Source of the DNA: a virus
DNA length: 46,037 nucleotides
Reading direction: 5' to 3' (one strand)
Virus record (IMG/VR): IMGVR_UViG_3300028831_000054
Location: 1 to 46,037 of that record
Shown: positions 1 through 46,037 of the stretch, piece by piece
How the letters are laid out: every line of letters begins with the position of its first letter
Position numbering within the stretch: position 1 is the first letter of the stretch
The notes under the pieces: model-generated
What the model was told of the DNA's origin: nothing
The model's input: only the letters and a program-made list of their open reading frames with translations
Databases searched by the model: none
Position numbers and translations under genes: made by a program

Positions 1-129
1 ACCAACTACGAGAAGCTGGACAAGGAATACACCCGTATTTTCGATGTCCGCCGCTCGAACAAGGCGTACGAAAAAGTAACCGAGGCAACGGGCATGGGCC
101 TGGCTGCCGTGAAGGCGGAAGGCGCGTCG
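1..129. repeat. Terminal direct repeat, left copy
   Basis: These 129 bases are identical to 45909-46037. The capsid reading frame runs through the join without interruption, so the repeat most simply marks a circular or circularly permuted molecule that was cut open by assembly. It lies inside a gene, which argues against a physical genome end. Confidence 0.97.
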
Positions 130-837
130 ATCATCTACGACGCTCCCAACACCGGACCGGCGACCGTGTTCACGCACGTCACCTACGGCCTCGGCTACAT
201 CATCACCCGCGAGGCGGAAGAGGACAATCAGTACCAGGAAGTGGCGGAAGCAAACGCCGCCGCGTTGCCATGGAGCATGAACGTCTCAAAGGAGATCGTT
301 CACGCCAACATCCTGAACCGCGCCGCGACTGCCGGCTATGTCGGCGGTGATGGCGTCGTGCTGGCGTCGGCTTCGCACCCGACCGCCAACGGAACGCAGT
401 CCAACCTGCTGACTGCGGCGGACCTGTCGGAAGCAGCGCTCGAGGACGCGCTGACCAACATCGCGACGGCGAAGAACAGCGCCGGCCTCCCGATCGCCTT
501 GCGCGCAGTGCGCCTGATCGTGGGTCCGGGGCAGATTTTCAACGCCACCCGCATCCTGGAGTCCGAGGGACGCACTGGGACCGCGAACAACGACCCCAAC
601 GCGATCAAGACGCTGGGCCTCGTTCCCGAGATCGTCATCAACCATTATCTCGACGATCCGGACGCCTGGTATCTCCAGACCAATGCCCCGAACGGCCTGA
701 TCTCGTATCAGCGCCGCGCGCTGGATATTGAGCGTGACGAGGACTTCGACACGGAGAATCGCAAGCACAAGGCCACGGAACGCTATTCGGCGGGCTGGGG
801 CGATTGGCGCGCGGTCTTCGTCAATCTCGGCGCATAG
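1..837 (+). CDS. Major capsid protein, C-terminal part
   Basis: This is the distal 278 codons of the capsid gene; the first 22 codons before the repeat are at 45843-45908, giving a 300-residue protein. It forms the icosahedral shell. The assignment rests on size, on position directly after scaffold-like and decoration-like genes and before the neck genes, and on a general resemblance to Mu gpT-type/HK97-fold capsid proteins. No cleavable delta domain is visible, which fits a separate scaffold. The HK97 fold is inferred. Confidence 0.85.
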   Translation, partial: TNYEKLDKEYTRIFDVRRSNKAYEKVTEATGMGLAAVKAEGASIIYDAPNTGPATVFTHVTYGLGYIITREAEEDNQYQEVAEANAAALPWSMNVSKEIVHANILNRAATAGYVGGDGVVLASASHPTANGTQSNLLTAADLSEAALEDALTNIATAKNSAGLPIALRAVRLIVGPGQIFNATRILESEGRTGTANNDPNAIKTLGLVPEIVINHYLDDPDAWYLQTNAPNGLISYQRRALDIERDEDFDTENRKHKATERYSAGWGDWRAVFVNLGA

Positions 838-841
838 CCTC

Positions 842-864
842 TGACGGAACGGCCGGCGCCGTCA
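842..864 (+). terminator. Hairpin after the capsid gene
   Basis: TGACGG (842-847) pairs with CCGTCA (859-864) around an 11-base GC-rich loop, five bases after the capsid stop codon. There is no following T-run, so it may be an mRNA-stabilising or attenuating stem rather than a true terminator. Confidence 0.3.
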
Positions 865-901
865 AAGACCGGCCACCCTCTTTCATCAAGGAGCCCAGAC
901 A

Positions 902-1381
902 ATGGGAACCACCAATTTCAGCGACCTCGCTTTCGACACGATCAGCGGGGGCGGCATTACGGCGGCGGGCTCTGCGCTCACGCTCACTGCCGCCGACCAC
1001 GGCGGTCGCACGATCCTTCTCAACACTGCGGCCGGCAGCACCGTTACGTTGCCCGCGGCGACAGGATCGGGCGTCAGGTTCCGGTGCGTCGTCTCGGTTA
1101 TCGCCACGTCCAACTCGCACATCATCAAGGTGGCCAATGCCAACGACACGATGACGGGAATGGTCATGTCGATCTCGGACGACGCCGGGTTCCCGGTCAA
1201 GGGCTACACGGCCGACGCTACGGCCGGCGCCGATACCATCACCCTCAACCGCACCACGACTGGCTCGACGGTCAAGGGCGAATGGATCGAGCTCGAGGAC
1301 TATGCCGCCAACAAGTGGGCCGTGCGCGGCTGCATCGCGGCGACGGGCACTGAAGCGACTCCGTTCTCCGCGGCCGTCTAA
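902..1381 (+). CDS. Probable virion decoration/structural protein
   Basis: A 159-residue protein rich in Ala, Gly, Thr and Ser with short alternating beta-strand patterns and no membrane segment or enzyme motif. An AAGGAG site lies a few bases before the ATG. It sits between the capsid gene and the neck genes and has the small beta-rich make-up common in capsid cement or head-associated proteins. The role is inferred from position and composition. Confidence 0.6.
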   Translation: MGTTNFSDLAFDTISGGGITAAGSALTLTAADHGGRTILLNTAAGSTVTLPAATGSGVRFRCVVSVIATSNSHIIKVANANDTMTGMVMSISDDAGFPVKGYTADATAGADTITLNRTTTGSTVKGEWIELEDYAANKWAVRGCIAATGTEATPFSAAV

Positions 1382-1614
1382 TGCCCGCTCCGTGGGGAGA
1401 ATGTCAGAGGTGTGGCTTCATCCGCCGCCTCAACATGCTCTGCCAGGAATGGACCGGACTTCGCGTGTGCAGGGATACATGCCGAGACCCGCGGCCAGCG
1501 GATACTCGTCCGCCTTCGTACAAGCCCGAGGGCGTGCCGCTGCCCAACGCTTCGCCAGCCACCGAGCCGATCTACCGCGAGGACTGGCCCATCGCTGAAG
1601 GCGACGACCTATGA
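1381..1614 (+). CDS. Small cysteine-rich (zinc ribbon-like) head-region protein
   Basis: The 77-residue product has a CxxC pair at residues 8-11 and a C-x3-C pair at 30-34, with another Cys at 21, which looks like a small zinc-binding knuckle. The C-terminal half is Pro- and acid-rich. It overlaps the preceding stop (TAATG) and ends in an ATGA overlap with the next gene, so it is translationally coupled on both sides. Proteins of this kind are often found between capsid and neck genes; their role is not known to me. Confidence 0.7.
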   Translation: MPAPWGECQRCGFIRRLNMLCQEWTGLRVCRDTCRDPRPADTRPPSYKPEGVPLPNASPATEPIYREDWPIAEGDDL

Positions 1615-2297
1615 CGACCTCTGGCGTGACCGAATGGGGGCTGACCGCGGCTGATGTCATTCGCCAGGCACTGGTTGAGCTAGGCGTCCTCAACGGCGGG
1701 GACGAGCCGGAAGCGGTCGAGGAAGCGGACGCTATGCTTCGCCTCAATGCCATGCTCAAGACATGGGGCGGTGAAGCGAACCTGTTCCGCGAAGCCACTG
1801 GTACTTTGGTGATCGTCGGCGGTTCGGGTGCTGGAGCGCTTCCTTCCGAGGTCAGGCAGGTGAACAGCGTCCGGCACGTCTCGAGCCCGACCTACCAACG
1901 CCCACTTCTGGAATGGAACCGCGACCAGTATTTCTCGCTCCCGAACCGGACGGCAGTTGGCAACCCGACCATGTATTACCTGAGCCATACTCCGCTCGTT
2001 TCGGAGATCCGCATCTGGCCTGTCCCTGCAACCGACATCACTCTCCACATCGACTACAGCCGAGCCGTCGAGACCGTGACCGATGTTGAAGAGACGCTGG
2101 ACATCCCGCAGGAATGGCAGGAGGCGGTCATCCTCGGATTGGCAGCCCGTTGTGCATCGATGTTCGGAACGACGAGGCTTGACCCCGGAACGGTCCAGCG
2201 GATCGATGCGGCGTCGGCGGCAATGTATCAGAAGCTGTTGGATCGCGACCGCCCCGACAGCTACTATTTCGAGCCATGGGATAGCTGTTACTCGTGA
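1611..2297 (+). CDS. P22 gp4-like head-to-tail adaptor / DNA stabilisation protein
   Basis: The 228-residue protein begins with a helical segment of the type seen in gp4-like neck adaptors ([14 protein letters not shown], then a run of acidic and Leu residues with 'LNAMLKTW'). In P22, gp4 binds beneath the portal ring after packaging and closes the head. It lies directly upstream of a gp10-like gene, as in P22-type podophages. Length is above P22 gp4 (about 166 aa) but common among gp4-like proteins. Confidence 0.75.
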
Positions 2298-2644
2298 ACA
2301 GTCCCAACGCGCTTTTGCCGCTGATGGCTCCGGTGGCAAAGGTGGGAAACGCGCTCCTTGCGCCCTTGGTGCCGGGTAACATCGACCTGCACAAGCGACC
2401 CGTGGTTCATAACCGCGACGGCACGATTTCCACTGTCCGCTCGATGTCATTCGGCACTGACGATGGTGAGGTTCTGGTCCCTACGGTGAGCGAGGATGGG
2501 CGCATCATGAGCGACCAAGAGGCCATCGACGCATATTATCGGACGGGCAAGCACCTCGGCATTTTCAGGACGCCCGCAGAGGCCACGGCCTATGCTCAAA
2601 TGCTGCATAAGGAGCAGGCCCGTGAATATGGCGGCCGTCATTAG
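2294..2644 (+). CDS. Conserved phage structural-region protein of unknown function
   Basis: A 116-residue protein starting at GTG in a GTGA overlap with the previous stop. Residues about 28-110 carry a recurrent phage module recognisable by [16 protein letters not shown], then a '[15 protein letters not shown]' stretch and 'GKHLGIF'. I know this module from many podophage and siphophage structural or ejection proteins, where it occurs alone or at one end of larger polypeptides. Its biochemical role is not known to me. Confidence 0.7.
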
Positions 2645-4002
2645 TGCCTGATGCCTTGCTCGGCCGCGGTGCCTATCGCCGCGATGCTGGGAACCTTCCC
2701 GAACTGAAGCTCATCAACATGTTCGTCGAGCCTTCGCCGGTAAGTGATGAGGGCGTGACGCTGCTATCTTTCCAAGGTCTGGAATCCTCTGTGACAAGGG
2801 GATCTGGACCGATCAACGGCATCTTCCAGAAGGCCGGCCTGTTCAACGGCGACGTATTCACGGTCTCCGGCACGCACCTTTATCGCGCTGGGACCGACTT
2901 GGGGGCGATCGACGGAACTGGTCCGGTTTCGTGGGCGTCATCGGATATAGAATTAGTCGTTACTCGTGGGGCCAGCGCATGGTCCTACAACGGAACGAAC
3001 CTCGCTGCCGTCACCTTCCCCGACAGCGCCAATGTGACTGCCGTTGCCGGCGTTATCGGTGGGCTGTTCCTTTATGCACGGGCGGGAAGTGGAAGATGGT
3101 ACTGGTCGGCTGTCCTTGATGGCCGGACGGTTGATGCGCTCGACTATGCGACTGCGGAAAGCGCTCCCGATAAACTGCGGGACATCAAGACTGTAGGCGA
3201 CAACGCATTCCTGCTCGGCGAAGACACGATCGAGGTCTGGTACATCACGGGGGAGCTTAACCTTCCTTTCGCGAGGATCAGCCAGCGGACCATCAATGTC
3301 GGGGTTATCGCCACTGGCTGTGCGGTGGAAATGGACAATGCGCTGCACTTCATCGGTAGCGACAAGTCGATCTACCGGATGGCCGAGGTTCACCAGAAGA
3401 TTTCCGATTTCTCGATGGACGAACGCCTGAAGCAGAGCTCGTCCTATTCCTGTTTCACCTTCAGCTGGGAGGGCCACAAATTCCTCGCCGTCAGGTTGAG
3501 CCAAGGAACATGGCTCGGCGACGCTGCAACCTCCTATCAGGGCTGGTACGAAGCCCAGACGTGGGGACTGGCCAACTGGCAGGCTCAATGCGCCGTGACC
3601 CTCGAAACCGGGCCATTGTTTGGGAGCTCGACGACCAACGACGTTCTAGCGTTCGCTGACGATGTCTCACCCCTGTTGAGGCAGTTCCCGGCCTATTTTC
3701 CGGTCAAGGGCGGGTCCGTCCCGGTCGACATGATCGAGGTCGAGGCCAATCCGGGATCGGCTTCCTCTGGAGTGGTCCCGGTCCTTGAAATGCGGTCTTC
3801 TCGGGATCGCGGGAACACGTTCACCAACTGGCGGCCAAGCTCTCTGGGGTTGATGGGTGAATATCGGAAGCGTCCCCGCTGGCGCCGCTGTGGCTATTTC
3901 GACGCACCCGGTCCTTTGTTCGAGTTCCGCACGACCGAAGCAGGGGCTTTGAGGGTTTCTGCTGTCCGGGTCAACGAAAGCGCTGCCGGGCGGGCAAGGT
4001 GA
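2644..4002 (+). CDS. P22 gp10-like packaged-DNA stabilisation (tail accessory) protein
   Basis: A 452-residue protein, close to the roughly 470 residues of P22 gp10. It opens with the family-typical pattern in which the product declares a vector of values ('LLGRGAYRRD', 'LINMFVEPSP'), followed by beta-propeller-like repeats such as 'GLFNGDVFTVSGTHLYR' and 'LHFIGSDKSIYRM'. In P22 this ring joins the gp4 neck to the tail needle and spikes and plugs the head. The start is GTG in a TAGTG overlap and the end is a GTGA overlap with the next gene. Confidence 0.8.
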   Translation: MPDALLGRGAYRRDAGNLPELKLINMFVEPSPVSDEGVTLLSFQGLESSVTRGSGPINGIFQKAGLFNGDVFTVSGTHLYRAGTDLGAIDGTGPVSWASSDIELVVTRGASAWSYNGTNLAAVTFPDSANVTAVAGVIGGLFLYARAGSGRWYWSAVLDGRTVDALDYATAESAPDKLRDIKTVGDNAFLLGEDTIEVWYITGELNLPFARISQRTINVGVIATGCAVEMDNALHFIGSDKSIYRMAEVHQKISDFSMDERLKQSSSYSCFTFSWEGHKFLAVRLSQGTWLGDAATSYQGWYEAQTWGLANWQAQCAVTLETGPLFGSSTTNDVLAFADDVSPLLRQFPAYFPVKGGSVPVDMIEVEANPGSASSGVVPVLEMRSSRDRGNTFTNWRPSSLGLMGEYRKRPRWRRCGYFDAPGPLFEFRTTEAGALRVSAVRVNESAAGRAR

Positions 4003-4859
4003 CGCTCAAGCTTCCACCGCTTCCTTCGGTTCAGCCGGAGTGGGGGCAGTTCCAGGTCTGGTGGCAGCAGATCAAGACGATCCTAGAAACGCAGGAAACC
4101 CTTCAGGACTTGGCTTTGGCGAGCCTCTCGGAAGTTGCTCCAATCACGATCACGGCCGATTACCAGGGAACGGTCGACGCCAACCAGCTTCCCTATGAAG
4201 TCGCGATCAAGCGATTTTACGGGGACACGGACGTAACCACTGACACCGCCTGGTCCGTGGCGACCACGACCGGCGACATTACCGCCTCGATCGGCGCTGC
4301 AACGGGTATCTTGTCCATCAGCGACGTAGGGACCAGCGGCACGCTGACCGTCAGCTCGGATTATAACGGAGTGATCAAGACGCGGCTAGTGCCGGTCACT
4401 CTGACGCTCTCTGCGCCGCCCACCAGCAGCGGCGGTGGAACAGGCGGCGGAACGACTAGCAGCGATACGACCTTCAACAGCATCAGCTCCACTTCCCACA
4501 CTGCGATTTCGGATGAGCTCACGGTGACGGTCAGCAGCAGCGGAACCGTTACCCTCTCGGCATCCCTGCTCGTCAGGACCAACCGTGCCGCTCCTACGGG
4601 GACTTTCCCGGTTAAGGGCAAGTGGCAGTGGTGGGACGGAGCGGCTTGGGTCGATCTTGCGGCCGAGGTCGAAAGCGATCCCGATTGCGAAGTTACGCAG
4701 CCGGAGACGATTTACGAGATCCAGCCCGGCGATCTCACTGTGAACGACAGCAAATCCGGGCTGGGTGCGGGATCAAGCCAGAAGTTCCGGCTCATGGCTC
4801 GCAATACGTCGGGAACGCGAACCATGTCGTTCAGCGGTACGGCATCTGCCGTGCCATGA
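3999..4859 (+). CDS. Tail-region protein with Ig-like/beta-sandwich character
   Basis: The 286-residue product has an amphipathic N-terminal helix (to about residue 45) with 'WGQFQVWWQQIKTIL', then Thr/Ser/Val-rich repeats that look like Ig-type sandwiches. A Gly/Ser/Thr linker around residues 142-155 splits it into two sandwich regions. GTG start overlaps the gp10-like stop. Such proteins often sit on the tail hub or decorate virions. The exact role is unknown. Confidence 0.6.
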   Translation: MTLKLPPLPSVQPEWGQFQVWWQQIKTILETQETLQDLALASLSEVAPITITADYQGTVDANQLPYEVAIKRFYGDTDVTTDTAWSVATTTGDITASIGAATGILSISDVGTSGTLTVSSDYNGVIKTRLVPVTLTLSAPPTSSGGGTGGGTTSSDTTFNSISSTSHTAISDELTVTVSSSGTVTLSASLLVRTNRAAPTGTFPVKGKWQWWDGAAWVDLAAEVESDPDCEVTQPETIYEIQPGDLTVNDSKSGLGAGSSQKFRLMARNTSGTRTMSFSGTASAVP

Positions 4860-5917
4860 GTTTCGTAATTCTCGCGCTTCCGCGGTCACGAACCAAGTGG
4901 CTGTCGCGCTTTCTGACCTATGGCGACTGGAGTTGCAACCATGAGCAATTGCGGCACTTCAGAAGCCTCGACGACGTACGTTTATGGTTCACACAGGACT
5001 GCACCGGAAGCGCCGAAACTGCCGCGGCCCCGTGGTGGCGACTGCTCCGGTCGATAGCACCCGATACGAAGATTGTTTTGGTCCGCCGGCCTGTCGGTGA
5101 AGCGGTCGATAGCCTGATGGCCTTGCCGGGACTGTCGTTCGATCGGGGCACGCTGGAAGATTCGCTGGCCTACCACGACCGCAAGCTAGACCAGATCGAA
5201 GCCCGCGTGCCGTGTTTGTCAGTCAATTATGCCGATCTCGCCAAGATGGAAACATGCCGGGAGGTCTTTGAATATTGCCTGCCATACGATTTTGACGAAG
5301 CTCATTGGCAGCGTTGGGACCGTGAAAACGTGCAATGCCATATGCGGGCTCTAATGCGCTACGCGACGGCTTATGCGCCAGCGATGGAGAAAATGGCTAA
5401 GGTAGCCAAGCATCAGCTTCTTACTACGCTGGGATTGCGTCCGCCCGTTCTTGCCGATGGCATGACCTTGCAGACCGAGGATTTCGAGACTTGGGTTAGG
5501 GACGCACAACCATTGTTCGACGAGCACCTAGTGGTGGTCGGGGAAGCTCCGGGAGAGTGGGAAACGAAAAATCTCCCGTTGATGCGAGCGATCTACGATG
5601 CCGGCTTCATGCAGATCATGACCGCTCGCTGCAACGGCCGCATGTTCGGCTACCTGATGACTCTGATTTCGCCCTCACTGACCTCAGAGCACGTAATCTC
5701 GGCGGCGCACACAACATTCTATGCCTCGCCGGACGCGCCGGGGTTGGGACTCAAATTGCAGAGGGCCGCGGCGAAGGCGCTGAAGGACCGCGGCGTCGAT
5801 CATGTGATGCTTCAGGCCGGTCCGCGAGGCGACGGGCCGCGCTTGTCGACATTGTTCAAAAGGTTGGGCGCCCAGGACGACGGGCAGGTGTTTCGCCTCC
5901 AATTAGAGGATTGTTGA
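4856..5917 (+). CDS. Sulfotransferase-like / GNAT acetyltransferase-like fusion
   Basis: I start this 353-residue protein at ATG 4856, in an ATGA overlap with the previous stop. Residues 1-190 resemble sulfotransferases: 'LPRSRTKWL' at 8-16 matches the 5'-phosphosulfate-binding loop that binds PAPS, and 'VLVRRPVGEAVDSL' at 74-87 matches the 3'-phosphate-binding segment. Residues about 220-350 resemble a GNAT domain: an acidic beta strand, then 'GLGLKLQRAAAKALKDRG' at 296-313 in the place of the acetyl-CoA motif A helix, and a final LFKRLGA. It lies between tail-hub and ejection genes, so it may modify a virion part or a host-surface component. Activity is inferred only from motifs. Confidence 0.7.
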   Translation: MSFVILALPRSRTKWLSRFLTYGDWSCNHEQLRHFRSLDDVRLWFTQDCTGSAETAAAPWWRLLRSIAPDTKIVLVRRPVGEAVDSLMALPGLSFDRGTLEDSLAYHDRKLDQIEARVPCLSVNYADLAKMETCREVFEYCLPYDFDEAHWQRWDRENVQCHMRALMRYATAYAPAMEKMAKVAKHQLLTTLGLRPPVLADGMTLQTEDFETWVRDAQPLFDEHLVVVGEAPGEWETKNLPLMRAIYDAGFMQIMTARCNGRMFGYLMTLISPSLTSEHVISAAHTTFYASPDAPGLGLKLQRAAAKALKDRGVDHVMLQAGPRGDGPRLSTLFKRLGAQDDGQVFRLQLEDC

Positions 5918-5918
5918 T

Positions 5919-6821
5919 ATGGGATTAGGAGCAGCAGTCGGGATTGGCGCGGTAGCCTCCATCGGCGGTGCCGCCCTCTCATCGTCGGCGCAGAAGAAAG
6001 CCGCCAAGAAAGCGGCTAAGGTCGAGGCCGACAACACGGCTGCGAACAATGCGCTGGCGCGTGAGATGTACGCCAACAATGCCTCTCGTCTCGATCCCTA
6101 CAGCGCCAATGGAATGCGGGCTTCCAACGCCCTGACGGACATGCTGCTTGGCCCAGCGCAGCAGCCTTGGCAGCCCGGAACGCCAGGTGGACAGGGCGTG
6201 CCACAAGTCAATCCAGGACCGCCGCAGACCAACCCCCTCTATTCGCAAACTCCTGACACCGAGGACTATGGCCTCCAGCCCGGCCAACATTTGATCGGAC
6301 GACCGCACCTGATCGATCGGCTGTTTCATCGCAGCACGCCCGGAACGCCGACCCCCACTGTGCCTTCGCAGGGCACCGGAGCGCCCGGAACGGGAGCCAT
6401 CCCCTCGGGCCAATCCGCCTTGTCGCCGTGGGATCAGTTCCGCAATTCGACAAATTACCAATGGCGTCTCGACCAGGGCAACAAGGGCATCAACCAAGCC
6501 TATGCCGCGAGAGGAACGCTGCAAAGCGGTGCCGCCCAAAAGGGCCTGCTCGAGTATAATCAGAACTTCGCCGCCAACGAGCTCGGCCGCTACCAGGACT
6601 TGCTCGCTGGCCAGCAAGGCATGGGGCTGACCGCGGCCTCTGCTCTTGCCGGCGTCGGCCAGAACATGGTCGGGCAAGTGACCGCCAACAATAATGCCGC
6701 GGCTTCCGCAGCAGCCAATGCGGCCCTCGCCCGAGGACAGGCTACGTCCAACCTGTATGGCGGGATCGCCTCTGGAATTGGCCAGATCGCCGGCGCGTTC
6801 GGCAGCAGCTACGGCTTCTGA
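5919..6821 (+). CDS. Ejection (internal virion) protein candidate
   Basis: A 300-residue protein with a Gly/Ala-rich hydrophobic N-terminus (residues 2-22, glycine-zipper-like) followed by a Lys/Ala helix, a Pro/Gly/Gln-rich middle, and a C-terminal segment with 'AYAARGTLQSGAAQKGLL' and repeated Ala/Asn/Gly patterns. This layout is typical of DNA-transfer proteins injected by podophages to form a conduit in the host envelope. It heads a run of three such genes. Confidence 0.65.
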   Translation: MGLGAAVGIGAVASIGGAALSSSAQKKAAKKAAKVEADNTAANNALAREMYANNASRLDPYSANGMRASNALTDMLLGPAQQPWQPGTPGGQGVPQVNPGPPQTNPLYSQTPDTEDYGLQPGQHLIGRPHLIDRLFHRSTPGTPTPTVPSQGTGAPGTGAIPSGQSALSPWDQFRNSTNYQWRLDQGNKGINQAYAARGTLQSGAAQKGLLEYNQNFAANELGRYQDLLAGQQGMGLTAASALAGVGQNMVGQVTANNNAAASAAANAALARGQATSNLYGGIASGIGQIAGAFGSSYGF

Positions 6822-6955
6822 TGGCCGACACACCAGAAATCGCCGCTCTCAAGGCGAAGATCAAGGCGCGTCAGAACCAGCCCGGCTTTGCCCAGAACGT
6901 GGCCGACCTGAAAGCGCGCCTAGCCGAGTTGGAGGCTGCCAGTGCCGGAAATTAA
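6821..6955 (+). CDS. 44-residue helical peptide between ejection genes
   Basis: ATG 6821 overlaps the previous stop (TGATG) and the stop at 6953-6955 lies inside the next gene. The product has an extended charged helix with Lys/Ala/Glu heptads and begins MADTPEIAALK. It is tightly coupled on both sides and GC-rich at third positions, which supports a real gene. Function is unknown; similar short helical proteins occur between ejection genes. Confidence 0.65.
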   Translation: MADTPEIAALKAKIKARQNQPGFAQNVADLKARLAELEAASAGN

Positions 6956-8147
6956 CTGGAATTTGCTCCAGCCCGTCGACATCGGCGCCAACTTCCAGAC
7001 CGGCTTCGCAATGGGGCAGCAGCTGGTCCAGAAGGCGAAACTGAAAAGCGCGCTAGCGGCATATTCGCAAGACCCGACTAATCCGGCTGCGGTAAATGCG
7101 CTCGCCGCGGCCTCGCCCGAGTTCGCGTACAAGATGGCATCGACCCGCGCCGAACTCGCCGCGAAAGCGCAAGAGAAGGCGGTGGAGCGCGCACGCATCG
7201 GTGGTATCCTGAAGCAGTACGATACAGACCCCAATGCTGCACGCCGGGCAGCGCTGGAGTCAGGCGACCCAGACCTTGCCAAGCAAATTGGCGAGTTGAA
7301 CGAAGATCAGCGCAAGCGAGCTGCCGAGATGTACAAAGGCGCGGCCCCGATCGCCTACCGCATTCGCCAAACCGCCGATCCTGCCCAGCGCAAGGCCATT
7401 TTCGATCAGGCCCGTCCGATCCTTGAAGCCCAAGGCTGGCCCGCGGACAAGTTAGACAGCTTCGATGTGACCGACGACACCGCCTTGGACGCGGTGATTA
7501 CGTCCGCTCAAACCGTTAATCAGCTCATCGACCAGGGCAAGATCACCTGGCACCAGCAGGGCGAGCAGCCCAGCTTCGCGACCGATGCTATGGGCCATCC
7601 GATCGGCACGCAGAACCCGGCGCGTGTCGCTCAGCCCGCCGCAACTGGCGGGTTTGATGCGGCTGTCGAGCACGTCCTCACCAACGAGGGCGGATACAAC
7701 GCCAGCGACATGAATGGGAAGCCGGTCAACTTCGGTATCAATCAGGGCGCGAACCCGGACATCGATGTCAAAAACATGACCCGCGACCAGGCCAGGCAGG
7801 TTTATCACGACCGCTACTGGGTGCCGAGCGGCGCAGAGGATTTGCCGAGCAACCTACAGGCACCGTACTTCGACGTTTATATCCGCAACCCTAGCGTGGC
7901 GAAGCGTGCGCTGTCGCAATCAGGCGGGGATCCCGTCAAATTCATGGAGATCACCAACGGCTATTTCCGGCACCTGGGCCAGACTCCTGAGGGCCAGAGA
8001 TACGCCAAGGCATGGGCGAACAGGGACAGCCGCAACCTCAGCATCGCCACTGGCGCCCCGCATATCACCAGCAAGGCTGATTTCGACGCTCTGCCCAGCG
8101 GTGCCGAGTTCATTGCGCCGGACGGCACCCACCGGAGGAAGCCCTGA
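6942..8147 (+). CDS. Ejection protein with C-terminal GH108-type lysozyme domain
   Basis: The 401-residue product starts at GTG 6942. Residues 1-210 are helical, as in internal virion proteins. Residues about 238-330 match the glycoside hydrolase 108 pattern: 'FDAAVEHVLTNEGGY' with the presumed catalytic Glu249, then an 'NFGIN' segment and 'YWVP'. A GH108 domain attached to an ejection protein would open the peptidoglycan locally during genome entry, as virion-associated lysozymes do in other podophages. It is distinct from the endolysin at 15179. Confidence 0.8.
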   Translation: MPEINWNLLQPVDIGANFQTGFAMGQQLVQKAKLKSALAAYSQDPTNPAAVNALAAASPEFAYKMASTRAELAAKAQEKAVERARIGGILKQYDTDPNAARRAALESGDPDLAKQIGELNEDQRKRAAEMYKGAAPIAYRIRQTADPAQRKAIFDQARPILEAQGWPADKLDSFDVTDDTALDAVITSAQTVNQLIDQGKITWHQQGEQPSFATDAMGHPIGTQNPARVAQPAATGGFDAAVEHVLTNEGGYNASDMNGKPVNFGINQGANPDIDVKNMTRDQARQVYHDRYWVPSGAEDLPSNLQAPYFDVYIRNPSVAKRALSQSGGDPVKFMEITNGYFRHLGQTPEGQRYAKAWANRDSRNLSIATGAPHITSKADFDALPSGAEFIAPDGTHRRKP

Positions 8148-10981
8148 TGCCTGATAATTGGTGGGAAAGCGCTCCGGTCGTCAGCCCTGCAAGCGATCCC
8201 AGCTTTACGGGCGTCATTCCCGGCGTCCCGAAGCCTAAGGAGCCGAAGTCGCCCGTCTTCGTGCCGAAGGGCGCGACGCAGATGTTCAATCCCAACACCG
8301 GGCAATATGAGGCAATTCCCGGCGCACCGGGCGACGATGAAAAGGACGCGCTCAGCGGCGCGATCCGCGACCTCGGCATCGACGAACTGGTCAACAACGT
8401 CAAGAAGGCTCGCACTGCAGTCAAAGGCGGGTATGCCACCGGAATCACGGGCGCTGTTTTGAGCCACGTACCGGGAACGGATGCGGCCGACTTTCGAGGT
8501 TACATCGACGCCATTCAAGGCGGCGTAATCCTTGAAAAGCTGCAAGCCTTGAAAGAGGCCAGTAAGACCGGAGCTTCCGGCTTGGGTGCGCTTTCCGAAA
8601 AGGAAGGCGACAGGTTGGCCGCCAGCGTCGCGGCGATCAAACCGAACATGAGCGACGAAGCGTTGCAGGAAAGCTTGGACGCGATCGAGAAGCACGCCAA
8701 TTTCCTGCGCGCGGTCGCGGACGGGAAGGATCCGCGCGACCCGAACGTGGCGAAGCAATACGGCCTTGGTGTCGTCCCGGCGGGCATTGATACAAACGGC
8801 GGAGCGGGGGGCGGCGGTGGAGGCGGTGACGGCCCGCCCGGCGCAAAGAACCTCAGCCCCCAGCAGGAGAAGGCGTACAAAGCCTTCCTGAGCGCCAACC
8901 CGAACCCAAGCGGCCCGCAGGTCAAGGCGTTCCTCGAAGGGTTGGGCGTCGGCAATGTCGGTAATGCGGAAGAAATCGCGAAGGCCATCAAGGCGGGCGA
9001 AGGCATCAGCACGGACATCCGCCGTCCCGACATCGAAGCCGCGACCGCATCGAAGACTGAAGACCTGTTGAAGCGTGGCCGTGGCCGCGGTGCCAGCACG
9101 GCCGCAGGAGCACTGGACACCCTCTCTCTAGGTGGTTGGGATGAGTTCCAGGGCGCGCTGGATGCCGTTGAGGGTTCCCTAAAAGGCAAGGGCAGCTTCA
9201 GCGATCTTTACGACATCAACGTCGGGGCCAACCGAGCCGCCAACGCGATCCGGCAGGAAGACCACCCGTGGTTCTACGGCGGTGGGCAACTTGCCGGCGC
9301 GGTCGCGCTGCCGATGGGTGAAGTCGGGACTGTGGGCCAAGCCGCTCTGAAAGCGGGTGGTTATGGTGCGGCTTACGGCTTCGGTAGCGGGACGGACACC
9401 GGCGACCGGTTGGGCCGTGCCGCGATCGGTGGCGCGACAGGAGCCGCCGGTGGGGCGGCATTGAGCGCGCTCGCTCCCTACGTCGCTTCCCGTTTGCCGA
9501 TGCGGGCCGGTGGAGCTTCGCGAGGTATGGCACCTGATGTCGCTGCTGCTGCCGAGCGTCAGCAAGTAAGCCTTCTGCGTCCTATGGTGGACGAAAGCGC
9601 GCTTGCGCCGTTTCAAAAGCTGGCCGGAACAGAAAACGCAGGCCCGATTATTGAGCAGGGCGGCAACCGCGTACTCGGGGAGATTGAGGCTGCTACAGGC
9701 AGGCTCGGGCAGGGTGGCAACGCAAGCAATCGTGAGGCGCAGGGCGAAGCGCTGCGGCAGATTGCAAAGGAAGTCCAGGCAGCCAACCGGGAAGGCACCA
9801 GCGCCGCATACAAAGCCGCCGAGCAACTGCAACCGGATGCGATGGTCGAGCCCGCGACAATGCGGCAGCGGGTCGACGCCAAGCTGGAGCAGCTTGCTCT
9901 CCGGCCTTCGCAGAACAGAGCCGAAATCCTGGCTCTTAAACGTTACCGTGCCGACCTCGATAAGCCGTTGCCCTTGAAGGAAGTCCGCAACATGCGGACG
10001 GACGCCTACGACAACGTGTATGGCGGAGCTACCTCAAGAAGCTCGGAGCAGAAGCGCGCTGATCGGTTCATGATGGGCGTGATCGACGCCGCCAACACGG
10101 ATATTGAAGCATCGCTTACTCCGGAAGCGCTGGCGGCGTACAAGGCCGCAGATGCGCTTCATCGAGAAAACAAGACGCTCTACAAGGAGGCGTTCAAGCC
10201 GTTGTTCGGGGCCGACGAGGGCCAACTCGACAAGTTATCGGCTGAGCAAATCCACGACAAATTCAAGCGAGCGGTGAACACCAACGGCCGCGCAATCGCT
10301 GCTTTCCATCGTCGGATGCCTCTGGAGCAAAGCCGCGACTTCGCTGCGACCATTGCCGAAAGGCTTGGACGGAGCGCTTCCGACGCTCCTTTCGACGCAC
10401 AACTGTTCCTCAACCAAACCAAGGATTTCAGCCCGAGCGCGATCAAGACGCTGTTTGGACCGGGGGGCGAACAGACCATTGCCGATCTTCGGCTCCTGTC
10501 GCGCAAATTGCTCGACACCGGCGCGAGCCAGACCGGTGTTGCTACTCGCGCCGGTTATCTCGAGCGGCAGGGGTGGAGGCAGGCTGCTCGGGGATTTCTG
10601 AGTGGCATCACCGGCATCTTCAAGAGTGCTGGAGGCGTGGGTGCTGCCGGCGCAAGCGGTGCCGCGGGGTATGCGGGCGGGGGAGTGACCGGAATGACGG
10701 TCGCAGCAGGAACCGCTGCGACCATTGCCGGCGGGAGAGAGGTCGGCCGCGTTCTTAGTGCTCGCGCCATGATTAATCCACGGGTGGCACGCTGGCTGGC
10801 GCAGACCGCTGACGTGAGTTCGGCGAAAGCAGCACAGGAGCAAGTGCGCCGGTTGAGTGTCATCATCTCACGGGAACCTGCAATCGCGAACGATCTTCAG
10901 CCCCTTCACGACATGCTTACTCAACGGCTTACTCAGCCGTTAGCCGCCCAGCCCCAGACCGAAGGTAACGACCAGCAATAA
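8147..10981 (+). CDS. Large ejection (internal virion) protein
   Basis: A 944-residue protein coupled by a TGATG overlap to the GH108 gene. It has a Pro-rich N-terminus, helical segments, a Gly-rich linker near residues 223-233, a central Gly/Ala-rich hydrophobic block (about residues 385-445), coiled-coil segments and another Gly/Ala-rich hydrophobic block near 820-865. The hydrophobic glycine-rich blocks suggest membrane insertion on ejection. It is the longest protein of the genome, as is usual for the largest podophage ejection protein. Confidence 0.75.
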   Translation: MPDNWWESAPVVSPASDPSFTGVIPGVPKPKEPKSPVFVPKGATQMFNPNTGQYEAIPGAPGDDEKDALSGAIRDLGIDELVNNVKKARTAVKGGYATGITGAVLSHVPGTDAADFRGYIDAIQGGVILEKLQALKEASKTGASGLGALSEKEGDRLAASVAAIKPNMSDEALQESLDAIEKHANFLRAVADGKDPRDPNVAKQYGLGVVPAGIDTNGGAGGGGGGGDGPPGAKNLSPQQEKAYKAFLSANPNPSGPQVKAFLEGLGVGNVGNAEEIAKAIKAGEGISTDIRRPDIEAATASKTEDLLKRGRGRGASTAAGALDTLSLGGWDEFQGALDAVEGSLKGKGSFSDLYDINVGANRAANAIRQEDHPWFYGGGQLAGAVALPMGEVGTVGQAALKAGGYGAAYGFGSGTDTGDRLGRAAIGGATGAAGGAALSALAPYVASRLPMRAGGASRGMAPDVAAAAERQQVSLLRPMVDESALAPFQKLAGTENAGPIIEQGGNRVLGEIEAATGRLGQGGNASNREAQGEALRQIAKEVQAANREGTSAAYKAAEQLQPDAMVEPATMRQRVDAKLEQLALRPSQNRAEILALKRYRADLDKPLPLKEVRNMRTDAYDNVYGGATSRSSEQKRADRFMMGVIDAANTDIEASLTPEALAAYKAADALHRENKTLYKEAFKPLFGADEGQLDKLSAEQIHDKFKRAVNTNGRAIAAFHRRMPLEQSRDFAATIAERLGRSASDAPFDAQLFLNQTKDFSPSAIKTLFGPGGEQTIADLRLLSRKLLDTGASQTGVATRAGYLERQGWRQAARGFLSGITGIFKSAGGVGAAGASGAAGYAGGGVTGMTVAAGTAATIAGGREVGRVLSARAMINPRVARWLAQTADVSSAKAAQEQVRRLSVIISREPAIANDLQPLHDMLTQRLTQPLAAQPQTEGNDQQ

Positions 10982-10984
10982 GGT

Positions 10985-11004
10985 CATGGCGCGGAAGCGC
11001 CATG
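10985..11004 (+). terminator. Perfect hairpin after the ejection operon
   Basis: CATGGCGC (10985-10992) and GCGCCATG (10997-11004) form a perfect 8-bp stem closed by a GGAA loop, a GNRA-type tetraloop. It begins four bases after the ejection-protein stop. No T-run follows, so a role in mRNA processing or stability is as likely as termination. Confidence 0.45.
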
Positions 11005-11081
11005 GGGACGGGCACCAGACGACTATCGCCCCAAGCAACAACAGCAGTTGGCCTATCCGCACGTCTGCGAGCCTAGCTTAA
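10986..11081 (+). CDS. Possible 31-residue ORF before the tailspike
   Basis: An ATG at 10986 with a modest AAGG four bases upstream opens 31 codons beginning MARKRHGDG. The ORF overlaps the stable hairpin and has no recognisable motif. It may be chance; the 115-base gap otherwise holds only the hairpin and the tailspike ribosome site. Confidence 0.25.
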   Translation: MARKRHGDGHQTTIAPSNNSSWPIRTSASLA

Positions 11082-11096
11082 TTTCGAGGAAAATCC

Positions 11097-13325
11097 ATGC
11101 CCGAAATGTTCGTCATGCCCTTTCGTCCGGCTTACGACAGCAATGGCGCGACCATACCGGGCGCGCAGGCATGGTTCACTTTGTCTGGCACGAACGATCC
11201 TAGCCCTGTTTACACGACAAGCTCCCTCACGACCCCGCGCACCAACCCGATCGTAGCTAACGGCGTAGGCAAGTTCCCCCGGTCCTATCTCGACCCCGCG
11301 ATCACAGGGGGAGCGGGGTATCGGGTGCGGATCTACAGCGCTGATGCCGTGGTCGGTGTCGATACGCCAATCGAGGAATATGATCCCTATACCGGAGCGG
11401 AGCAGGGATCGCAGGGCGTGGCGGGACCAGGCGGTGGGGGGGAGGTGGCCACTCGAACCACCTTGTCAGCGATCGTCGGCCAAGCCGAGGGCGCGACGCA
11501 TTACCTCACGGAGCTCGGCCGCGAAGGCATGTTCGTATGGGATAGCTCAGACTTGAGCGATGAAGTTGTGGCGGATTCCCAGCAGGGCATCTACGTTGCT
11601 TCCGACTTGGATCCAACCGGCGTCCAAGGTGCGTGGGTTCGCCAAGTCGACGGTGCCTACAACGTCAAGTGGTTCGGCGCGACTGGCGATGGTTCGACCG
11701 ATGACGGCGCGGCTGTCCTTGCTGCTCTAGCCTATCTCGGGGCCGCGTCGCAAAGCGGCTTTGGCTACAGCTCGTCCACTTCCGAACTGTTCTTTCCCAA
11801 GGGGGATTACTTCCTCGGGACCAATACCCTCGAACTCACCTACACGACCATCCTGACTGGCGAAAGCACGGGCGGGGCCGGCGGCATGGCCACCCGCCTG
11901 CGCTGGTCGGCCAACACGACCGGCATTCGTACCCAGCGGGCCAACACGACCGGAGCAACGGCGACACAGGCATCTTCTGGGCATGGCGGCGACGGGTCGA
12001 TCATCCGTAACCTGTCGCTTGTCGGGGCCTTCACGACCACTGAAGGCGAATATCACGGCATCCAGCTCCGAGCGGTCGCCGCGATTTACGACTGCTACAT
12101 TCTAGGCTTCCAAGGCGACGGCATCTACATCAAGGCGACCATCGGTGGTGGCGCTGGGTCGGAAGGGGCGTGCAACCTTTTCGAGATCGATCACGTCTTC
12201 GTACAGGAGTGCCGTAACGGCCTTTACGTCGAGGGCGCCGATACCAACGCCGGAAACGCAAGGTCTTTTTCGGCGATCGCTTGTCGTCAGTGGGGTATCT
12301 GGGACAAGTCGTTCCTTGGTAACACCTATGCCGGTTGCCACATGGCCTCGAATGCCAAGAACGCGATCAACAACGGCTCCTCGCTAGCCGCATCCTTCGT
12401 CACCCAAGGAGGCAATCGCTACACAGTCATCAGGGGTCAGGAAACCGGAGCCTCGACCAACGCACCTACGGGGGCTGCCACAAACAATACTTGGTGGATC
12501 TGGGTTGAGGCGGGGGGCGCGACCACAGGCATTCCGGCTTGGGGAAGCGGGATGACCGTTCGTGCTGGCGGGGCCTATCTTGTGGAAGGACTTAGCAACA
12601 CGACCGCTTTGCTCAACCCTTATGCCGAAATCGACCAATATTCGCAGTTCGACCAGAACGTCAGCATCTTTGGTCATTCGTTCTTGCAGGGGCACATCAA
12701 GGTTTCCGGAGGGGTGGCAACCGCCAATCGCAGCGCGTCAATGGGAGCTTCGCTGAATGGCTACCGTTTCTACGGCAACACTGAGATCCGGGGCAGTATT
12801 AACGGAACTGCGGTGGAGAACTTCTTCGGCCCACAAACCGGGACTGCGGACGGCATAACCACTGGCTATACAACCAACACCTACCATGCGTACCGGGCAG
12901 TTATTTACGGTGGTGCAGAACTTGGCTCGATCACCTTCCGCGCCACCCTCGGTATTGATTACGATGCCAACGGCGGGGCGATGTGGCACCGCTTCAAGCT
13001 GGCCGGCACCGACAAGGCGACCTTCGACGCCAACGGGTGGAATCTCGTTACGGGCCTCGTTTACAAGATCAACTCTATTCAAGTCGTGGGCGCTCGCAAG
13101 ACCGGCTGGGCGGTTGACACCGGAACTGCCAAGAGAACGGCGAATGCGACCTATGCCGCCGGGACGACGCTGACTTTCAGCGGGACTTACGTTCAGGCCG
13201 AGCACACGGCTGTTGGGACACGTCTCGCGGCAGTCGAATCAGCGCTTCAGGATGCTACTCAAACGATCAAGGCGCTGAAGGACGACTTGCATGGCACCGC
13301 GGGACACGGGCTGATCGGAACCTAA
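11097..13325 (+). CDS. Tailspike with beta-helix (pectate-lyase-like) domain
   Basis: The 742-residue protein has an N-terminal virion-binding part (about residues 1-115, 'MPFRPAYDSNG', 'IVANGVGKFP'), a Gly-rich linker, and from about residue 190 the motif 'VKWFGATGDGSTDDGAAV' that opens parallel beta-helix pectate-lyase-type domains. The C-terminus ends in a short coiled coil. It should bind and possibly degrade a surface polysaccharide and so set host range. GAGGA lies before the ATG. Its stop overlaps that of the convergent gene on the minus strand. Confidence 0.85.
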   Translation: MPEMFVMPFRPAYDSNGATIPGAQAWFTLSGTNDPSPVYTTSSLTTPRTNPIVANGVGKFPRSYLDPAITGGAGYRVRIYSADAVVGVDTPIEEYDPYTGAEQGSQGVAGPGGGGEVATRTTLSAIVGQAEGATHYLTELGREGMFVWDSSDLSDEVVADSQQGIYVASDLDPTGVQGAWVRQVDGAYNVKWFGATGDGSTDDGAAVLAALAYLGAASQSGFGYSSSTSELFFPKGDYFLGTNTLELTYTTILTGESTGGAGGMATRLRWSANTTGIRTQRANTTGATATQASSGHGGDGSIIRNLSLVGAFTTTEGEYHGIQLRAVAAIYDCYILGFQGDGIYIKATIGGGAGSEGACNLFEIDHVFVQECRNGLYVEGADTNAGNARSFSAIACRQWGIWDKSFLGNTYAGCHMASNAKNAINNGSSLAASFVTQGGNRYTVIRGQETGASTNAPTGAATNNTWWIWVEAGGATTGIPAWGSGMTVRAGGAYLVEGLSNTTALLNPYAEIDQYSQFDQNVSIFGHSFLQGHIKVSGGVATANRSASMGASLNGYRFYGNTEIRGSINGTAVENFFGPQTGTADGITTGYTTNTYHAYRAVIYGGAELGSITFRATLGIDYDANGGAMWHRFKLAGTDKATFDANGWNLVTGLVYKINSIQVVGARKTGWAVDTGTAKRTANATYAAGTTLTFSGTYVQAEHTAVGTRLAAVESALQDATQTIKALKDDLHGTAGHGLIGT

Positions 13326-13531
13326 GTCGGCCAATCCGGCAGGTTCTGCCACGCCTCCGGTTCGATCTTCCGGCCTCGGGGATCGACCCAGCGATAGCGA
13401 CCGAGCCAGTCTTCGCCATATTCGCCGATCGTGATCTCGCCATTTGTGGTGACGACCAGACATTCCACCGTCTCGCCTCGGCCCAGTTCCCCAAGCGGGC
13501 AGCCGCCCATGTCACGCCATCCATTCAGCAT
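13322..13531 (-). CDS. Small protein on the opposite strand (DUF551-like character)
   Basis: A 69-residue gene facing the tailspike; the two stop codons overlap. It has a good leader on its own strand (AAGGCGG before the ATG at 13531), Trp- and Gly-rich sequence and an ending 'EAWQNLPDW'. The pattern of two beta strands followed by a Trp and a Pro-rich end recalls DUF551-type phage proteins, but the match is weak. It may carry its own promoter. Confidence 0.6.
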   Translation of the reverse strand: MLNGWRDMGGCPLGELGRGETVECLVVTTNGEITIGEYGEDWLGRYRWVDPRGRKIEPEAWQNLPDWPT

Positions 13532-13566
13532 TCCGCCTTCCTAACCGCCAGCAAAGGAGAAATGCA

Positions 13567-13686
13567 ATGGCGACTGCACCACCCGGAGGCCCGACGCCCA
13601 CACCGACTCCTACTCCGACGCCGACACCATCGCCGCTGCCGGACCCGGACAAGAAGCCCAAGCCGACACCGCCGGACGCCGCATAA
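13567..13686 (+). CDS. 39-residue Pro/Thr-repeat peptide
   Basis: An excellent AAAGGAGA ribosome site precedes ATG 13567. The peptide holds a run of alternating Thr-Pro pairs (residues 10-20) followed by an acidic/Lys-Pro tail and ends one base before the next start region. No signal peptide or membrane segment is present. The repeat is encoded by varied Thr and Pro codons, so it is selected at protein level rather than a plain DNA repeat. Function unknown. Confidence 0.65.
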   Translation: MATAPPGGPTPTPTPTPTPTPSPLPDPDKKPKPTPPDAA

Positions 13687-13687
13687 A

Positions 13688-14188
13688 ATGCAGCCGCAAG
13701 AGATTATCCTTGCGGCGGTGGTCCTGCTGATCGGGGTTCCTTCTGCACGGAGGAACCCCACGGCGGCGGCATTGGTCGGCGCATGGTTTGTCACGAAGGT
13801 GATCTACCTTGTCACCGGGGACAGCTTGCCGGTCCAGTTCTTCGTGTTCCCGGATATTGGTGTCATCACGATTATCCTCTGCAAGCCAGAGTACCAGCCC
13901 TGCGAAGAGTACCGGAGCATCTGGCACCAGCTTTGGTGCATCCTCGCCGAGCGTAGTCCGTCTGACCGCGTGGTAATGCTGATCTTCCCCATTGAGTGGG
14001 GGATTTACGTCAGCACGCTCGGGGCGGTCTCCGTCTGGTGGCTGCTGTGGGGCCTTAGCATCCTTCAGTTCCTTGCTGCCGGTGCAGAGCCGCTGGCCGA
14101 ATATCTCCACCGCCGCGATGCCGACGCGGCCGAAACCCCCGGTCCTGGGGCCATGCTCGTTGCGTACCCAGGGGGAGGCTATGGATGA
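13688..14188 (+). CDS. Polytopic membrane protein at head of lysis cassette
   Basis: I choose ATG 13688, one base after the previous stop. The 166-residue product has about four hydrophobic segments (near 5-18, 25-43, 48-66 and 92-130) and a hydrophilic tail. Several Cys residues lie in the loop near 65-85. It could be a holin or a membrane-bound inhibitor; position at the start of the lysis genes is the only guide. Confidence 0.6.
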   Translation: MQPQEIILAAVVLLIGVPSARRNPTAAALVGAWFVTKVIYLVTGDSLPVQFFVFPDIGVITIILCKPEYQPCEEYRSIWHQLWCILAERSPSDRVVMLIFPIEWGIYVSTLGAVSVWWLLWGLSILQFLAAGAEPLAEYLHRRDADAAETPGPGAMLVAYPGGGYG

Positions 14189-14570
14189 GCTTCTCGGCAA
14201 AATCTTCAACGCTGCGACCGGCGTATGGGCGATTTTCTGCGCCATCGTCGTCGCCCTGTTCAAGGCGTGGCCAGCAGTCATGGGGCGCCTCAACGAACGG
14301 CGCCGGGACATGGCGGCCGAAGAAGCGAGCGACTGGGAGCGCCTTCGCTCGGAAAGGGACAGGCTTCGCGGACTACTCGAAGGCACCGACAGTCTGCTGG
14401 CCGCTCGTGACGCGAAGATTGCCCAGCTCCAGCAAGAGAAGGTCGAGCTGTTGAGCCGGGCCATCCAAGCCGAGGCCACCCTTCAAGGGTATGGAGAGGC
14501 CCGCCAGCGGCTTGCCGTTGAGGAAGCGGCCAAGCGCCTTGCCCCGCCCGAGGGAGGCGGCGGTGAATGA
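14181..14570 (+). CDS. Membrane-anchored coiled-coil protein
   Basis: 129 residues from ATG 14181 (GGGGGAGG upstream), overlapping the previous gene by 8 bases. One membrane segment near residues 13-34 is followed by a long charged coiled coil (about 50-115) with Leu heptads. That is the shape of an inner-membrane spanin, but a better spanin pair lies at 16722-17301, so this could be a second envelope protein or a holin antagonist. Confidence 0.6.
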   Translation: MDELLGKIFNAATGVWAIFCAIVVALFKAWPAVMGRLNERRRDMAAEEASDWERLRSERDRLRGLLEGTDSLLAARDAKIAQLQQEKVELLSRAIQAEATLQGYGEARQRLAVEEAAKRLAPPEGGGGE

Positions 14571-14794
14571 CTGGCTTCCTCGCCGAGCTCCTTCGGGATC
14601 CAAAGACCCTGGCAGTAATCCTGACCTCGTTCGGCGGCGCCATCGGATGGCTCATCAAGAAGGACCGCGACTGCCAGCGGCGCGAGGCCGTCATGGAGCG
14701 CGACCTGAGCTTCATGCGCGAGCGCCTGTCCAAGGCCGAAGGCTCGGTCGAGACCCTTTGCAACCTTCTCAAACGGGAGACGCACATTGGTTGA
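14567..14794 (+). CDS. Small membrane protein, lysis cassette
   Basis: 75 residues from ATG 14567 in an ATGA overlap. One hydrophobic segment (about 14-31) precedes a basic then charged helical tail with two Cys. Single-span proteins of this size in lysis cassettes are often holin-like or antiholin-like. Function is inferred from position. Confidence 0.6.
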   Translation: MTGFLAELLRDPKTLAVILTSFGGAIGWLIKKDRDCQRREAVMERDLSFMRERLSKAEGSVETLCNLLKRETHIG

Positions 14795-15182
14795 CGATCC
14801 CGCTGTAGAGATAGCCGCGTTCCTCGGGAGAGGCTGGCATATCGTCCTTGAGGATGCGCCCTCAGCGGTCATTCTTGTCGATACCGGTGGACGCATCCAG
14901 TGGGCGAACCGGGCCTTCATCACCTTGTTCGGATATGCGCGCCCCGAAATCGTCGGCAAGCAGGTCAATTTCCTTCTCCCCGAGGACCGTAGGGAAAGGC
15001 ACGGCGAGTACATCGCCGGCTGGTTCAAACACCCCCGCCCGCGCCCGATGGGGACCGACCTCAATATCCAGGGGTCGAACAAGAACGGCGACCTGCTCGA
15101 TCTCGACATCAAGCTGACCCCGATCGAGACCGAAGGCGGCATCATGGCTCTCGCGTGGATCATGGAAAGAGAGAAGCCGTGA
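14787..15182 (+). CDS. Stand-alone PAS-domain protein in the lysis cassette
   Basis: 131 residues from TTG 14787 with GGGAGA upstream, overlapping the previous gene by 8 bases. Almost the whole protein is one PAS domain (residues about 20-127): 'PSAVILVDTGGRIQWANRAF', 'LFGYARPEIVGK', 'LLPEDRR' and a C-terminal strand pair ending near 'ALAWIMERE'. No kinase, cyclase, HTH or membrane part is attached. PAS domains sense redox state, light or small ligands, or dimerise. The stop overlaps the endolysin start (GTGA), so the two are translated together. Confidence 0.85.
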   Translation: MVDDPAVEIAAFLGRGWHIVLEDAPSAVILVDTGGRIQWANRAFITLFGYARPEIVGKQVNFLLPEDRRERHGEYIAGWFKHPRPRPMGTDLNIQGSNKNGDLLDLDIKLTPIETEGGIMALAWIMEREKP

Positions 15183-15799
15183 GCTGGAAAGACACCCAGC
15201 GGAAGCTCAACAGCTTTGGTTACGCCCTATCCGAAGACGGAGTGCCCGGCCCCAAGACCTATGCGGCGCTGTTCGCGTACATGGGAGCCAGGGACACCGC
15301 GACGGCTTTCGGCAAGGCGGCGGCAGACTTGTTCCCGCAGTACGAGATCACGACGCCGCTCCGGATCGCGCACTTCATGGCCCAGGCATCGGCCGAGACA
15401 GGCGGCTTCAGGTGGCTGCGCGAGATATGGGGGCCGACCGCGGCCCAGCGTGGCTATGAGGGCCGAGTGGACCTCGGGAATGTGATTGCCGGCGATGGGC
15501 AGAAGTTCCTCGGGCGGGGCGTGTTCCAGATCACGGGCCGCGACAATTACGAGCGCTACGGCAAGCGGTGCGGCTTGGACCTCGCCTGTGATCCGAAACT
15601 CGCGGAAGACCCCGCCACGGCGCTCAAGATCGCGTGCATGTACTGGGCCGACCACCGGCTCAACGCCTATGCTGACGCCGACAACATTCTCGGCACGTCG
15701 AACGGGATCAACCGCGGCAATCCCGCCAGCATTCGCGAGCCCAACGGATACGAGGACCGGAAGGCAGCGCTTCGCAAGGCCAAGGCGGTGCTGTCGTGA
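15179..15799 (+). CDS. GH19-type endolysin with N-terminal wall-binding motif
   Basis: I start at GTG 15179 (GTGA overlap) rather than GTG 15155, giving 206 residues. The first 32 residues resemble a peptidoglycan-binding repeat ('LNSFGYALSEDGVPGPKTY'). Residues 58-200 match GH19 chitinase/lysozyme-like endolysins: 'MAQASAETGGF' with the likely catalytic Glu73, a second Glu at 82, and 'FLGRGVFQITGRDNYERYG' at 110-128. It should cleave peptidoglycan. There is no signal peptide, so export depends on a holin. Confidence 0.9.
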   Translation: MSWKDTQRKLNSFGYALSEDGVPGPKTYAALFAYMGARDTATAFGKAAADLFPQYEITTPLRIAHFMAQASAETGGFRWLREIWGPTAAQRGYEGRVDLGNVIAGDGQKFLGRGVFQITGRDNYERYGKRCGLDLACDPKLAEDPATALKIACMYWADHRLNAYADADNILGTSNGINRGNPASIREPNGYEDRKAALRKAKAVLS

Positions 15800-16086
15800 A
15801 GAAGTTCCTCGGCGACCTCTTCAAGGGCGTCAACGGGCAGTCCTGGGAACTCGCCCGCATCATGTCGGCATGGGCGATCATCTCCTATTCGTTCGCCTTC
15901 CTGTGGGCGCTGATCCGTCTTCAGAAGGTGCCGGATTGGGCGAGTCTCGGAACCGGCTACGGCGCGGTTCTGCTGGGTGCTGGAGCCTACATCGGCATCA
16001 AAGACCTCGCCCGCGCTCAAGCCGCTTCCGTGACCTCCGCAGCAGCTACCGATGCTGGCGTCAAGCCGCCGCCGGGGACGCCATGA
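15796..16086 (+). CDS. Holin-like protein with two membrane segments
   Basis: 96 residues from GTG 15796 in a GTGA overlap with the endolysin stop. Two hydrophobic segments (about 24-41 and 51-68) are joined by a short loop, with a hydrophilic Ala/Thr/Pro tail. That is class II holin topology, and the place right after the endolysin supports the call. It would open the inner membrane to release the endolysin. Confidence 0.7.
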   Translation: MKKFLGDLFKGVNGQSWELARIMSAWAIISYSFAFLWALIRLQKVPDWASLGTGYGAVLLGAGAYIGIKDLARAQAASVTSAAATDAGVKPPPGTP

Positions 16087-16262
16087 GGACCGCAGCCGCC
16101 ATCGCAATCTTCGTGTTCGTGATCGTGGTGCTGGCTACCGTTTGGGCCAAGCAGCATCAGGCGATCTATGCGGTGCCGTTGGTCAAGGCCGCCGGCCCGA
16201 TCTGCCCGCATTTCGAGGCGCATCCCTGCTCGCGGATGAACTGTTCGCGGAGGATAGCGTGA
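16083..16262 (+). CDS. 59-residue signal-anchored protein
   Basis: ATG 16083 overlaps the holin-like stop (ATGA). A hydrophobic segment at residues 3-21 is followed by a short tail with Cys at 41, 49 and 54. It could be an exported or membrane-tethered lysis accessory protein. It resembles nothing I can name. Confidence 0.55.
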   Translation: MRTAAAIAIFVFVIVVLATVWAKQHQAIYAVPLVKAAGPICPHFEAHPCSRMNCSRRIA

Positions 16263-16267
16263 TGCGG

Positions 16268-16462
16268 CTAGAACTGCGCGCCGAACTTTCGCTTGCCCAG
16301 CACGAGCTGCCAGAGACCTTCGCGGATGCACAGCTCGATCCGGCGGGTGAAAACCTCGCCGCTGCGAACAGGCCGCCACCGCCACAGCACCAGCGAATAG
16401 AAGCGATACGGTGGGTTCCAAATGAACTCGAATCGAGGCCGGTGAAGGGATCGAATGAACAT
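16268..16462 (-). CDS. Small aromatic, basic protein on the opposite strand
   Basis: 64 residues read on the minus strand from ATG 16462. The product is rich in Trp, Tyr, Phe and Arg ('WNPPYRFYSLVLWRWRP'), a make-up seen in small phage genes, and its third codon positions are GC-rich. The competing plus-strand reading (16262-16474) has a weak codon pattern and no aromatic structure, so I prefer the minus strand. Function unknown. Confidence 0.5.
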   Translation of the reverse strand: MFIRSLHRPRFEFIWNPPYRFYSLVLWRWRPVRSGEVFTRRIELCIREGLWQLVLGKRKFGAQF

Positions 16463-16495
16463 GCTTTTGCCTAGCACAAACGAGCGAGGAACGCC

Positions 16496-16729
16496 ATGAG
16501 CGAAGAACCACTCGCACCGAGGATCGAGTTCTTCTCCCGTCGCAACCGGAAGTCGAAGGAGCTGATCTATTACTTCCGGGTCAGAGCGGCCAACGGCAAG
16601 ATCGTCGTGCCGAGCCAGGGCTACTCTAGGAAGGTGGATTGCATACAGACTGCCTCGCACCTTCGCGGGACGCTGATCGAAGCGCGCATGTTCGACATGG
16701 ACAAGGGCGGGAGCGAGATCGATGCTTAA
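16496..16729 (+). CDS. DUF1508 (YegP-like) domain protein
   Basis: 77 residues; GAGGAA precedes ATG 16496. The core 'YFRVRAANGKIVVPSQGY' followed by a helix with paired basic residues matches the DUF1508 fold, in which two short beta strands and a helix form one repeat. Its job in phages is not known. It overlaps the spanin gene start by 8 bases. Confidence 0.7.
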   Translation: MSEEPLAPRIEFFSRRNRKSKELIYYFRVRAANGKIVVPSQGYSRKVDCIQTASHLRGTLIEARMFDMDKGGSEIDA

Positions 16730-17096
16730 GAACCTATCCGCCCGCGTCATCGGCCTGATCGTCGGGGTGATCGTGCTGCTGCTGGCGGTCGGGCTGTTCG
16801 TCCGATCGTGCGATAAAAGGCGCTCAGAAGCCGCCCAGAGCCGCGTAGAGCGCTCCCAGGCCGAGGCGGCACGCAACAGCGCATCCGATGCCGTGAACAC
16901 CGTGACGGGCGTTGGAGCGAACCAGGCGGCGTCCGAGGAACTGACCCGCCGAAACGAAAAGGAGATACGCAATGCGCCCGGAGCGAACGATCCGGTCAAT
17001 CCCGCTGCTCGCGATGCTGGCTTGCGGAGCCTGTGTCGCCGGCCCGCTTACCGTGACAACCCAAAGTGCCGGGTGTTCCAGCCTCCTGCCGGCTGA
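16722..17096 (+). CDS. Inner-membrane spanin (Rz-like)
   Basis: 124 residues: one N-terminal membrane anchor (about 7-28), then an Arg/Glu/Ala coiled coil (about 31-90) and a C-terminal domain with two Cys. This is the standard i-spanin layout. The following gene starts inside it in another frame, as in lambda Rz/Rz1. The pair would fuse inner and outer membranes in the last step of lysis. Confidence 0.75.
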   Translation: MLKNLSARVIGLIVGVIVLLLAVGLFVRSCDKRRSEAAQSRVERSQAEAARNSASDAVNTVTGVGANQAASEELTRRNEKEIRNAPGANDPVNPAARDAGLRSLCRRPAYRDNPKCRVFQPPAG

Positions 17097-17301
17097 ATGG
17101 AAGCAGGGCGTAGCTGGTGCTGATCTCCCGGACGGCAACACGGTTGGCGACTGGATCGCGTTCGGCGACGCTCAGACCGGGAAGCTCGACCAGGCCAATG
17201 AGCGGACGAGGGCCAGCATCGGCATTGTCGAGCGGTGCGAGGCAAGGGACGCCGCGGCCGTGAAGAAAGCGACGCGGCGCAAATTCCTCGGGATCTTCTA
17301 A
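16972..17301 (+). CDS. Outer-membrane spanin candidate (Rz1-like)
   Basis: 109 residues from ATG 16972, overlapping the i-spanin gene by 125 bases in the +1 frame. The N-terminus has a basic start and a hydrophobic stretch ending 'LLAMLACGAC', so lipid attachment at Cys18 or Cys21 is likely, though neither fits the lipobox fully. The rest contains 'DGNTVGDWIAFGDAQTG', typical of a spanin-partner family in alphaproteobacterial phages as I recall it. Confidence 0.65.
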   Translation: MRPERTIRSIPLLAMLACGACVAGPLTVTTQSAGCSSLLPAEWKQGVAGADLPDGNTVGDWIAFGDAQTGKLDQANERTRASIGIVERCEARDAAAVKKATRRKFLGIF

Positions 17302-17323
17302 ACCGGCGTCCGCCTGTTGGTGC

Positions 17324-17542
17324 TTAGTGCAGGAACGTCTCATGCGGATCGATCCCCCGCACCTCGGCATTCGAGAGGTAACGTTCCTCGCACTTGTCCC
17401 ATACTCGCCAGCCAGGCCCACCGTTCAAAGCGCGCGGGACATAGCGGCGACCTTGCGTGTGCGAAGAACCGTCCAGCGTCTCTGCGTGCGTCCAGATGAT
17501 TCCGAGGGCTGCTTTCAGCTTCATCGCTAAACCGGCGTTCAC
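17324..17542 (-). CDS. Hypothetical protein
   Basis: 72 residues from GTG 17542 in a GTGA overlap with the upstream gene; ATG 17524 is an alternative start. The C-terminal half has Trp-rich sequence 'GWRVWDKCEERYLSN'. It is the last gene of the leftward block and ends 22 bases from the spanin stop, with no clear terminator hairpin between. Function unknown. Confidence 0.65.
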   Translation of the reverse strand: MNAGLAMKLKAALGIIWTHAETLDGSSHTQGRRYVPRALNGGPGWRVWDKCEERYLSNAEVRGIDPHETFLH

Positions 17543-17814
17543 TTCCCCGTGCTGACTGATGGACCGAGGTTGAGCGGTTTCGGCGGTTCGGGAAGCGGCA
17601 TCCAGTGGGTTGGGCTAACGTGGTGGCCGTAGCACCCGCAGATTTCGTCGGCCGCGTCGTCTCGACGCCGGACGCATGCCTTCGTGATCCACACGTCATC
17701 GTCTTGGAGGCACGGGCGCGCTGGGTCGCAATATCCAATGTAGCACTCGCCATCGACCACCAGCCAAATCGCCGTGTTCTTCGGCGCGGTATCAATCGGT
17801 TGCCAATCATCCAT
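17539..17814 (-). CDS. DUF551-family protein
   Basis: 91 residues. The opening 'WQPIDTAPKNTAIWLVV' and the 'THWMPLPEPP' segment near residue 69 are the two signature blocks of DUF551, a common small phage/prophage protein. Several Cys lie between them. Function is unknown. Confidence 0.85.
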   Translation of the reverse strand: MDDWQPIDTAPKNTAIWLVVDGECYIGYCDPARPCLQDDDVWITKACVRRRDDAADEICGCYGHHVSPTHWMPLPEPPKPLNLGPSVSTGK

Positions 17815-17885
17815 TAGCTAATCCCTCTGTGTCCATACAAGGTGTGGGCGATGCCACTTCGCGGCCGCTCTGGCTTGCTTCGCAT
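17814..17885 (-). CDS. Possible 23-residue coupled peptide
   Basis: The ATG at 17885 follows directly on the upstream stop codon, and its TAA overlaps the next start (TAATG). That tight fit suggests it is translated; it could only serve to couple its neighbours. No motif. Confidence 0.35.
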   Translation of the reverse strand: MRSKPERPRSGIAHTLYGHRGIS

Positions 17886-18278
17886 TCAGCCTCCTTCGGA
17901 GTCTTCACCCTTCGGGAGCCTGCCGCTATCGCTAAAGACGACACGATTGAACCATGTGGTTGTAAATCGCTCGAGCGCCGCCCGCGCCGCGTCCTCTGTA
18001 GCATATCGATCAACTTTCGGCTTTGCACCTGGCAGAAGCGTCTCGATTTTGTAGCGGTCGGCCACGGCACGGCTGGACACACTATCGTAGAAGGCGCTGC
18101 CCACGCGTACTCCGCCAACAATCAAGTCCTTGCCGCTCGCGTATTTGGCCGTCTGAACCCGCCACGTCATGCGCGCCGGATCGAAACCCGCAGGGCGAAG
18201 ACCCTCCGGGGCTTCGTGCGAAGCATGAGAGCCGGTTTCGCGAAGCGACGCGCCCATAACTTCCCTATCTCGTTCCAT
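17886..18278 (-). CDS. Hypothetical protein
   Basis: 130 residues; AAGGAC lies upstream of ATG 18278. The middle has alternating strands ('DLIVGGVRVGSAFYDSV') and a following basic helix. The N-terminal part is Gly/Pro/His-rich and coincides with small palindromes at 18192-18224, and the last codons coincide with two more at 17891-17916, so both ends may be inserted sequence. Function unknown. Confidence 0.65.
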   Translation of the reverse strand: MERDREVMGASLRETGSHASHEAPEGLRPAGFDPARMTWRVQTAKYASGKDLIVGGVRVGSAFYDSVSSRAVADRYKIETLLPGAKPKVDRYATEDAARAALERFTTTWFNRVVFSDSGRLPKGEDSEGG

Positions 18279-18283
18279 TGATA

Positions 18284-18523
18284 CTAGTCCTTCGAGAGGG
18301 TGGACCGGACTTGATCCTCAAGCTCGGCGATGACTTCGGTTTGCTCCTTGCAGACCCGCTGCAATTCGGCATTGTCCGCTTCAGCTTCCTTCAGTTGCTC
18401 GGTAAGCTGGATGATGATGCGCGTCATTTCGAGCGGACCATGCGCCTCTAGCAGCCGCGCCTCCTCTTCGGTGATGTCATCGCCCGTGATGCGAAACTCG
18501 CCCGGTTCATTACAGGAGGTCAT
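18284..18523 (-). CDS. Coiled-coil hypothetical protein
   Basis: 79 residues from ATG 18523 in an ATGA overlap. The C-terminal two thirds form a charged coiled coil ('LTEQLKEAEADNAELQRV'). No other motif. Starting upstream would add a Gly/Arg-rich stretch with shadow-like composition, so I chose the overlap start. Confidence 0.65.
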   Translation of the reverse strand: MTSCNEPGEFRITGDDITEEEARLLEAHGPLEMTRIIIQLTEQLKEAEADNAELQRVCKEQTEVIAELEDQVRSTLSKD

Positions 18524-18681
18524 TGCTGCACCTTGGGTGTCTCGGAGGCGGCGCGTTTGGCCTTTCGGGTAGCAGCCAGCTCGGCCTCCCAATGCTGGAC
18601 CTCCGCGTAGAGCGGGGCCAGAATGGCGACCAGTTCAGCCTCATGCGCCTCGATCGTCTTCATGAGTTCGCTCCGACTCAT
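18520..18681 (-). CDS. 53-residue helical protein
   Basis: Begins at ATG 18681 in an ATGA overlap with the gene before it and ends in one with the gene after. It is almost wholly helical with Glu/Ala/Lys heptads. Function unknown; it may pair with the coiled-coil product that follows. Confidence 0.6.
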   Translation of the reverse strand: MSRSELMKTIEAHEAELVAILAPLYAEVQHWEAELAATRKAKRAASETPKVQQ

Positions 18682-19037
18682 TGGAAACGGAACCCTGCAT
18701 CGTCCCAGACCCGCCCGGATGGCGTGACTGTTTCGAGCGGGATCGTTTGCTCGGCGCGCACTTGGAACAGTGACGCGATGCCGCGATCCTCGGCCAGCCC
18801 CATGAAGCAGTCGGCGCAGAGATAGGCGTGCTCCTCGTCGCCGTTGATGGACCCACCGCGCACGACCGCGTTCCACAGCGGCGATGCGGCCGCCCACACA
18901 CGGTAGCTGCGCCCGCACAGTTCGCACAGGCCTTCGCGCTTCTCCGCGCTAGGGACACTCACCCGCAAGGGCCGAGACCCTAGGCTCGGTTCATGAGTGG
19001 CCCGGTCGCCGTCAGGCGAAGCGCCCATATTCTTCAT
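18678..19037 (-). CDS. Zinc ribbon-like hypothetical protein
   Basis: 119 residues with CELC and CADC knuckles about 33 residues apart, a spacing that suits a zinc ribbon. The first 33 residues are Ser/Pro/Arg-rich, less conserved in look, and contain the palindrome at 18972-18989. TAG of the previous gene directly precedes the ATG region. Role unknown. Confidence 0.65.
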   Translation of the reverse strand: MKNMGASPDGDRATHEPSLGSRPLRVSVPSAEKREGLCELCGRSYRVWAAASPLWNAVVRGGSINGDEEHAYLCADCFMGLAEDRGIASLFQVRAEQTIPLETVTPSGRVWDDAGFRFQ

Positions 19038-19304
19038 CTATCCCTCCTCAACCCCAGCGTTCAGGGCGGCGCGTCCTTTGTCGGTGAGCTGCACGACCCC
19101 TGGCTGGCCCAGGAGCGCAATCGGCCAGTGCGTGACATAGCCAGCGCGATAGTGTTTCTGCCATTGCTTCTCGCCGCCGATGAAGCGGTCATAGCCGCCC
19201 TTCCGGCGAGTATAGCCCCGGACGCGCTTGACCTGACCCGCCTCGACCTTGCGAAGAAACGCCAGACTAGGCCGCTCTACTAGTTCGGTATTGGTGGTGG
19301 TCAT
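19038..19304 (-). CDS. Basic hypothetical protein
   Basis: 88 residues from ATG 19304 (ATGA overlap). The middle is Arg/Lys/Gly-rich ('RVRGYTRRKGGYDRFIGG'), followed by 'VVQLTDKGRAALNAG', a pattern like the last helix of a winged-helix domain. A DNA-binding role is possible but unproven. Confidence 0.6.
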   Translation of the reverse strand: MTTTNTELVERPSLAFLRKVEAGQVKRVRGYTRRKGGYDRFIGGEKQWQKHYRAGYVTHWPIALLGQPGVVQLTDKGRAALNAGVEEG

Positions 19305-19522
19305 GGCGCCGCTCGTTTCAGCTTCAGAAGTTGGTCGGCCGCGGCTTTGAGGAGCGCTTGCCCGTATTTGATTGCGTCCTCGGTGACGCCTTGCCGCTCG
19401 ATCAGTCCTGGCGAAGGACGCTGCTCGCTCAATTCCAGCAAGCGAACGCGGCAACTATCGACCGCTTCGTCCCACAGCGGCCCCGACCATTCCTTTGCCA
19501 TTGCCGCAAGAATGTCGTCCAT
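19301..19522 (-). CDS. Hypothetical protein next to attP
   Basis: 73 residues from ATG 19522, which has AGGAGG seven bases upstream; ATG 19540, also with GGAGG, is an alternative. Acidic/helical, with no known motif. It is the first gene left of attP, so in a prophage this gene and those after it would lie at the end opposite the integrase, cut off from the early leftward promoter. Confidence 0.65.
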   Translation of the reverse strand: MDDILAAMAKEWSGPLWDEAVDSCRVRLLELSEQRPSPGLIERQGVTEDAIKYGQALLKAAADQLLKLKRAAP

Positions 19523-19549
19523 ACCTAATCCTCCTGTCATGCTGCCTCC

Positions 19550-19577
19550 GCGGTAAGAGTGCGGTAACCGTTACCGC
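19550..19577. promoter_or_regulatory. Integrase arm-type repeats, left of attP core
   Basis: GCGGTAAG at 19550 and GCGGTAAC at 19561 are direct repeats 11 bp apart, and an inverted copy GTTACCGC lies at 19570-19577; the last two form a perfect 8+1+8 palindrome. Matching repeats with the same 11-bp spacing lie right of the core. This looks like integrase arm-type binding sites. Confidence 0.6.
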
Positions 19578-19655
19578 GAATCCGCATCCGTTCCCGCGCC
19601 GTTCGCGCAAGAGAACATCGAAAAACGGCGGATTTCAGCAGAAAAGCGCTAGTGG

Positions 19656-19707
19656 CCCTGCCTTGACATCGCAGGGGTCGCAAGTTCAATCCTTGCCACG
19701 CCCACCA
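19656..19707 (+). other. attP: attP core: 3' half of a tRNA-Val(GAC)-like sequence
   Basis: The segment reads as a tRNA from the anticodon arm to CCA: loop TTGACAT, then a T-arm with stem GCAAG/CTTGC around TTCAATC, the acceptor strand CACGCCC, A and CCA. No D-arm or 5' acceptor strand lies upstream, so it is not a complete tRNA. It sits 17 bases from the integrase stop. Integrating into the matching host tRNA gene would restore its 3' end. One C-C mismatch closes the anticodon stem. Confidence 0.8.
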
Positions 19708-19723
19708 TTTCATCCCCTTGGTA

Positions 19724-20914
19724 TCAGCCATTTTTCGCCGCCTCGATCCCGACCACCTTACCAGCGTGCGCGGTAAAGTCGCGGTAAAACGCGCCCGGAC
19801 ACAGGCTTTCGATCTGGTCGATAATCGCCTGCGTGGCAGCCAAAGCGACGCCCAAATGGGCCGGATCGGGCAGGGCATAGATGTCGCTGGTCGAGGGCTT
19901 TCTGTGGCCAAGCATCGTCTCGCCCTGGATCCAGTCACGCTCTCCGATCAGCGGACGGGCGTGGTGCGAAACCGACCGGCGAATGAGCTTCATCCCCGAA
20001 TCGCCCTGACCCGGCAGGCCCAGCGCGACCTCCATCCGGCGCCACGTAGATTTGCTGACCGCCTCGCGAACGATCGGGGCGTTGATGTCGAGACTATCCA
20101 GCCACAGCCCGATGACCTCGGGCACCGGGACCAACGCACGGCGCTTGCGCGTCTGTCTCCGACCTACCGGGTTGAGGTTGAAGGCCCGAGCCTGGCTGTT
20201 CCACTGGCCTCGTCTTGGGTCGGTAGAGGCGTCCAGAACAGCATCGGGCCTCGCCCACGTCGCCACGCTCAGCCGCAGGAAGGCGAGGAGGTTGGCTCTC
20301 CGCTTGCTTTCGAGCGCATAGCGGAACATCGCCGCCAGTTGAGGGATGCTGGCCCTGAATGACGGCGAGCGGGTGACTTCGGGCAGGGGGATCACCTTGA
20401 AGGCCGGTATCTGCTTGGCCCAGCGCATTGCAGCGGCGAGTTGTAGGACGCTGTTCTCGACGGTAGCCGGCGAGCGCTGGCGCTTGGAGCCGCGGATCGT
20501 CTGCTTGCCGAGCCAGGTCCGGAGCTTGCCGATCCAGCGTTCATCAATGGCATCACAGCGGATGTCCTTGTCCTTGAGCGTTCCGAGATAGCGGATCACA
20601 TGGGCGAGGCGGTGGCGGATCGCATCCGAACTCGCCGCCTGATCGCCGTGAGCGACTTGGTAGTCAGCGATGACGGTCGCGACCAACGGGCTTACCCGGC
20701 TGACCGGCGGGACGTATTCGCCGCCCGTCGCCCTGAGGTATTCACGGTCGAGGGCGAGCTTGCCAGCCTCAAGGTCCGTTGTGCCCGAGCTAAGGCTTCG
20801 CTCCCTTCGTCTCCCAGCGTCGTACCAGACGATTTCGTGGTTTCGCCCTTGCCTTGGGTAGAGGGCGTAGTCTCCCCGCTGATAGAGCGGGTCCGGGCGA
20901 CGTGTTCGCGGCAT
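19724..20914 (-). CDS. int: Tyrosine-type integrase
   Basis: 396 residues. An N-terminal SAM-like region with 'YWx' style strands is followed by a catalytic domain: box I Arg222 in 'ATWARPDAVLD', a basic strand near 252-259, Lys309/Arg312 where HxxR normally stands, His337 in 'MLGHRKPS' and the nucleophile Tyr346 in 'SDIYALPDP'. Lys in place of the first box II His is a known variant. It would recombine attP with the host tRNA gene. The last codons overlap arm-type repeats at 19770-19788. Confidence 0.92.
   Translation of the reverse strand: MPRTRRPDPLYQRGDYALYPRQGRNHEIVWYDAGRRRERSLSSGTTDLEAGKLALDREYLRATGGEYVPPVSRVSPLVATVIADYQVAHGDQAASSDAIRHRLAHVIRYLGTLKDKDIRCDAIDERWIGKLRTWLGKQTIRGSKRQRSPATVENSVLQLAAAMRWAKQIPAFKVIPLPEVTRSPSFRASIPQLAAMFRYALESKRRANLLAFLRLSVATWARPDAVLDASTDPRRGQWNSQARAFNLNPVGRRQTRKRRALVPVPEVIGLWLDSLDINAPIVREAVSKSTWRRMEVALGLPGQGDSGMKLIRRSVSHHARPLIGERDWIQGETMLGHRKPSTSDIYALPDPAHLGVALAATQAIIDQIESLCPGAFYRDFTAHAGKVVGIEAAKNG
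19770..19788. promoter_or_regulatory. Integrase arm-type repeats, right of attP core
   Basis: GCGGTAAA occurs at 19770-19777 and 19781-19788, 11 bp apart, inside the integrase 3' end. They match the pair at 19550-19568 in sequence and spacing, so they probably form the second arm of attP. Confidence 0.6.
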
Positions 20915-21066
20915 TGGCGCTCCAGATATTCGCGGGTGGCGGCCTGCAAGGTGCCATAAGCACCGCTTGCGACCAATAGGGCAAGGTCGTCGTAGGACAG
21001 GTGGAGACCCCGCTGGATGTCCAGCTTGCGGTCTAGGCGCCGCATCAGGTCGGGAAGCGCGCCCAC
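20692..21066 (-). CDS. Small ORF upstream of and overlapping int
   Basis: 124 residues from GTG 21066. Residues 1-60 look like a real helical domain ('LDIQRGLHLSYDDLALLVAS'), while the rest is low-complexity Ser/Thr/Gly/Arg and overlaps the integrase 5' end by 223 bases in another frame. It could be an excisionase or directionality factor by position. The functional protein may be shorter in origin, with its stop lost. Confidence 0.5.
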   Translation of the reverse strand: MGALPDLMRRLDRKLDIQRGLHLSYDDLALLVASGAYGTLQAATREYLERQCREHVARTRSISGETTPSTQGKGETTKSSGTTLGDEGSEALARAQRTLRLASSPSTVNTSGRRAANTSRRSAG

Positions 21067-21069
21067 GCC

Positions 21070-21234
21070 CTAGCCCCGATACTCGCCGACAGGCCGAGAC
21101 CCGCAGGGGCTCGGGGCGGAGCCCGAGTAGCGGGATAAAGCTCCAAGCCTCTTCTTTTCGTTCCTTTCCGCTTCAGGACCAAAAACCTCCCTATCCCATC
21201 CGGATTGATACCAAGGGTCGTGGTACTTGGTCAT
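21070..21234 (-). CDS. 54-residue hypothetical protein
   Basis: Begins at ATG 21234 in an ATGA overlap. The N-terminal half is aromatic and charged ('MTKYHDPWYQSGWDREVFG'). The C-terminal half is Ser/Pro/Gly/Arg-rich and is encoded by the palindromic stretch 21094-21127, which looks like an insertion. Function unknown. Confidence 0.55.
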   Translation of the reverse strand: MTKYHDPWYQSGWDREVFGPEAERNEKKRLGALSRYSGSAPSPCGSRPVGEYRG

Positions 21235-21575
21235 GGGTTGAGCCTTCGCCAGCTGTGTCGAATGCCCTTCTTCCTGTCCGCCTCCAGACGCTTTTCGGCA
21301 GCAGCGTATTCGCGTTCTAGCTGCTCCGGCTTCTTCGGAATTGGCAACGGATCGACGGCTCTGCGGCTTTCGAGTCGGAGCTTGCCAGTGACGACGCGAT
21401 ATTCGTGTTCGTCGCGGGGAATGAGACGGATATTCGGTTTGTCGCCGTCAAGGTCGAACGGATCAGCACAGCCGATGGTGTAGGCCACACGCTTGCCGTT
21501 CTCCGTTGTGACCGCGACTGGCTCCGGATTGGCGTCACCGACGACGGCCCAATAGAATTGCGTCTTGTCGCTCAT
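21231..21575 (-). CDS. Hypothetical early protein
   Basis: 114 residues. Beta-rich first half ('FYWAVVGDANPEPVAVTTENG' region) and a charged helical second half. ATGA overlaps join it to both neighbours. No recognised domain. Confidence 0.65.
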   Translation of the reverse strand: MSDKTQFYWAVVGDANPEPVAVTTENGKRVAYTIGCADPFDLDGDKPNIRLIPRDEHEYRVVTGKLRLESRRAVDPLPIPKKPEQLEREYAAAEKRLEADRKKGIRHSWRRLNP

Positions 21576-21853
21576 CCCCTCCTCCGATCACTCTGATGGT
21601 CAGAGGTGGACGATGCGATGATGGCGCGCAGCTTGTCCGTTGGCCGGAAGCAGACCGCGGTATATTGCTCGTCGGAATTGAGGGCGGACGTTCGCTCGTC
21701 CTCGACTAGGAAGCCGTCCTCGACTGCGCGCCACACTTGCTCTCGCGCGGGGCGACCGACCCACCCGTCAACTGTGATGAAGTCAGCGCCGCTTCGCCCA
21801 AAAACATCGCGCCACTTGGCAATGTCGGCGTCGGTTGATTGTCGGTCAGCCAT
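21572..21853 (-). CDS. Hypothetical early protein
   Basis: 93 residues from ATG 21853 with AAGGGA upstream; it overlaps the preceding small gene by 8 bases. Contains 'FITVDGWVGRPAREQVWRAV', acidic and helical. Not recognised. Confidence 0.6.
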   Translation of the reverse strand: MADRQSTDADIAKWRDVFGRSGADFITVDGWVGRPAREQVWRAVEDGFLVEDERTSALNSDEQYTAVCFRPTDKLRAIIASSTSDHQSDRRRG

Positions 21854-21992
21854 GTCGATCACTCCCTTGCTCGCCACGCCGGATCGCCGCCCTTGATACG
21901 CACTTGAAGCTGCCATCATCCGTGATGCGCTCGCACTTCACGCCGCCGATGATGCGGTAAATCCACTCCCGAGATGCACCACGGCGCTTCAT
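21846..21992 (-). CDS. 48-residue basic protein
   Basis: ATG 21992 forms an ATGA overlap with the upstream stop and the stop lies 8 bases inside the next gene. Arg/Lys-rich with two Cys ('EWIYRIIGGVKCERI'). Coupling on both sides supports it. Unknown function. Confidence 0.6.
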   Translation of the reverse strand: MKRRGASREWIYRIIGGVKCERITDDGSFKCVSRAAIRRGEQGSDRHG

Positions 21993-22780
21993 GGCCGGTC
22001 GCCAAGGATGCGCGAGATTTCGTCGCGCTGTTGCTGGTTCCAGTCAGTCCACGGCAAGCCGCTTCCGTTCTGGCGCTCCGTCCGCATCTCGTCGAGCATC
22101 TGCGCGATGTTGGCGAGCAGAGGTCGCAGCCCACCATCTCTGCTGGAGATGCGTTCGGCGATGCGTTCGATACGGTCTCGAATGGCTTGCCGATCGCCTC
22201 CGTCAGACAGGAACGATAGGTTCAGCAAGAACTCCGCATCCTCGTCAGGTGCCGCTGCCTCGTTTCGCGGACAGCCGGGATCATCGCAGAGAGGACAGCC
22301 GTCAGGCTCTACTCTGGTGGAGGCGAGGGCGACACATGACTGGCCCGTCGCGTGTTTGCAGTAGCGCCCTGCGGCGAGGCACCAGCGTTGACCGTGAACG
22401 GCTTGGTCCGAGTGCATGACAGACCCCTCGCAGGGCACGACTGTCCGCGCCTCCGTTACCTGACCTTCTGACCGGGTGGAGAGGGCGGCAGCGAATGCTT
22501 CGTAATCTAGATCGTCGTTGGCCCACCCGACAGAGCGCAGGTAGTTCTCGATTTTCTGTGCTAGCGCCTCCGTCATACCTTCTGGATTGGGGAGGGATGA
22601 GCGCATTGCGAGCGCGTGCTTTGCGAGGCCGATCACAACACCAAGGTCGCCCGAACTGATGACAGTATCGACCGGCCCGTCTTCGTCCTCAATCGAGTCC
22701 TCGTAGGCAATCTCGGCGTTCGAGATGCACGTTTCGGCGTTCAGCCAATCGGGGGCACACGCCTTAAGCTCTCTGGTCAT
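21989..22780 (-). CDS. Hypothetical protein with Cys-rich centre
   Basis: 263 residues, the largest unknown of the early operon. Helical N-terminus, then 'MTEALAQKIENYLRSVGW', a Cys/His-rich middle (Cys pairs near 'CPLCDDPGCP') that could bind zinc, and an acidic helical C-terminus. It may be a fusion of several small phage modules. No function assigned. Confidence 0.65.
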   Translation of the reverse strand: MTRELKACAPDWLNAETCISNAEIAYEDSIEDEDGPVDTVISSGDLGVVIGLAKHALAMRSSLPNPEGMTEALAQKIENYLRSVGWANDDLDYEAFAAALSTRSEGQVTEARTVVPCEGSVMHSDQAVHGQRWCLAAGRYCKHATGQSCVALASTRVEPDGCPLCDDPGCPRNEAAAPDEDAEFLLNLSFLSDGGDRQAIRDRIERIAERISSRDGGLRPLLANIAQMLDEMRTERQNGSGLPWTDWNQQQRDEISRILGDRP

Positions 22781-22977
22781 GGTTTCCGATCCTCGATCGG
22801 GCTTGGGCGCATCCCTGACGGGACCGCGCTCTCACCCTTGCGGGCCGAGCCTGTTTCACGTCTCGGCGGCTTCGCCGTTTCGATCGCTTGCGCTGCTTGA
22901 CACAGCTCAGCATGGCCGCGGGCGCGGGACATGCCGCAGCAGCCGAAGTAGCCGCCGGGGAAATCGCGCTCGATCAT
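22777..22977 (-). CDS. 66-residue hypothetical protein
   Basis: ATG 22977 in an ATGA overlap. The first 30 residues include 'GGYFGCCGMSRARGH', and the second half is Arg/Ser/Pro-rich, encoded by palindromic stretches at 22812-22877. Unknown. Confidence 0.55.
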   Translation of the reverse strand: MIERDFPGGYFGCCGMSRARGHAELCQAAQAIETAKPPRRETGSARKGESAVPSGMRPSPIEDRKP

Positions 22978-23174
22978 GCCGCCCGCCGACACGCCGAACA
23001 CCGGCAGCCGGCGTCATGCGTCTCATGGATGAACTGCGACCAGGCTGGATGCACCCGATGCTGGATCGCGGACGCGCTGCGCCTGGCATGGTCGAGATTG
23101 AGGCGCAGCAGTACCGATCCATGCGGACCCACGATGCGCCTCTCGAACGGGTTGTGGATGAGTTCGTCCATCAT
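22974..23174 (-). CDS. 66-residue hypothetical protein
   Basis: Two ATGs in tandem at 23174 and 23171; ATGA overlap upstream. It ends in 'CRCSACRRAA', a short CxxC motif, after a Leu/Arg helix. Unknown. Confidence 0.55.
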   Translation of the reverse strand: MMDELIHNPFERRIVGPHGSVLLRLNLDHARRSASAIQHRVHPAWSQFIHETHDAGCRCSACRRAA

Positions 23175-23572
23175 GCTGCCCTCATTTCGGTTTTGACTGG
23201 CTCGCTCCATTTGACATCGTGGCGGGCGCCGAACTCGTAGAGCAGCTCGATCAGCCCGCTGAACTGCTCCTTGGTCAGCGTCGATGAGCGCAGCCCGACC
23301 GGGAACATGCCTTGTCCTTCCAGGGTGGGCAGGAAGCGCATCTCGACGCCAAGCGCGTTCAGGAACCGAAGCTTGATGTCGTCGGTGCTGAACTCGCCCA
23401 TTCCCTCGACCTGATCGCGAAGATCTTTGAGCATCGGCCACAGTTTGCGGTTCTGCTCCTCGCTGCGCGTCTCGGCCGCGATTTTGGCGACATGGCCGTC
23501 AGGCGCTTCGTCGATCAGGCGCTTGGCGAAGGCGCGGCGCATCGCGTTGTTGAGGAAGATCGTCTGGCTCAT
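23171..23572 (-). CDS. ninB: NinB-like recombination mediator
   Basis: 133 residues, close to lambda NinB/Orf (about 146). It has the family pattern: an N-terminal strand, 'EAPDGHVAKIAAETRSEEQNRKLW', then 'LRDQVEGMG' and a C-terminal helix before 'GARHDVKW'. NinB binds single-stranded DNA and SSB and helps RecA-like recombination. It lies next to SSB-like and exonuclease genes, forming a recombination module. Confidence 0.85.
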   Translation of the reverse strand: MSQTIFLNNAMRRAFAKRLIDEAPDGHVAKIAAETRSEEQNRKLWPMLKDLRDQVEGMGEFSTDDIKLRFLNALGVEMRFLPTLEGQGMFPVGLRSSTLTKEQFSGLIELLYEFGARHDVKWSEPVKTEMRAA

Positions 23573-23904
23573 GCCGCTTTCCGTTCAAGTCGCTCGCTCT
23601 CGGCCCAAAGCTGTTCAGCAAGGCCGAGCGGGAAAATGCCGTAGGTTGTCGAGAAGCCGAGGTGGCCGAGCGCCTCAATGCTCTCTCGAGGACCGTGCTG
23701 GATAAGATGGTGGCGAGGGCAGAGCGGGATCACGCACTGGTGCGAGCGGCTGATGCGTTGGAAGCCGTCGCTGGTCACATGATGCACTGTCGCCTCGCCA
23801 CCGCAGACGCAGCAGCCCATTGCCGCGACACGTCCCATGTGTCGCTTCTCCGCAGCGCTCGCCGCCTTTCCACGGCTCCGCTTCATGGGCTGTGCGCGTT
23901 GCAT
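23569..23904 (-). CDS. Ref/HNH-like nuclease
   Basis: 111 residues from ATG 23904 (TGATG overlap). It contains 'CCVCGG', 'VHHVT' and 'CPRHHLIQHG', the metal and active-site pattern of small HNH proteins related to P1 Ref, a RecA-dependent nuclease. The place between NinB and SSB fits a recombination role. RecA dependence is only inferred. Confidence 0.75.
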   Translation of the reverse strand: MQRAQPMKRSRGKAASAAEKRHMGRVAAMGCCVCGGEATVHHVTSDGFQRISRSHQCVIPLCPRHHLIQHGPRESIEALGHLGFSTTYGIFPLGLAEQLWAESERLERKAA

Positions 23905-24521
23905 CAAAAAGGAACGTCGTCGTCGAGCTCGCCGTCGGCCAAGGCCGGGGCGCGTTGCTCGGGTTCGTCCCGCACTTGGGCATCGACCTTCTTCTGCGCC
24001 CAGTCGGGAAGGTGCTCGTAGTTGTGACGGAACTCGTCATCGTCATAGATCAGCGCGACATCGGAGAGGGTTGGCTTTTCCATGCCCTTCGGAAGTGGTG
24101 TCACCGCTGTCACGTTGGCGTAGGTCTTGCCGTTCCGCTCTTCGTGCGTGACGTTGACCATCGCCGGAACGCCGGCCAGCTTGTTGATGTCGAAGCCCTT
24201 GCGCTCCTCCTCGGTGAAGGGCTTCCCGCGCCAGCTTTCGAGGTCGTGGCGAAGCGCGGCGTTCTCGTGGAGTGACATGGTGTAGGTGCGACCGATCCGC
24301 ATGGGGCCGGTGCGTTCGTTGCCGTCCTTGTCGGTCCAGGTGATCGGCTCATGGGGCAGTTCCCACGCGACGTAGATTTGCCGCTTCACGCTTTCGCCGA
24401 ACATGGCCGACTGAATGCGCTGCATCCCGAGGCCGACGACCATCGAGCAGATGCCGACATGGTTGCCGGGAGGAACGGGTTTGAAGTCGCCGCCGCCCGT
24501 GTCTGTCGCGATATTCGCCAT
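23904..24521 (-). CDS. Single-stranded DNA-binding-like protein
   Basis: 205 residues from ATG 24521 (GAGGG upstream). The core is beta-rich with aromatic strands, as in OB-fold ssDNA-binding proteins, and the tail is acidic and ends 'DDDVPF', the SSB C-terminal tip that recruits partners. It is coupled to the exonuclease by a TAATG overlap. The family match is by tail and neighbours. Confidence 0.75.
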   Translation of the reverse strand: MANIATDTGGGDFKPVPPGNHVGICSMVVGLGMQRIQSAMFGESVKRQIYVAWELPHEPITWTDKDGNERTGPMRIGRTYTMSLHENAALRHDLESWRGKPFTEEERKGFDINKLAGVPAMVNVTHEERNGKTYANVTAVTPLPKGMEKPTLSDVALIYDDDEFRHNYEHLPDWAQKKVDAQVRDEPEQRAPALADGELDDDVPF

Positions 24522-25174
24522 TATTTTACCCTCGCTTTCAGTTGCTTGTCCAAGTCGTAAGCCTGTCGGTAGAGCTTGAAGATTTCCCATGCCTCGCTAA
24601 GGTCGCCGAACTTCCGAGCCTCGAAATCCGGATAGTTCTTTGAAAACCGCAGCAGGTAGCTGGCCCCCGTCAAAGGCTGGTCGGGATGGTTCTCGTTCCA
24701 AAGTTGGCGGTAGGCAGCCAACTGGATCGCATAGTCGGGATAGACCGCGTTCGAGGTCTTCCAATCGAGCAGACAAAGGCTGTTGCCGATCAGGCCGATC
24801 GCGTCTGGCGTTCCGCCAAAGCGATACTCTTCTGACACTAGGTGCATTTCCTGATCGATGATCTTCACATCGGTCTGCGCCGCCCATTCGAGATATTCGT
24901 TGAAGGCGTTGGTGGCCTTGGCGCAGTCTTCCGGGTCAGCCCCGTTGAACACGCTTTCAGGAGGCTCGCCCTTGATCGAGGCTTCGACCATCGCGTGAGC
25001 CAAGGTTCCAATGTCGGCCGCTTTCTCGGCGGCGTCGTAGAGCCTTTCAGCCCCGGACTTCCCCTGCTGGAAAGCCCAGTGCATCAGCGCACCGGAGTCC
25101 TTGAAGCGGCCGATCACGGTCGTCGTGCCGGGGACGCGCTGGCCGTCTGCCGTATGATAGGGGGCGGTAGGCAT
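24521..25174 (-). CDS. PD-(D/E)XK exonuclease (RecB/Cas4-like)
   Basis: 217 residues. 'IGTLAH' (His60), 'GGTPDAIG' (Asp124), 'LLDWKTS' (Asp137, Lys139) and Gln151 in 'IQLAAYR' form the RecB-type nuclease set. It would resect DNA ends for annealing with the SSB-like and NinB proteins. Paired with those genes, it forms a recombination unit comparable in role to lambda exo-bet. Confidence 0.85.
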   Translation of the reverse strand: MPTAPYHTADGQRVPGTTTVIGRFKDSGALMHWAFQQGKSGAERLYDAAEKAADIGTLAHAMVEASIKGEPPESVFNGADPEDCAKATNAFNEYLEWAAQTDVKIIDQEMHLVSEEYRFGGTPDAIGLIGNSLCLLDWKTSNAVYPDYAIQLAAYRQLWNENHPDQPLTGASYLLRFSKNYPDFEARKFGDLSEAWEIFKLYRQAYDLDKQLKARVK

Positions 25175-25350
25175 CAGGCGGCAATCCGCTCAATGCGGGC
25201 CAGCGCGTCGTTCAGCCGCTCGCGCGCCTCTTCGATCAAGCTGCGATTGGCTTCCACTAGCCGCTTGGGCGCAGTCGCCAGAAAGTCGGCGTCCAGCGCG
25301 ATCTGCTGCGCGGCCATGTCAACCGCGACCTCGATTTCTTCGCGCGTCAT
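25174..25350 (-). CDS. 58-residue helical protein
   Basis: ATG 25350 overlaps the upstream stop (ATGA) and its stop overlaps the exonuclease start (TGATG). It is one continuous charged helix ('SLIEEARERLNDALARIE'). It may help the exonuclease or SSB bind; unproven. Confidence 0.6.
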   Translation of the reverse strand: MTREEIEVAVDMAAQQIALDADFLATAPKRLVEANRSLIEEARERLNDALARIERIAA

Positions 25351-25526
25351 TTGCGCTCCTCCTGCGAAATGCGATGGTCACCGAATGGCGGAGACCGAAG
25401 GGCTCCGGGCGAAGCCTGACCAGCGCGGTCCTGCGAAGCAGGATTCGCCCAAGGACTTGCGCCGTCGATCATCCCAACAAGCACATCAGCAAACGAGTGC
25501 GCTCGGATTGCGTCGGTGTATTTCAT
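25347..25526 (-). CDS. 59-residue hypothetical protein
   Basis: ATG 25526 overlaps the methyltransferase stop. The first 28 residues look protein-like ('SFADVLVGMIDGASPW'), while the rest is encoded by palindromes at 25390-25406 and 25429-25443 and looks inserted. Unknown. Confidence 0.5.
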   Translation of the reverse strand: MKYTDAIRAHSFADVLVGMIDGASPWANPASQDRAGQASPGALRSPPFGDHRISQEERK

Positions 25527-26212
25527 GCTGCCGCTCGCTGTTCGCTGAGTGCTTGCCTCACCGCCTTTGCGACGGCGCGTCCCATCGGCAGCGGAACGCC
25601 GTTGGCGATTGCTCGGCGAAGCTCGGTTGTCGTGAAGGGCGAGTTATCGAAACGGCGAGGATCGATGCCCTGGTCGATCGCCATTTGCTCGATAGATGCC
25701 CGCGGGCCTCCCTTGCCGGCCTGACCGGTGCTGATGACCGTGGGGCGGAAGTTGGGGCTTTCCAGGGTCACTGGCTGGATGCGGAAGGCGACTTCGCTCA
25801 GCGAGCCGAAGGTGAACGCGCGGACGCGGTTCTGATCTCCGCCGACCCATCGGTTGTTGATGGTGGCACGCTGGATGCGATATTCGGAACAGTCGGGCGC
25901 CGGAGCTTGCGGCACGTTCTCCATCAGAAACCAGTCGGGCCGCGCCTCGTTGATGCAACGCGCAAACTCCGGGATGCGGTCAGGCATCATGCATTCGTCG
26001 CCCCAGCGAGCGCGATTGACGTTACCCAGGCCGCTCCACGATTGGCAGGGCGGGCCACCGATGATCCCATCGAACCGCCCGCGAGGCGGATGAAAGTTGC
26101 AAATGTCGCCGCCCCACAGAAGGTCCGGGCCGCGCACGACGCAAAAGCCTTCTTCCTCGAAAGCCTTGTCGAGCAGCCCAATGCCGGGAAAGAGCGACAG
26201 CACGAGCGTCAA
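25523..26212 (-). CDS. DNA cytosine-5 methyltransferase (short form)
   Basis: 229 residues, well below the usual 300 or more. All key motifs are present: motif I 'LFPGIG', catalytic Cys56 in 'GGPPCQSWS', 'ENVP' (Glu98), 'QNRVR' at 127-131, and a late 'GVPLPMGRAVAKAV' block. The region that reads DNA sequence is very short. No restriction nuclease gene adjoins it, so it probably protects phage DNA or changes host expression. Confidence 0.9.
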   Translation of the reverse strand: MTLVLSLFPGIGLLDKAFEEEGFCVVRGPDLLWGGDICNFHPPRGRFDGIIGGPPCQSWSGLGNVNRARWGDECMMPDRIPEFARCINEARPDWFLMENVPQAPAPDCSEYRIQRATINNRWVGGDQNRVRAFTFGSLSEVAFRIQPVTLESPNFRPTVISTGQAGKGGPRASIEQMAIDQGIDPRRFDNSPFTTTELRRAIANGVPLPMGRAVAKAVRQALSEQRAAA

Positions 26213-26418
26213 GCCGCGATCCTTCCCGGCCCAAGGTGTTCAACCTCAACCAGTTGTTCCGCATATTCAGCGGCAGCATCGGGAAGCTTGTGCTGGCAGA
26301 AAGCGACATCGCCGCCGCAAGTCGGGCATGGCAGCTTACAGCGTTCACACCGGCTGCCCGGAGCGTAGATGTTGGCTACGCGGGAGTCGCACACGACGCA
26401 GGTTGGAATCATTGTCAT
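26209..26418 (-). CDS. Double zinc-ribbon protein
   Basis: 69 residues with CVVC, CERC and CPTC pairs and further Cys/His residues, enough to bind two zinc ions. GTG-free ATG start at 26418 (ATGA overlap). It directly precedes the methyltransferase in the operon. Function unknown. Confidence 0.65.
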   Translation of the reverse strand: MTMIPTCVVCDSRVANIYAPGSRCERCKLPCPTCGGDVAFCQHKLPDAAAEYAEQLVEVEHLGPGRIAA

Positions 26419-26792
26419 GGCTCGCCTCTTGCTTTGGCGAGGGCCGCTTCGAGTTTGGGGCGCTCAGCCTCAATTTTATCGGCATACCATTTCGGCCATT
26501 CGCACGGCTCGCCAAACGGCCAGCACTCCCAAGACTTTACTTTACCGAAGCCGCGTACGCGTTCCGCCTCAATCCTGCGCAGAACCATCTTCGCACCGAC
26601 CGCGCCTTGGTCGCCGCCGACGCGGAACATCGAAGCGGTAAAGATGCGCTTATCGAGCGTTGGATCGTCGGCTTCATTGCCGAGCGCAATTGAATGGTGG
26701 CGCGCGAGGATGTCGCCGACCTCTTCGCAGAAGTCGATTGCGGGATCAGGGTGGAAGCCAAACCGCCCGACCGCATCAGTCGCTGCGCTCAC
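26415..26792 (-). CDS. Hypothetical early protein
   Basis: 125 residues from GTG 26792 in a GTGA overlap, chosen over upstream in-frame starts because the N-terminal extension has shadow-like composition. Contains 'ASMFRVGGDQGAVGAKMVLRR' and an ending with 'ERPKLEAALAKARG'. Not recognised. Confidence 0.6.
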   Translation of the reverse strand: MSAATDAVGRFGFHPDPAIDFCEEVGDILARHHSIALGNEADDPTLDKRIFTASMFRVGGDQGAVGAKMVLRRIEAERVRGFGKVKSWECWPFGEPCEWPKWYADKIEAERPKLEAALAKARGEP

Positions 26793-26989
26793 GACAGCAC
26801 CGCCCGCAGGAATTGTCCCGCAAACCAAACGACGCAGAACGCCGCGATAGCGATGCCAGCTATGCCCGAGACGCGAAGCAGGCTCGGCCCCGAAGGGGTG
26901 GCAGCGCGGGCCGGAACGGCATCGCCAAAGGACCGTGGATCGTTCCATGGTGTCTCGACGCAGCGATGGAGGTGGATGAAGTCGGTCAT
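26789..26989 (-). CDS. Single-span membrane protein
   Basis: 66 residues from ATG 26989. A C-terminal hydrophobic segment (about residues 44-62) follows a hydrophilic half whose middle is encoded by the 26889-26899 palindrome. Could be a superinfection or lysis-timing protein; unknown. Confidence 0.55.
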   Translation of the reverse strand: MTDFIHLHRCVETPWNDPRSFGDAVPARAATPSGPSLLRVSGIAGIAIAAFCVVWFAGQFLRAVLS

Positions 26990-27399
26990 GCCGCAGTCGC
27001 CTTGGCAATCAGCCGGGCCGCGACTTTATCGAACGCCTCGTAAGCGGCGCCCTTGCGCGCCTCGTATTCTTCTCGGGCTTTCCGAACGCGCTGGTTGGTC
27101 TGGCCAAGAGCGCCGGACAGAGCTTGCGCCAATTCCTCGGCTGCATCCTTGTCCGCAAGGACGGCTTCCAACTCCGAGATTCGCCGTTGGCGTGGCGATC
27201 CCCAGCCCTTCGTCTTGACGAGCTTGGGCGTGACCTTGACAATCTCTTCGGCGTTGTAGCTGTTCCAGCCTTTGACGACCGCGTAATCGCCCGCGCAAGG
27301 GATGAGCGCCTTTGGCTGGGACAACGAAGATTGGCCCAGGTCCGAAGGACCGCCAGCCCGGTCCCGAAGGGATGCGCCCTGATCCTGCCGATCTGACAT
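26986..27399 (-). CDS. Hypothetical coiled-coil protein
   Basis: 137 residues from ATG 27399 (TTGGAGA upstream). A beta-rich part with 'CAGDYAVVKGWNSYNAEEIV' is followed by a basic stretch and a long helix. The first 25 residues coincide with palindromes at 27339-27372. Its leader resembles that of the first gene of the operon (see 27401-27427). Confidence 0.6.
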   Translation of the reverse strand: MSDRQDQGASLRDRAGGPSDLGQSSLSQPKALIPCAGDYAVVKGWNSYNAEEIVKVTPKLVKTKGWGSPRQRRISELEAVLADKDAAEELAQALSGALGQTNQRVRKAREEYEARKGAAYEAFDKVAARLIAKATAA

Positions 27400-27400
27400 T

Positions 27401-27427
27401 ATCATCTCCAATCCAGCTACAAGGGCT
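27401..27427 (-). repeat. Repeated leader element, copy 2
   Basis: On the minus strand this reads AGCCCTTGTAGCTGGATTGG then AGATGAT, ending at the start of the 137-residue gene. It matches 29202-29228 at all but about three positions. It includes the ribosome site and a small AGC/GCT stem. Confidence 0.6.
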
Positions 27428-27428
27428 C

Positions 27429-27542
27429 TCACGCCGACAGCACTCCAATGATGATTGCGACAACGAGCATGCAGAACGGCACCGCGACCGCACCATCGCC
27501 GCCGAAGTAATCGTCGATTGCTGACCAGATGCGGCGGATCAT
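27429..27542 (-). CDS. 37-residue membrane peptide
   Basis: ATG 27542 in an ATGA overlap; stop at 27429. A soluble first half ('SAIDDYFGG') and a hydrophobic second half ('FCMLVVAIIIGVL'). Single-span, function unknown. Confidence 0.55.
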   Translation of the reverse strand: MIRRIWSAIDDYFGGDGAVAVPFCMLVVAIIIGVLSA

Positions 27543-27766
27543 TGGCCACCCCTCCGGTCTTCATCGACGCGCATCATTTCGCGACCGGACATTTCCTCTC
27601 GGCAGCGGCGGGAAAAAGCGGCTTTTTCCGCCGGTTCCCATCCGTCACACCACTGCTCATCGCCTTCCTGGTAGGCGAATCCATCGATCACCATGTTCCG
27701 CAGCATCCCAAAGTCGCTGTCGGAGCAGCGAATGACATAGCCCTGCTTGAGGCGCGTGATTTTCAT
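27539..27766 (-). CDS. 75-residue hypothetical protein
   Basis: ATG 27766 in an ATGA overlap. Begins 'MKITRLKQGYVIRCSDSDF', a beta-strand pattern, then acidic/Trp-rich and basic parts. Unknown. Confidence 0.6.
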   Translation of the reverse strand: MKITRLKQGYVIRCSDSDFGMLRNMVIDGFAYQEGDEQWCDGWEPAEKAAFSRRCREEMSGREMMRVDEDRRGGQ

Positions 27767-28083
27767 GCCTCACCCCCAATCTTGGTGAGGATGGCGTCGG
27801 TTTCAGACATCCGTTTGGCAGCGCGGCGCAATTCTCCTAGGCTGATGATGCTGATGCATGGTATCCGCTCACCCACGTGACGGCTGTCGGGTTGGCGCCG
27901 GTCATAGCTCTGCGCACATTCAGCAAAAGGGGCCAGCGCCCATCGGCAATCTCGCAGCGCCTCCACAAGCTCTTCGATTGTGTCGGCGGCTTCGCGTGCG
28001 CACGTAGCAAGCGGCCAGACTTGCCCTTCGGCGAGAACTTCCGATGCGCCCGAACGCAGCCGCTCCACGATAGGCAGGGTCAT
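27763..28083 (-). CDS. Early protein of the shared-ends family, copy A
   Basis: 106 residues from ATG 28083. It opens 'MTLPIVERLR' and closes 'LTKIGGEA'; a helix 'AADTIEELVEAL' lies between. Genes at 28250 and 28689 share one or both of these ends but differ inside. The DNA of the ends is also conserved (28058-28086 and 27764-27790). Function unknown. Confidence 0.65.
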   Translation of the reverse strand: MTLPIVERLRSGASEVLAEGQVWPLATCAREAADTIEELVEALRDCRWALAPFAECAQSYDRRQPDSRHVGERIPCISIISLGELRRAAKRMSETDAILTKIGGEA

Positions 28084-28253
28084 TGGTCCATGCTCCGATG
28101 CTCGGCTTCGACACAGTGAAGCTTGCGCTCCAGCCACTCGCACTGCTCTTCCTCGGTGAGTGGGCGCGGCCTATCGTTTGTCCAACCGCGTTGAACCCAG
28201 CCGCTGACGTATCCGCTAACGAAAGCGATGATGACTACGATAGCTAGGGTCAT
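28080..28253 (-). CDS. 57-residue membrane-anchored protein
   Basis: ATG 28253 (ATGA overlap). N-terminal membrane segment (residues 2-19) followed by a charged helix with two Cys. It lies between two members of the shared-ends family. Unknown. Confidence 0.6.
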   Translation of the reverse strand: MTLAIVVIIAFVSGYVSGWVQRGWTNDRPRPLTEEEQCEWLERKLHCVEAEHRSMDQ

Positions 28254-28501
28254 GCCTCACCGCCGATCTTGGCGAGGGCGTTCACCGCGATCTTTTTCGA
28301 AATCCCGACATCGAGCCAGCAGCGGAGCATCGCCTGACTTGGCTCAAGCTGGTCAATGGACCACTGTTCGCCGAGCCTCTCTGTCGCCAGCAGGAGCGCG
28401 TTCAGCGCGCTCGATATCTCCTCGATTGCGTCGGCGGCTTCGATATGAAGGTCACCGGTGCCATGCGATCGCCGGAGCCGCTCCACGATAGGCGGGGTCA
28501 T
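28250..28501 (-). CDS. Early protein of the shared-ends family, copy B
   Basis: 83 residues from ATG 28501. Opens 'MTPPIVERLR' and closes 'LAKIGGEA', as copy A, with 'IEAADAIEEISSALNALL' in the middle. The first 29 bases around its start differ from those of copy A by one base. Unknown function. Confidence 0.65.
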   Translation of the reverse strand: MTPPIVERLRRSHGTGDLHIEAADAIEEISSALNALLLATERLGEQWSIDQLEPSQAMLRCWLDVGISKKIAVNALAKIGGEA

Positions 28502-28692
28502 TGGACTTGCTCCGGAAGCGAGCAGCCCGGACAGCTATGTTCCCACGCGGTGCCGTGCTTGCGAATGTGCCAGCCTTCGGCCTTCAACTCCTGTATGGCT
28601 CCGTCGAAGTCGAAGCTATCGGCCTGGAAAGTCTCGCCGCACTCAACATCACAGGCGAAGATGATGCGCCCGTATTGCTGGTCGATGCTCAT
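28498..28692 (-). CDS. Small CxxC protein
   Basis: 64 residues. 'FACDVECGETFQ' and 'EHSCPGC' give two Cys pairs, as in rubredoxin-like zinc ribbons, with a 'AIQELKAEGWHIRKHG' helix-strand between. Unknown role. Confidence 0.65.
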   Translation of the reverse strand: MSIDQQYGRIIFACDVECGETFQADSFDFDGAIQELKAEGWHIRKHGTAWEHSCPGCSLPEQVQ

Positions 28693-29039
28693 GCTTCACC
28701 GCCGATCTTGGCGAGGAGGGCGTCGATTGCTTGCAACTCATTCGCCCAAATCGGCGGTTCCAAACCGCGCGCGCCGCTTCCGCCGACAGCCTCATTCAAC
28801 GTGGCGGTTCGCGCTTCAATTCGATGTAGACTCATGGACAGACGTTGCGCCGCCTCCACAAGCTCCGCATGATGGGATGCTTCGAGGAGGGCGGCGGCGG
28901 CCTCCTGCAATTCCCACACGAGAGACACGCGGATGTAGTGCCCGTCTTGTCCGGGAACAGCGAATAGCTCGGCTGATCCGATTGCTTTATTTGCCCGCGC
29001 AACCCGCTCCACCAGCGGTGTGGGTTCGGGGGAGATCAT
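28689..29039 (-). CDS. Early protein of the shared-ends family, copy C
   Basis: 116 residues from ATG 29039. It closes 'LLAKIGGEA' like copies A and B, and carries 'PLVERVARA' near its start as a more divergent version of their opening. The middle is helical with 'VWELQEAAAALLEASHHA'. Unknown function. Confidence 0.6.
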   Translation of the reverse strand: MISPEPTPLVERVARANKAIGSAELFAVPGQDGHYIRVSLVWELQEAAAALLEASHHAELVEAAQRLSMSLHRIEARTATLNEAVGGSGARGLEPPIWANELQAIDALLAKIGGEA

Positions 29040-29200
29040 GCTGAAGCCCGCCTCGAAACGCGGAAGTCCTCGGTGCGGAAATCGCCAGCATACTTGGCGG
29101 CGAACCAGCGGCGCGCCTCATGGACGCTGCGGGCCTCAACCTCGGTGACGTACTCGTAGTTGAAACCGTTGTTGGCCAGAATTGCGAACCGCGGCACCAT
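29036..29200 (-). CDS. First gene of the leftward operon
   Basis: 54 residues. Three ATGs stand in tandem (29206, 29203, 29200); GGGAG is best placed for the third. The protein has 'FAILANNGFNYEYVTEVEARS' then a basic/aromatic helix, like small phage proteins of unknown job. It is about 35 bases from the likely promoter start. Confidence 0.6.
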   Translation of the reverse strand: MVPRFAILANNGFNYEYVTEVEARSVHEARRWFAAKYAGDFRTEDFRVSRRASA

Positions 29201-29201
29201 C

Positions 29202-29228
29202 ATCATCTCCCAAACAGCTACAAGGGCT
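29202..29228 (-). repeat. Repeated leader element, copy 1
   Basis: Read on the minus strand as ACAGCCCTTGTAGCTGT, then TTGGGAGATGAT. ACAGC/GCTGT makes a 5-bp stem with a 7-base loop just before the first ribosome site of the operon. A near-copy lies at 27401-27427. Confidence 0.6.
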
Positions 29229-29238
29229 GTTGGAGACG

Positions 29239-29267
29239 TATATCCGATAATCCGATTAAGCTGTCAA
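29239..29267 (-). promoter_or_regulatory. Leftward early promoter (PL)
   Basis: On the minus strand TTGACA (29267-29262) is followed after exactly 17 bases by GATATA (29244-29239). It is a perfect -35 and a near-consensus -10, directed into the leftward operon. Operator-like sites overlap both boxes. Confidence 0.8.
29241..29257. promoter_or_regulatory. Operator-like site OL1
   Basis: TATCCGATAATCCGATT is a TATCCG-n5-CGGATA type site with four of six matches in the right half. It covers the -10 box of the leftward promoter, as a repressor site should. Confidence 0.55.
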
Positions 29268-29282
29268 TACGGTTTTCGGATA
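29266..29282. promoter_or_regulatory. Operator-like site OL2
   Basis: AATACGGTTTTCGGATA: right half CGGATA is perfect and the left half is partial. It covers the -35 box of the leftward promoter. Confidence 0.55.
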
Positions 29283-29286
29283 TATT

Positions 29287-29883
29287 TTAGAGTGGCGTGC
29301 CTTTCCATACGATCCGCCCAATGACGCGGATCGGCTCTTCGCCCATGAAGAGAGGCTGGTGGGTGTCGTTCGAGGAGGCCGGCTCGAACCGGGCAGGATT
29401 GGACTTGTAGAGCTTGACCTGGGTTTCGTGCTCTTCGTTTTCGATCAGATAGACCCGATCGTTATAGAGCTGGCTCTGGTCCGGATCGACGACGATAAAG
29501 GAACCATCCTCGATCATGTTGTCCATGCTGTCACCGCGGAGCTCGACCGCGAAGGCGCGCTCCCCGGCCAGACCGGACGGAAGAGGCATTTGTCTCAAAG
29601 GAAGACGGACCGCCTCGCGCCAATTTCCCGCCGAGCTGATACCGATGACGGGAACAAAAGCAACGGCTCGCTCCGTCTCAATGCCGAGGCGCTTATAGAT
29701 GTAAGACGCCTCGTGGACTTTGACTTGCCGTGTGCCCGCCAGCAAGTTTGAAACCGCGCTTTGCGGAAGGCCCATTTCTTCCGCAAGTTTAACTTGTGTT
29801 ACGCCCGACGCGCGCATTCGTTCCCTAACCAATGCGATATCGAAGGGACTGTCTGAATTTAGGTCGATTGCACCCGGCACCAT
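29287..29883 (-). CDS. cI: CI-type repressor with LexA/S24 self-cleavage domain
   Basis: 198 residues from ATG 29883; earlier in-frame starts would place the start in the operator, so I reject them. Residues 15-68 hold an XRE helix-turn-helix ('GVTQVKLAEEMGLPQSAVSN'). The C-terminal domain has a probable Ala85-Gly86 cleavage site ('SSAGNW'), Ser119 in 'GDSM' and Lys157 in 'TQVKLY', all spaced as in LexA. RecA-stimulated cleavage would make the prophage SOS-inducible. No strong ribosome site is seen. Confidence 0.88.
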   Translation of the reverse strand: MVPGAIDLNSDSPFDIALVRERMRASGVTQVKLAEEMGLPQSAVSNLLAGTRQVKVHEASYIYKRLGIETERAVAFVPVIGISSAGNWREAVRLPLRQMPLPSGLAGERAFAVELRGDSMDNMIEDGSFIVVDPDQSQLYNDRVYLIENEEHETQVKLYKSNPARFEPASSNDTHQPLFMGEEPIRVIGRIVWKGTPL

Positions 29884-29947
29884 CGCTGTATGCCATGACG
29901 GTATCGGAGGCGCGCCCCGCAAATTCGGATATTTGGGGCTTGAACGA

Positions 29948-29964
29948 TATCCGCTCATCGGATA
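29948..29964. promoter_or_regulatory. Operator-like site OR1
   Basis: TATCCGCTCATCGGATA is a perfect TATCCG-n5-CGGATA palindrome between cI and the Cro-like gene. A half-site CGGATA also lies at 29926-29931. A TTGAAC at 29940-29945 may be the -35 of the rightward promoter, but no good -10 follows. Confidence 0.65.
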
Positions 29965-29973
29965 AGTGGAAGC

Positions 29974-30222
29974 ATGAGCATCGTTCAGCGCACCATCGAC
30001 GCCTTCGCCGGCCATCGCGAGCGCGCCGAATTTGCACGTGATCTCGGGGTGCCCCCGCAGACTGTCCAGGACTGGATCGGCAAGGGCAACATTCCCCATT
30101 GGAGGCGTCAGGCGATTATCGACTTGGCGCGCAAGAAAGGCGTCATTCTGGACGCCGAGATTGCTGCATTCCTCACCTCATCGACCTCCGCCAAGGAATG
30201 GCGGTGGGGCATCGCAGCTTGA
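29974..30222 (+). CDS. Cro-like HTH regulator
   Basis: 82 residues from ATG 29974. Residues about 5-45 form a helix-turn-helix ('AEFARDLGVPPQTVQDWIGK') like Cro/YdaS-type proteins, followed by an 'AIIDLARKKG' helix. It diverges from cI across the operators, so it likely competes for them. Confidence 0.8.
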   Translation: MSIVQRTIDAFAGHRERAEFARDLGVPPQTVQDWIGKGNIPHWRRQAIIDLARKKGVILDAEIAAFLTSSTSAKEWRWGIAA

Positions 30223-30428
30223 ACGCGCGTCTTCCGAGCGCGTCCGGCGCAGTCATTGCTCACAGCCCCCGAGCTGCGGCTGCGCCGGCTTCTTTCGAGC
30301 GAGCGGGCTAGGCCGTGGGGCGGGGACAAGTCGAGAGGACCAGCCGAATGGCTGGGCGGGGAGGCGAGCGCAGGGCTGGCCCTCTCTGTTTCGGCACGGT
30401 CGCACTCCATGTCAGGGCGGGTCTCTAG
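30223..30428 (+). other. Gap between Cro-like and second HTH gene
   Basis: About 200 bases with high G on the coding strand. A 26-codon ORF at 30348-30428 (MAGRGGERRA start) ends directly before the next ATG and has GAGAGG upstream; it may be a coupled leader peptide (low confidence). I see no tRNA or consensus promoter. Confidence 0.35.
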
Positions 30429-30815
30429 ATGGCCTCCCGACCCAACGCACCCCGAATTTTGGGGGTTTCTTCGGATTTTACTCCGAACCGCTCCCTCTTC
30501 GGACGCCCAACGAAAAGCAATTACAAGCTCGCTGTCAGCAAGATCATCCGCGACGTAAAGGCGGCTCACGACCTGACCAACACCCGCCTCGCGGAGATCA
30601 TCAGCTGCGACGAAAAAACCATCCGCACCGCCGAGAGCGGTGAGAACGGGTGCCTCGACGCCGCAACCCTTCTGAATATTGCGTACGCTTTCGGGGAGGC
30701 AGCGATCGAACCTGTGCGGGCGCTCTACCTGTGCGCTCGCGGCGAGACAGAAACAACCGCTGAGAAACGCCGCCGGCTGATCCGCGAACTGCAAGCCTTG
30801 GAAGACGAGGCATGA
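30429..30815 (+). CDS. HTH regulator, possibly CII-like
   Basis: 128 residues. Residues about 25-75 include a helix-turn-helix ('TRLAEIISCDEKTIRTAESG') and are followed by a helical Leu/Arg tail. A transcription regulator between Cro and replication genes is the position of CII. DNA target unknown. Confidence 0.7.
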   Translation: MASRPNAPRILGVSSDFTPNRSLFGRPTKSNYKLAVSKIIRDVKAAHDLTNTRLAEIISCDEKTIRTAESGENGCLDAATLLNIAYAFGEAAIEPVRALYLCARGETETTAEKRRRLIRELQALEDEA

Positions 30816-30961
30816 TCCGCGCCGCCATTACCTATGCCCGCCAATGGTATTGGCACCGCCGCCTCACCCGATTGGTCGCACGGCGCCGAGCATCATTCGA
30901 GACAGAGCAATATCGCCGTCGTCGAGCAGCCGCCCTCAAGCACACGCGAGGGCTGGCATGA
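30812..30961 (+). CDS. 49-residue basic protein
   Basis: ATG 30812 (ATGA overlap). Arg-rich helix ('RRLTRLVARRRASF'), may bind nucleic acid. Ends in an ATGA overlap with rusA. Confidence 0.55.
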   Translation: MIRAAITYARQWYWHRRLTRLVARRRASFETEQYRRRRAAALKHTRGLA

Positions 30962-31329
30962 GCGTGCTGATTGAGCTCCCGTTCCCCTCGGCCAAGCTGA
31001 GCGGACACCACAACGCGCACTGGCGCTACTTGCAGCCGGTCAAGGCCAAGCACCGCGAATGGGCAAGGCTGGCAACGAAGGCCGCTGGCATCGACAGCAC
31101 TTGGCCGGTTGTCGCCGCGGCTAAGCATCTCGGCGACGACATCAGGCTCGTGGTCACATTCTATCCACCCGACAAGCGCGGTGATCGCGTCAACTTCCCA
31201 AACCGCATGAAACCATACTTCGACGGAATCGCCGATGCCCTAGGTGTCAACGATAGCCGGTTCCTCCCCGCCTACTATTTCGGCGAGCCGGTCAAGGGCG
31301 GCAAGGTCGTGATCGAGGTGCGGCCATGA
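30958..31329 (+). CDS. rusA: RusA-like Holliday junction endonuclease
   Basis: 123 residues from ATG 30958. 'GDRVNFPNRMKPYFDGIAD' carries the conserved Asp pair (76 and 89) of RusA, and 'VNDSRF' supplies Asp99. It resolves junctions formed during phage recombination and replication. Size matches RusA (about 120). Confidence 0.85.
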   Translation: MSVLIELPFPSAKLSGHHNAHWRYLQPVKAKHREWARLATKAAGIDSTWPVVAAAKHLGDDIRLVVTFYPPDKRGDRVNFPNRMKPYFDGIADALGVNDSRFLPAYYFGEPVKGGKVVIEVRP

Positions 31330-31652
31330 TGATCGCCGACATCCAGCGCGCCGTAGCCGCAGCCCACGAAGTCCCCATCGAGGCGATGCGCGAGCGGGAC
31401 GGGATAGGCACCCGCAGCCGCGAACATGCCTGGGCGCGGCAAGAGGCGATGTTCCTGTGCCGGGAGATGTGCGCTGAGCCGACCGTGCGGCAGTACCGGC
31501 GGGCCTCCTATCTCAACCTCGCCAGGCATTTCCACCGCGACCATTCGACCATCATTCACGCCGTTCGGGCAGTGACAAAGCGCATCGCCTCGGATGCGAA
31601 GGTCAGGCGCCGCATCGACGTGATCTCTGTCGGGCTGCTGATCGATGGGTGA
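31326..31652 (+). CDS. DnaA domain IV-like DNA-binding protein
   Basis: 108 residues. 'YLNLARHFHRDHSTIIHAVRAV' at about 59-80 is the DnaA-box-binding signature of the C-terminal domain of the replication initiator DnaA; the ATPase domain is missing. It may bind DnaA boxes of the phage origin or interfere with the host initiator. Confidence 0.8.
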   Translation: MMIADIQRAVAAAHEVPIEAMRERDGIGTRSREHAWARQEAMFLCREMCAEPTVRQYRRASYLNLARHFHRDHSTIIHAVRAVTKRIASDAKVRRRIDVISVGLLIDG

Positions 31653-31827
31653 TGTTGTCAAAATCGCCAGCAAGGAGGCTGTGGACGGCGCGTGGGAAGC
31701 CTTTCGCGCCCATGCCGCCAAATCCTTTGATGACAAACGCCTGATCCTCGACCGCGGCTACATGGAACAGTGGGCCATGCTCGAGGAGCGGTTCAAGCGC
31801 CTCGCGAACATGCCGAGGAAGTATTGA
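31645..31827 (+). CDS. 60-residue hypothetical protein
   Basis: ATG 31645 overlaps the previous gene by 8 bases and the stop overlaps the next start. Helical with 'GYMEQWAMLEERFKRL'. Small protein of the replication module; unknown. Confidence 0.6.
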   Translation: MGDVVKIASKEAVDGAWEAFRAHAAKSFDDKRLILDRGYMEQWAMLEERFKRLANMPRKY

Positions 31828-32498
31828 TGGCGGCGCTCCCGTACATGCGGATGTACTGGGCGGATTACGACGCCGACACGTCGCACCTAACCGCCATGCA
31901 GCACGGCATCTATCTGCTGCTCATCAAGAACTACTGGCAGCGCGGCGGACCCCTCCCGGACGACGAGCTCCGGCTATCCAGGATCGCCAAGGTCAGCCTC
32001 AAGGATTGGCGCCACAACGAACCGACGATCCGCGAGTTTTTTCAGGTGCGGGAATTCCTGTGGCATCACACGAGGGTTGCCCTAGAGCTTTCCCGCGTTG
32101 AAGCTAAGTCATTGAAAGCAAAAGCGTCGGCATTAGCGAACGCTAATCGAACGCTTAGCAAACGCTCAACGGACGCTGAGCGAACGCCAATATATACAGA
32201 AGCAGATACAGATAAAGAGAAAGAAGAAAAGATAATGCCCGCAAAGGCGGGCGACTACGCCTTTTTCGGGAAGACGATCAAGCTCGCTCCTCGGCACTTC
32301 AACGAGTGGCATCGGCTGTTCAAAACGATCCCCGACCTTGAAGCCGAGCTAAGCACGATCGACGACTGGTGGCAGGAGCAGCCCGAGGACAAGCGTTCCA
32401 ACTGGTTCCTAGCCACGAAGGGGATGCTGAACAAGCGGCACCAAGCCAACCTTAGAGAGAGGGACGATGGGTATGACCCCAACGTCATTACCGTATGA
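31827..32498 (+). CDS. DUF1376 (YdaU-like) replication protein
   Basis: 223 residues from ATG 31827 (TGATG overlap). The N-terminus 'PYMRMYWADYDADTSHLTA' and 'GIYLLLIKNYWQRGGPL' matches DUF1376; the middle is Lys/Ser/Thr-rich and helical, and the C-terminal part (about 142-215) resembles replication-adaptor domains. Such proteins lie next to helicase genes and probably load or target them. Confidence 0.82.
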   Translation: MAALPYMRMYWADYDADTSHLTAMQHGIYLLLIKNYWQRGGPLPDDELRLSRIAKVSLKDWRHNEPTIREFFQVREFLWHHTRVALELSRVEAKSLKAKASALANANRTLSKRSTDAERTPIYTEADTDKEKEEKIMPAKAGDYAFFGKTIKLAPRHFNEWHRLFKTIPDLEAELSTIDDWWQEQPEDKRSNWFLATKGMLNKRHQANLRERDDGYDPNVITV

Positions 32499-32991
32499 GC
32501 TTCGGGCCGGCAGCCAGCGGTGCCCGCGGTGTTCCGACCAACGGCGGAAGAAGCGGGTCCGGTGCCTCACCGTCTGGCAGGACACCGACGGCGCCTACTT
32601 CTGGAAATGCTTCCACTGTGGCTGGTCGGGCAGCACTTCTGCCGGAGCATCTGAAGTGGCTCGACGACCGCGGGATACCGGCAAGCCTGGCCGAAAAGTT
32701 TGGCCTGTCGTCGGCGGTGCGCTCGTTCGAGCAGGAAGACGGGACATACGAGAAGGCCCAGGCGATCTCGTTCCCGGTGGTCGAATACGGCAAGCTCGTG
32801 AACCACAAGTACCGCCGCACGTCCAAGAAGCAGCACGCGATCGACAAAGGCGGGGCGCTGGTGCTGCTCAACCACGACTGCCTGCTGGAGGAATCCGACA
32901 GGCCGGTAGTGATAGCGGAAGGCGAGTGGGATCTGCTGACCGCCGACATGATGGGCTGGCGGGCTGTCTCGCCGCCGAACGGGACGCCTGA
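32467..32991 (+). CDS. Primase zinc-ribbon part, out of frame with helicase
   Basis: The frame from ATG 32467 (or 32473) reads a zinc ribbon with 'CPRCSDQRRKKRVRC' and 'CFHCGW', the template-recognition domain of T7 gp4-type primases. Homology-like sequence stops near 32634; the rest up to 32991 (Arg/Gly-rich) looks like out-of-frame reading. The Toprim-helicase continues in the +1 frame. See the next entry. Confidence 0.7.
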   Translation: MGMTPTSLPYELRAGSQRCPRCSDQRRKKRVRCLTVWQDTDGAYFWKCFHCGWSGSTSAGASEVARRPRDTGKPGRKVWPVVGGALVRAGRRDIREGPGDLVPGGRIRQAREPQVPPHVQEAARDRQRRGAGAAQPRLPAGGIRQAGSDSGRRVGSADRRHDGLAGCLAAERDA

Positions 32992-34069
32992 GAAGCCGGC
33001 CGAAGACGTAATCAACGACAAGCGCTACGACTACATCTGGCGATCCCGCGAACTGCTCAACAGGGTCAAGCGGTTCATCATTGCGGTCGACGACGACAAA
33101 GCCGGCCACGCGTTACGCCATGACCTGATCGCGCTTCTTGGTCCGGAGCGCTGCTCGTTCATCGAGAGCTATGGCGCCGACTGCAAAGACCTCAACGACA
33201 CGCTGGTTCACTACGGTAAGGAGGCCGTGGCCGAACTGCTGAACAAGGCCAAGTCCGTTCCGGTCAAAGGGCTTTATCGCCTCGGCGACTTCCCGCATCC
33301 GCCGCCGACCACCTCGCTGTCGGTCGGGATCGCTGGCTTGGACGATCACTTCAAACTGACGCTCGGCACGTTCAGCGTGATCTCGGGATGGGCTGGGCAT
33401 GGCAAGACTTCGCTGCTGATGCGGATGCTGGCCAACCTGATGCAGTCCGGGGTCAGTGTCGCCTTGGGATCGTTCGAGACGCTGCCGCGGCCGATCCTCG
33501 AACGGAGAATGCGAGCGTGCATCTACGGCTGCGGGGAGATTGGGCCGAAGGCGAACGAACCCGGTCCTGCCGACGAATTGCTGGCGAAGCGATTGAGCGT
33601 GATCGCGCACACGGCTCGGGACGAGGACACTGAGCTCGACTTGGAATACATCATCGAGTTGGCGAAGATCGCGGTCCTTCGGGATGGCGTCAGGCTGCTC
33701 GTCTTGGACCCGTGGAACGAGATCGAGCACAAACGCGGCGCCGACGAGACGGAGACAGAATACACGGGCCGCGCGATCCGGATGCTCAAGCGATTCGCGG
33801 TCAATTACGAATGCGCGGTGTGGCTGGTCGCCCATCCGAGGAAGCCGCACAGCGACGGCAGCCCGAAGCCGCCGAGCCTCTACGATCTGGCCGGCTCCGC
33901 CCATTTCGCCAACAAGGCTGATTACGGTCTTATCATCCACCGCGACGACATGGGCGGAACGCAGATCGAGGCGCGCGTGGTCAAGGTCCGCATGGGTCTT
34001 CCGGGCAGGCCAGGACGGGTTCGGCTGAACTGGGATCAGTCGCTCAGCGATTACCGGGAGGCGCAATGA
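32495..34069 (+). CDS. Toprim-helicase part of a T7-gp4-like primase-helicase
   Basis: 524 codons from ATG 32495 (ATGA overlap), but the first ~47 residues are Gly/Ser/Pro-rich noise over the zinc-ribbon frame; real similarity starts near 32636 at 'LLPEHLKWLDDRGI'. Toprim: 'VVIAEGEWDLL' and 'FIIAVDDDKAG'. Helicase: Walker A 'SGWAGHGKTSLL', Walker B 'LLVLDPWNE' and 'VWLVAHPRK'. It unwinds and primes DNA. A full primase-helicase would need a +1 shift near 32629-32645, or this copy makes only a helicase. Confidence 0.85.
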   Translation: MSFGPAASGARGVPTNGGRSGSGASPSGRTPTAPTSGNASTVAGRAALLPEHLKWLDDRGIPASLAEKFGLSSAVRSFEQEDGTYEKAQAISFPVVEYGKLVNHKYRRTSKKQHAIDKGGALVLLNHDCLLEESDRPVVIAEGEWDLLTADMMGWRAVSPPNGTPEKPAEDVINDKRYDYIWRSRELLNRVKRFIIAVDDDKAGHALRHDLIALLGPERCSFIESYGADCKDLNDTLVHYGKEAVAELLNKAKSVPVKGLYRLGDFPHPPPTTSLSVGIAGLDDHFKLTLGTFSVISGWAGHGKTSLLMRMLANLMQSGVSVALGSFETLPRPILERRMRACIYGCGEIGPKANEPGPADELLAKRLSVIAHTARDEDTELDLEYIIELAKIAVLRDGVRLLVLDPWNEIEHKRGADETETEYTGRAIRMLKRFAVNYECAVWLVAHPRKPHSDGSPKPPSLYDLAGSAHFANKADYGLIIHRDDMGGTQIEARVVKVRMGLPGRPGRVRLNWDQSLSDYREAQ

Positions 34070-34215
34070 ACCGCCCCACCACCGTAGCCCTGATCGGTGC
34101 AATTCATGTTGGAAAGATGTTCATCGCTGCTGTCGTGCTGGTTGCTGCGATCGAGGCGGTCAGTTTCGGGATGATGGCTTTGCAGGAGAGGCTGGATGGG
34201 CAGCAGGACGGGTAA
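34066..34215 (+). CDS. 49-residue membrane protein
   Basis: ATG 34066 (ATGA overlap). One hydrophobic segment at about residues 18-38, ending 'MMALQERLDGQQDG'. Overlaps the next gene by 20 bases. Unknown. Confidence 0.55.
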   Translation: MNRPTTVALIGAIHVGKMFIAAVVLVAAIEAVSFGMMALQERLDGQQDG

Positions 34216-34756
34216 GCGTAAGCCGAAAGCGGATCCCGTAGCCAAGCTGGCTCGGTCGATCCTGCCCGAGGCACAGGTCCGCGGCGATCTCGTCATTCGC
34301 GATGTTGCCAACCACACGGAGGCCGACCAACGGGCATCGGTTAGATCGGGTGAGACGAAGACCGTCCGCCGGCTGACCAGGGTGGAGAGATTGACGCGTG
34401 CCGGCGTCATTACCGTAGACCAGCAAGCAGCGTGTGAATGGTACTCGGACGCCTACGAGCTCGGTTTTCAGACGGTCGGCTGCACCGCCAACTACATGGG
34501 CGCCGGGGGAGGCGGGTTTGGTGCTGCTGACCTCTTCTCGAGGTACAAGGCCCAAGGTGACGCGAGGGCAAACTACTTCTACGCCCGCCAAGCGATTCCG
34601 AACCACCTGCTTGGCCTGTTCGAGGCGATCGTGCTGCACGGCGGCGAACAGCCTGGCCGCTGGTACATGATCGGCAAGGAGGACAAGCTGCGGTTCTCAC
34701 TGGCCGCGTTCCTGCTTCACGGCCAGATTGGGCATATGCTATTGGTGGCGGCATGA
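34196..34756 (+). CDS. Possible late regulator (DUF6456-like shape)
   Basis: 186 residues. A basic N-terminus, 'RRLTRVERLTRAGVITVDQQ' and a later helical block recall DUF6456-type proteins or Q/RinA-like regulators, although no motif is decisive. It is the last gene before the packaging block, where late antiterminators or activators lie. Also possible: a host-takeover factor. Confidence 0.5.
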   Translation: MGSRTGKRKPKADPVAKLARSILPEAQVRGDLVIRDVANHTEADQRASVRSGETKTVRRLTRVERLTRAGVITVDQQAACEWYSDAYELGFQTVGCTANYMGAGGGGFGAADLFSRYKAQGDARANYFYARQAIPNHLLGLFEAIVLHGGEQPGRWYMIGKEDKLRFSLAAFLLHGQIGHMLLVAA

Positions 34757-34866
34757 ATGTGTGGTGGAAAGACGGGAACGAGATTGACTGGGTAGAAATC
34801 GTCTTACGGCTTCTCTTCGTCGCCGTTTGCTTGGGGATCGCTGTTGTCGTGAGATGGATCGCGTGA
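34753..34866 (+). CDS. 37-residue membrane peptide
   Basis: ATG 34753 (ATGA overlap). Trp/Asp-rich start, then 'LLFVAVCLGIAVVV' as a single membrane span. Last gene before a gap. Unknown. Confidence 0.55.
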   Translation: MNVWWKDGNEIDWVEIVLRLLFVAVCLGIAVVVRWIA

Positions 34867-35212
34867 ACATCTCGCACTTTACAAAGCAAAGCCGATAATA
34901 TACGAAATTGCCATTGTGGTTTCGCGCGCCCGCAGAAGCCGCTTTCCCCGCATCGACATCCCACGCAGCCTAGACGCAGCCTTGTAGCTCAACGGGTGGG
35001 CACTGCTCGTATGCGGGGTTTATTTCAGGAAGAGTCTGCCGGTCACTCGCCCAATGAGCTTGTTGGCGAGCCTTTTCACGATAGGCTTGGCGCTTCCGGT
35101 CTCAACTGCTCGTCGTCCGGCTCGAACATCGGCACTTACCCTAGCCAATCGGTAGAGAAGCGAAGTCAGGCTCATCACCACATCCTAATCTTCGGCAACC
35201 ACGGAGACAATC
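34867..35212 (+). other. Gap before the late operon, candidate promoter
   Basis: 346 bases with no convincing gene. The first 50 bases are the most AT-rich of the region; TTTACA (34878-34883) and TATACG (34899-34904) are 15 bp apart, an imperfect promoter that could start late transcripts. A D-arm-like TAGCTCAACGGGT near 34984 is not part of a complete tRNA. The short repeat ACGCAGCCT occurs twice around 34964-34982. Confidence 0.35.
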
Positions 35213-35371
35213 ATGCTCATCACCATCGTTGTCGTGCTGCTGATTCTGGGACTGGCGCTGTTCGCGTGTGAGCGCTTCCTGCCGCTCGATGCCACGATCG
35301 TTCGGATGATCGAGTTTGTTCTGGTGGTAATCGCGATCATCTACATCATCAGCGCTGCTGGCCTTGGCTGA
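35213..35371 (+). CDS. 52-residue two-span membrane protein
   Basis: ATG 35213 (GGAG upstream). Two hydrophobic segments, 2-18 and 33-49, separated by 'LPLDATIVRMI'. This is the pattern of small Thivi_2564-like membrane proteins as I know them. Unknown role. Confidence 0.6.
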   Translation: MLITIVVVLLILGLALFACERFLPLDATIVRMIEFVLVVIAIIYIISAAGLG

Positions 35372-35532
35372 TGCCTCCGCTCCGTAAGCCGAAGCAACCC
35401 GATGTCCCGCCGGTCGACGTAATCACCGCGCGGAAGACGATGTTCATGCGCTGGATCGACGAATGCGAGCTGATGCAGGAGGCGATTGTTGAAAGCTTGC
35501 TGAGCCAGATGGAAAGCTCCCGTGATGGGTGA
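35371..35532 (+). CDS. 53-residue protein upstream of terminase
   Basis: ATG 35371 (TGATG overlap). A Pro/Lys-rich start followed by an acidic, amphipathic helix. Could be a terminase-associated subunit; unproven. Confidence 0.55.
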   Translation: MPPLRKPKQPDVPPVDVITARKTMFMRWIDECELMQEAIVESLLSQMESSRDG

Positions 35533-35926
35533 GGCCGCGTTTGCTGAAAGAACAGTAGCCAAACAGCTTGCTCCGTTTGCGTTCAGGCCGGGCCAGAGCG
35601 GCAATCCTGCGGGACGCCCCAAAGGCTCTCGCAACAAGCTGGGCGAGGCATTCATTCAGGCGCTCCATGACGACTTCCAGACCCACGGCGTAGAGACCAT
35701 CCAGAAGGTCCGCGAGCAAAAGCCCGACCAATATCTGAAGGTGGTTGCCGCGGTCATCCCGCAAGAAGTCCACCACACCGTGGAGGATTATGACCAGCTC
35801 GGCGACGACGACCTTAGAGCCGCTTTCCTCAGCGCAGCGGGAGCAATACAAAACCGCATTGAAGCTCGCGGCCGAGATCGACCGGCGGGAGCGATTGAAG
35901 GAAGCGCGGAGGAAGTGCCGGACTAA
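35525..35926 (+). CDS. Terminase small-subunit candidate (DUF5681-like)
   Basis: 133 residues from ATG 35525. 'FRPGQSGNPAGRPKGSRNKL' is the DUF5681 block, common just upstream of terminase large genes; an acidic helical C-terminus follows. It likely recognises DNA for packaging. Its 3' end overlaps terL by 137 bases in another frame. Confidence 0.65.
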   Translation: MGEAAFAERTVAKQLAPFAFRPGQSGNPAGRPKGSRNKLGEAFIQALHDDFQTHGVETIQKVREQKPDQYLKVVAAVIPQEVHHTVEDYDQLGDDDLRAAFLSAAGAIQNRIEARGRDRPAGAIEGSAEEVPD

Positions 35927-37328
35927 CCTCCATTGGCTCCTAGTCCATGGGCTGGGTCGCAAGGATTGCGACAACGCCTGGGTCAAGGCTCGCTGTGAGG
36001 AAGTTCAAGCGGCACCCGATGGCTACTTGGACCTGTGGGCTCGGGAGCATTACAAATCTACGGTGATCACCTTCGCCCTGACCATTCAGGAGATACTGAA
36101 GAACCCCGAGATCACGGTCGGCATCTTCAGTCACACCCGGCCGATCGCCAAGGCGTTCCTTCGCCAGATCAAGCAGGAGTTCGAGCGTAACGAGAAGCTG
36201 AAAGAGTGGTTTCCGGACATTCTCTGGGCTGACCCGCAAAAGGAGAGCCCGAAGTGGTCCGAAGATGAAGGGATCACGGTCAAGCGCTCAGGCAATCCCA
36301 AGGAGGCGACAGTCGAAGCCTGGGGCGTGGTCGACGGCCAGCCCACGTCCAAGCACTTCCAGATCCTCGTTTACGATGACGTTGTCGTGCCGGCGTCGGT
36401 GTCGACACCCGACATGATCGCCAAGACGACCGAGGCTTTGAGGCTGAGCTACAACCTCGGGGTCGAAGGCGGGATCAGGCGCTTCATCGGCACCCGCTAT
36501 CACTACAACGACAGCTACGCGACGGTGATTGACAGGGGTACGGCGATACCGCGGATTTACCCGGCGACTAGGGACGGGACGGTGGAGGGCGAGCCGGTGT
36601 TCCTGAGCCGGGAATCGCTGGCCAAGAAGCGCCACGACCAAGGCCCGTATGTGTTCGCCTGCCAGATGCTCCTGGACCCCAAGGCGGACGAGACGCAGGG
36701 CTTCAAGGAAGAGTGGCTGGAATATGCCGCCGCCCCGACTGACGGCCACAACATGGTGCTGCTGTTTGACCCTGCGAGCGCGAAGAAGAAGGGCTCGGAT
36801 TACACTGCTGGATGGGCCTTAGGGTTCGGACCGGATCGGAAAGTCTATGTCCACGACATGGTTCGTGATCGGCTATCCCTTACCGAAAGAGCGGCTCTGG
36901 TCATTGCATGGCACCGCAAATACGCACCCGTTGCCGTGGGGTATGAACACTACGGGATGCAGGCCGACATTGAGCATATCACCGATCTTCAGGAACGAGA
37001 AAATTACAGGTTCAGGATCACTCCTCTCGGGGGAGCGATGCCGAAGGTCGACCGCATCAGGAGGCTGATCCCGTGGTTCGAGCAGGGCCGGATTTACCTT
37101 CACCCGAAGATCGCCAAGACCGATTACGAGGGCCGATTGGTGGACCTCACGCAGTCGTTCATCAAGGAAGAGTATCTCGCGTTCCCCGTTTCTGCCCACG
37201 ACGACATGCTAGATGCACTAGCGCGGTTTCTCGAGCCGGAGCTGCCGGTCGCGTGGCCAATGGCGATGCCCGATGACGACGATGATTCCGAGTTCGGCCA
37301 GGGGCGGAACCCGCATACGGGGTATTAA
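35790..37328 (+). CDS. terL: Terminase large subunit
   Basis: 512 residues from ATG 35790 with GGAGG close upstream. Walker A is the deviant 'WAREHYKST', Walker B 'ILVYDDVV', and the nuclease domain shows 'LLFDPASAKKKGSDYTAGW' and 'HDDMLDALARFLEPE'. It pumps DNA into the prohead and cuts it. No later ATG would keep the ATPase N-terminus, so the long overlap with the upstream gene is accepted. Confidence 0.92.
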   Translation: MTSSATTTLEPLSSAQREQYKTALKLAAEIDRRERLKEARRKCRTNLHWLLVHGLGRKDCDNAWVKARCEEVQAAPDGYLDLWAREHYKSTVITFALTIQEILKNPEITVGIFSHTRPIAKAFLRQIKQEFERNEKLKEWFPDILWADPQKESPKWSEDEGITVKRSGNPKEATVEAWGVVDGQPTSKHFQILVYDDVVVPASVSTPDMIAKTTEALRLSYNLGVEGGIRRFIGTRYHYNDSYATVIDRGTAIPRIYPATRDGTVEGEPVFLSRESLAKKRHDQGPYVFACQMLLDPKADETQGFKEEWLEYAAAPTDGHNMVLLFDPASAKKKGSDYTAGWALGFGPDRKVYVHDMVRDRLSLTERAALVIAWHRKYAPVAVGYEHYGMQADIEHITDLQERENYRFRITPLGGAMPKVDRIRRLIPWFEQGRIYLHPKIAKTDYEGRLVDLTQSFIKEEYLAFPVSAHDDMLDALARFLEPELPVAWPMAMPDDDDDSEFGQGRNPHTGY

Positions 37329-37329
37329 T

Positions 37330-37629
37330 ATGACGTTCTTTCATGTTCGGCGGATGGGCGAGCCACTGAGGACTGGATTTAACTTTTATCCCAGAAGCGA
37401 CACTCGAAATCTCGGCTTTGTATTTAGGCTAGGGGTGTTCCAAGCGAGGTTCCGGTGGTCGACCTTCCGTCGGTGTCTCTTCGGGAGCGTCGAATATCGC
37501 GCCAGACAGCTATTTGGCTTTACTTTTCCAAAGCCATGCCATCGCTTTGAGGCGGAATGTGACTGGATGCTGATGAACGGCATTCGCATCATCGAACTGG
37601 GCGAAAGCGACAACGCCTCCGCAAGCTAG
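37330..37629 (+). CDS. Hypothetical protein of different base composition
   Basis: 99 residues from ATG 37330. It is rich in Phe, Arg and Cys ('FQARFRWSTFRRCLFG') and uses more A/T at third positions than its neighbours, which suggests recent acquisition. Aromatic/basic content recalls the gene at 16268. Unknown. Confidence 0.55.
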   Translation: MTFFHVRRMGEPLRTGFNFYPRSDTRNLGFVFRLGVFQARFRWSTFRRCLFGSVEYRARQLFGFTFPKPCHRFEAECDWMLMNGIRIIELGESDNASAS

Positions 37630-37668
37630 CGCCAAGGGCGCCTACTCACATCATTGGGAGAGCGCCTG

Positions 37669-38085
37669 ATGGCCGCTTATAACAAGTTCCAGGCGTTCGT
37701 TGAGAACGTTTGCGAGAAGGTTCACGACCTCGGCGCCGATACTCTGACGGTGGCCTTGTGCGCAGCGGCCAACGCTCCTGTCGCCACCAACACCGTTCTC
37801 GCGAACCTGACGCAGATTTCCTACACCAACCTGTCAGCCAGAACCCTGACGGTCACTGGCTCATCGCAGACCACAGGCACATACAGCCTGGTCATCACCG
37901 ACAAGGTTCTGACGGCCTCAGGCGGCTCGGTTGGCCCATTTCGCTATGCCGTGATCTACAACGATACGCCTACCTCGCCAGCTGACCCGCTGATCTGCTG
38001 GTTCGACTACGGCTCGGACCTCACCTTGGCTGATACCGAGACCTTCACGCTCGACTTCGGCTCGAGCCTCTTCACCCTCGCATAG
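37669..38085 (+). CDS. Probable structural protein
   Basis: 138 residues from ATG 37669 (GGGAGAG upstream). Begins 'NKFQAFVENVCEKVHDLGADT' and continues with Thr/Ser-rich strands. Proteins with this opening occur among phage head/tail genes. Exact role unknown. Confidence 0.6.
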   Translation: MAAYNKFQAFVENVCEKVHDLGADTLTVALCAAANAPVATNTVLANLTQISYTNLSARTLTVTGSSQTTGTYSLVITDKVLTASGGSVGPFRYAVIYNDTPTSPADPLICWFDYGSDLTLADTETFTLDFGSSLFTLA

Positions 38086-38093
38086 GAGCGGAC

Positions 38094-38330
38094 ATGGACT
38101 TCTCCCCCGACAAGCTCCGCGCCCGCTTTGCCGAGCTGACGAAGAAATACGAGGCGGTGGACGCCAAGCGCACCAAATTGCAGCAGGAGCGCGACGGCAA
38201 GGTCGACAAGCTCTCCATGGCCGAGCTCCGCAGCTATGCCGACAAGATCAAGAAGCTCCATGCCGAAGCTGCTCCGATCGAAGAGGAGCGGGCGGCTATC
38301 GCGCGTGCGCTGGGCGGTCGAACCGCGTGA
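38094..38330 (+). CDS. Coiled-coil protein
   Basis: 78 residues, almost all helical with Lys/Glu/Ala heptads ('ELTKKYEAVDAKRTKLQQ'). GTGA overlap with the next gene. A head assembly or scaffold aid is possible. Confidence 0.6.
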   Translation: MDFSPDKLRARFAELTKKYEAVDAKRTKLQQERDGKVDKLSMAELRSYADKIKKLHAEAAPIEEERAAIARALGGRTA

Positions 38331-38566
38331 AGGTGAGCTGCCCGACTTGTTCGGGTTCGACGCGCAGGGGACTGTTGTGGCTGGGCGGGAATGACTGGGT
38401 CGAATGTCCTGACTGCCTTGAGACCGGACAGGTCGAAGTCATCGCCACTCCATTCTCTCCGAAGGAGCGCCTGGTGACGATGGCTGGCCTCAGGAGCCAT
38501 GTCGAGCGCACCTTCCATCCGTCTGTCGCTGAGCTTCAGGAGGCACAATGTCGATCTATCGCCTAG
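38327..38566 (+). CDS. Zinc ribbon (CxxC) protein
   Basis: 79 residues from GTG 38327. 'CPTCSGSTRRG' and 'CPDCLETGQ' form a DnaJ-type four-Cys zinc finger without a J domain. Then an 'RSHVERTFHPSV' helix. Possible chaperone-like role, not shown. Confidence 0.65.
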   Translation: MKVSCPTCSGSTRRGLLWLGGNDWVECPDCLETGQVEVIATPFSPKERLVTMAGLRSHVERTFHPSVAELQEAQCRSIA

Positions 38567-38994
38567 CGCAGACCAGCACGTCGACGACCAGCGGCAACGC
38601 CGCGGCCGATGTCGCCACCCCTACGGCATCCGGCGTGAAGCCGCGCCTGATGGAGTATGGGCTGTTTCTGGGTGCTGCGACGGCCTCGACCTTCTCGCTT
38701 CGCCGCACGTCGGCTCTCGGAACGCGCACCACGCCAACGGCTTTGGTTCCGGAAGACCCGGACGACATCACCCTGACGGGTACAACTTTGGTCGATCAGG
38801 CGGTGGCATTCTCTGCCGAGCCTACCGAGGTCACCGCCAAGCTTGCTTCAATCGGTCTGCCGGCGACGATCGGCACCGGAGTGATCTGGACGTTTCCCCG
38901 CGGCATCAAGATCGCGGCGCAGCTTTCGCTCGTGGTCATCCACGACGCGACCAACGCGGCCTCGCATCACCATAACGTGGTCTGCGACATCTAG
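38548..38994 (+). CDS. Probable structural protein
   Basis: 148 residues; CAGGAGG precedes ATG 38548. Thr/Ala-rich beta strands, no enzyme motif, ends 'ASHHHNVVCDI'. Lies among head genes. Likely a virion component. Confidence 0.6.
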   Translation: MSIYRLAQTSTSTTSGNAAADVATPTASGVKPRLMEYGLFLGAATASTFSLRRTSALGTRTTPTALVPEDPDDITLTGTTLVDQAVAFSAEPTEVTAKLASIGLPATIGTGVIWTFPRGIKIAAQLSLVVIHDATNAASHHHNVVCDI

Positions 38995-38997
38995 AAC

Positions 38998-40275
38998 ATG
39001 GCCTTCACCTATTGGCGGACAGGCACTTCTCCGGCCAATCTCAGCAGTCAGGGTACCCAGCGCAATAACGGTTTCGACAATTACGGGTATCAGTTCGTCG
39101 CTCCGCCAACCGGCAATTTCGGGCGCTCGGGGTGGAACAAGTGGGCGTGGACCGGGAGTAGCCTAAGAACCGACAGCGTAAGCCGGATACTATCGAACGG
39201 GACTTTCGACGCAGACCTGGCTGGCTGGATAATCACGGGGGGCGGATCGGCCGCGTGGCAGTCGCCCGGCTTCATGCGGGTAACAGGCGGTGGATTTGAT
39301 ACCCTCGCGCGTCTCCCGGTCGCGCTGGTTACGGGGCAGCTTTACCGGATAACGGTCAACGTCTTGGCCACGACGGGCCAGGTCCAGATCGTTGCTGGCG
39401 ACAATAGCGCGGGTGGCGTTTTCAACGACCTACTCGTCAACGCTTTCGGTCCCGGCGTTGTCACCGCAACTTTTACATCCACTTTCGGGCCAACCGCTGC
39501 AATAGGAGTGCTGACCACCGGCGGGGCGGTCGCCGATTACGATGACATCGTTGTTACTCAGGCAATCGGCATTGCCGCCGAAGCCGGCAGCTACTCGATC
39601 ACCGGAACCGCGACAGGGCTAACAGCGCAGCGCAGGCTCGCGGCGGCAGTCGGTTCCTACAGTATTTCGGGAACGACCACCGCACTCAGGATCGCCCGCA
39701 AGCAAGTCGAGGCAGTCGGCAGCTACGTAATCATCGGGACGGCTACAGCGCTGAAAGCCGATCGCAGGCTTGCCGCGGCGGTTGGTTCTTATTCGATCAC
39801 CGGGGTCGCGACGACCTTTAAAGTGTCGATGCCCGCTTCGGTGGGCTCGTATTCAGTCACGGGTACGGCAGCGGCGCTAAGGACGGCAAGGCGGCTGTCC
39901 GGGGCAGTCGGGTCTTATTCGATCACGGGGCACGCGACCGGCCTGTCGGTCAAGCTATCGATTGCTTCGGGGTCTTACTCGGTCACCGGGACATCGGTGA
40001 ACCTGACCTACCACACGGCAACTACGGGCGTCATCCAGGCGACTCCGGGGGTCTATTCGCTGACCGGCATCCCCGCCGGGCTGAAATGGGGCAGACACCT
40101 AAGGCCGGCCAGAGGGACTTACGCACTCACCGGAACAGAGATCGACCTCATTTACGACAGCCTGTGGAACGCGGACACCCATCCTAGGGAGGCTGGGTGG
40201 ACCCCATCACCCGCAATTGCCGCAGGGCTGTGGACGAGAGAGCCGGGGCCAACCCAACTGGAATGGAGCAACTGA
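38998..40275 (+). CDS. Virion protein with nine GSYSITG repeats
   Basis: 425 residues. The N-terminal half includes a jelly-roll-like stretch with 'ILSNGTFDADLAGW', a carbohydrate-binding-module type opening. From about residue 198 to 385 there are nine copies of a 20-26-residue unit (mostly 22) with 'GSYSITGTATGL', separated by basic turns. This suggests an elongated beta fibre or decoration arm. Substrate unknown. Confidence 0.65.
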   Translation: MAFTYWRTGTSPANLSSQGTQRNNGFDNYGYQFVAPPTGNFGRSGWNKWAWTGSSLRTDSVSRILSNGTFDADLAGWIITGGGSAAWQSPGFMRVTGGGFDTLARLPVALVTGQLYRITVNVLATTGQVQIVAGDNSAGGVFNDLLVNAFGPGVVTATFTSTFGPTAAIGVLTTGGAVADYDDIVVTQAIGIAAEAGSYSITGTATGLTAQRRLAAAVGSYSISGTTTALRIARKQVEAVGSYVIIGTATALKADRRLAAAVGSYSITGVATTFKVSMPASVGSYSVTGTAAALRTARRLSGAVGSYSITGHATGLSVKLSIASGSYSVTGTSVNLTYHTATTGVIQATPGVYSLTGIPAGLKWGRHLRPARGTYALTGTEIDLIYDSLWNADTHPREAGWTPSPAIAAGLWTREPGPTQLEWSN

Positions 40276-40276
40276 C

Positions 40277-40522
40277 ATGGCCAAGAAATCATCCCGCGTC
40301 CGTATCAAGGGCGCCGACGCCGCCGACAAGGAACAGATCGCAGCCGCTCGAGCTGCTAACAGGGCCGAGGAGAACACGAAGAACAGCACGGCGACGCCCG
40401 AGGCTCAGCCGACCGCCCGTGAGGCACGCGAAGCAGCCCAGAAGCTGTTCGACAAGGCCGACGAGGACGGCAAGGCCCAGATCATCGCCGAGACCACGCA
40501 GCGCCGGGCGGTGTTCGGCTAG
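40277..40522 (+). CDS. 81-residue charged protein
   Basis: ATG 40277. Lys/Glu/Ala-rich, disordered or helical. TAGTG overlap with the portal gene. Unknown. Confidence 0.6.
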   Translation: MAKKSSRVRIKGADAADKEQIAAARAANRAEENTKNSTATPEAQPTAREAREAAQKLFDKADEDGKAQIIAETTQRRAVFG

Positions 40523-42597
40523 TGCGATCAGTTGTTGCCCTGCCTGTTCGCACAGCGAACGCAGACCCGCGGCGCGTCAGCATTGAAGACGCTGTCGAGC
40601 GGGTTGCGGAAGAGCTGACGCCGGCAGCGAAGCTCAGCCGTCTGGCGGCCAAGCAGGGCAACTTCGCCGATGCGATGAGCGCGATCGACTTGGTTAAGCT
40701 CGGAGCAAAGGTCGTCGACGAATACGAGCGCGACAAGAACGATCGCAAGGAATGGGCCGAGATTGCCGAAGAGGCACTGGCCGCGGCGAGCCAGGGCAAG
40801 GCGTGCGACGAAAAGACCTACCCGTGGAAGGGGGCATCCAACGTCCGCTTTCCGCTGCTGACTTCCGCCGCACTCCAGTTCAATGCGCGAATGTACCCCG
40901 CAGTCGTGAAAGGCGACGAGGCGGTTCTTTGCAAGGTCATCGGTCAGGACAGCGGCCAGCCTGAAATCGGGCCGGACGGACAGCCTCTTGCATTGGCTCC
41001 GGACGGCAAGCCGATGACCGCTACTGAGGCGGCTGCCTTGCCTCCGGACATGATGGCCCAGCTCGCTCCGAAGTGGAAGGTTCGGCCGGGAGCGAAGACC
41101 AAGCGAGCTCACCGGGTCAGCGAATACCTGAACACCGTCCTGTTCTACCGGATGGAGGACTGGGAAGAAGACACCGACGCCCTGCTGATGCAGCTACCCA
41201 TTGTCGGCTGCGTGTTCCGCAAGGTCTGGTTCAGCGCGGAGAAGGGCGTTCAGTCGGCAATGGTGCCAGCGCTTCGGTTGCTGGTTCCTGACGGGGCACG
41301 ATCACTGGCAACATCCCCGAGAGTCACCGAGGAAATCCCCGACGTTTACCCGCACCAGATCAAGCAGGCCCAGCGGGAAGGCCGGTATCTCGACGTTGAC
41401 CTTGGGATGCCGTCGAAAGCCGAGAATGACGACGGGCCGCGACTATTGCTCGAGCAGCATCGCCTGATCGACCTGGACGAAGACGGCCTCGAGGAACCGT
41501 ACATCGTCACCGTCGACCACGAAACGCGGCAGGTTCTGAGGATCGAAGCTAATTTCGGGCCGGAAGACGTGGAGACAGACGGCGATCGGGTAATCCGCAT
41601 CCACGCCGGCCAGTTCTACATCAAGTACGGCATGTTCCCCCATCCCGAAGGCAAGTTCTACGACATCGGCCTTGGGCACCTGCTGAAACAGTTGGGCGGG
41701 GTGATCGACACCGCCATCAACCAGCTGATGGACGCTGGGACCGCACAGACAGCCGGCGGCGGGTTCATCGGCTCAGGGGTGAGGCTTCAGACCCGCGGCA
41801 ATCGTGGCCGGATCGTGCTCCAGCCCGGCGAATACAAGACGGTCGACGTTTCCGGGGACAATCTCCGCTCCAACATCGTCGAGCGCACGCTTCCGAATGT
41901 CAGCCCGGTCACGTTCCAGGTTCTTGACCTCATCATGGGGGCTGCACGCGATATTTCCGGCGCCAAGGACGTAATCACCGGGGAGGCTTCGAATACTGGG
42001 CAAGTCGGAACTACCCTCGCACTGATCGAGCAGGGCCTCCAGGTGTTCAACGCCACCGCCAAGCGCATCTTCCGATCCTTGAAGGACGAATACACGCTGC
42101 TGGCGTTCAACATCGGGAAGTATGGAGGTGAAAGGGCCAAACGCGACTACGCCAACGTCCTTGACGATCCGGAGGCCGATTTCGAGGCTGATTTCTCGGC
42201 CGACGACATGGACATCCGCCCGGTTTCAGATCCCTCGTCCGTGACCCGGATGCAGAAGATGGCGAAATCGCAATACATCATGGGCACCATTCCCATGCTG
42301 GCGTCGGTCGGGGGCGATCCGAGGGAGGCGCTGAAGCGGGCTTACGAAGCAGCGGACGTGGAGGACATCGAGAAGCTGATTCCTCCGCCAAAACCGCAGC
42401 CGCAAGACCCGATGGCCGAAGCTGCGAAACAGGCTCAGGTCGAATTGCTCATCAACAACGCCCGCAAATCAGGGGCGCAGGCCGACAAGACGATGGCCGA
42501 GGCCGCTGAAACCGTCCTCGATGCTCAGACCAAGAAGCATGATCTTGAGATGAGCGTGATGCACCAGGGCATAGGGGCCGCGACCCTTGACCACTGA
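40522..42597 (+). CDS. Portal protein (P22-like)
   Basis: 691 residues from GTG 40522; P22 gp1 is 725. Contains the family features: a coiled N-terminal segment, 'YPWKGASNVRFPLLTSAALQF', 'GHLLKQLGGVIDTAINQLMDAG', and a helical acidic C-terminus. It forms the dodecameric ring through which DNA passes. The order portal, scaffold, capsid, gp4, gp10 is that of P22-type podophages. Confidence 0.88.
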   Translation: MRSVVALPVRTANADPRRVSIEDAVERVAEELTPAAKLSRLAAKQGNFADAMSAIDLVKLGAKVVDEYERDKNDRKEWAEIAEEALAAASQGKACDEKTYPWKGASNVRFPLLTSAALQFNARMYPAVVKGDEAVLCKVIGQDSGQPEIGPDGQPLALAPDGKPMTATEAAALPPDMMAQLAPKWKVRPGAKTKRAHRVSEYLNTVLFYRMEDWEEDTDALLMQLPIVGCVFRKVWFSAEKGVQSAMVPALRLLVPDGARSLATSPRVTEEIPDVYPHQIKQAQREGRYLDVDLGMPSKAENDDGPRLLLEQHRLIDLDEDGLEEPYIVTVDHETRQVLRIEANFGPEDVETDGDRVIRIHAGQFYIKYGMFPHPEGKFYDIGLGHLLKQLGGVIDTAINQLMDAGTAQTAGGGFIGSGVRLQTRGNRGRIVLQPGEYKTVDVSGDNLRSNIVERTLPNVSPVTFQVLDLIMGAARDISGAKDVITGEASNTGQVGTTLALIEQGLQVFNATAKRIFRSLKDEYTLLAFNIGKYGGERAKRDYANVLDDPEADFEADFSADDMDIRPVSDPSSVTRMQKMAKSQYIMGTIPMLASVGGDPREALKRAYEAADVEDIEKLIPPPKPQPQDPMAEAAKQAQVELLINNARKSGAQADKTMAEAAETVLDAQTKKHDLEMSVMHQGIGAATLDH

Positions 42598-42814
42598 CAA
42601 CGTCGTTTCGTTCGGCGGACAGACCTTGCTGCCCATTCCGCCCGAGCGTGTCCTGACTGCGGCTTTGGAGAAAACCTTTGAGCGCGTCACGGTGATCGGC
42701 CTGACGGATGATGGCGAGGAGTATGTGGCCTCCTCGACCAGCGATTGCGGCGCGATCCTATGGGACATGGAGCGCGCGAAGCACATGTTCATGCAGAACG
42801 CCGATGGCGATTGA
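42587..42814 (+). CDS. 75-residue hypothetical protein
   Basis: TTG 42587 overlaps the portal stop. 'RVTVIGLTDDGEEYVASSTSD' and 'ILWDMERAKHMFM' suggest two strands and a helix. Common near portal genes; unknown. Confidence 0.55.
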   Translation: MTTDNVVSFGGQTLLPIPPERVLTAALEKTFERVTVIGLTDDGEEYVASSTSDCGAILWDMERAKHMFMQNADGD

Positions 42815-43055
42815 CGCCGAAGCCTTCGAGGCGTGGCGGGACCATCCCGTCACGCAATGGGTGTTCGAGGCGTGCCGGAAAGCCGCCCAGGACAACAAGG
42901 ATCTGTGGGTCAATATGTCATGGGATGCCGGCAGAACCGATGAGACTGGGCTTGCTGAAGCCCTGATCGAACTCAGAACACGCGCCGACGCCTACTTGGC
43001 GCTGGCCGAGACCCCCTTTGAAGGATGGCAGGAAGCAAACGGAGAGACGGAGTAG
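42804..43055 (+). CDS. 83-residue acidic protein
   Basis: ATG 42804 overlaps the previous gene. 'FEAWRDHPVTQWVFEAC' opening is typical of small proteins encoded after portal genes. Unknown role. Confidence 0.6.
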   Translation: MAIDAEAFEAWRDHPVTQWVFEACRKAAQDNKDLWVNMSWDAGRTDETGLAEALIELRTRADAYLALAETPFEGWQEANGETE

Positions 43056-43113
43056 GTTGGTTGCGGGCCGGGCTTGATACCGGCTCAGGTTCCGCGTCGT
43101 TTCGCGATTTGAT

Positions 43114-43139
43114 CCTAGGGAACGGGTGACGCCCCTAGG
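43114..43139 (+). terminator. Hairpin before the chaperonin/scaffold/capsid genes
   Basis: CCTAGGG (43114-43120) and CCCTAGG (43133-43139) form a 7-bp stem with a 12-base loop in the 171-base gap 43056-43226. No T-run. It may process or attenuate the transcript and so adjust capsid expression. Confidence 0.4.
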
Positions 43140-43226
43140 GCCTGCCTCGCCTCACCTCTGGCTGTGCGTGTCCATCCACGCCGCCGCAACCGACACGGTG
43201 CGTAGCATAAAATACAGGAGTTGTGA

Positions 43227-43565
43227 ATGAACGATAGCGGTTTGGCCCCGATGGAGTTCAACGTGGTGGTCCGCATGGACGCGGCCGAAGAGAAGACAGC
43301 GGGCGGGATCATCCTTCCTGTCTCGACGCAGGACCGCGACAAGCTCGCCGCCGAAGAGGGTGAATTGGTGGCGGTCAGTCCCCACGCCTTCACCTATGCG
43401 GAATGGCCTGAAGGCGAGCGCAAGCCGCAGCCTGGTGATCGGGTGGTGATCGCTCGCTTCGCCGGCATCCTGCGCGAGCGCAACGGGCGGGATTACCGCA
43501 TCGTCAAGGACAAGGATATCGTGGCCGTGGTCGAGCAGGCACCTGTCCTGTCGGCGGTGGCATAG
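43227..43565 (+). CDS. GroES-like co-chaperonin
   Basis: 112 residues; CAGGAG precedes ATG 43227. 'EEKTAGGIILPVS' at 21-33 matches the GroES mobile loop, with the IIL tripeptide that binds GroEL. 'GELVAVSP', 'PGDRVVIARFAG' and 'DIVAVVE' match the other GroES strands, with a loop insert near 54-66. It would help host GroEL fold the capsid protein, like T4 gp31. Confidence 0.85.
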   Translation: MNDSGLAPMEFNVVVRMDAAEEKTAGGIILPVSTQDRDKLAAEEGELVAVSPHAFTYAEWPEGERKPQPGDRVVIARFAGILRERNGRDYRIVKDKDIVAVVEQAPVLSAVA

Positions 43566-43575
43566 GAGACAATTC

Positions 43576-43932
43576 ATGTCGTCACCCGCACCCTACAGCG
43601 CAACGAAGACGCACCGGCTCCTGTCGGCTGCCGCATCGACCAACGGGACCAGCATCAAGACATCGAACGGTACGGTTACCCACATCACCGGGCGGATGAT
43701 CCGCGCTTCTGCCGCCTATCTGAAGCTGTACGACAAGGCATCGGCACCGACAGTCGGAACGGACACGCCGCGCAAGACCCTGTACCTTGCGGCTTCGGCG
43801 AGCTTCGATTTCCTCGTCGACGACTATTTCGGGGCAGGGATCGCCTACGCCATCACCACTGCCGCCGCGGACGCTGACACTGGTGCCCTGACCGCCGGCG
43901 ACGTGGTCTGCCTGAACATCGACTACCGGTAA
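43576..43932 (+). CDS. Probable head structural protein
   Basis: 118 residues of beta-rich Ala/Thr/Ser sequence ('TVTHITGRMIRASAAYLKLY'). Between GroES-like and scaffold genes. No clear family; likely a head component. Confidence 0.55.
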   Translation: MSSPAPYSATKTHRLLSAAASTNGTSIKTSNGTVTHITGRMIRASAAYLKLYDKASAPTVGTDTPRKTLYLAASASFDFLVDDYFGAGIAYAITTAAADADTGALTAGDVVCLNIDYR

Positions 43933-43976
43933 GCGCGGCCCGCGCACAGGGCAATTTCACTTAAGAGGAGCCTACA

Positions 43977-44771
43977 GTGGCCGAACAGAACGCCGCCCCC
44001 GAGGGGGGTGACGAAGTCGAAGTTGCGCCTGATGTTCTCGAGCTGACCGAAAAGGTCGAGGACACGCCGCCTACGTTGGAGGACGTGGCATCCGAGCTTG
44101 GCTGGGTGCCCAAGGAGAAGTTCAAGGGCAAGGAAGAGGACTGGAAGCCCGCCGTCGACTTCATCCGTGAAGGAAAGAACATCCAGAAGGGGCTGGCGAA
44201 GGACGTTAAGCGCCTGAGCTCGCAAATGGAGACCATGTCGCGCACCAGCGCGGCGATTCTCCAGGAGCGGATTGACGCCGAGAAGGCCCGTCTCGAAGCC
44301 GCCCACCGCAAGGCTGTCGAAGATGACGATCCTGATGCCGCCCTGCAAATCGGCAAGCGCATCGACCAGCTTGATCGGCAGAAGCAGACCGTCAACGGCG
44401 GTCCATCGCCAGATGTTCAGGAATGGGTTGAGCGCAATCCGTGGTTCACGACCAATCCGCTCGCCAATGCGATCGCAGTTCAGACGGCCGAAGCCTACGC
44501 CCGTCAGGGCAAGGGCGTCGCCGAGCAGCTGCAAGCCGCAGAAGATGAAGTGAAGCGCGCCTATCCGCACCTGTTCTCGACCACCAAGCCACCGGCTGGC
44601 GTTGCCACGCCCGGATCCCGGTCAGCTTCCCAGTCCACCCGCGCCAAGGGTTTCGCCGACATGCCGCGCGAAGCCCAGGACATCGCGAAGGACATGGTGG
44701 ACCGCGGAGTCATCAAGACGGTCGACGACTATTCACGAAACTACTGGGCCAGCGAAGGGAAATCCAAATGA
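43977..44771 (+). CDS. Scaffold protein
   Basis: 264 residues from GTG 43977 with AAGAGGAG upstream. Acidic N-terminus, 'LGWVPKEKFKGKEEDW', long coiled coil (about 70-140) and 'NPWFTTNP'. This layout is that of podophage scaffolding proteins, which fill the prohead and leave before DNA enters. Confidence 0.78.
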   Translation: MAEQNAAPEGGDEVEVAPDVLELTEKVEDTPPTLEDVASELGWVPKEKFKGKEEDWKPAVDFIREGKNIQKGLAKDVKRLSSQMETMSRTSAAILQERIDAEKARLEAAHRKAVEDDDPDAALQIGKRIDQLDRQKQTVNGGPSPDVQEWVERNPWFTTNPLANAIAVQTAEAYARQGKGVAEQLQAAEDEVKRAYPHLFSTTKPPAGVATPGSRSASQSTRAKGFADMPREAQDIAKDMVDRGVIKTVDDYSRNYWASEGKSK

Positions 44772-45244
44772 CCGAAGACCGCACGCGCCAAGGGCGCGGC
44801 GCCGAGGTGGCGAAGGAACGCCGCCGCCGCTCCGAGAGCACTCTTAGCACTCGGACCAAGCTGGCAATTCCAGAGGAAGTCGAAGCGAAGCTGAAGGCCG
44901 AGGGCCGCACGCCGCGCTGGGTAAACGACGAGGGAAACCGCATCTACAACCTCACCGTAAAAGACGATTACGACAAGGTTGATGGCGTCGAGCCCGTGCG
45001 AGTTGGCACTACCGAAGAAGGTAAGCCGCTACTCGCCCACCTTTTGTCCAAGCCGCTCGAATTTGCCGCGGAAGACCGCGCGAAGGCAGATGAGCGGCGC
45101 AAGGACGTTGAGCGCGCGATGGTCAAGGGGCGTGTCCCCGGAAGCCCCGGCGCCGAAGCAGCGCCCGTTCCAGGGCAGTTGGGAGCGCAGACCTACGTTC
45201 CGTCTTCCAACTCGATCGGACGGGGAAACCAAATCCTCGAATAA
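44768..45244 (+). CDS. Head-associated hypothetical protein
   Basis: 158 residues from ATG 44768 (ATGA overlap). Arg-rich start, then 'RWVNDEGNRIYNLTVKDDYDKV' and an acidic helix. Between scaffold and decoration genes; similar proteins occur there in other podophages. Confidence 0.6.
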   Translation: MTEDRTRQGRGAEVAKERRRRSESTLSTRTKLAIPEEVEAKLKAEGRTPRWVNDEGNRIYNLTVKDDYDKVDGVEPVRVGTTEEGKPLLAHLLSKPLEFAAEDRAKADERRKDVERAMVKGRVPGSPGAEAAPVPGQLGAQTYVPSSNSIGRGNQILE

Positions 45245-45256
45245 AGGAGGCCTTTC

Positions 45257-45829
45257 ATGGCCAACGTAAATCTTGCCAGGGGCTTCGTTCCCCTGAAGGA
45301 TGCGGCTGGCAAGCCGTACAACGGCGCGGTGGAGATGTTCTACCACGCCGCCACCGATGGCACTGCGCTTTACATCGGAGACCCGGTGGTCAAGGCGGGT
45401 TCGGCAGATTCTGCCGGCGTCCCGACCGTCATCCGGGCATCTGCTGGTGGGCCGATCAGCGGTGTGGTCCAGGGCTTCATGCCTGACGGCACCACCAACA
45501 TGGCTGGCTACGGAGCAGCGTCGACGGGCTACTACGTCCTGTGTGCGACCGATCCTGACCTCGTTTACGAGATCCAGGAAGACGCGGTTGGTGGAGCAAT
45601 TGCCGCAGCCGACATCGGGCTCAATGCCTCGATGATCGCCGCTGCCGGCAGTTCCACCACGAAGCGTTCGGGCTTCATGCTCGACACGTCGACCAAGGCA
45701 ACCACCGCCGGTCTCGAACTCAAGATCATGGGCCTGACGCAGCGCCCCGACAACGCGCTGTCCGCCAACGCCAAGGTCTTGGTCAAGATCAACAACCACA
45801 CCGACAGCAACGTCGTTGCTGGCGTCTAG
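45257..45829 (+). CDS. Probable capsid decoration/head protein
   Basis: 190 residues; AAAGGAGG precedes ATG 45257. Beta-rich, Ala/Gly/Thr-rich ('LYIGDPVVKAGSADSAG'), ending 'VKINNHTDSNVVAG'. Located directly upstream of the capsid gene. It resembles head proteins of podophages by composition. Confidence 0.6.
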   Translation: MANVNLARGFVPLKDAAGKPYNGAVEMFYHAATDGTALYIGDPVVKAGSADSAGVPTVIRASAGGPISGVVQGFMPDGTTNMAGYGAASTGYYVLCATDPDLVYEIQEDAVGGAIAAADIGLNASMIAAAGSSTTKRSGFMLDTSTKATTAGLELKIMGLTQRPDNALSANAKVLVKINNHTDSNVVAGV

Positions 45830-45842
45830 GGAGGGCTGAGAA

Positions 45843-46037
45843 ATGGCACTTATCACCCGTTCTTCGCAGCCCGACCTTCTGTGGCCGGGCATTCAGGCGA
45901 TCTTTGGCACCAACTACGAGAAGCTGGACAAGGAATACACCCGTATTTTCGATGTCCGCCGCTCGAACAAGGCGTACGAAAAAGTAACCGAGGCAACGGG
46001 CATGGGCCTGGCTGCCGTGAAGGCGGAAGGCGCGTCG
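45843..46037 (+). CDS. Major capsid protein, N-terminal part
   Basis: The first 65 codons from ATG 45843, running off the window; the rest is at 1-837. Begins MALITRSSQPDLL. GAGGG precedes the start. Confidence 0.85.
   Translation, partial: MALITRSSQPDLLWPGIQAIFGTNYEKLDKEYTRIFDVRRSNKAYEKVTEATGMGLAAVKAEGAS
45909..46037. repeat. Terminal direct repeat, right copy
   Basis: Exact copy of 1-129. See the entry at 1-129. Confidence 0.97.

Follow-up and report, generated by a model that had tools for sequence, protein, structure and literature searches.

A two-domain gene beside the ejection genes

What would a protein that joins a sulfotransferase-like domain to a GNAT-like domain do beside the DNA ejection genes of a phage? 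We addressed this question in a virus record of 46,037 bases (the window, meaning the whole stretch of DNA that was analysed), which carries terminase and portal genes. The open reading frame of the fusion starts with an ATG at 4856 and is uninterrupted up to the stop codon ending at 5917, and the opposite strand of this stretch has many stops in the displayed frame (features are collected in Table 1). As the ATG overlaps the stop of the preceding gene and the next gene follows right after the stop of the fusion, the fusion is probably read together with the Hc3, tail and ejection genes. The phage is a P22-type podophage with a gene for a CI-like repressor, and is probably temperate. Named phages included no close DNA relative of window positions 1-12000, the query had no match among plasmids, and a PAPS-reductase gene, sought in the window, was not found (0 of 1 record).

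Table 1. Features of the fusion gene and of its surroundings in the window.
Feature	Position	Strand	Description and basis
Sulfotransferase-GNAT fusion gene	4856..5917	+	353 aa; ORF, PHROG/Pfam family matches
N domain, PAPS-sulfotransferase-type fold	4856..5437	+	residues 1-194; phrog_10855, model, structure comparison
Predicted 5′-phosphosulfate binding loop LPRSRTKWL	4877..4903	+	residues 8-16; P9, R10, S11, R12 and W15 in 46/46 rows
H29-E30, of which E/D30 presumably corresponds to the catalytic Glu of TPST	4940..4945	+	H in 46/46 rows; E in 24 and D in 22 of 46
R78 to S86, predicted 3′-phosphate binding pair	5087..5113	+	R78 in 46/46, S86 in 45/46 rows
C domain, GNAT fold	5453..5914	+	residues 200-353; phrog_1249, model, structure comparison
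G-x-G and following helix, degenerate GNAT motif A	5741..5788	+	residues 296-311
Head closure protein Hc3, P22 gp10-like	2644..4002	+	phrog_578, E 7e-63; upstream of the fusion
Putative tail protein	3999..4859	+	phrog_14098, E 4e-4; 3′ end overlaps the fusion start
DNA ejection protein, P22 gp7-like	5919..6821	+	phrog_598, E 1.9e-23; immediately downstream
CI-like repressor	29287-30099	-	phrog_4, E 1.7e-29

Ahead of Hc3, window positions 2294-2644 encode a 116-aa product. Over 91 aa it shares 80% identity with an internal segment of a protein of 430 aa that is encoded two genes past the fusion in a relative (L001:8319-9611). The 116-aa stretch was not found in the lysin-like protein of the window itself and, judged by this similarity, the product would be a mobile domain.

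The N-terminal half has a sulfotransferase-type fold

PAPS-dependent sulfotransferases contact the 5′-phosphosulfate through a loop of the form P-[KR]-S-x-[TS]-x-W and the 3′-phosphate through an R...S pair. The sequence-only reading had located two such motifs in the fusion, at residues 8-16 and 74-87, and both are present there; the second reads KIVLVRRPVGEAVDSL. We take the loop and the R...S pair to have these roles here, and the acidic residue at position 30 to correspond to the catalytic Glu of TPST. Conservation was evaluated in 46 rows, a set that omits four near copies and the siphophage rows L003-L005. Position 30 is acidic and position 13 is T or S in 46/46 of these rows, and the Gly of the loop is replaced by Arg (R12) in all 46 (window positions 4886-4894 encode residues 11-13). 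In the siphophage proteins L003 and L004, which are not among the 46 rows, loop position 12 is G or A, and R12 is a family signature that holds within the 46-row set and not beyond it. These two relatives of the sulfotransferase half (L003:4992-5534 and L004:4998-5549) are annotated in Pseudomonas and Xanthomonas siphophages as 'hydrolase' or 'nucleotide triphosphate hydrolase', an annotation that is probably wrong.

Family searches gave matches of different strength. The family phrog_10855, which carries the name 'hydrolase', aligned with residues 2-156 of the query (E 1.3e-9) and matched 38/38 distinct full-length homologues, and Pfam Sulfotransfer_3 scored 21 bits with the query, below its 27-bit cut-off, and matched 29/38 distinct homologues at E<=0.1 (best E 2.9e-7). 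When the sequences of solved structures were searched with the query alone, the sole match was an esterase (E 0.33), and a search with the N-terminal profile returned TPST1 at a non-significant E of 0.3-0.5; the alignment with TPST1 agrees with the loop and extends up to residue 29.

The N half modelled alone reached pLDDT 94.6 and pTM 0.90, and a Foldseek comparison with the PDB placed sulfotransferases at all of ranks 1-19 (best E 5e-5), the first kinase being at rank 20. With VIA-align the highest score was Z 12.9, to a bacterial sulfotransferase domain (4gox), followed by TPST1/2 (Z 12-12.7) and NDST1 (Z 11), and P-loop kinases appeared from Z 11.2 (gluconate kinase). That the kinase score comes close to the best one, that the PHROG is named 'hydrolase' and that phage annotations read 'nucleotide triphosphate hydrolase' would fit an N half that is a P-loop kinase or hydrolase rather than a sulfotransferase. 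We consider this very improbable: the Walker A pattern G-x4-G-K-[ST] is missing from the N half, which carries instead LPRSR[TS]xW and an R...S pair spaced eight residues apart, motifs that we understand as those of sulfotransferases, and both the leading Foldseek ranks and the Sulfotransfer_3 matches point the same way. The rank order of the structure comparisons and the motifs thus support an N half with a fold of the P-loop kind and of sulfotransferase type, with a predicted PAPS site.

The C-terminal half has a GNAT fold with a degenerate motif A

The C half of the query matched phrog_1249, 'acetyltransferase' (E 0.0015), as did 33/38 distinct homologues at E<=0.01, and Pfam Acetyltransf_1 matched 8/38 at E<=0.1. 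The model of the whole protein had pLDDT 91.0 and pTM 0.66, and its C half (residues 198-351) aligned by VIA with GNATs up to Z 16.2 (rmsd 2.2, 131 aligned), RimI and NatA subunits included. On these models the GNAT fold of the C half is sure. Fold prediction of both halves, the check proposed with the sequence-only reading, returned a sulfotransferase-type N half and a GNAT C half, neither with a different fold, and family searches, models and structure comparison agree that the two domains are in one protein.

The motif A helix, proposed earlier at residues 296-313, appears in the AF2 model as a helix at 297-311 after G296-x-G298; as aligned, G298 is kept in 38/38 and G296 in 37/38 rows. Canonical GNAT motif A reads Q/R-x-x-G-x-G/A. 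In the acetyl-CoA loop of the query the first Q/R is replaced, and divergent members of the family carry a different loop. This departure from the canonical loop makes acetyl transfer less certain than the fold, and acyl transfer by the C half is likely and not secure. The residues of the predicted PAPS site in the N half, by comparison, are intact in the family.

The fusion forms a family in which both halves are under selection

Two alignment-based scans, of which the best 80 of 110 and the best 80 of 97 matches were taken, provided relatives of the fusion; 53/108 different sequences were retained (92% clusters, 3′-cut ORFs excluded), 38 of full length and 15 not. Viral contigs hold at least 38 distinct full-length fusions, which share 33-73% identity. 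A scan of genome contigs with the single protein gave no match, and a scan with the alignment gave 8 loci; the relatives in genome records L164-L169, which include Azospirillum rugosum and two Magnetospirillum, align over nearly their full length. In the class of Azospirillum, 385 genomes yielded one full-length match, in the centre genome itself, and partial matches in 7 others; in the class of Nevskia, 369 genomes likewise yielded one in the centre genome itself, and 2 others were partial. None of the 50 BFVD matches listed reads as the same two-domain fusion; most span one half, and for the two that extend over 424 and 409 columns the rmsd is 13-21 and TM about 0.3.

Median dN/dS was 0.11 for the N half and 0.10 for the C half in 21 pairs, and between the distance matrices of the N and the C half the correlation was r 0.91 (38 rows). 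By these sequence comparisons purifying selection acts on the N half and on the C half, and the two diverge together. They bear on the idea that the GNAT fold serves an active sulfotransferase as a non-catalytic scaffold, the C half being an assembly chaperone of the kind of T7 gp13 or P22 gp14 that docks the N half on ejection proteins. The degenerate acetyl-CoA loop, of which the second Gly alone is invariant, would suit such a scaffold, as would the better conservation of the sulfotransferase residues and the Pfam label of T7 gp13 as a probable scaffold protein. We nevertheless hold it to be rather unlikely, as seven residues of the GNAT half are invariant across 38 rows, its dN/dS is as low as that of the N half, and in structure comparison it strongly matches active acetyltransferases.

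The slot of the fusion is that of gene 14 in P22 and gene 13 in T7

In P22 the gene order is 10 (Hc3), 26, 14 and 7 (ejection), and in T7 it is 12, 13 and 14; the fusion occupies the place of P22 gene 14 or T7 gene 13, ahead of the first ejection gene. Among representatives with enough flank, Hc3 was detected upstream in 20/35 and an ejection protein directly downstream in 27/37. In 7/10 of the downstream misses there is an Ala-rich ORF starting MGL(G/A)A, which from its sequence looks like the same kind of protein as the ejection protein. The location first given for the gene, between neck/tail-hub and ejection genes, is thus borne out, and the term 'tail operon' is better replaced by neck/ejection cassette. 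One relative (L146) has a different gene downstream of the fusion; this large ORF (L146:4110-5855) reads, from its sequence, like a portal protein and not like an ejection protein.

A GNAT alone is found in the slot of two Zobellviridae and of Burkholderia phage JC1. Podophages with a GNAT in this slot (phrog_1249 in Zobellviridae, cobaviruses, phrog_4470 in JC1) have it between head-closure/tail and ejection genes, and the cobavirus GNAT is likened to T7 gp13 in PMC6775973. With hhalign, the phrog_1249 GNAT from Vibrio phage 275E43-1 matched the C half of the fusion at 97.9%. Unlike the fusion, the slot GNATs are without a sulfotransferase half, and that of JC1 is in a different PHROG and does not align with the C half. 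P22 gp14 (phrog_651, DUF2824) and T7 gp13 (phrog_308) share the slot, and their relatives adjoin the same sulfotransferase family elsewhere, but sequence comparison detects no similarity between them and the GNAT half.

A search for direct homology by profile comparison of the GNAT half with P22 gp14, T7 gp13, the JC1 GNAT and the protein upstream of the L059 sulfotransferase gave no match. The loci L059, L057 and L074, described below, are tied to the gp13 and gp14 families by PHROG matches instead.

Two genes past its slot GNAT, within the ejection cassette, JC1 encodes gp65 (L224:3868-4590), a member of the PAPS-reductase family (PF01507, E 6e-12), which brings a second sulfur-cofactor family into this neighbourhood. 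In phage CSP3, PMC10269572 describes a GNAT close to a PAPS reductase.

The sulfotransferase changes partners within the slot

In the window type the fused sulfotransferase precedes the GNAT. In L171 the two are unfused, with a GNAT gene overlapping the end of the sulfotransferase gene and an ejection gene following (whole ORFs of 185 and 155 aa). In L059 and L058 the sulfotransferase comes immediately after a T7-gp13-type gene, in L057, a single metagenomic contig, it shares one reading frame with a gp13-type domain that precedes it, and in L074 it comes immediately after a P22-gp14-type gene. The gp14-like protein of L074 matches phrog_651 and, weakly, the acyltransferase PHROGs 4470 and 1249; a sequence link between the gp14 family and the GNAT half would run through this protein alone and is indirect. 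No partner was found for the sulfotransferase in the slot of L070, L073 and L085. In L055 an orphan stretch of about 110 aa (L055:4553-4888) replaces the GNAT half; searches of named phages and of Pfam gave no match to this stretch, and a search of viral contigs gave none but itself.

A tree of 50 rows places L055 within the fusion clade, beside L049 (99/93), and pairs L057 with L059 (99/96) in a position adjoining the fusion clade that is not firm (89/55); by its starred branches the fusion label must have changed at least 3 times. The same sulfotransferase thus repeatedly has a partner of gp13, gp14 or GNAT type, and not always at the same end. This partner swapping in the slot is our main argument that the modules serve one process, and suggests that both would act in one step of ejection-cassette assembly.

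The same domain occurs as a stand-alone sulfotransferase in early regions of Pseudomonas siphophages, and elsewhere. It is therefore not bound to ejection proteins as such, and the siphophage relatives imply that it can do other work. A separate group of stand-alone sulfotransferase-like genes is formed by L075-L084; in one of them, L077:1101-2171, the ORF ahead of the gene resembles, in our reading, a lysozyme.

A possible modification of ejection proteins during assembly

Our proposal, which we hold tentatively and put somewhat short of an even chance, is that the fusion is a two-domain transferase at the place of, and probably extending, the GNAT-like factor that serves morphogenesis in the ejection cassette of podophages, and that it modifies ejection or tail proteins. 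The fusion would be made late, together with the neck and ejection proteins; its N domain would bind PAPS of the host and transfer sulfate, and its C domain would bind acyl-CoA and transfer an acyl group. The most likely targets would be the neighbouring ejection or tail proteins before packaging, and the enzyme itself would probably not be a stable virion component. We infer in this proposal that both halves are catalytic, that they have a common substrate and that this substrate is an ejection protein. The hosts are able to make PAPS: a gene for APS kinase, the maker of PAPS, was found in 6/6 host genomes, yet also in 11/14 controls.

Published virion proteomes of phages with other proteins in the slot speak to the place of action. 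The lists accessible for SH1, SH3 and SH4 include internal proteins B, C and D and not A, the gp13 counterpart (PMC4925675; the ORF number of the slot protein of SH1 was inferred by us), that of phiPsa17 includes gp14-16 and not gp13 in the portion available (PMC4517105), and that of JC1 includes gp61 and gp64 and not the GNAT gp63, likewise in the available text (PMC9144972). Such lists can miss small proteins, and all five come from phages without the fusion. As the slot protein is missing from the virion lists of five phages in which its neighbours are listed, we favour, by analogy, a slot protein that is a non-virion modifying factor; a protein kept in the cassette and absent from virions should act on the products of the cassette. 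An injected effector, that is, a fusion that is an internal virion protein entering the host with the DNA and acting there, would account for the adjoining ejection genes and for the name of PHROG 308, internal virion protein, but the same virion lists make it quite improbable.

The modified molecule could also belong to the host: a protein, glycan or small molecule, modified late or in the lysogen, with transcription shut-off, surface change or counter-defence as the outcome. Enzymes of this kind have parallels, since the phage GNAT Rac is required for cleavage of the alpha subunit of host RNA polymerase (accessible part of PMC7552054), relatives of the sulfotransferase lie in siphophage early regions, and stand-alone phage sulfotransferases are counted among metabolic genes in the available text of PMC10580990. 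We see a host target as unlikely, given that the ejection-adjacent slot is conserved in highly diverged phages, that the position of the gene is late and that the partner swaps remain within the slot. Of the targets named by the sequence-only reading (a virion protein, host polysaccharide or a host factor), the slot, the partner swaps and the proteomes of other phages thus favour virion or ejection proteins, modified during assembly.

Relation to known proteins

Stand-alone proteins of phrog_10855, such as PaMx28 gp68 and Ab19 gp37, have the same N domain at about 26% identity, with a loop LPRS[GA]TTW and the H-D pair. They differ from the fusions in having no GNAT half, in their location in the early/replication region of siphophages and in the G or A of the loop, where the fusions have R. 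TPST1/2 are among the best fold matches of the N half and have a PSB loop PRSGTT, but they are about 15% identical to it and lack a second domain of the kind of the fusion; we do not file the fusion as a tyrosylprotein sulfotransferase, as the likeness is one of predicted fold at about 15% identity. NDST1, an N-deacetylase/N-sulfotransferase with a fold match at Z 11, also joins a sulfotransferase to an acetyl-handling domain, but there the second domain is a deacetylase and has a different fold, and the substrate of NDST1 is heparan sulfate. Rac of phiKMV-type podophages is a podophage GNAT with a demonstrated effect, on host transcription (PMC7552054, in the part accessible), but it is encoded at the start of the structural cluster, outside the ejection slot, and has no sulfotransferase half.

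In the available portions of the literature, the role of phage sulfotransferases is stated as unclear (PMC10580990) and that of the GNAT-like protein beside ejection genes is merely suggested (PMC6775973). PMC13299392 mentions a sulfotransferase solely among replication genes, and PMC10386132 does not mention acetyl, GNAT or sulfo. We found no report in the open-access literature of the fusion or of an association between sulfotransferase and GNAT. Sulfotransferases of phages and GNATs of the slot are each known on their own, and by these searches of open-access papers their fusion appears to be new.

Through one protein with both domains, in a conserved slot and with swapped partners, these two questions meet in a single hypothesis that can be tested: that phage assembly includes a chemical modification of the ejection apparatus. 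A stronger version of our proposal is that podophages sulfate and acylate their own DNA-ejection proteins in assembly, by a pair of enzymes fused in both orders and re-partnered several times, with the old morphogenesis factors P22 gp14 and T7 gp13 serving the same step. As a whole we regard this version as unlikely. If it were true, a bacterial virus would have a system of post-translational sulfation.

Follow-up and report, generated by a model that had tools for sequence, protein, structure and literature searches.

Current accounts of when a phage lyses its host rely mostly on the accumulation of holin and on antiholins. We know of no holin/antiholin system of the T4 or ICP1 type that contains a PAS domain or a cofactor-binding sensor domain. 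Small sensing proteins that delay holin triggering are established in lysis inhibition, e.g., T/RI/RIII of T4 and TeaA/ArrA of ICP1, and cytoplasmic antiholins exist (PMC7182436). Gp1 of mycobacteriophage Ms6 is encoded just upstream of lysA, with a GTGA junction between the two genes, and binds LysA (PMC3111421). FG214 (PDB 10JX, 10JY), an HTH-PAS transcription factor from Fimbriimonas ginsengisoli, ligates haem by His156 on the proximal and His175 on the distal side, with Met172 as alternative distal ligand, and the dithionite-treated crystal structure has the ligand pair His156-Met172 (PMC13060918).

Here, we provide evidence that a phage genome sequence from IMG/VR (record IMGVR_UViG_3300028831_000054, positions 1 to 46,037, the 46,037-nucleotide stretch referred to as the window) encodes a free-standing PAS domain at 14787-15182, inside its lysis cassette. 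The gene order in this region is tail spike, multi-transmembrane (TM) protein, 129-aa TM/coiled-coil protein, 75-aa TM/coiled-coil protein, PAS protein, GH19 endolysin, 96-aa TM protein, DUF1508-domain protein, Rz-like protein and Rz1-like protein. The features are:

13685..14188, plus strand: multi-TM membrane protein, 167-168 aa when read from an internal ATG (MQPQEII...), first gene past the tail spike (ORF list)
14181..14570, plus strand: spanin- or holin-like 129-aa protein; an N-terminal TM segment (19-mer hydropathy 2.18) is followed by a long, charged stretch that is probably coiled coil
14567..14794, plus strand: 75-aa protein, proposed to partner the PAS protein; short TM segment (residues 14-30), then a charged tail that is rich in K/R and resembles a coiled coil
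14787..15182, plus strand: stand-alone PAS protein of 131 aa, read from a TTG start (Pfam, PDB sequence search, HMM, AF2, fold search, codon-position GC)
15000-15002 and 15048-15050, plus strand: codons of H72 and M88, candidate haem-pocket residues (FG214 alignment)
15179..15799, plus strand (ORF-list start 15155): GH19 endolysin (Pfam Glyco_hydro_19 E=1.1e-9; PHROG endolysin E=1.2e-50)
15796..16086, plus strand: 96-aa membrane protein in a holin-like position, its start in a GTGA overlap with the endolysin stop
16722..17096, plus strand: candidate Rz-like inner-membrane spanin (weakly matched by PHROG Rz-like spanins, E=0.0013)
16972..17301, plus strand: Rz1-like outer-membrane lipoprotein candidate with lipobox LLAMLACGAC (PHROG Rz-like E=0.016, sequence reading), in a different frame from the Rz-like gene that it overlaps

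The multi-TM protein matched no family in Pfam and PHROG scans and is possibly a holin or an accessory membrane protein, as judged from position and hydrophobicity; the 129-aa protein likewise had no family match. Small TM proteins resembling the 96-aa protein follow the GH19 gene in three other phage loci (L002, L003, L011). The DUF1508-domain protein (77 aa, 16496-16729) is encoded inside the cassette, after the 96-aa TM gene and before the spanin candidates. A second lysozyme/endolysin-like protein is encoded at 6942-8147 of the window (PHROG endolysin E=2e-18) among ejection genes and is probably virion-associated.

An open reading frame for 131 residues at exactly 14787-15182 had been proposed in the preliminary description, and the ORF list, the start and the coding evidence bear it out. 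TTG is the sole standard start (ATG/GTG/TTG) within the open frame and is preceded by the Shine-Dalgarno-like stretch GGGAG, and the codon-position GC of 0.62/0.42/0.77 has the same pattern as in the neighbouring genes. The gene is tightly packed on both sides. The 129-aa gene ends in a 4-bp overlap (ATGA) with the start of the 75-aa gene, whose stop in turn overlaps the PAS gene by 8 bp, and the PAS stop overlaps the endolysin start by 4 bp (GTGA, 15179-15182). The true endolysin start is most likely GTG 15179 rather than the 15155 of the ORF list, because of this GTGA overlap with the PAS stop, the preceding purine-rich AAAGAGAG and the equivalent MMDWKP start of the L002 homologue; the PAS-endolysin overlap is therefore 4 bp. 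The originally described overlap coupling to both neighbours thus stands, with the endolysin start corrected, while the upstream "membrane protein" is more precisely a 75-aa protein with a single short TM segment, borderline by mean hydropathy (1.84 as 17-mer, 1.35 as 19-mer), that leads into a charged, probably coiled-coil tail. The positive-inside rule predicts its C-terminus on the cytosolic side, and no relatives were found in IMG/VR. The arrangement of a 75-aa TM gene overlapping the PAS gene, with the endolysin next, corresponds to a holin/antiholin architecture at the level of the genes, the TM segment being borderline.

Assignment of the 131-aa protein to the PAS domain superfamily is based on concordant profile, topology and fold evidence. 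It matches Pfam PAS (E=8e-12; 45.6 bits against a cut-off of 22.6), PAS_9 (2.8e-11), PAS_8 (5.6e-10) and PAS_4, all above cut-offs, and an HMM trained on seven cellular PAS domains, with the window protein left out, recovers it with E=1e-30. An AF2 model from an alignment of eight phage PAS proteins (the window protein and seven homologues) has PAS topology with pLDDT 85 and pTM 0.78 and an N-terminal cap helix (residues 5-22); it supersedes a single-sequence model with pLDDT 39. Haem-PAS chains rank first in fold comparison by Foldseek and VIA-align (DosP Z 16.3, FG214 Z 16.1, FixL Z 15.3), followed by flavin and LOV PAS chains at Z about 14, so that PAS-chain matches span Z 14-16 and the cofactor cannot be chosen from the fold alone. 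The protein ends where the PAS domain ends and has no output domain. Both the PAS fold and the lone-domain architecture that had been read from the sequence are thereby confirmed.

The closest solved sequence is FG214 (PDB 10JX, E=4e-13 in a PDB sequence search), whose His156, His175 and Met172 correspond in the alignment to H72, D91 and M88. H72 also aligns with the proximal His of DosP in helix F, i.e., the proximal His of haem-b PAS sensors is present, and at the sixth-ligand or distal side the window protein has Met88 at the M172 site, Asp91 at the His175 site and Leu92 at the distal Arg site; His159 of FG214 is replaced by Tyr. H72 and M88 are kept in all eight phage PAS proteins and are two of only 13 invariant columns, at 24-36% identity of the other phage proteins to the window protein. 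Cellular relatives also carry H72 (44 of 46) and M88 (37 of 46), and the two residues may therefore mark a PAS subfamily rather than haem. At position 92, the site of the distal Arg in FixL and DosP, 31 of the 46 cellular and reference domains have Arg, against none of the phage set. From these residues we infer that haem may be bound, and that H72/M88 together with the absent distal Arg would agree better with a redox switch of the FG214 kind than with an oxygen sensor of the FixL kind. LOV- or PYP-type photochemistry is ruled out, as it needs an adduct- or thioester-forming Cys and the 131-aa protein contains no Cys. Of the redox, light or ligand sensing suggested in the preliminary description, light of this type thus drops out, and haem-type sensing of redox state or ligands is kept as a proposal.

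Lysis cassettes related to that of the window do without the gene. Among syntenic relatives that include a lysis region, the best is L011, with a portal 65% identical; its gene order is tail spike, 88-aa coiled-coil/TM protein, GH19 endolysin, TM protein and lipoprotein-like protein, with no PAS gene. GH19 relatives with 47-56% identity to the window endolysin sit in cassettes without PAS, and HMM searches found no PAS gene in the syntenic or GH19-related loci L002-L057, whose whole records were also negative by family search. Because the related cassettes examined lack it, the PAS gene is an accessory insertion in the window lysis cassette. Loci L012 and L025 (IMGVR_UViG_3300024331_000016) belong to a contig of 12 kb whose portal and head genes are about 95-97% identical to those of the window phage and which ends before the lysis region. 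Single-sequence searches retrieved no close homologue of the PAS protein from IMG/VR or genome contigs, an RPMG DNA pattern gave 12 matches in IMG/VR of which none was PAS, and 50,697 cultured phage records held no relative at E 1e-3. At E up to 10, the cultured phages yielded only Sinorhizobium phage Phosso (E=0.3) and one chance match. Phosso is a 469-kb jumbo phage with a 434-aa PAS S-box protein that has up to three PAS matches (L071, 333381-333671).

Absence from all related lysis cassettes, together with lack of expression, had been named at the outset as counting against the idea, and for related endolysins and syntenic genomes the absence is literally what we observed, but the objection is answered by recurrence in unrelated phages. 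When IMG/VR was searched with a degenerate PAS helix motif, regardless of neighbour genes, eight contigs with PAS relatives emerged, seven of them with a free-standing PAS protein of the same subfamily (125-155 aa) and one with a 702-aa kinase. In all seven contigs (wider stretches of which are L119-L125), a gene for a small TM protein of 79-170 aa overlaps the PAS gene or lies within 10 bp of it. An overlapping or abutting small-TM neighbour occurs at 35 of 258 genes in the same contigs and 41 of 452 in other phage loci, a background of 9-14% that rises to 17% with any gap allowed. At the 13.6% rate, the probability of 7/7 adjacency is about 1e-6, and that of 5/5 for independent lineages about 5e-5; the window pair was left out of these statistics as its TM segment falls under the threshold of 19 residues and hydropathy 1.4. 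Most TM partners have a single TM segment and a soluble helical part on the predicted cytosolic side; that of L110/L111 has two TM segments, and its tail may be outside.

Clear homology among the TM partners is restricted to L105 with L107 and L110 with L111. The TM proteins of the unrelated phages L105 (3335-3730) and L107 (3346-3687) share 27% identity over 102 aa (E=4e-9) and a conserved LHxPHxxxxDxLLxKY-like region, with no Pfam family over cut-off and no cultured-phage relative. The PAS tree, which has low support and long branches, forces at least two changes, four by parsimony, and does not support a single gain of PAS by phages. As few TM partners are homologous and the tree needs several origins, the PAS/TM pairing seems to have arisen repeatedly, and such repeated capture suggests selection. 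It is very unlikely, in our estimate, that the PAS protein was captured from a host signalling protein and merely keeps its fold, either as a decoy or dimerisation competitor of host PAS kinases or with no function at all. The nearest cellular relatives are indeed PAS domains within multidomain signalling proteins and the window branch in the PAS tree is long, but the pocket residues are invariant across the phages, the codon pattern is neighbour-like and the linkage to a TM gene recurs.

The genes around the recurring pair also bear on its role. In contig L104, the PAS gene is followed by a 79-aa coiled-coil/TM gene (4-bp overlap), a second TM/coiled-coil gene and, 1.06 kb downstream, an Amidase_2 endolysin. 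In contig L105, a tail-fibre-like gene and a 58-aa TM protein precede the PAS gene; two TM/coiled-coil genes and a lipoprotein-like protein come after it, and an M15 peptidase is encoded on the same strand 3.0 kb downstream. Three phages (window, L104, L105) thus have three unrelated endolysins, GH19, Amidase_2 and M15. Action of the PAS protein on the endolysin as chaperone, translocation helper or inhibitor, in the manner of Ms6 Gp1, would agree with the PAS/endolysin overlap, a 4-bp GTGA junction of the same type as that of gp1-lysA (PMC3111421). We nevertheless regard it as quite improbable, given that the endolysin type varies and lies 1-3 kb off in two phages, the TM gene is always adjacent, and the GH19 relatives at 47-56% identity manage with no PAS protein. 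Consistent linkage to one endolysin type, a trait of Ms6 Gp1, is not found for the phage PAS genes. Because a TM gene always adjoins PAS while the endolysin type varies, a split membrane sensor is favoured over direct action on the endolysin. The earlier suggestion that the PAS protein sets lysis timing by binding a holin or the endolysin accordingly gains on the side of a holin-like partner, with TM linkage in seven contigs, two of them with unrelated endolysins, and loses on the side of the endolysin, which differs in type and is not always adjacent.

A broader role of the pair was also considered. PAS and small TM protein could form a general phage membrane-signalling or host-takeover module in the late operon, e.g., for superinfection exclusion or redox sensing, for which the site beside the endolysin is a convenient insertion point. 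In L106, L107, L108 and L110/L111, tail, head or unknown genes adjoin the pair and no endolysin was detected nearby (GH24, GH19, GH108 and M15_3 searches), the L108 PAS gene sitting among head genes, so that the pair does not in every case occupy a recognisable lysis cassette. Syntenic L011 lacks PAS, so that lysis does not require the gene. Endolysins of large phages are often missed by single-family searches, and the GH19 and GH108 searches matched no control genome, which makes these negatives weak, and the endolysins of the window, L104 and L105, the three contigs in which one was found, are all encoded on the same strand, 0-3.0 kb downstream. We consider a general module unlikely on balance, though a serious contender. 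Two genes upstream of PAS in the L108 contig (L123:8126-9448) lies what is apparently a 2'-5' RNA ligase/Acb1-like (anti-CBASS) match.

It is attractive to propose that the window PAS protein belongs to a split membrane sensor, as its cytosolic haem- or ligand-sensing half, and in this way tunes the action of the holin and the timing of lysis, a reading that we hold tentatively and at slightly less than even confidence. Briefly, the PAS protein, probably dimeric through its N-cap helix, would dock on its TM neighbour, a presumed holin or antiholin, at the helical tail on the cytosolic side. The cofactor would most likely be haem b, with His72 as ligand and Met88 as switchable sixth ligand. Cofactor binding or a redox change might then alter PAS association, and holin triggering and endolysin release would come earlier or later, by which the phage could make the time of lysis depend on respiration, redox state or gases in the infected cell. 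That a related phage (L011) manages without the gene is a counterpoint to a role in lysis. More speculative, and somewhat doubtful, is the extension that PAS and small TM protein form a two-gene module, recruited independently by several phage lineages, that acts as a redox- or gas-gated holin or antiholin and sets lysis time. If the proposal is true, a cofactor-binding sensor linked to the holin region would connect the metabolic state of the host directly, at the molecular level, with the time of lysis, and the PAS/TM module would be a natural ligand-controlled lysis switch. The module is small, recurs in several phages and sharply predicts haem ligation by His72/Met88 and binding to the small TM protein.

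How far this is new becomes apparent from comparison with described systems. Stand-alone "PAS domain" proteins of uncultured phages with 13-17% identity to the window protein are present in BFVD, and a lone phage PAS protein is therefore not itself new; the open-access papers that we searched described neither a PAS protein in a phage lysis cassette nor a PAS/TM gene pair. Short LOV proteins (e.g., PpSB1-LOV) are likewise single-domain PAS-fold sensors without an output domain, but they use flavin and light with an essential Cys, which the phage PAS protein lacks. Ms6 Gp1 resembles it in that a small-protein gene lies directly upstream of the endolysin gene with an overlapping GTGA junction, yet Gp1 is an endolysin chaperone-like protein that is not described as PAS. 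The haem-PAS oxygen sensors FixL and DosP have the fold (Z 14-16) and the helix F proximal His in common with it, whereas their distal Arg (R220 in FixL, R97 in DosP) is Leu92 in the phage protein and they have a kinase or phosphodiesterase in the same polypeptide as the PAS domain. FG214 shares the PAS fold (VIA-align Z 16.1), the proximal His and the alternative Met ligand, and neither protein has the distal Arg; however, FG214 has an HTH output and His175 as main distal ligand, where the phage protein has no output domain and Asp91. VqmA of vibriophage VP882 (PMC8284805) is a PAS-HTH transcription factor that acts in the lysis-lysogeny choice, and the window protein has no such C-terminal HTH, but VqmA is likewise a phage-encoded PAS sensor that ties cell state, as reported by the autoinducer DPO, to lysis.
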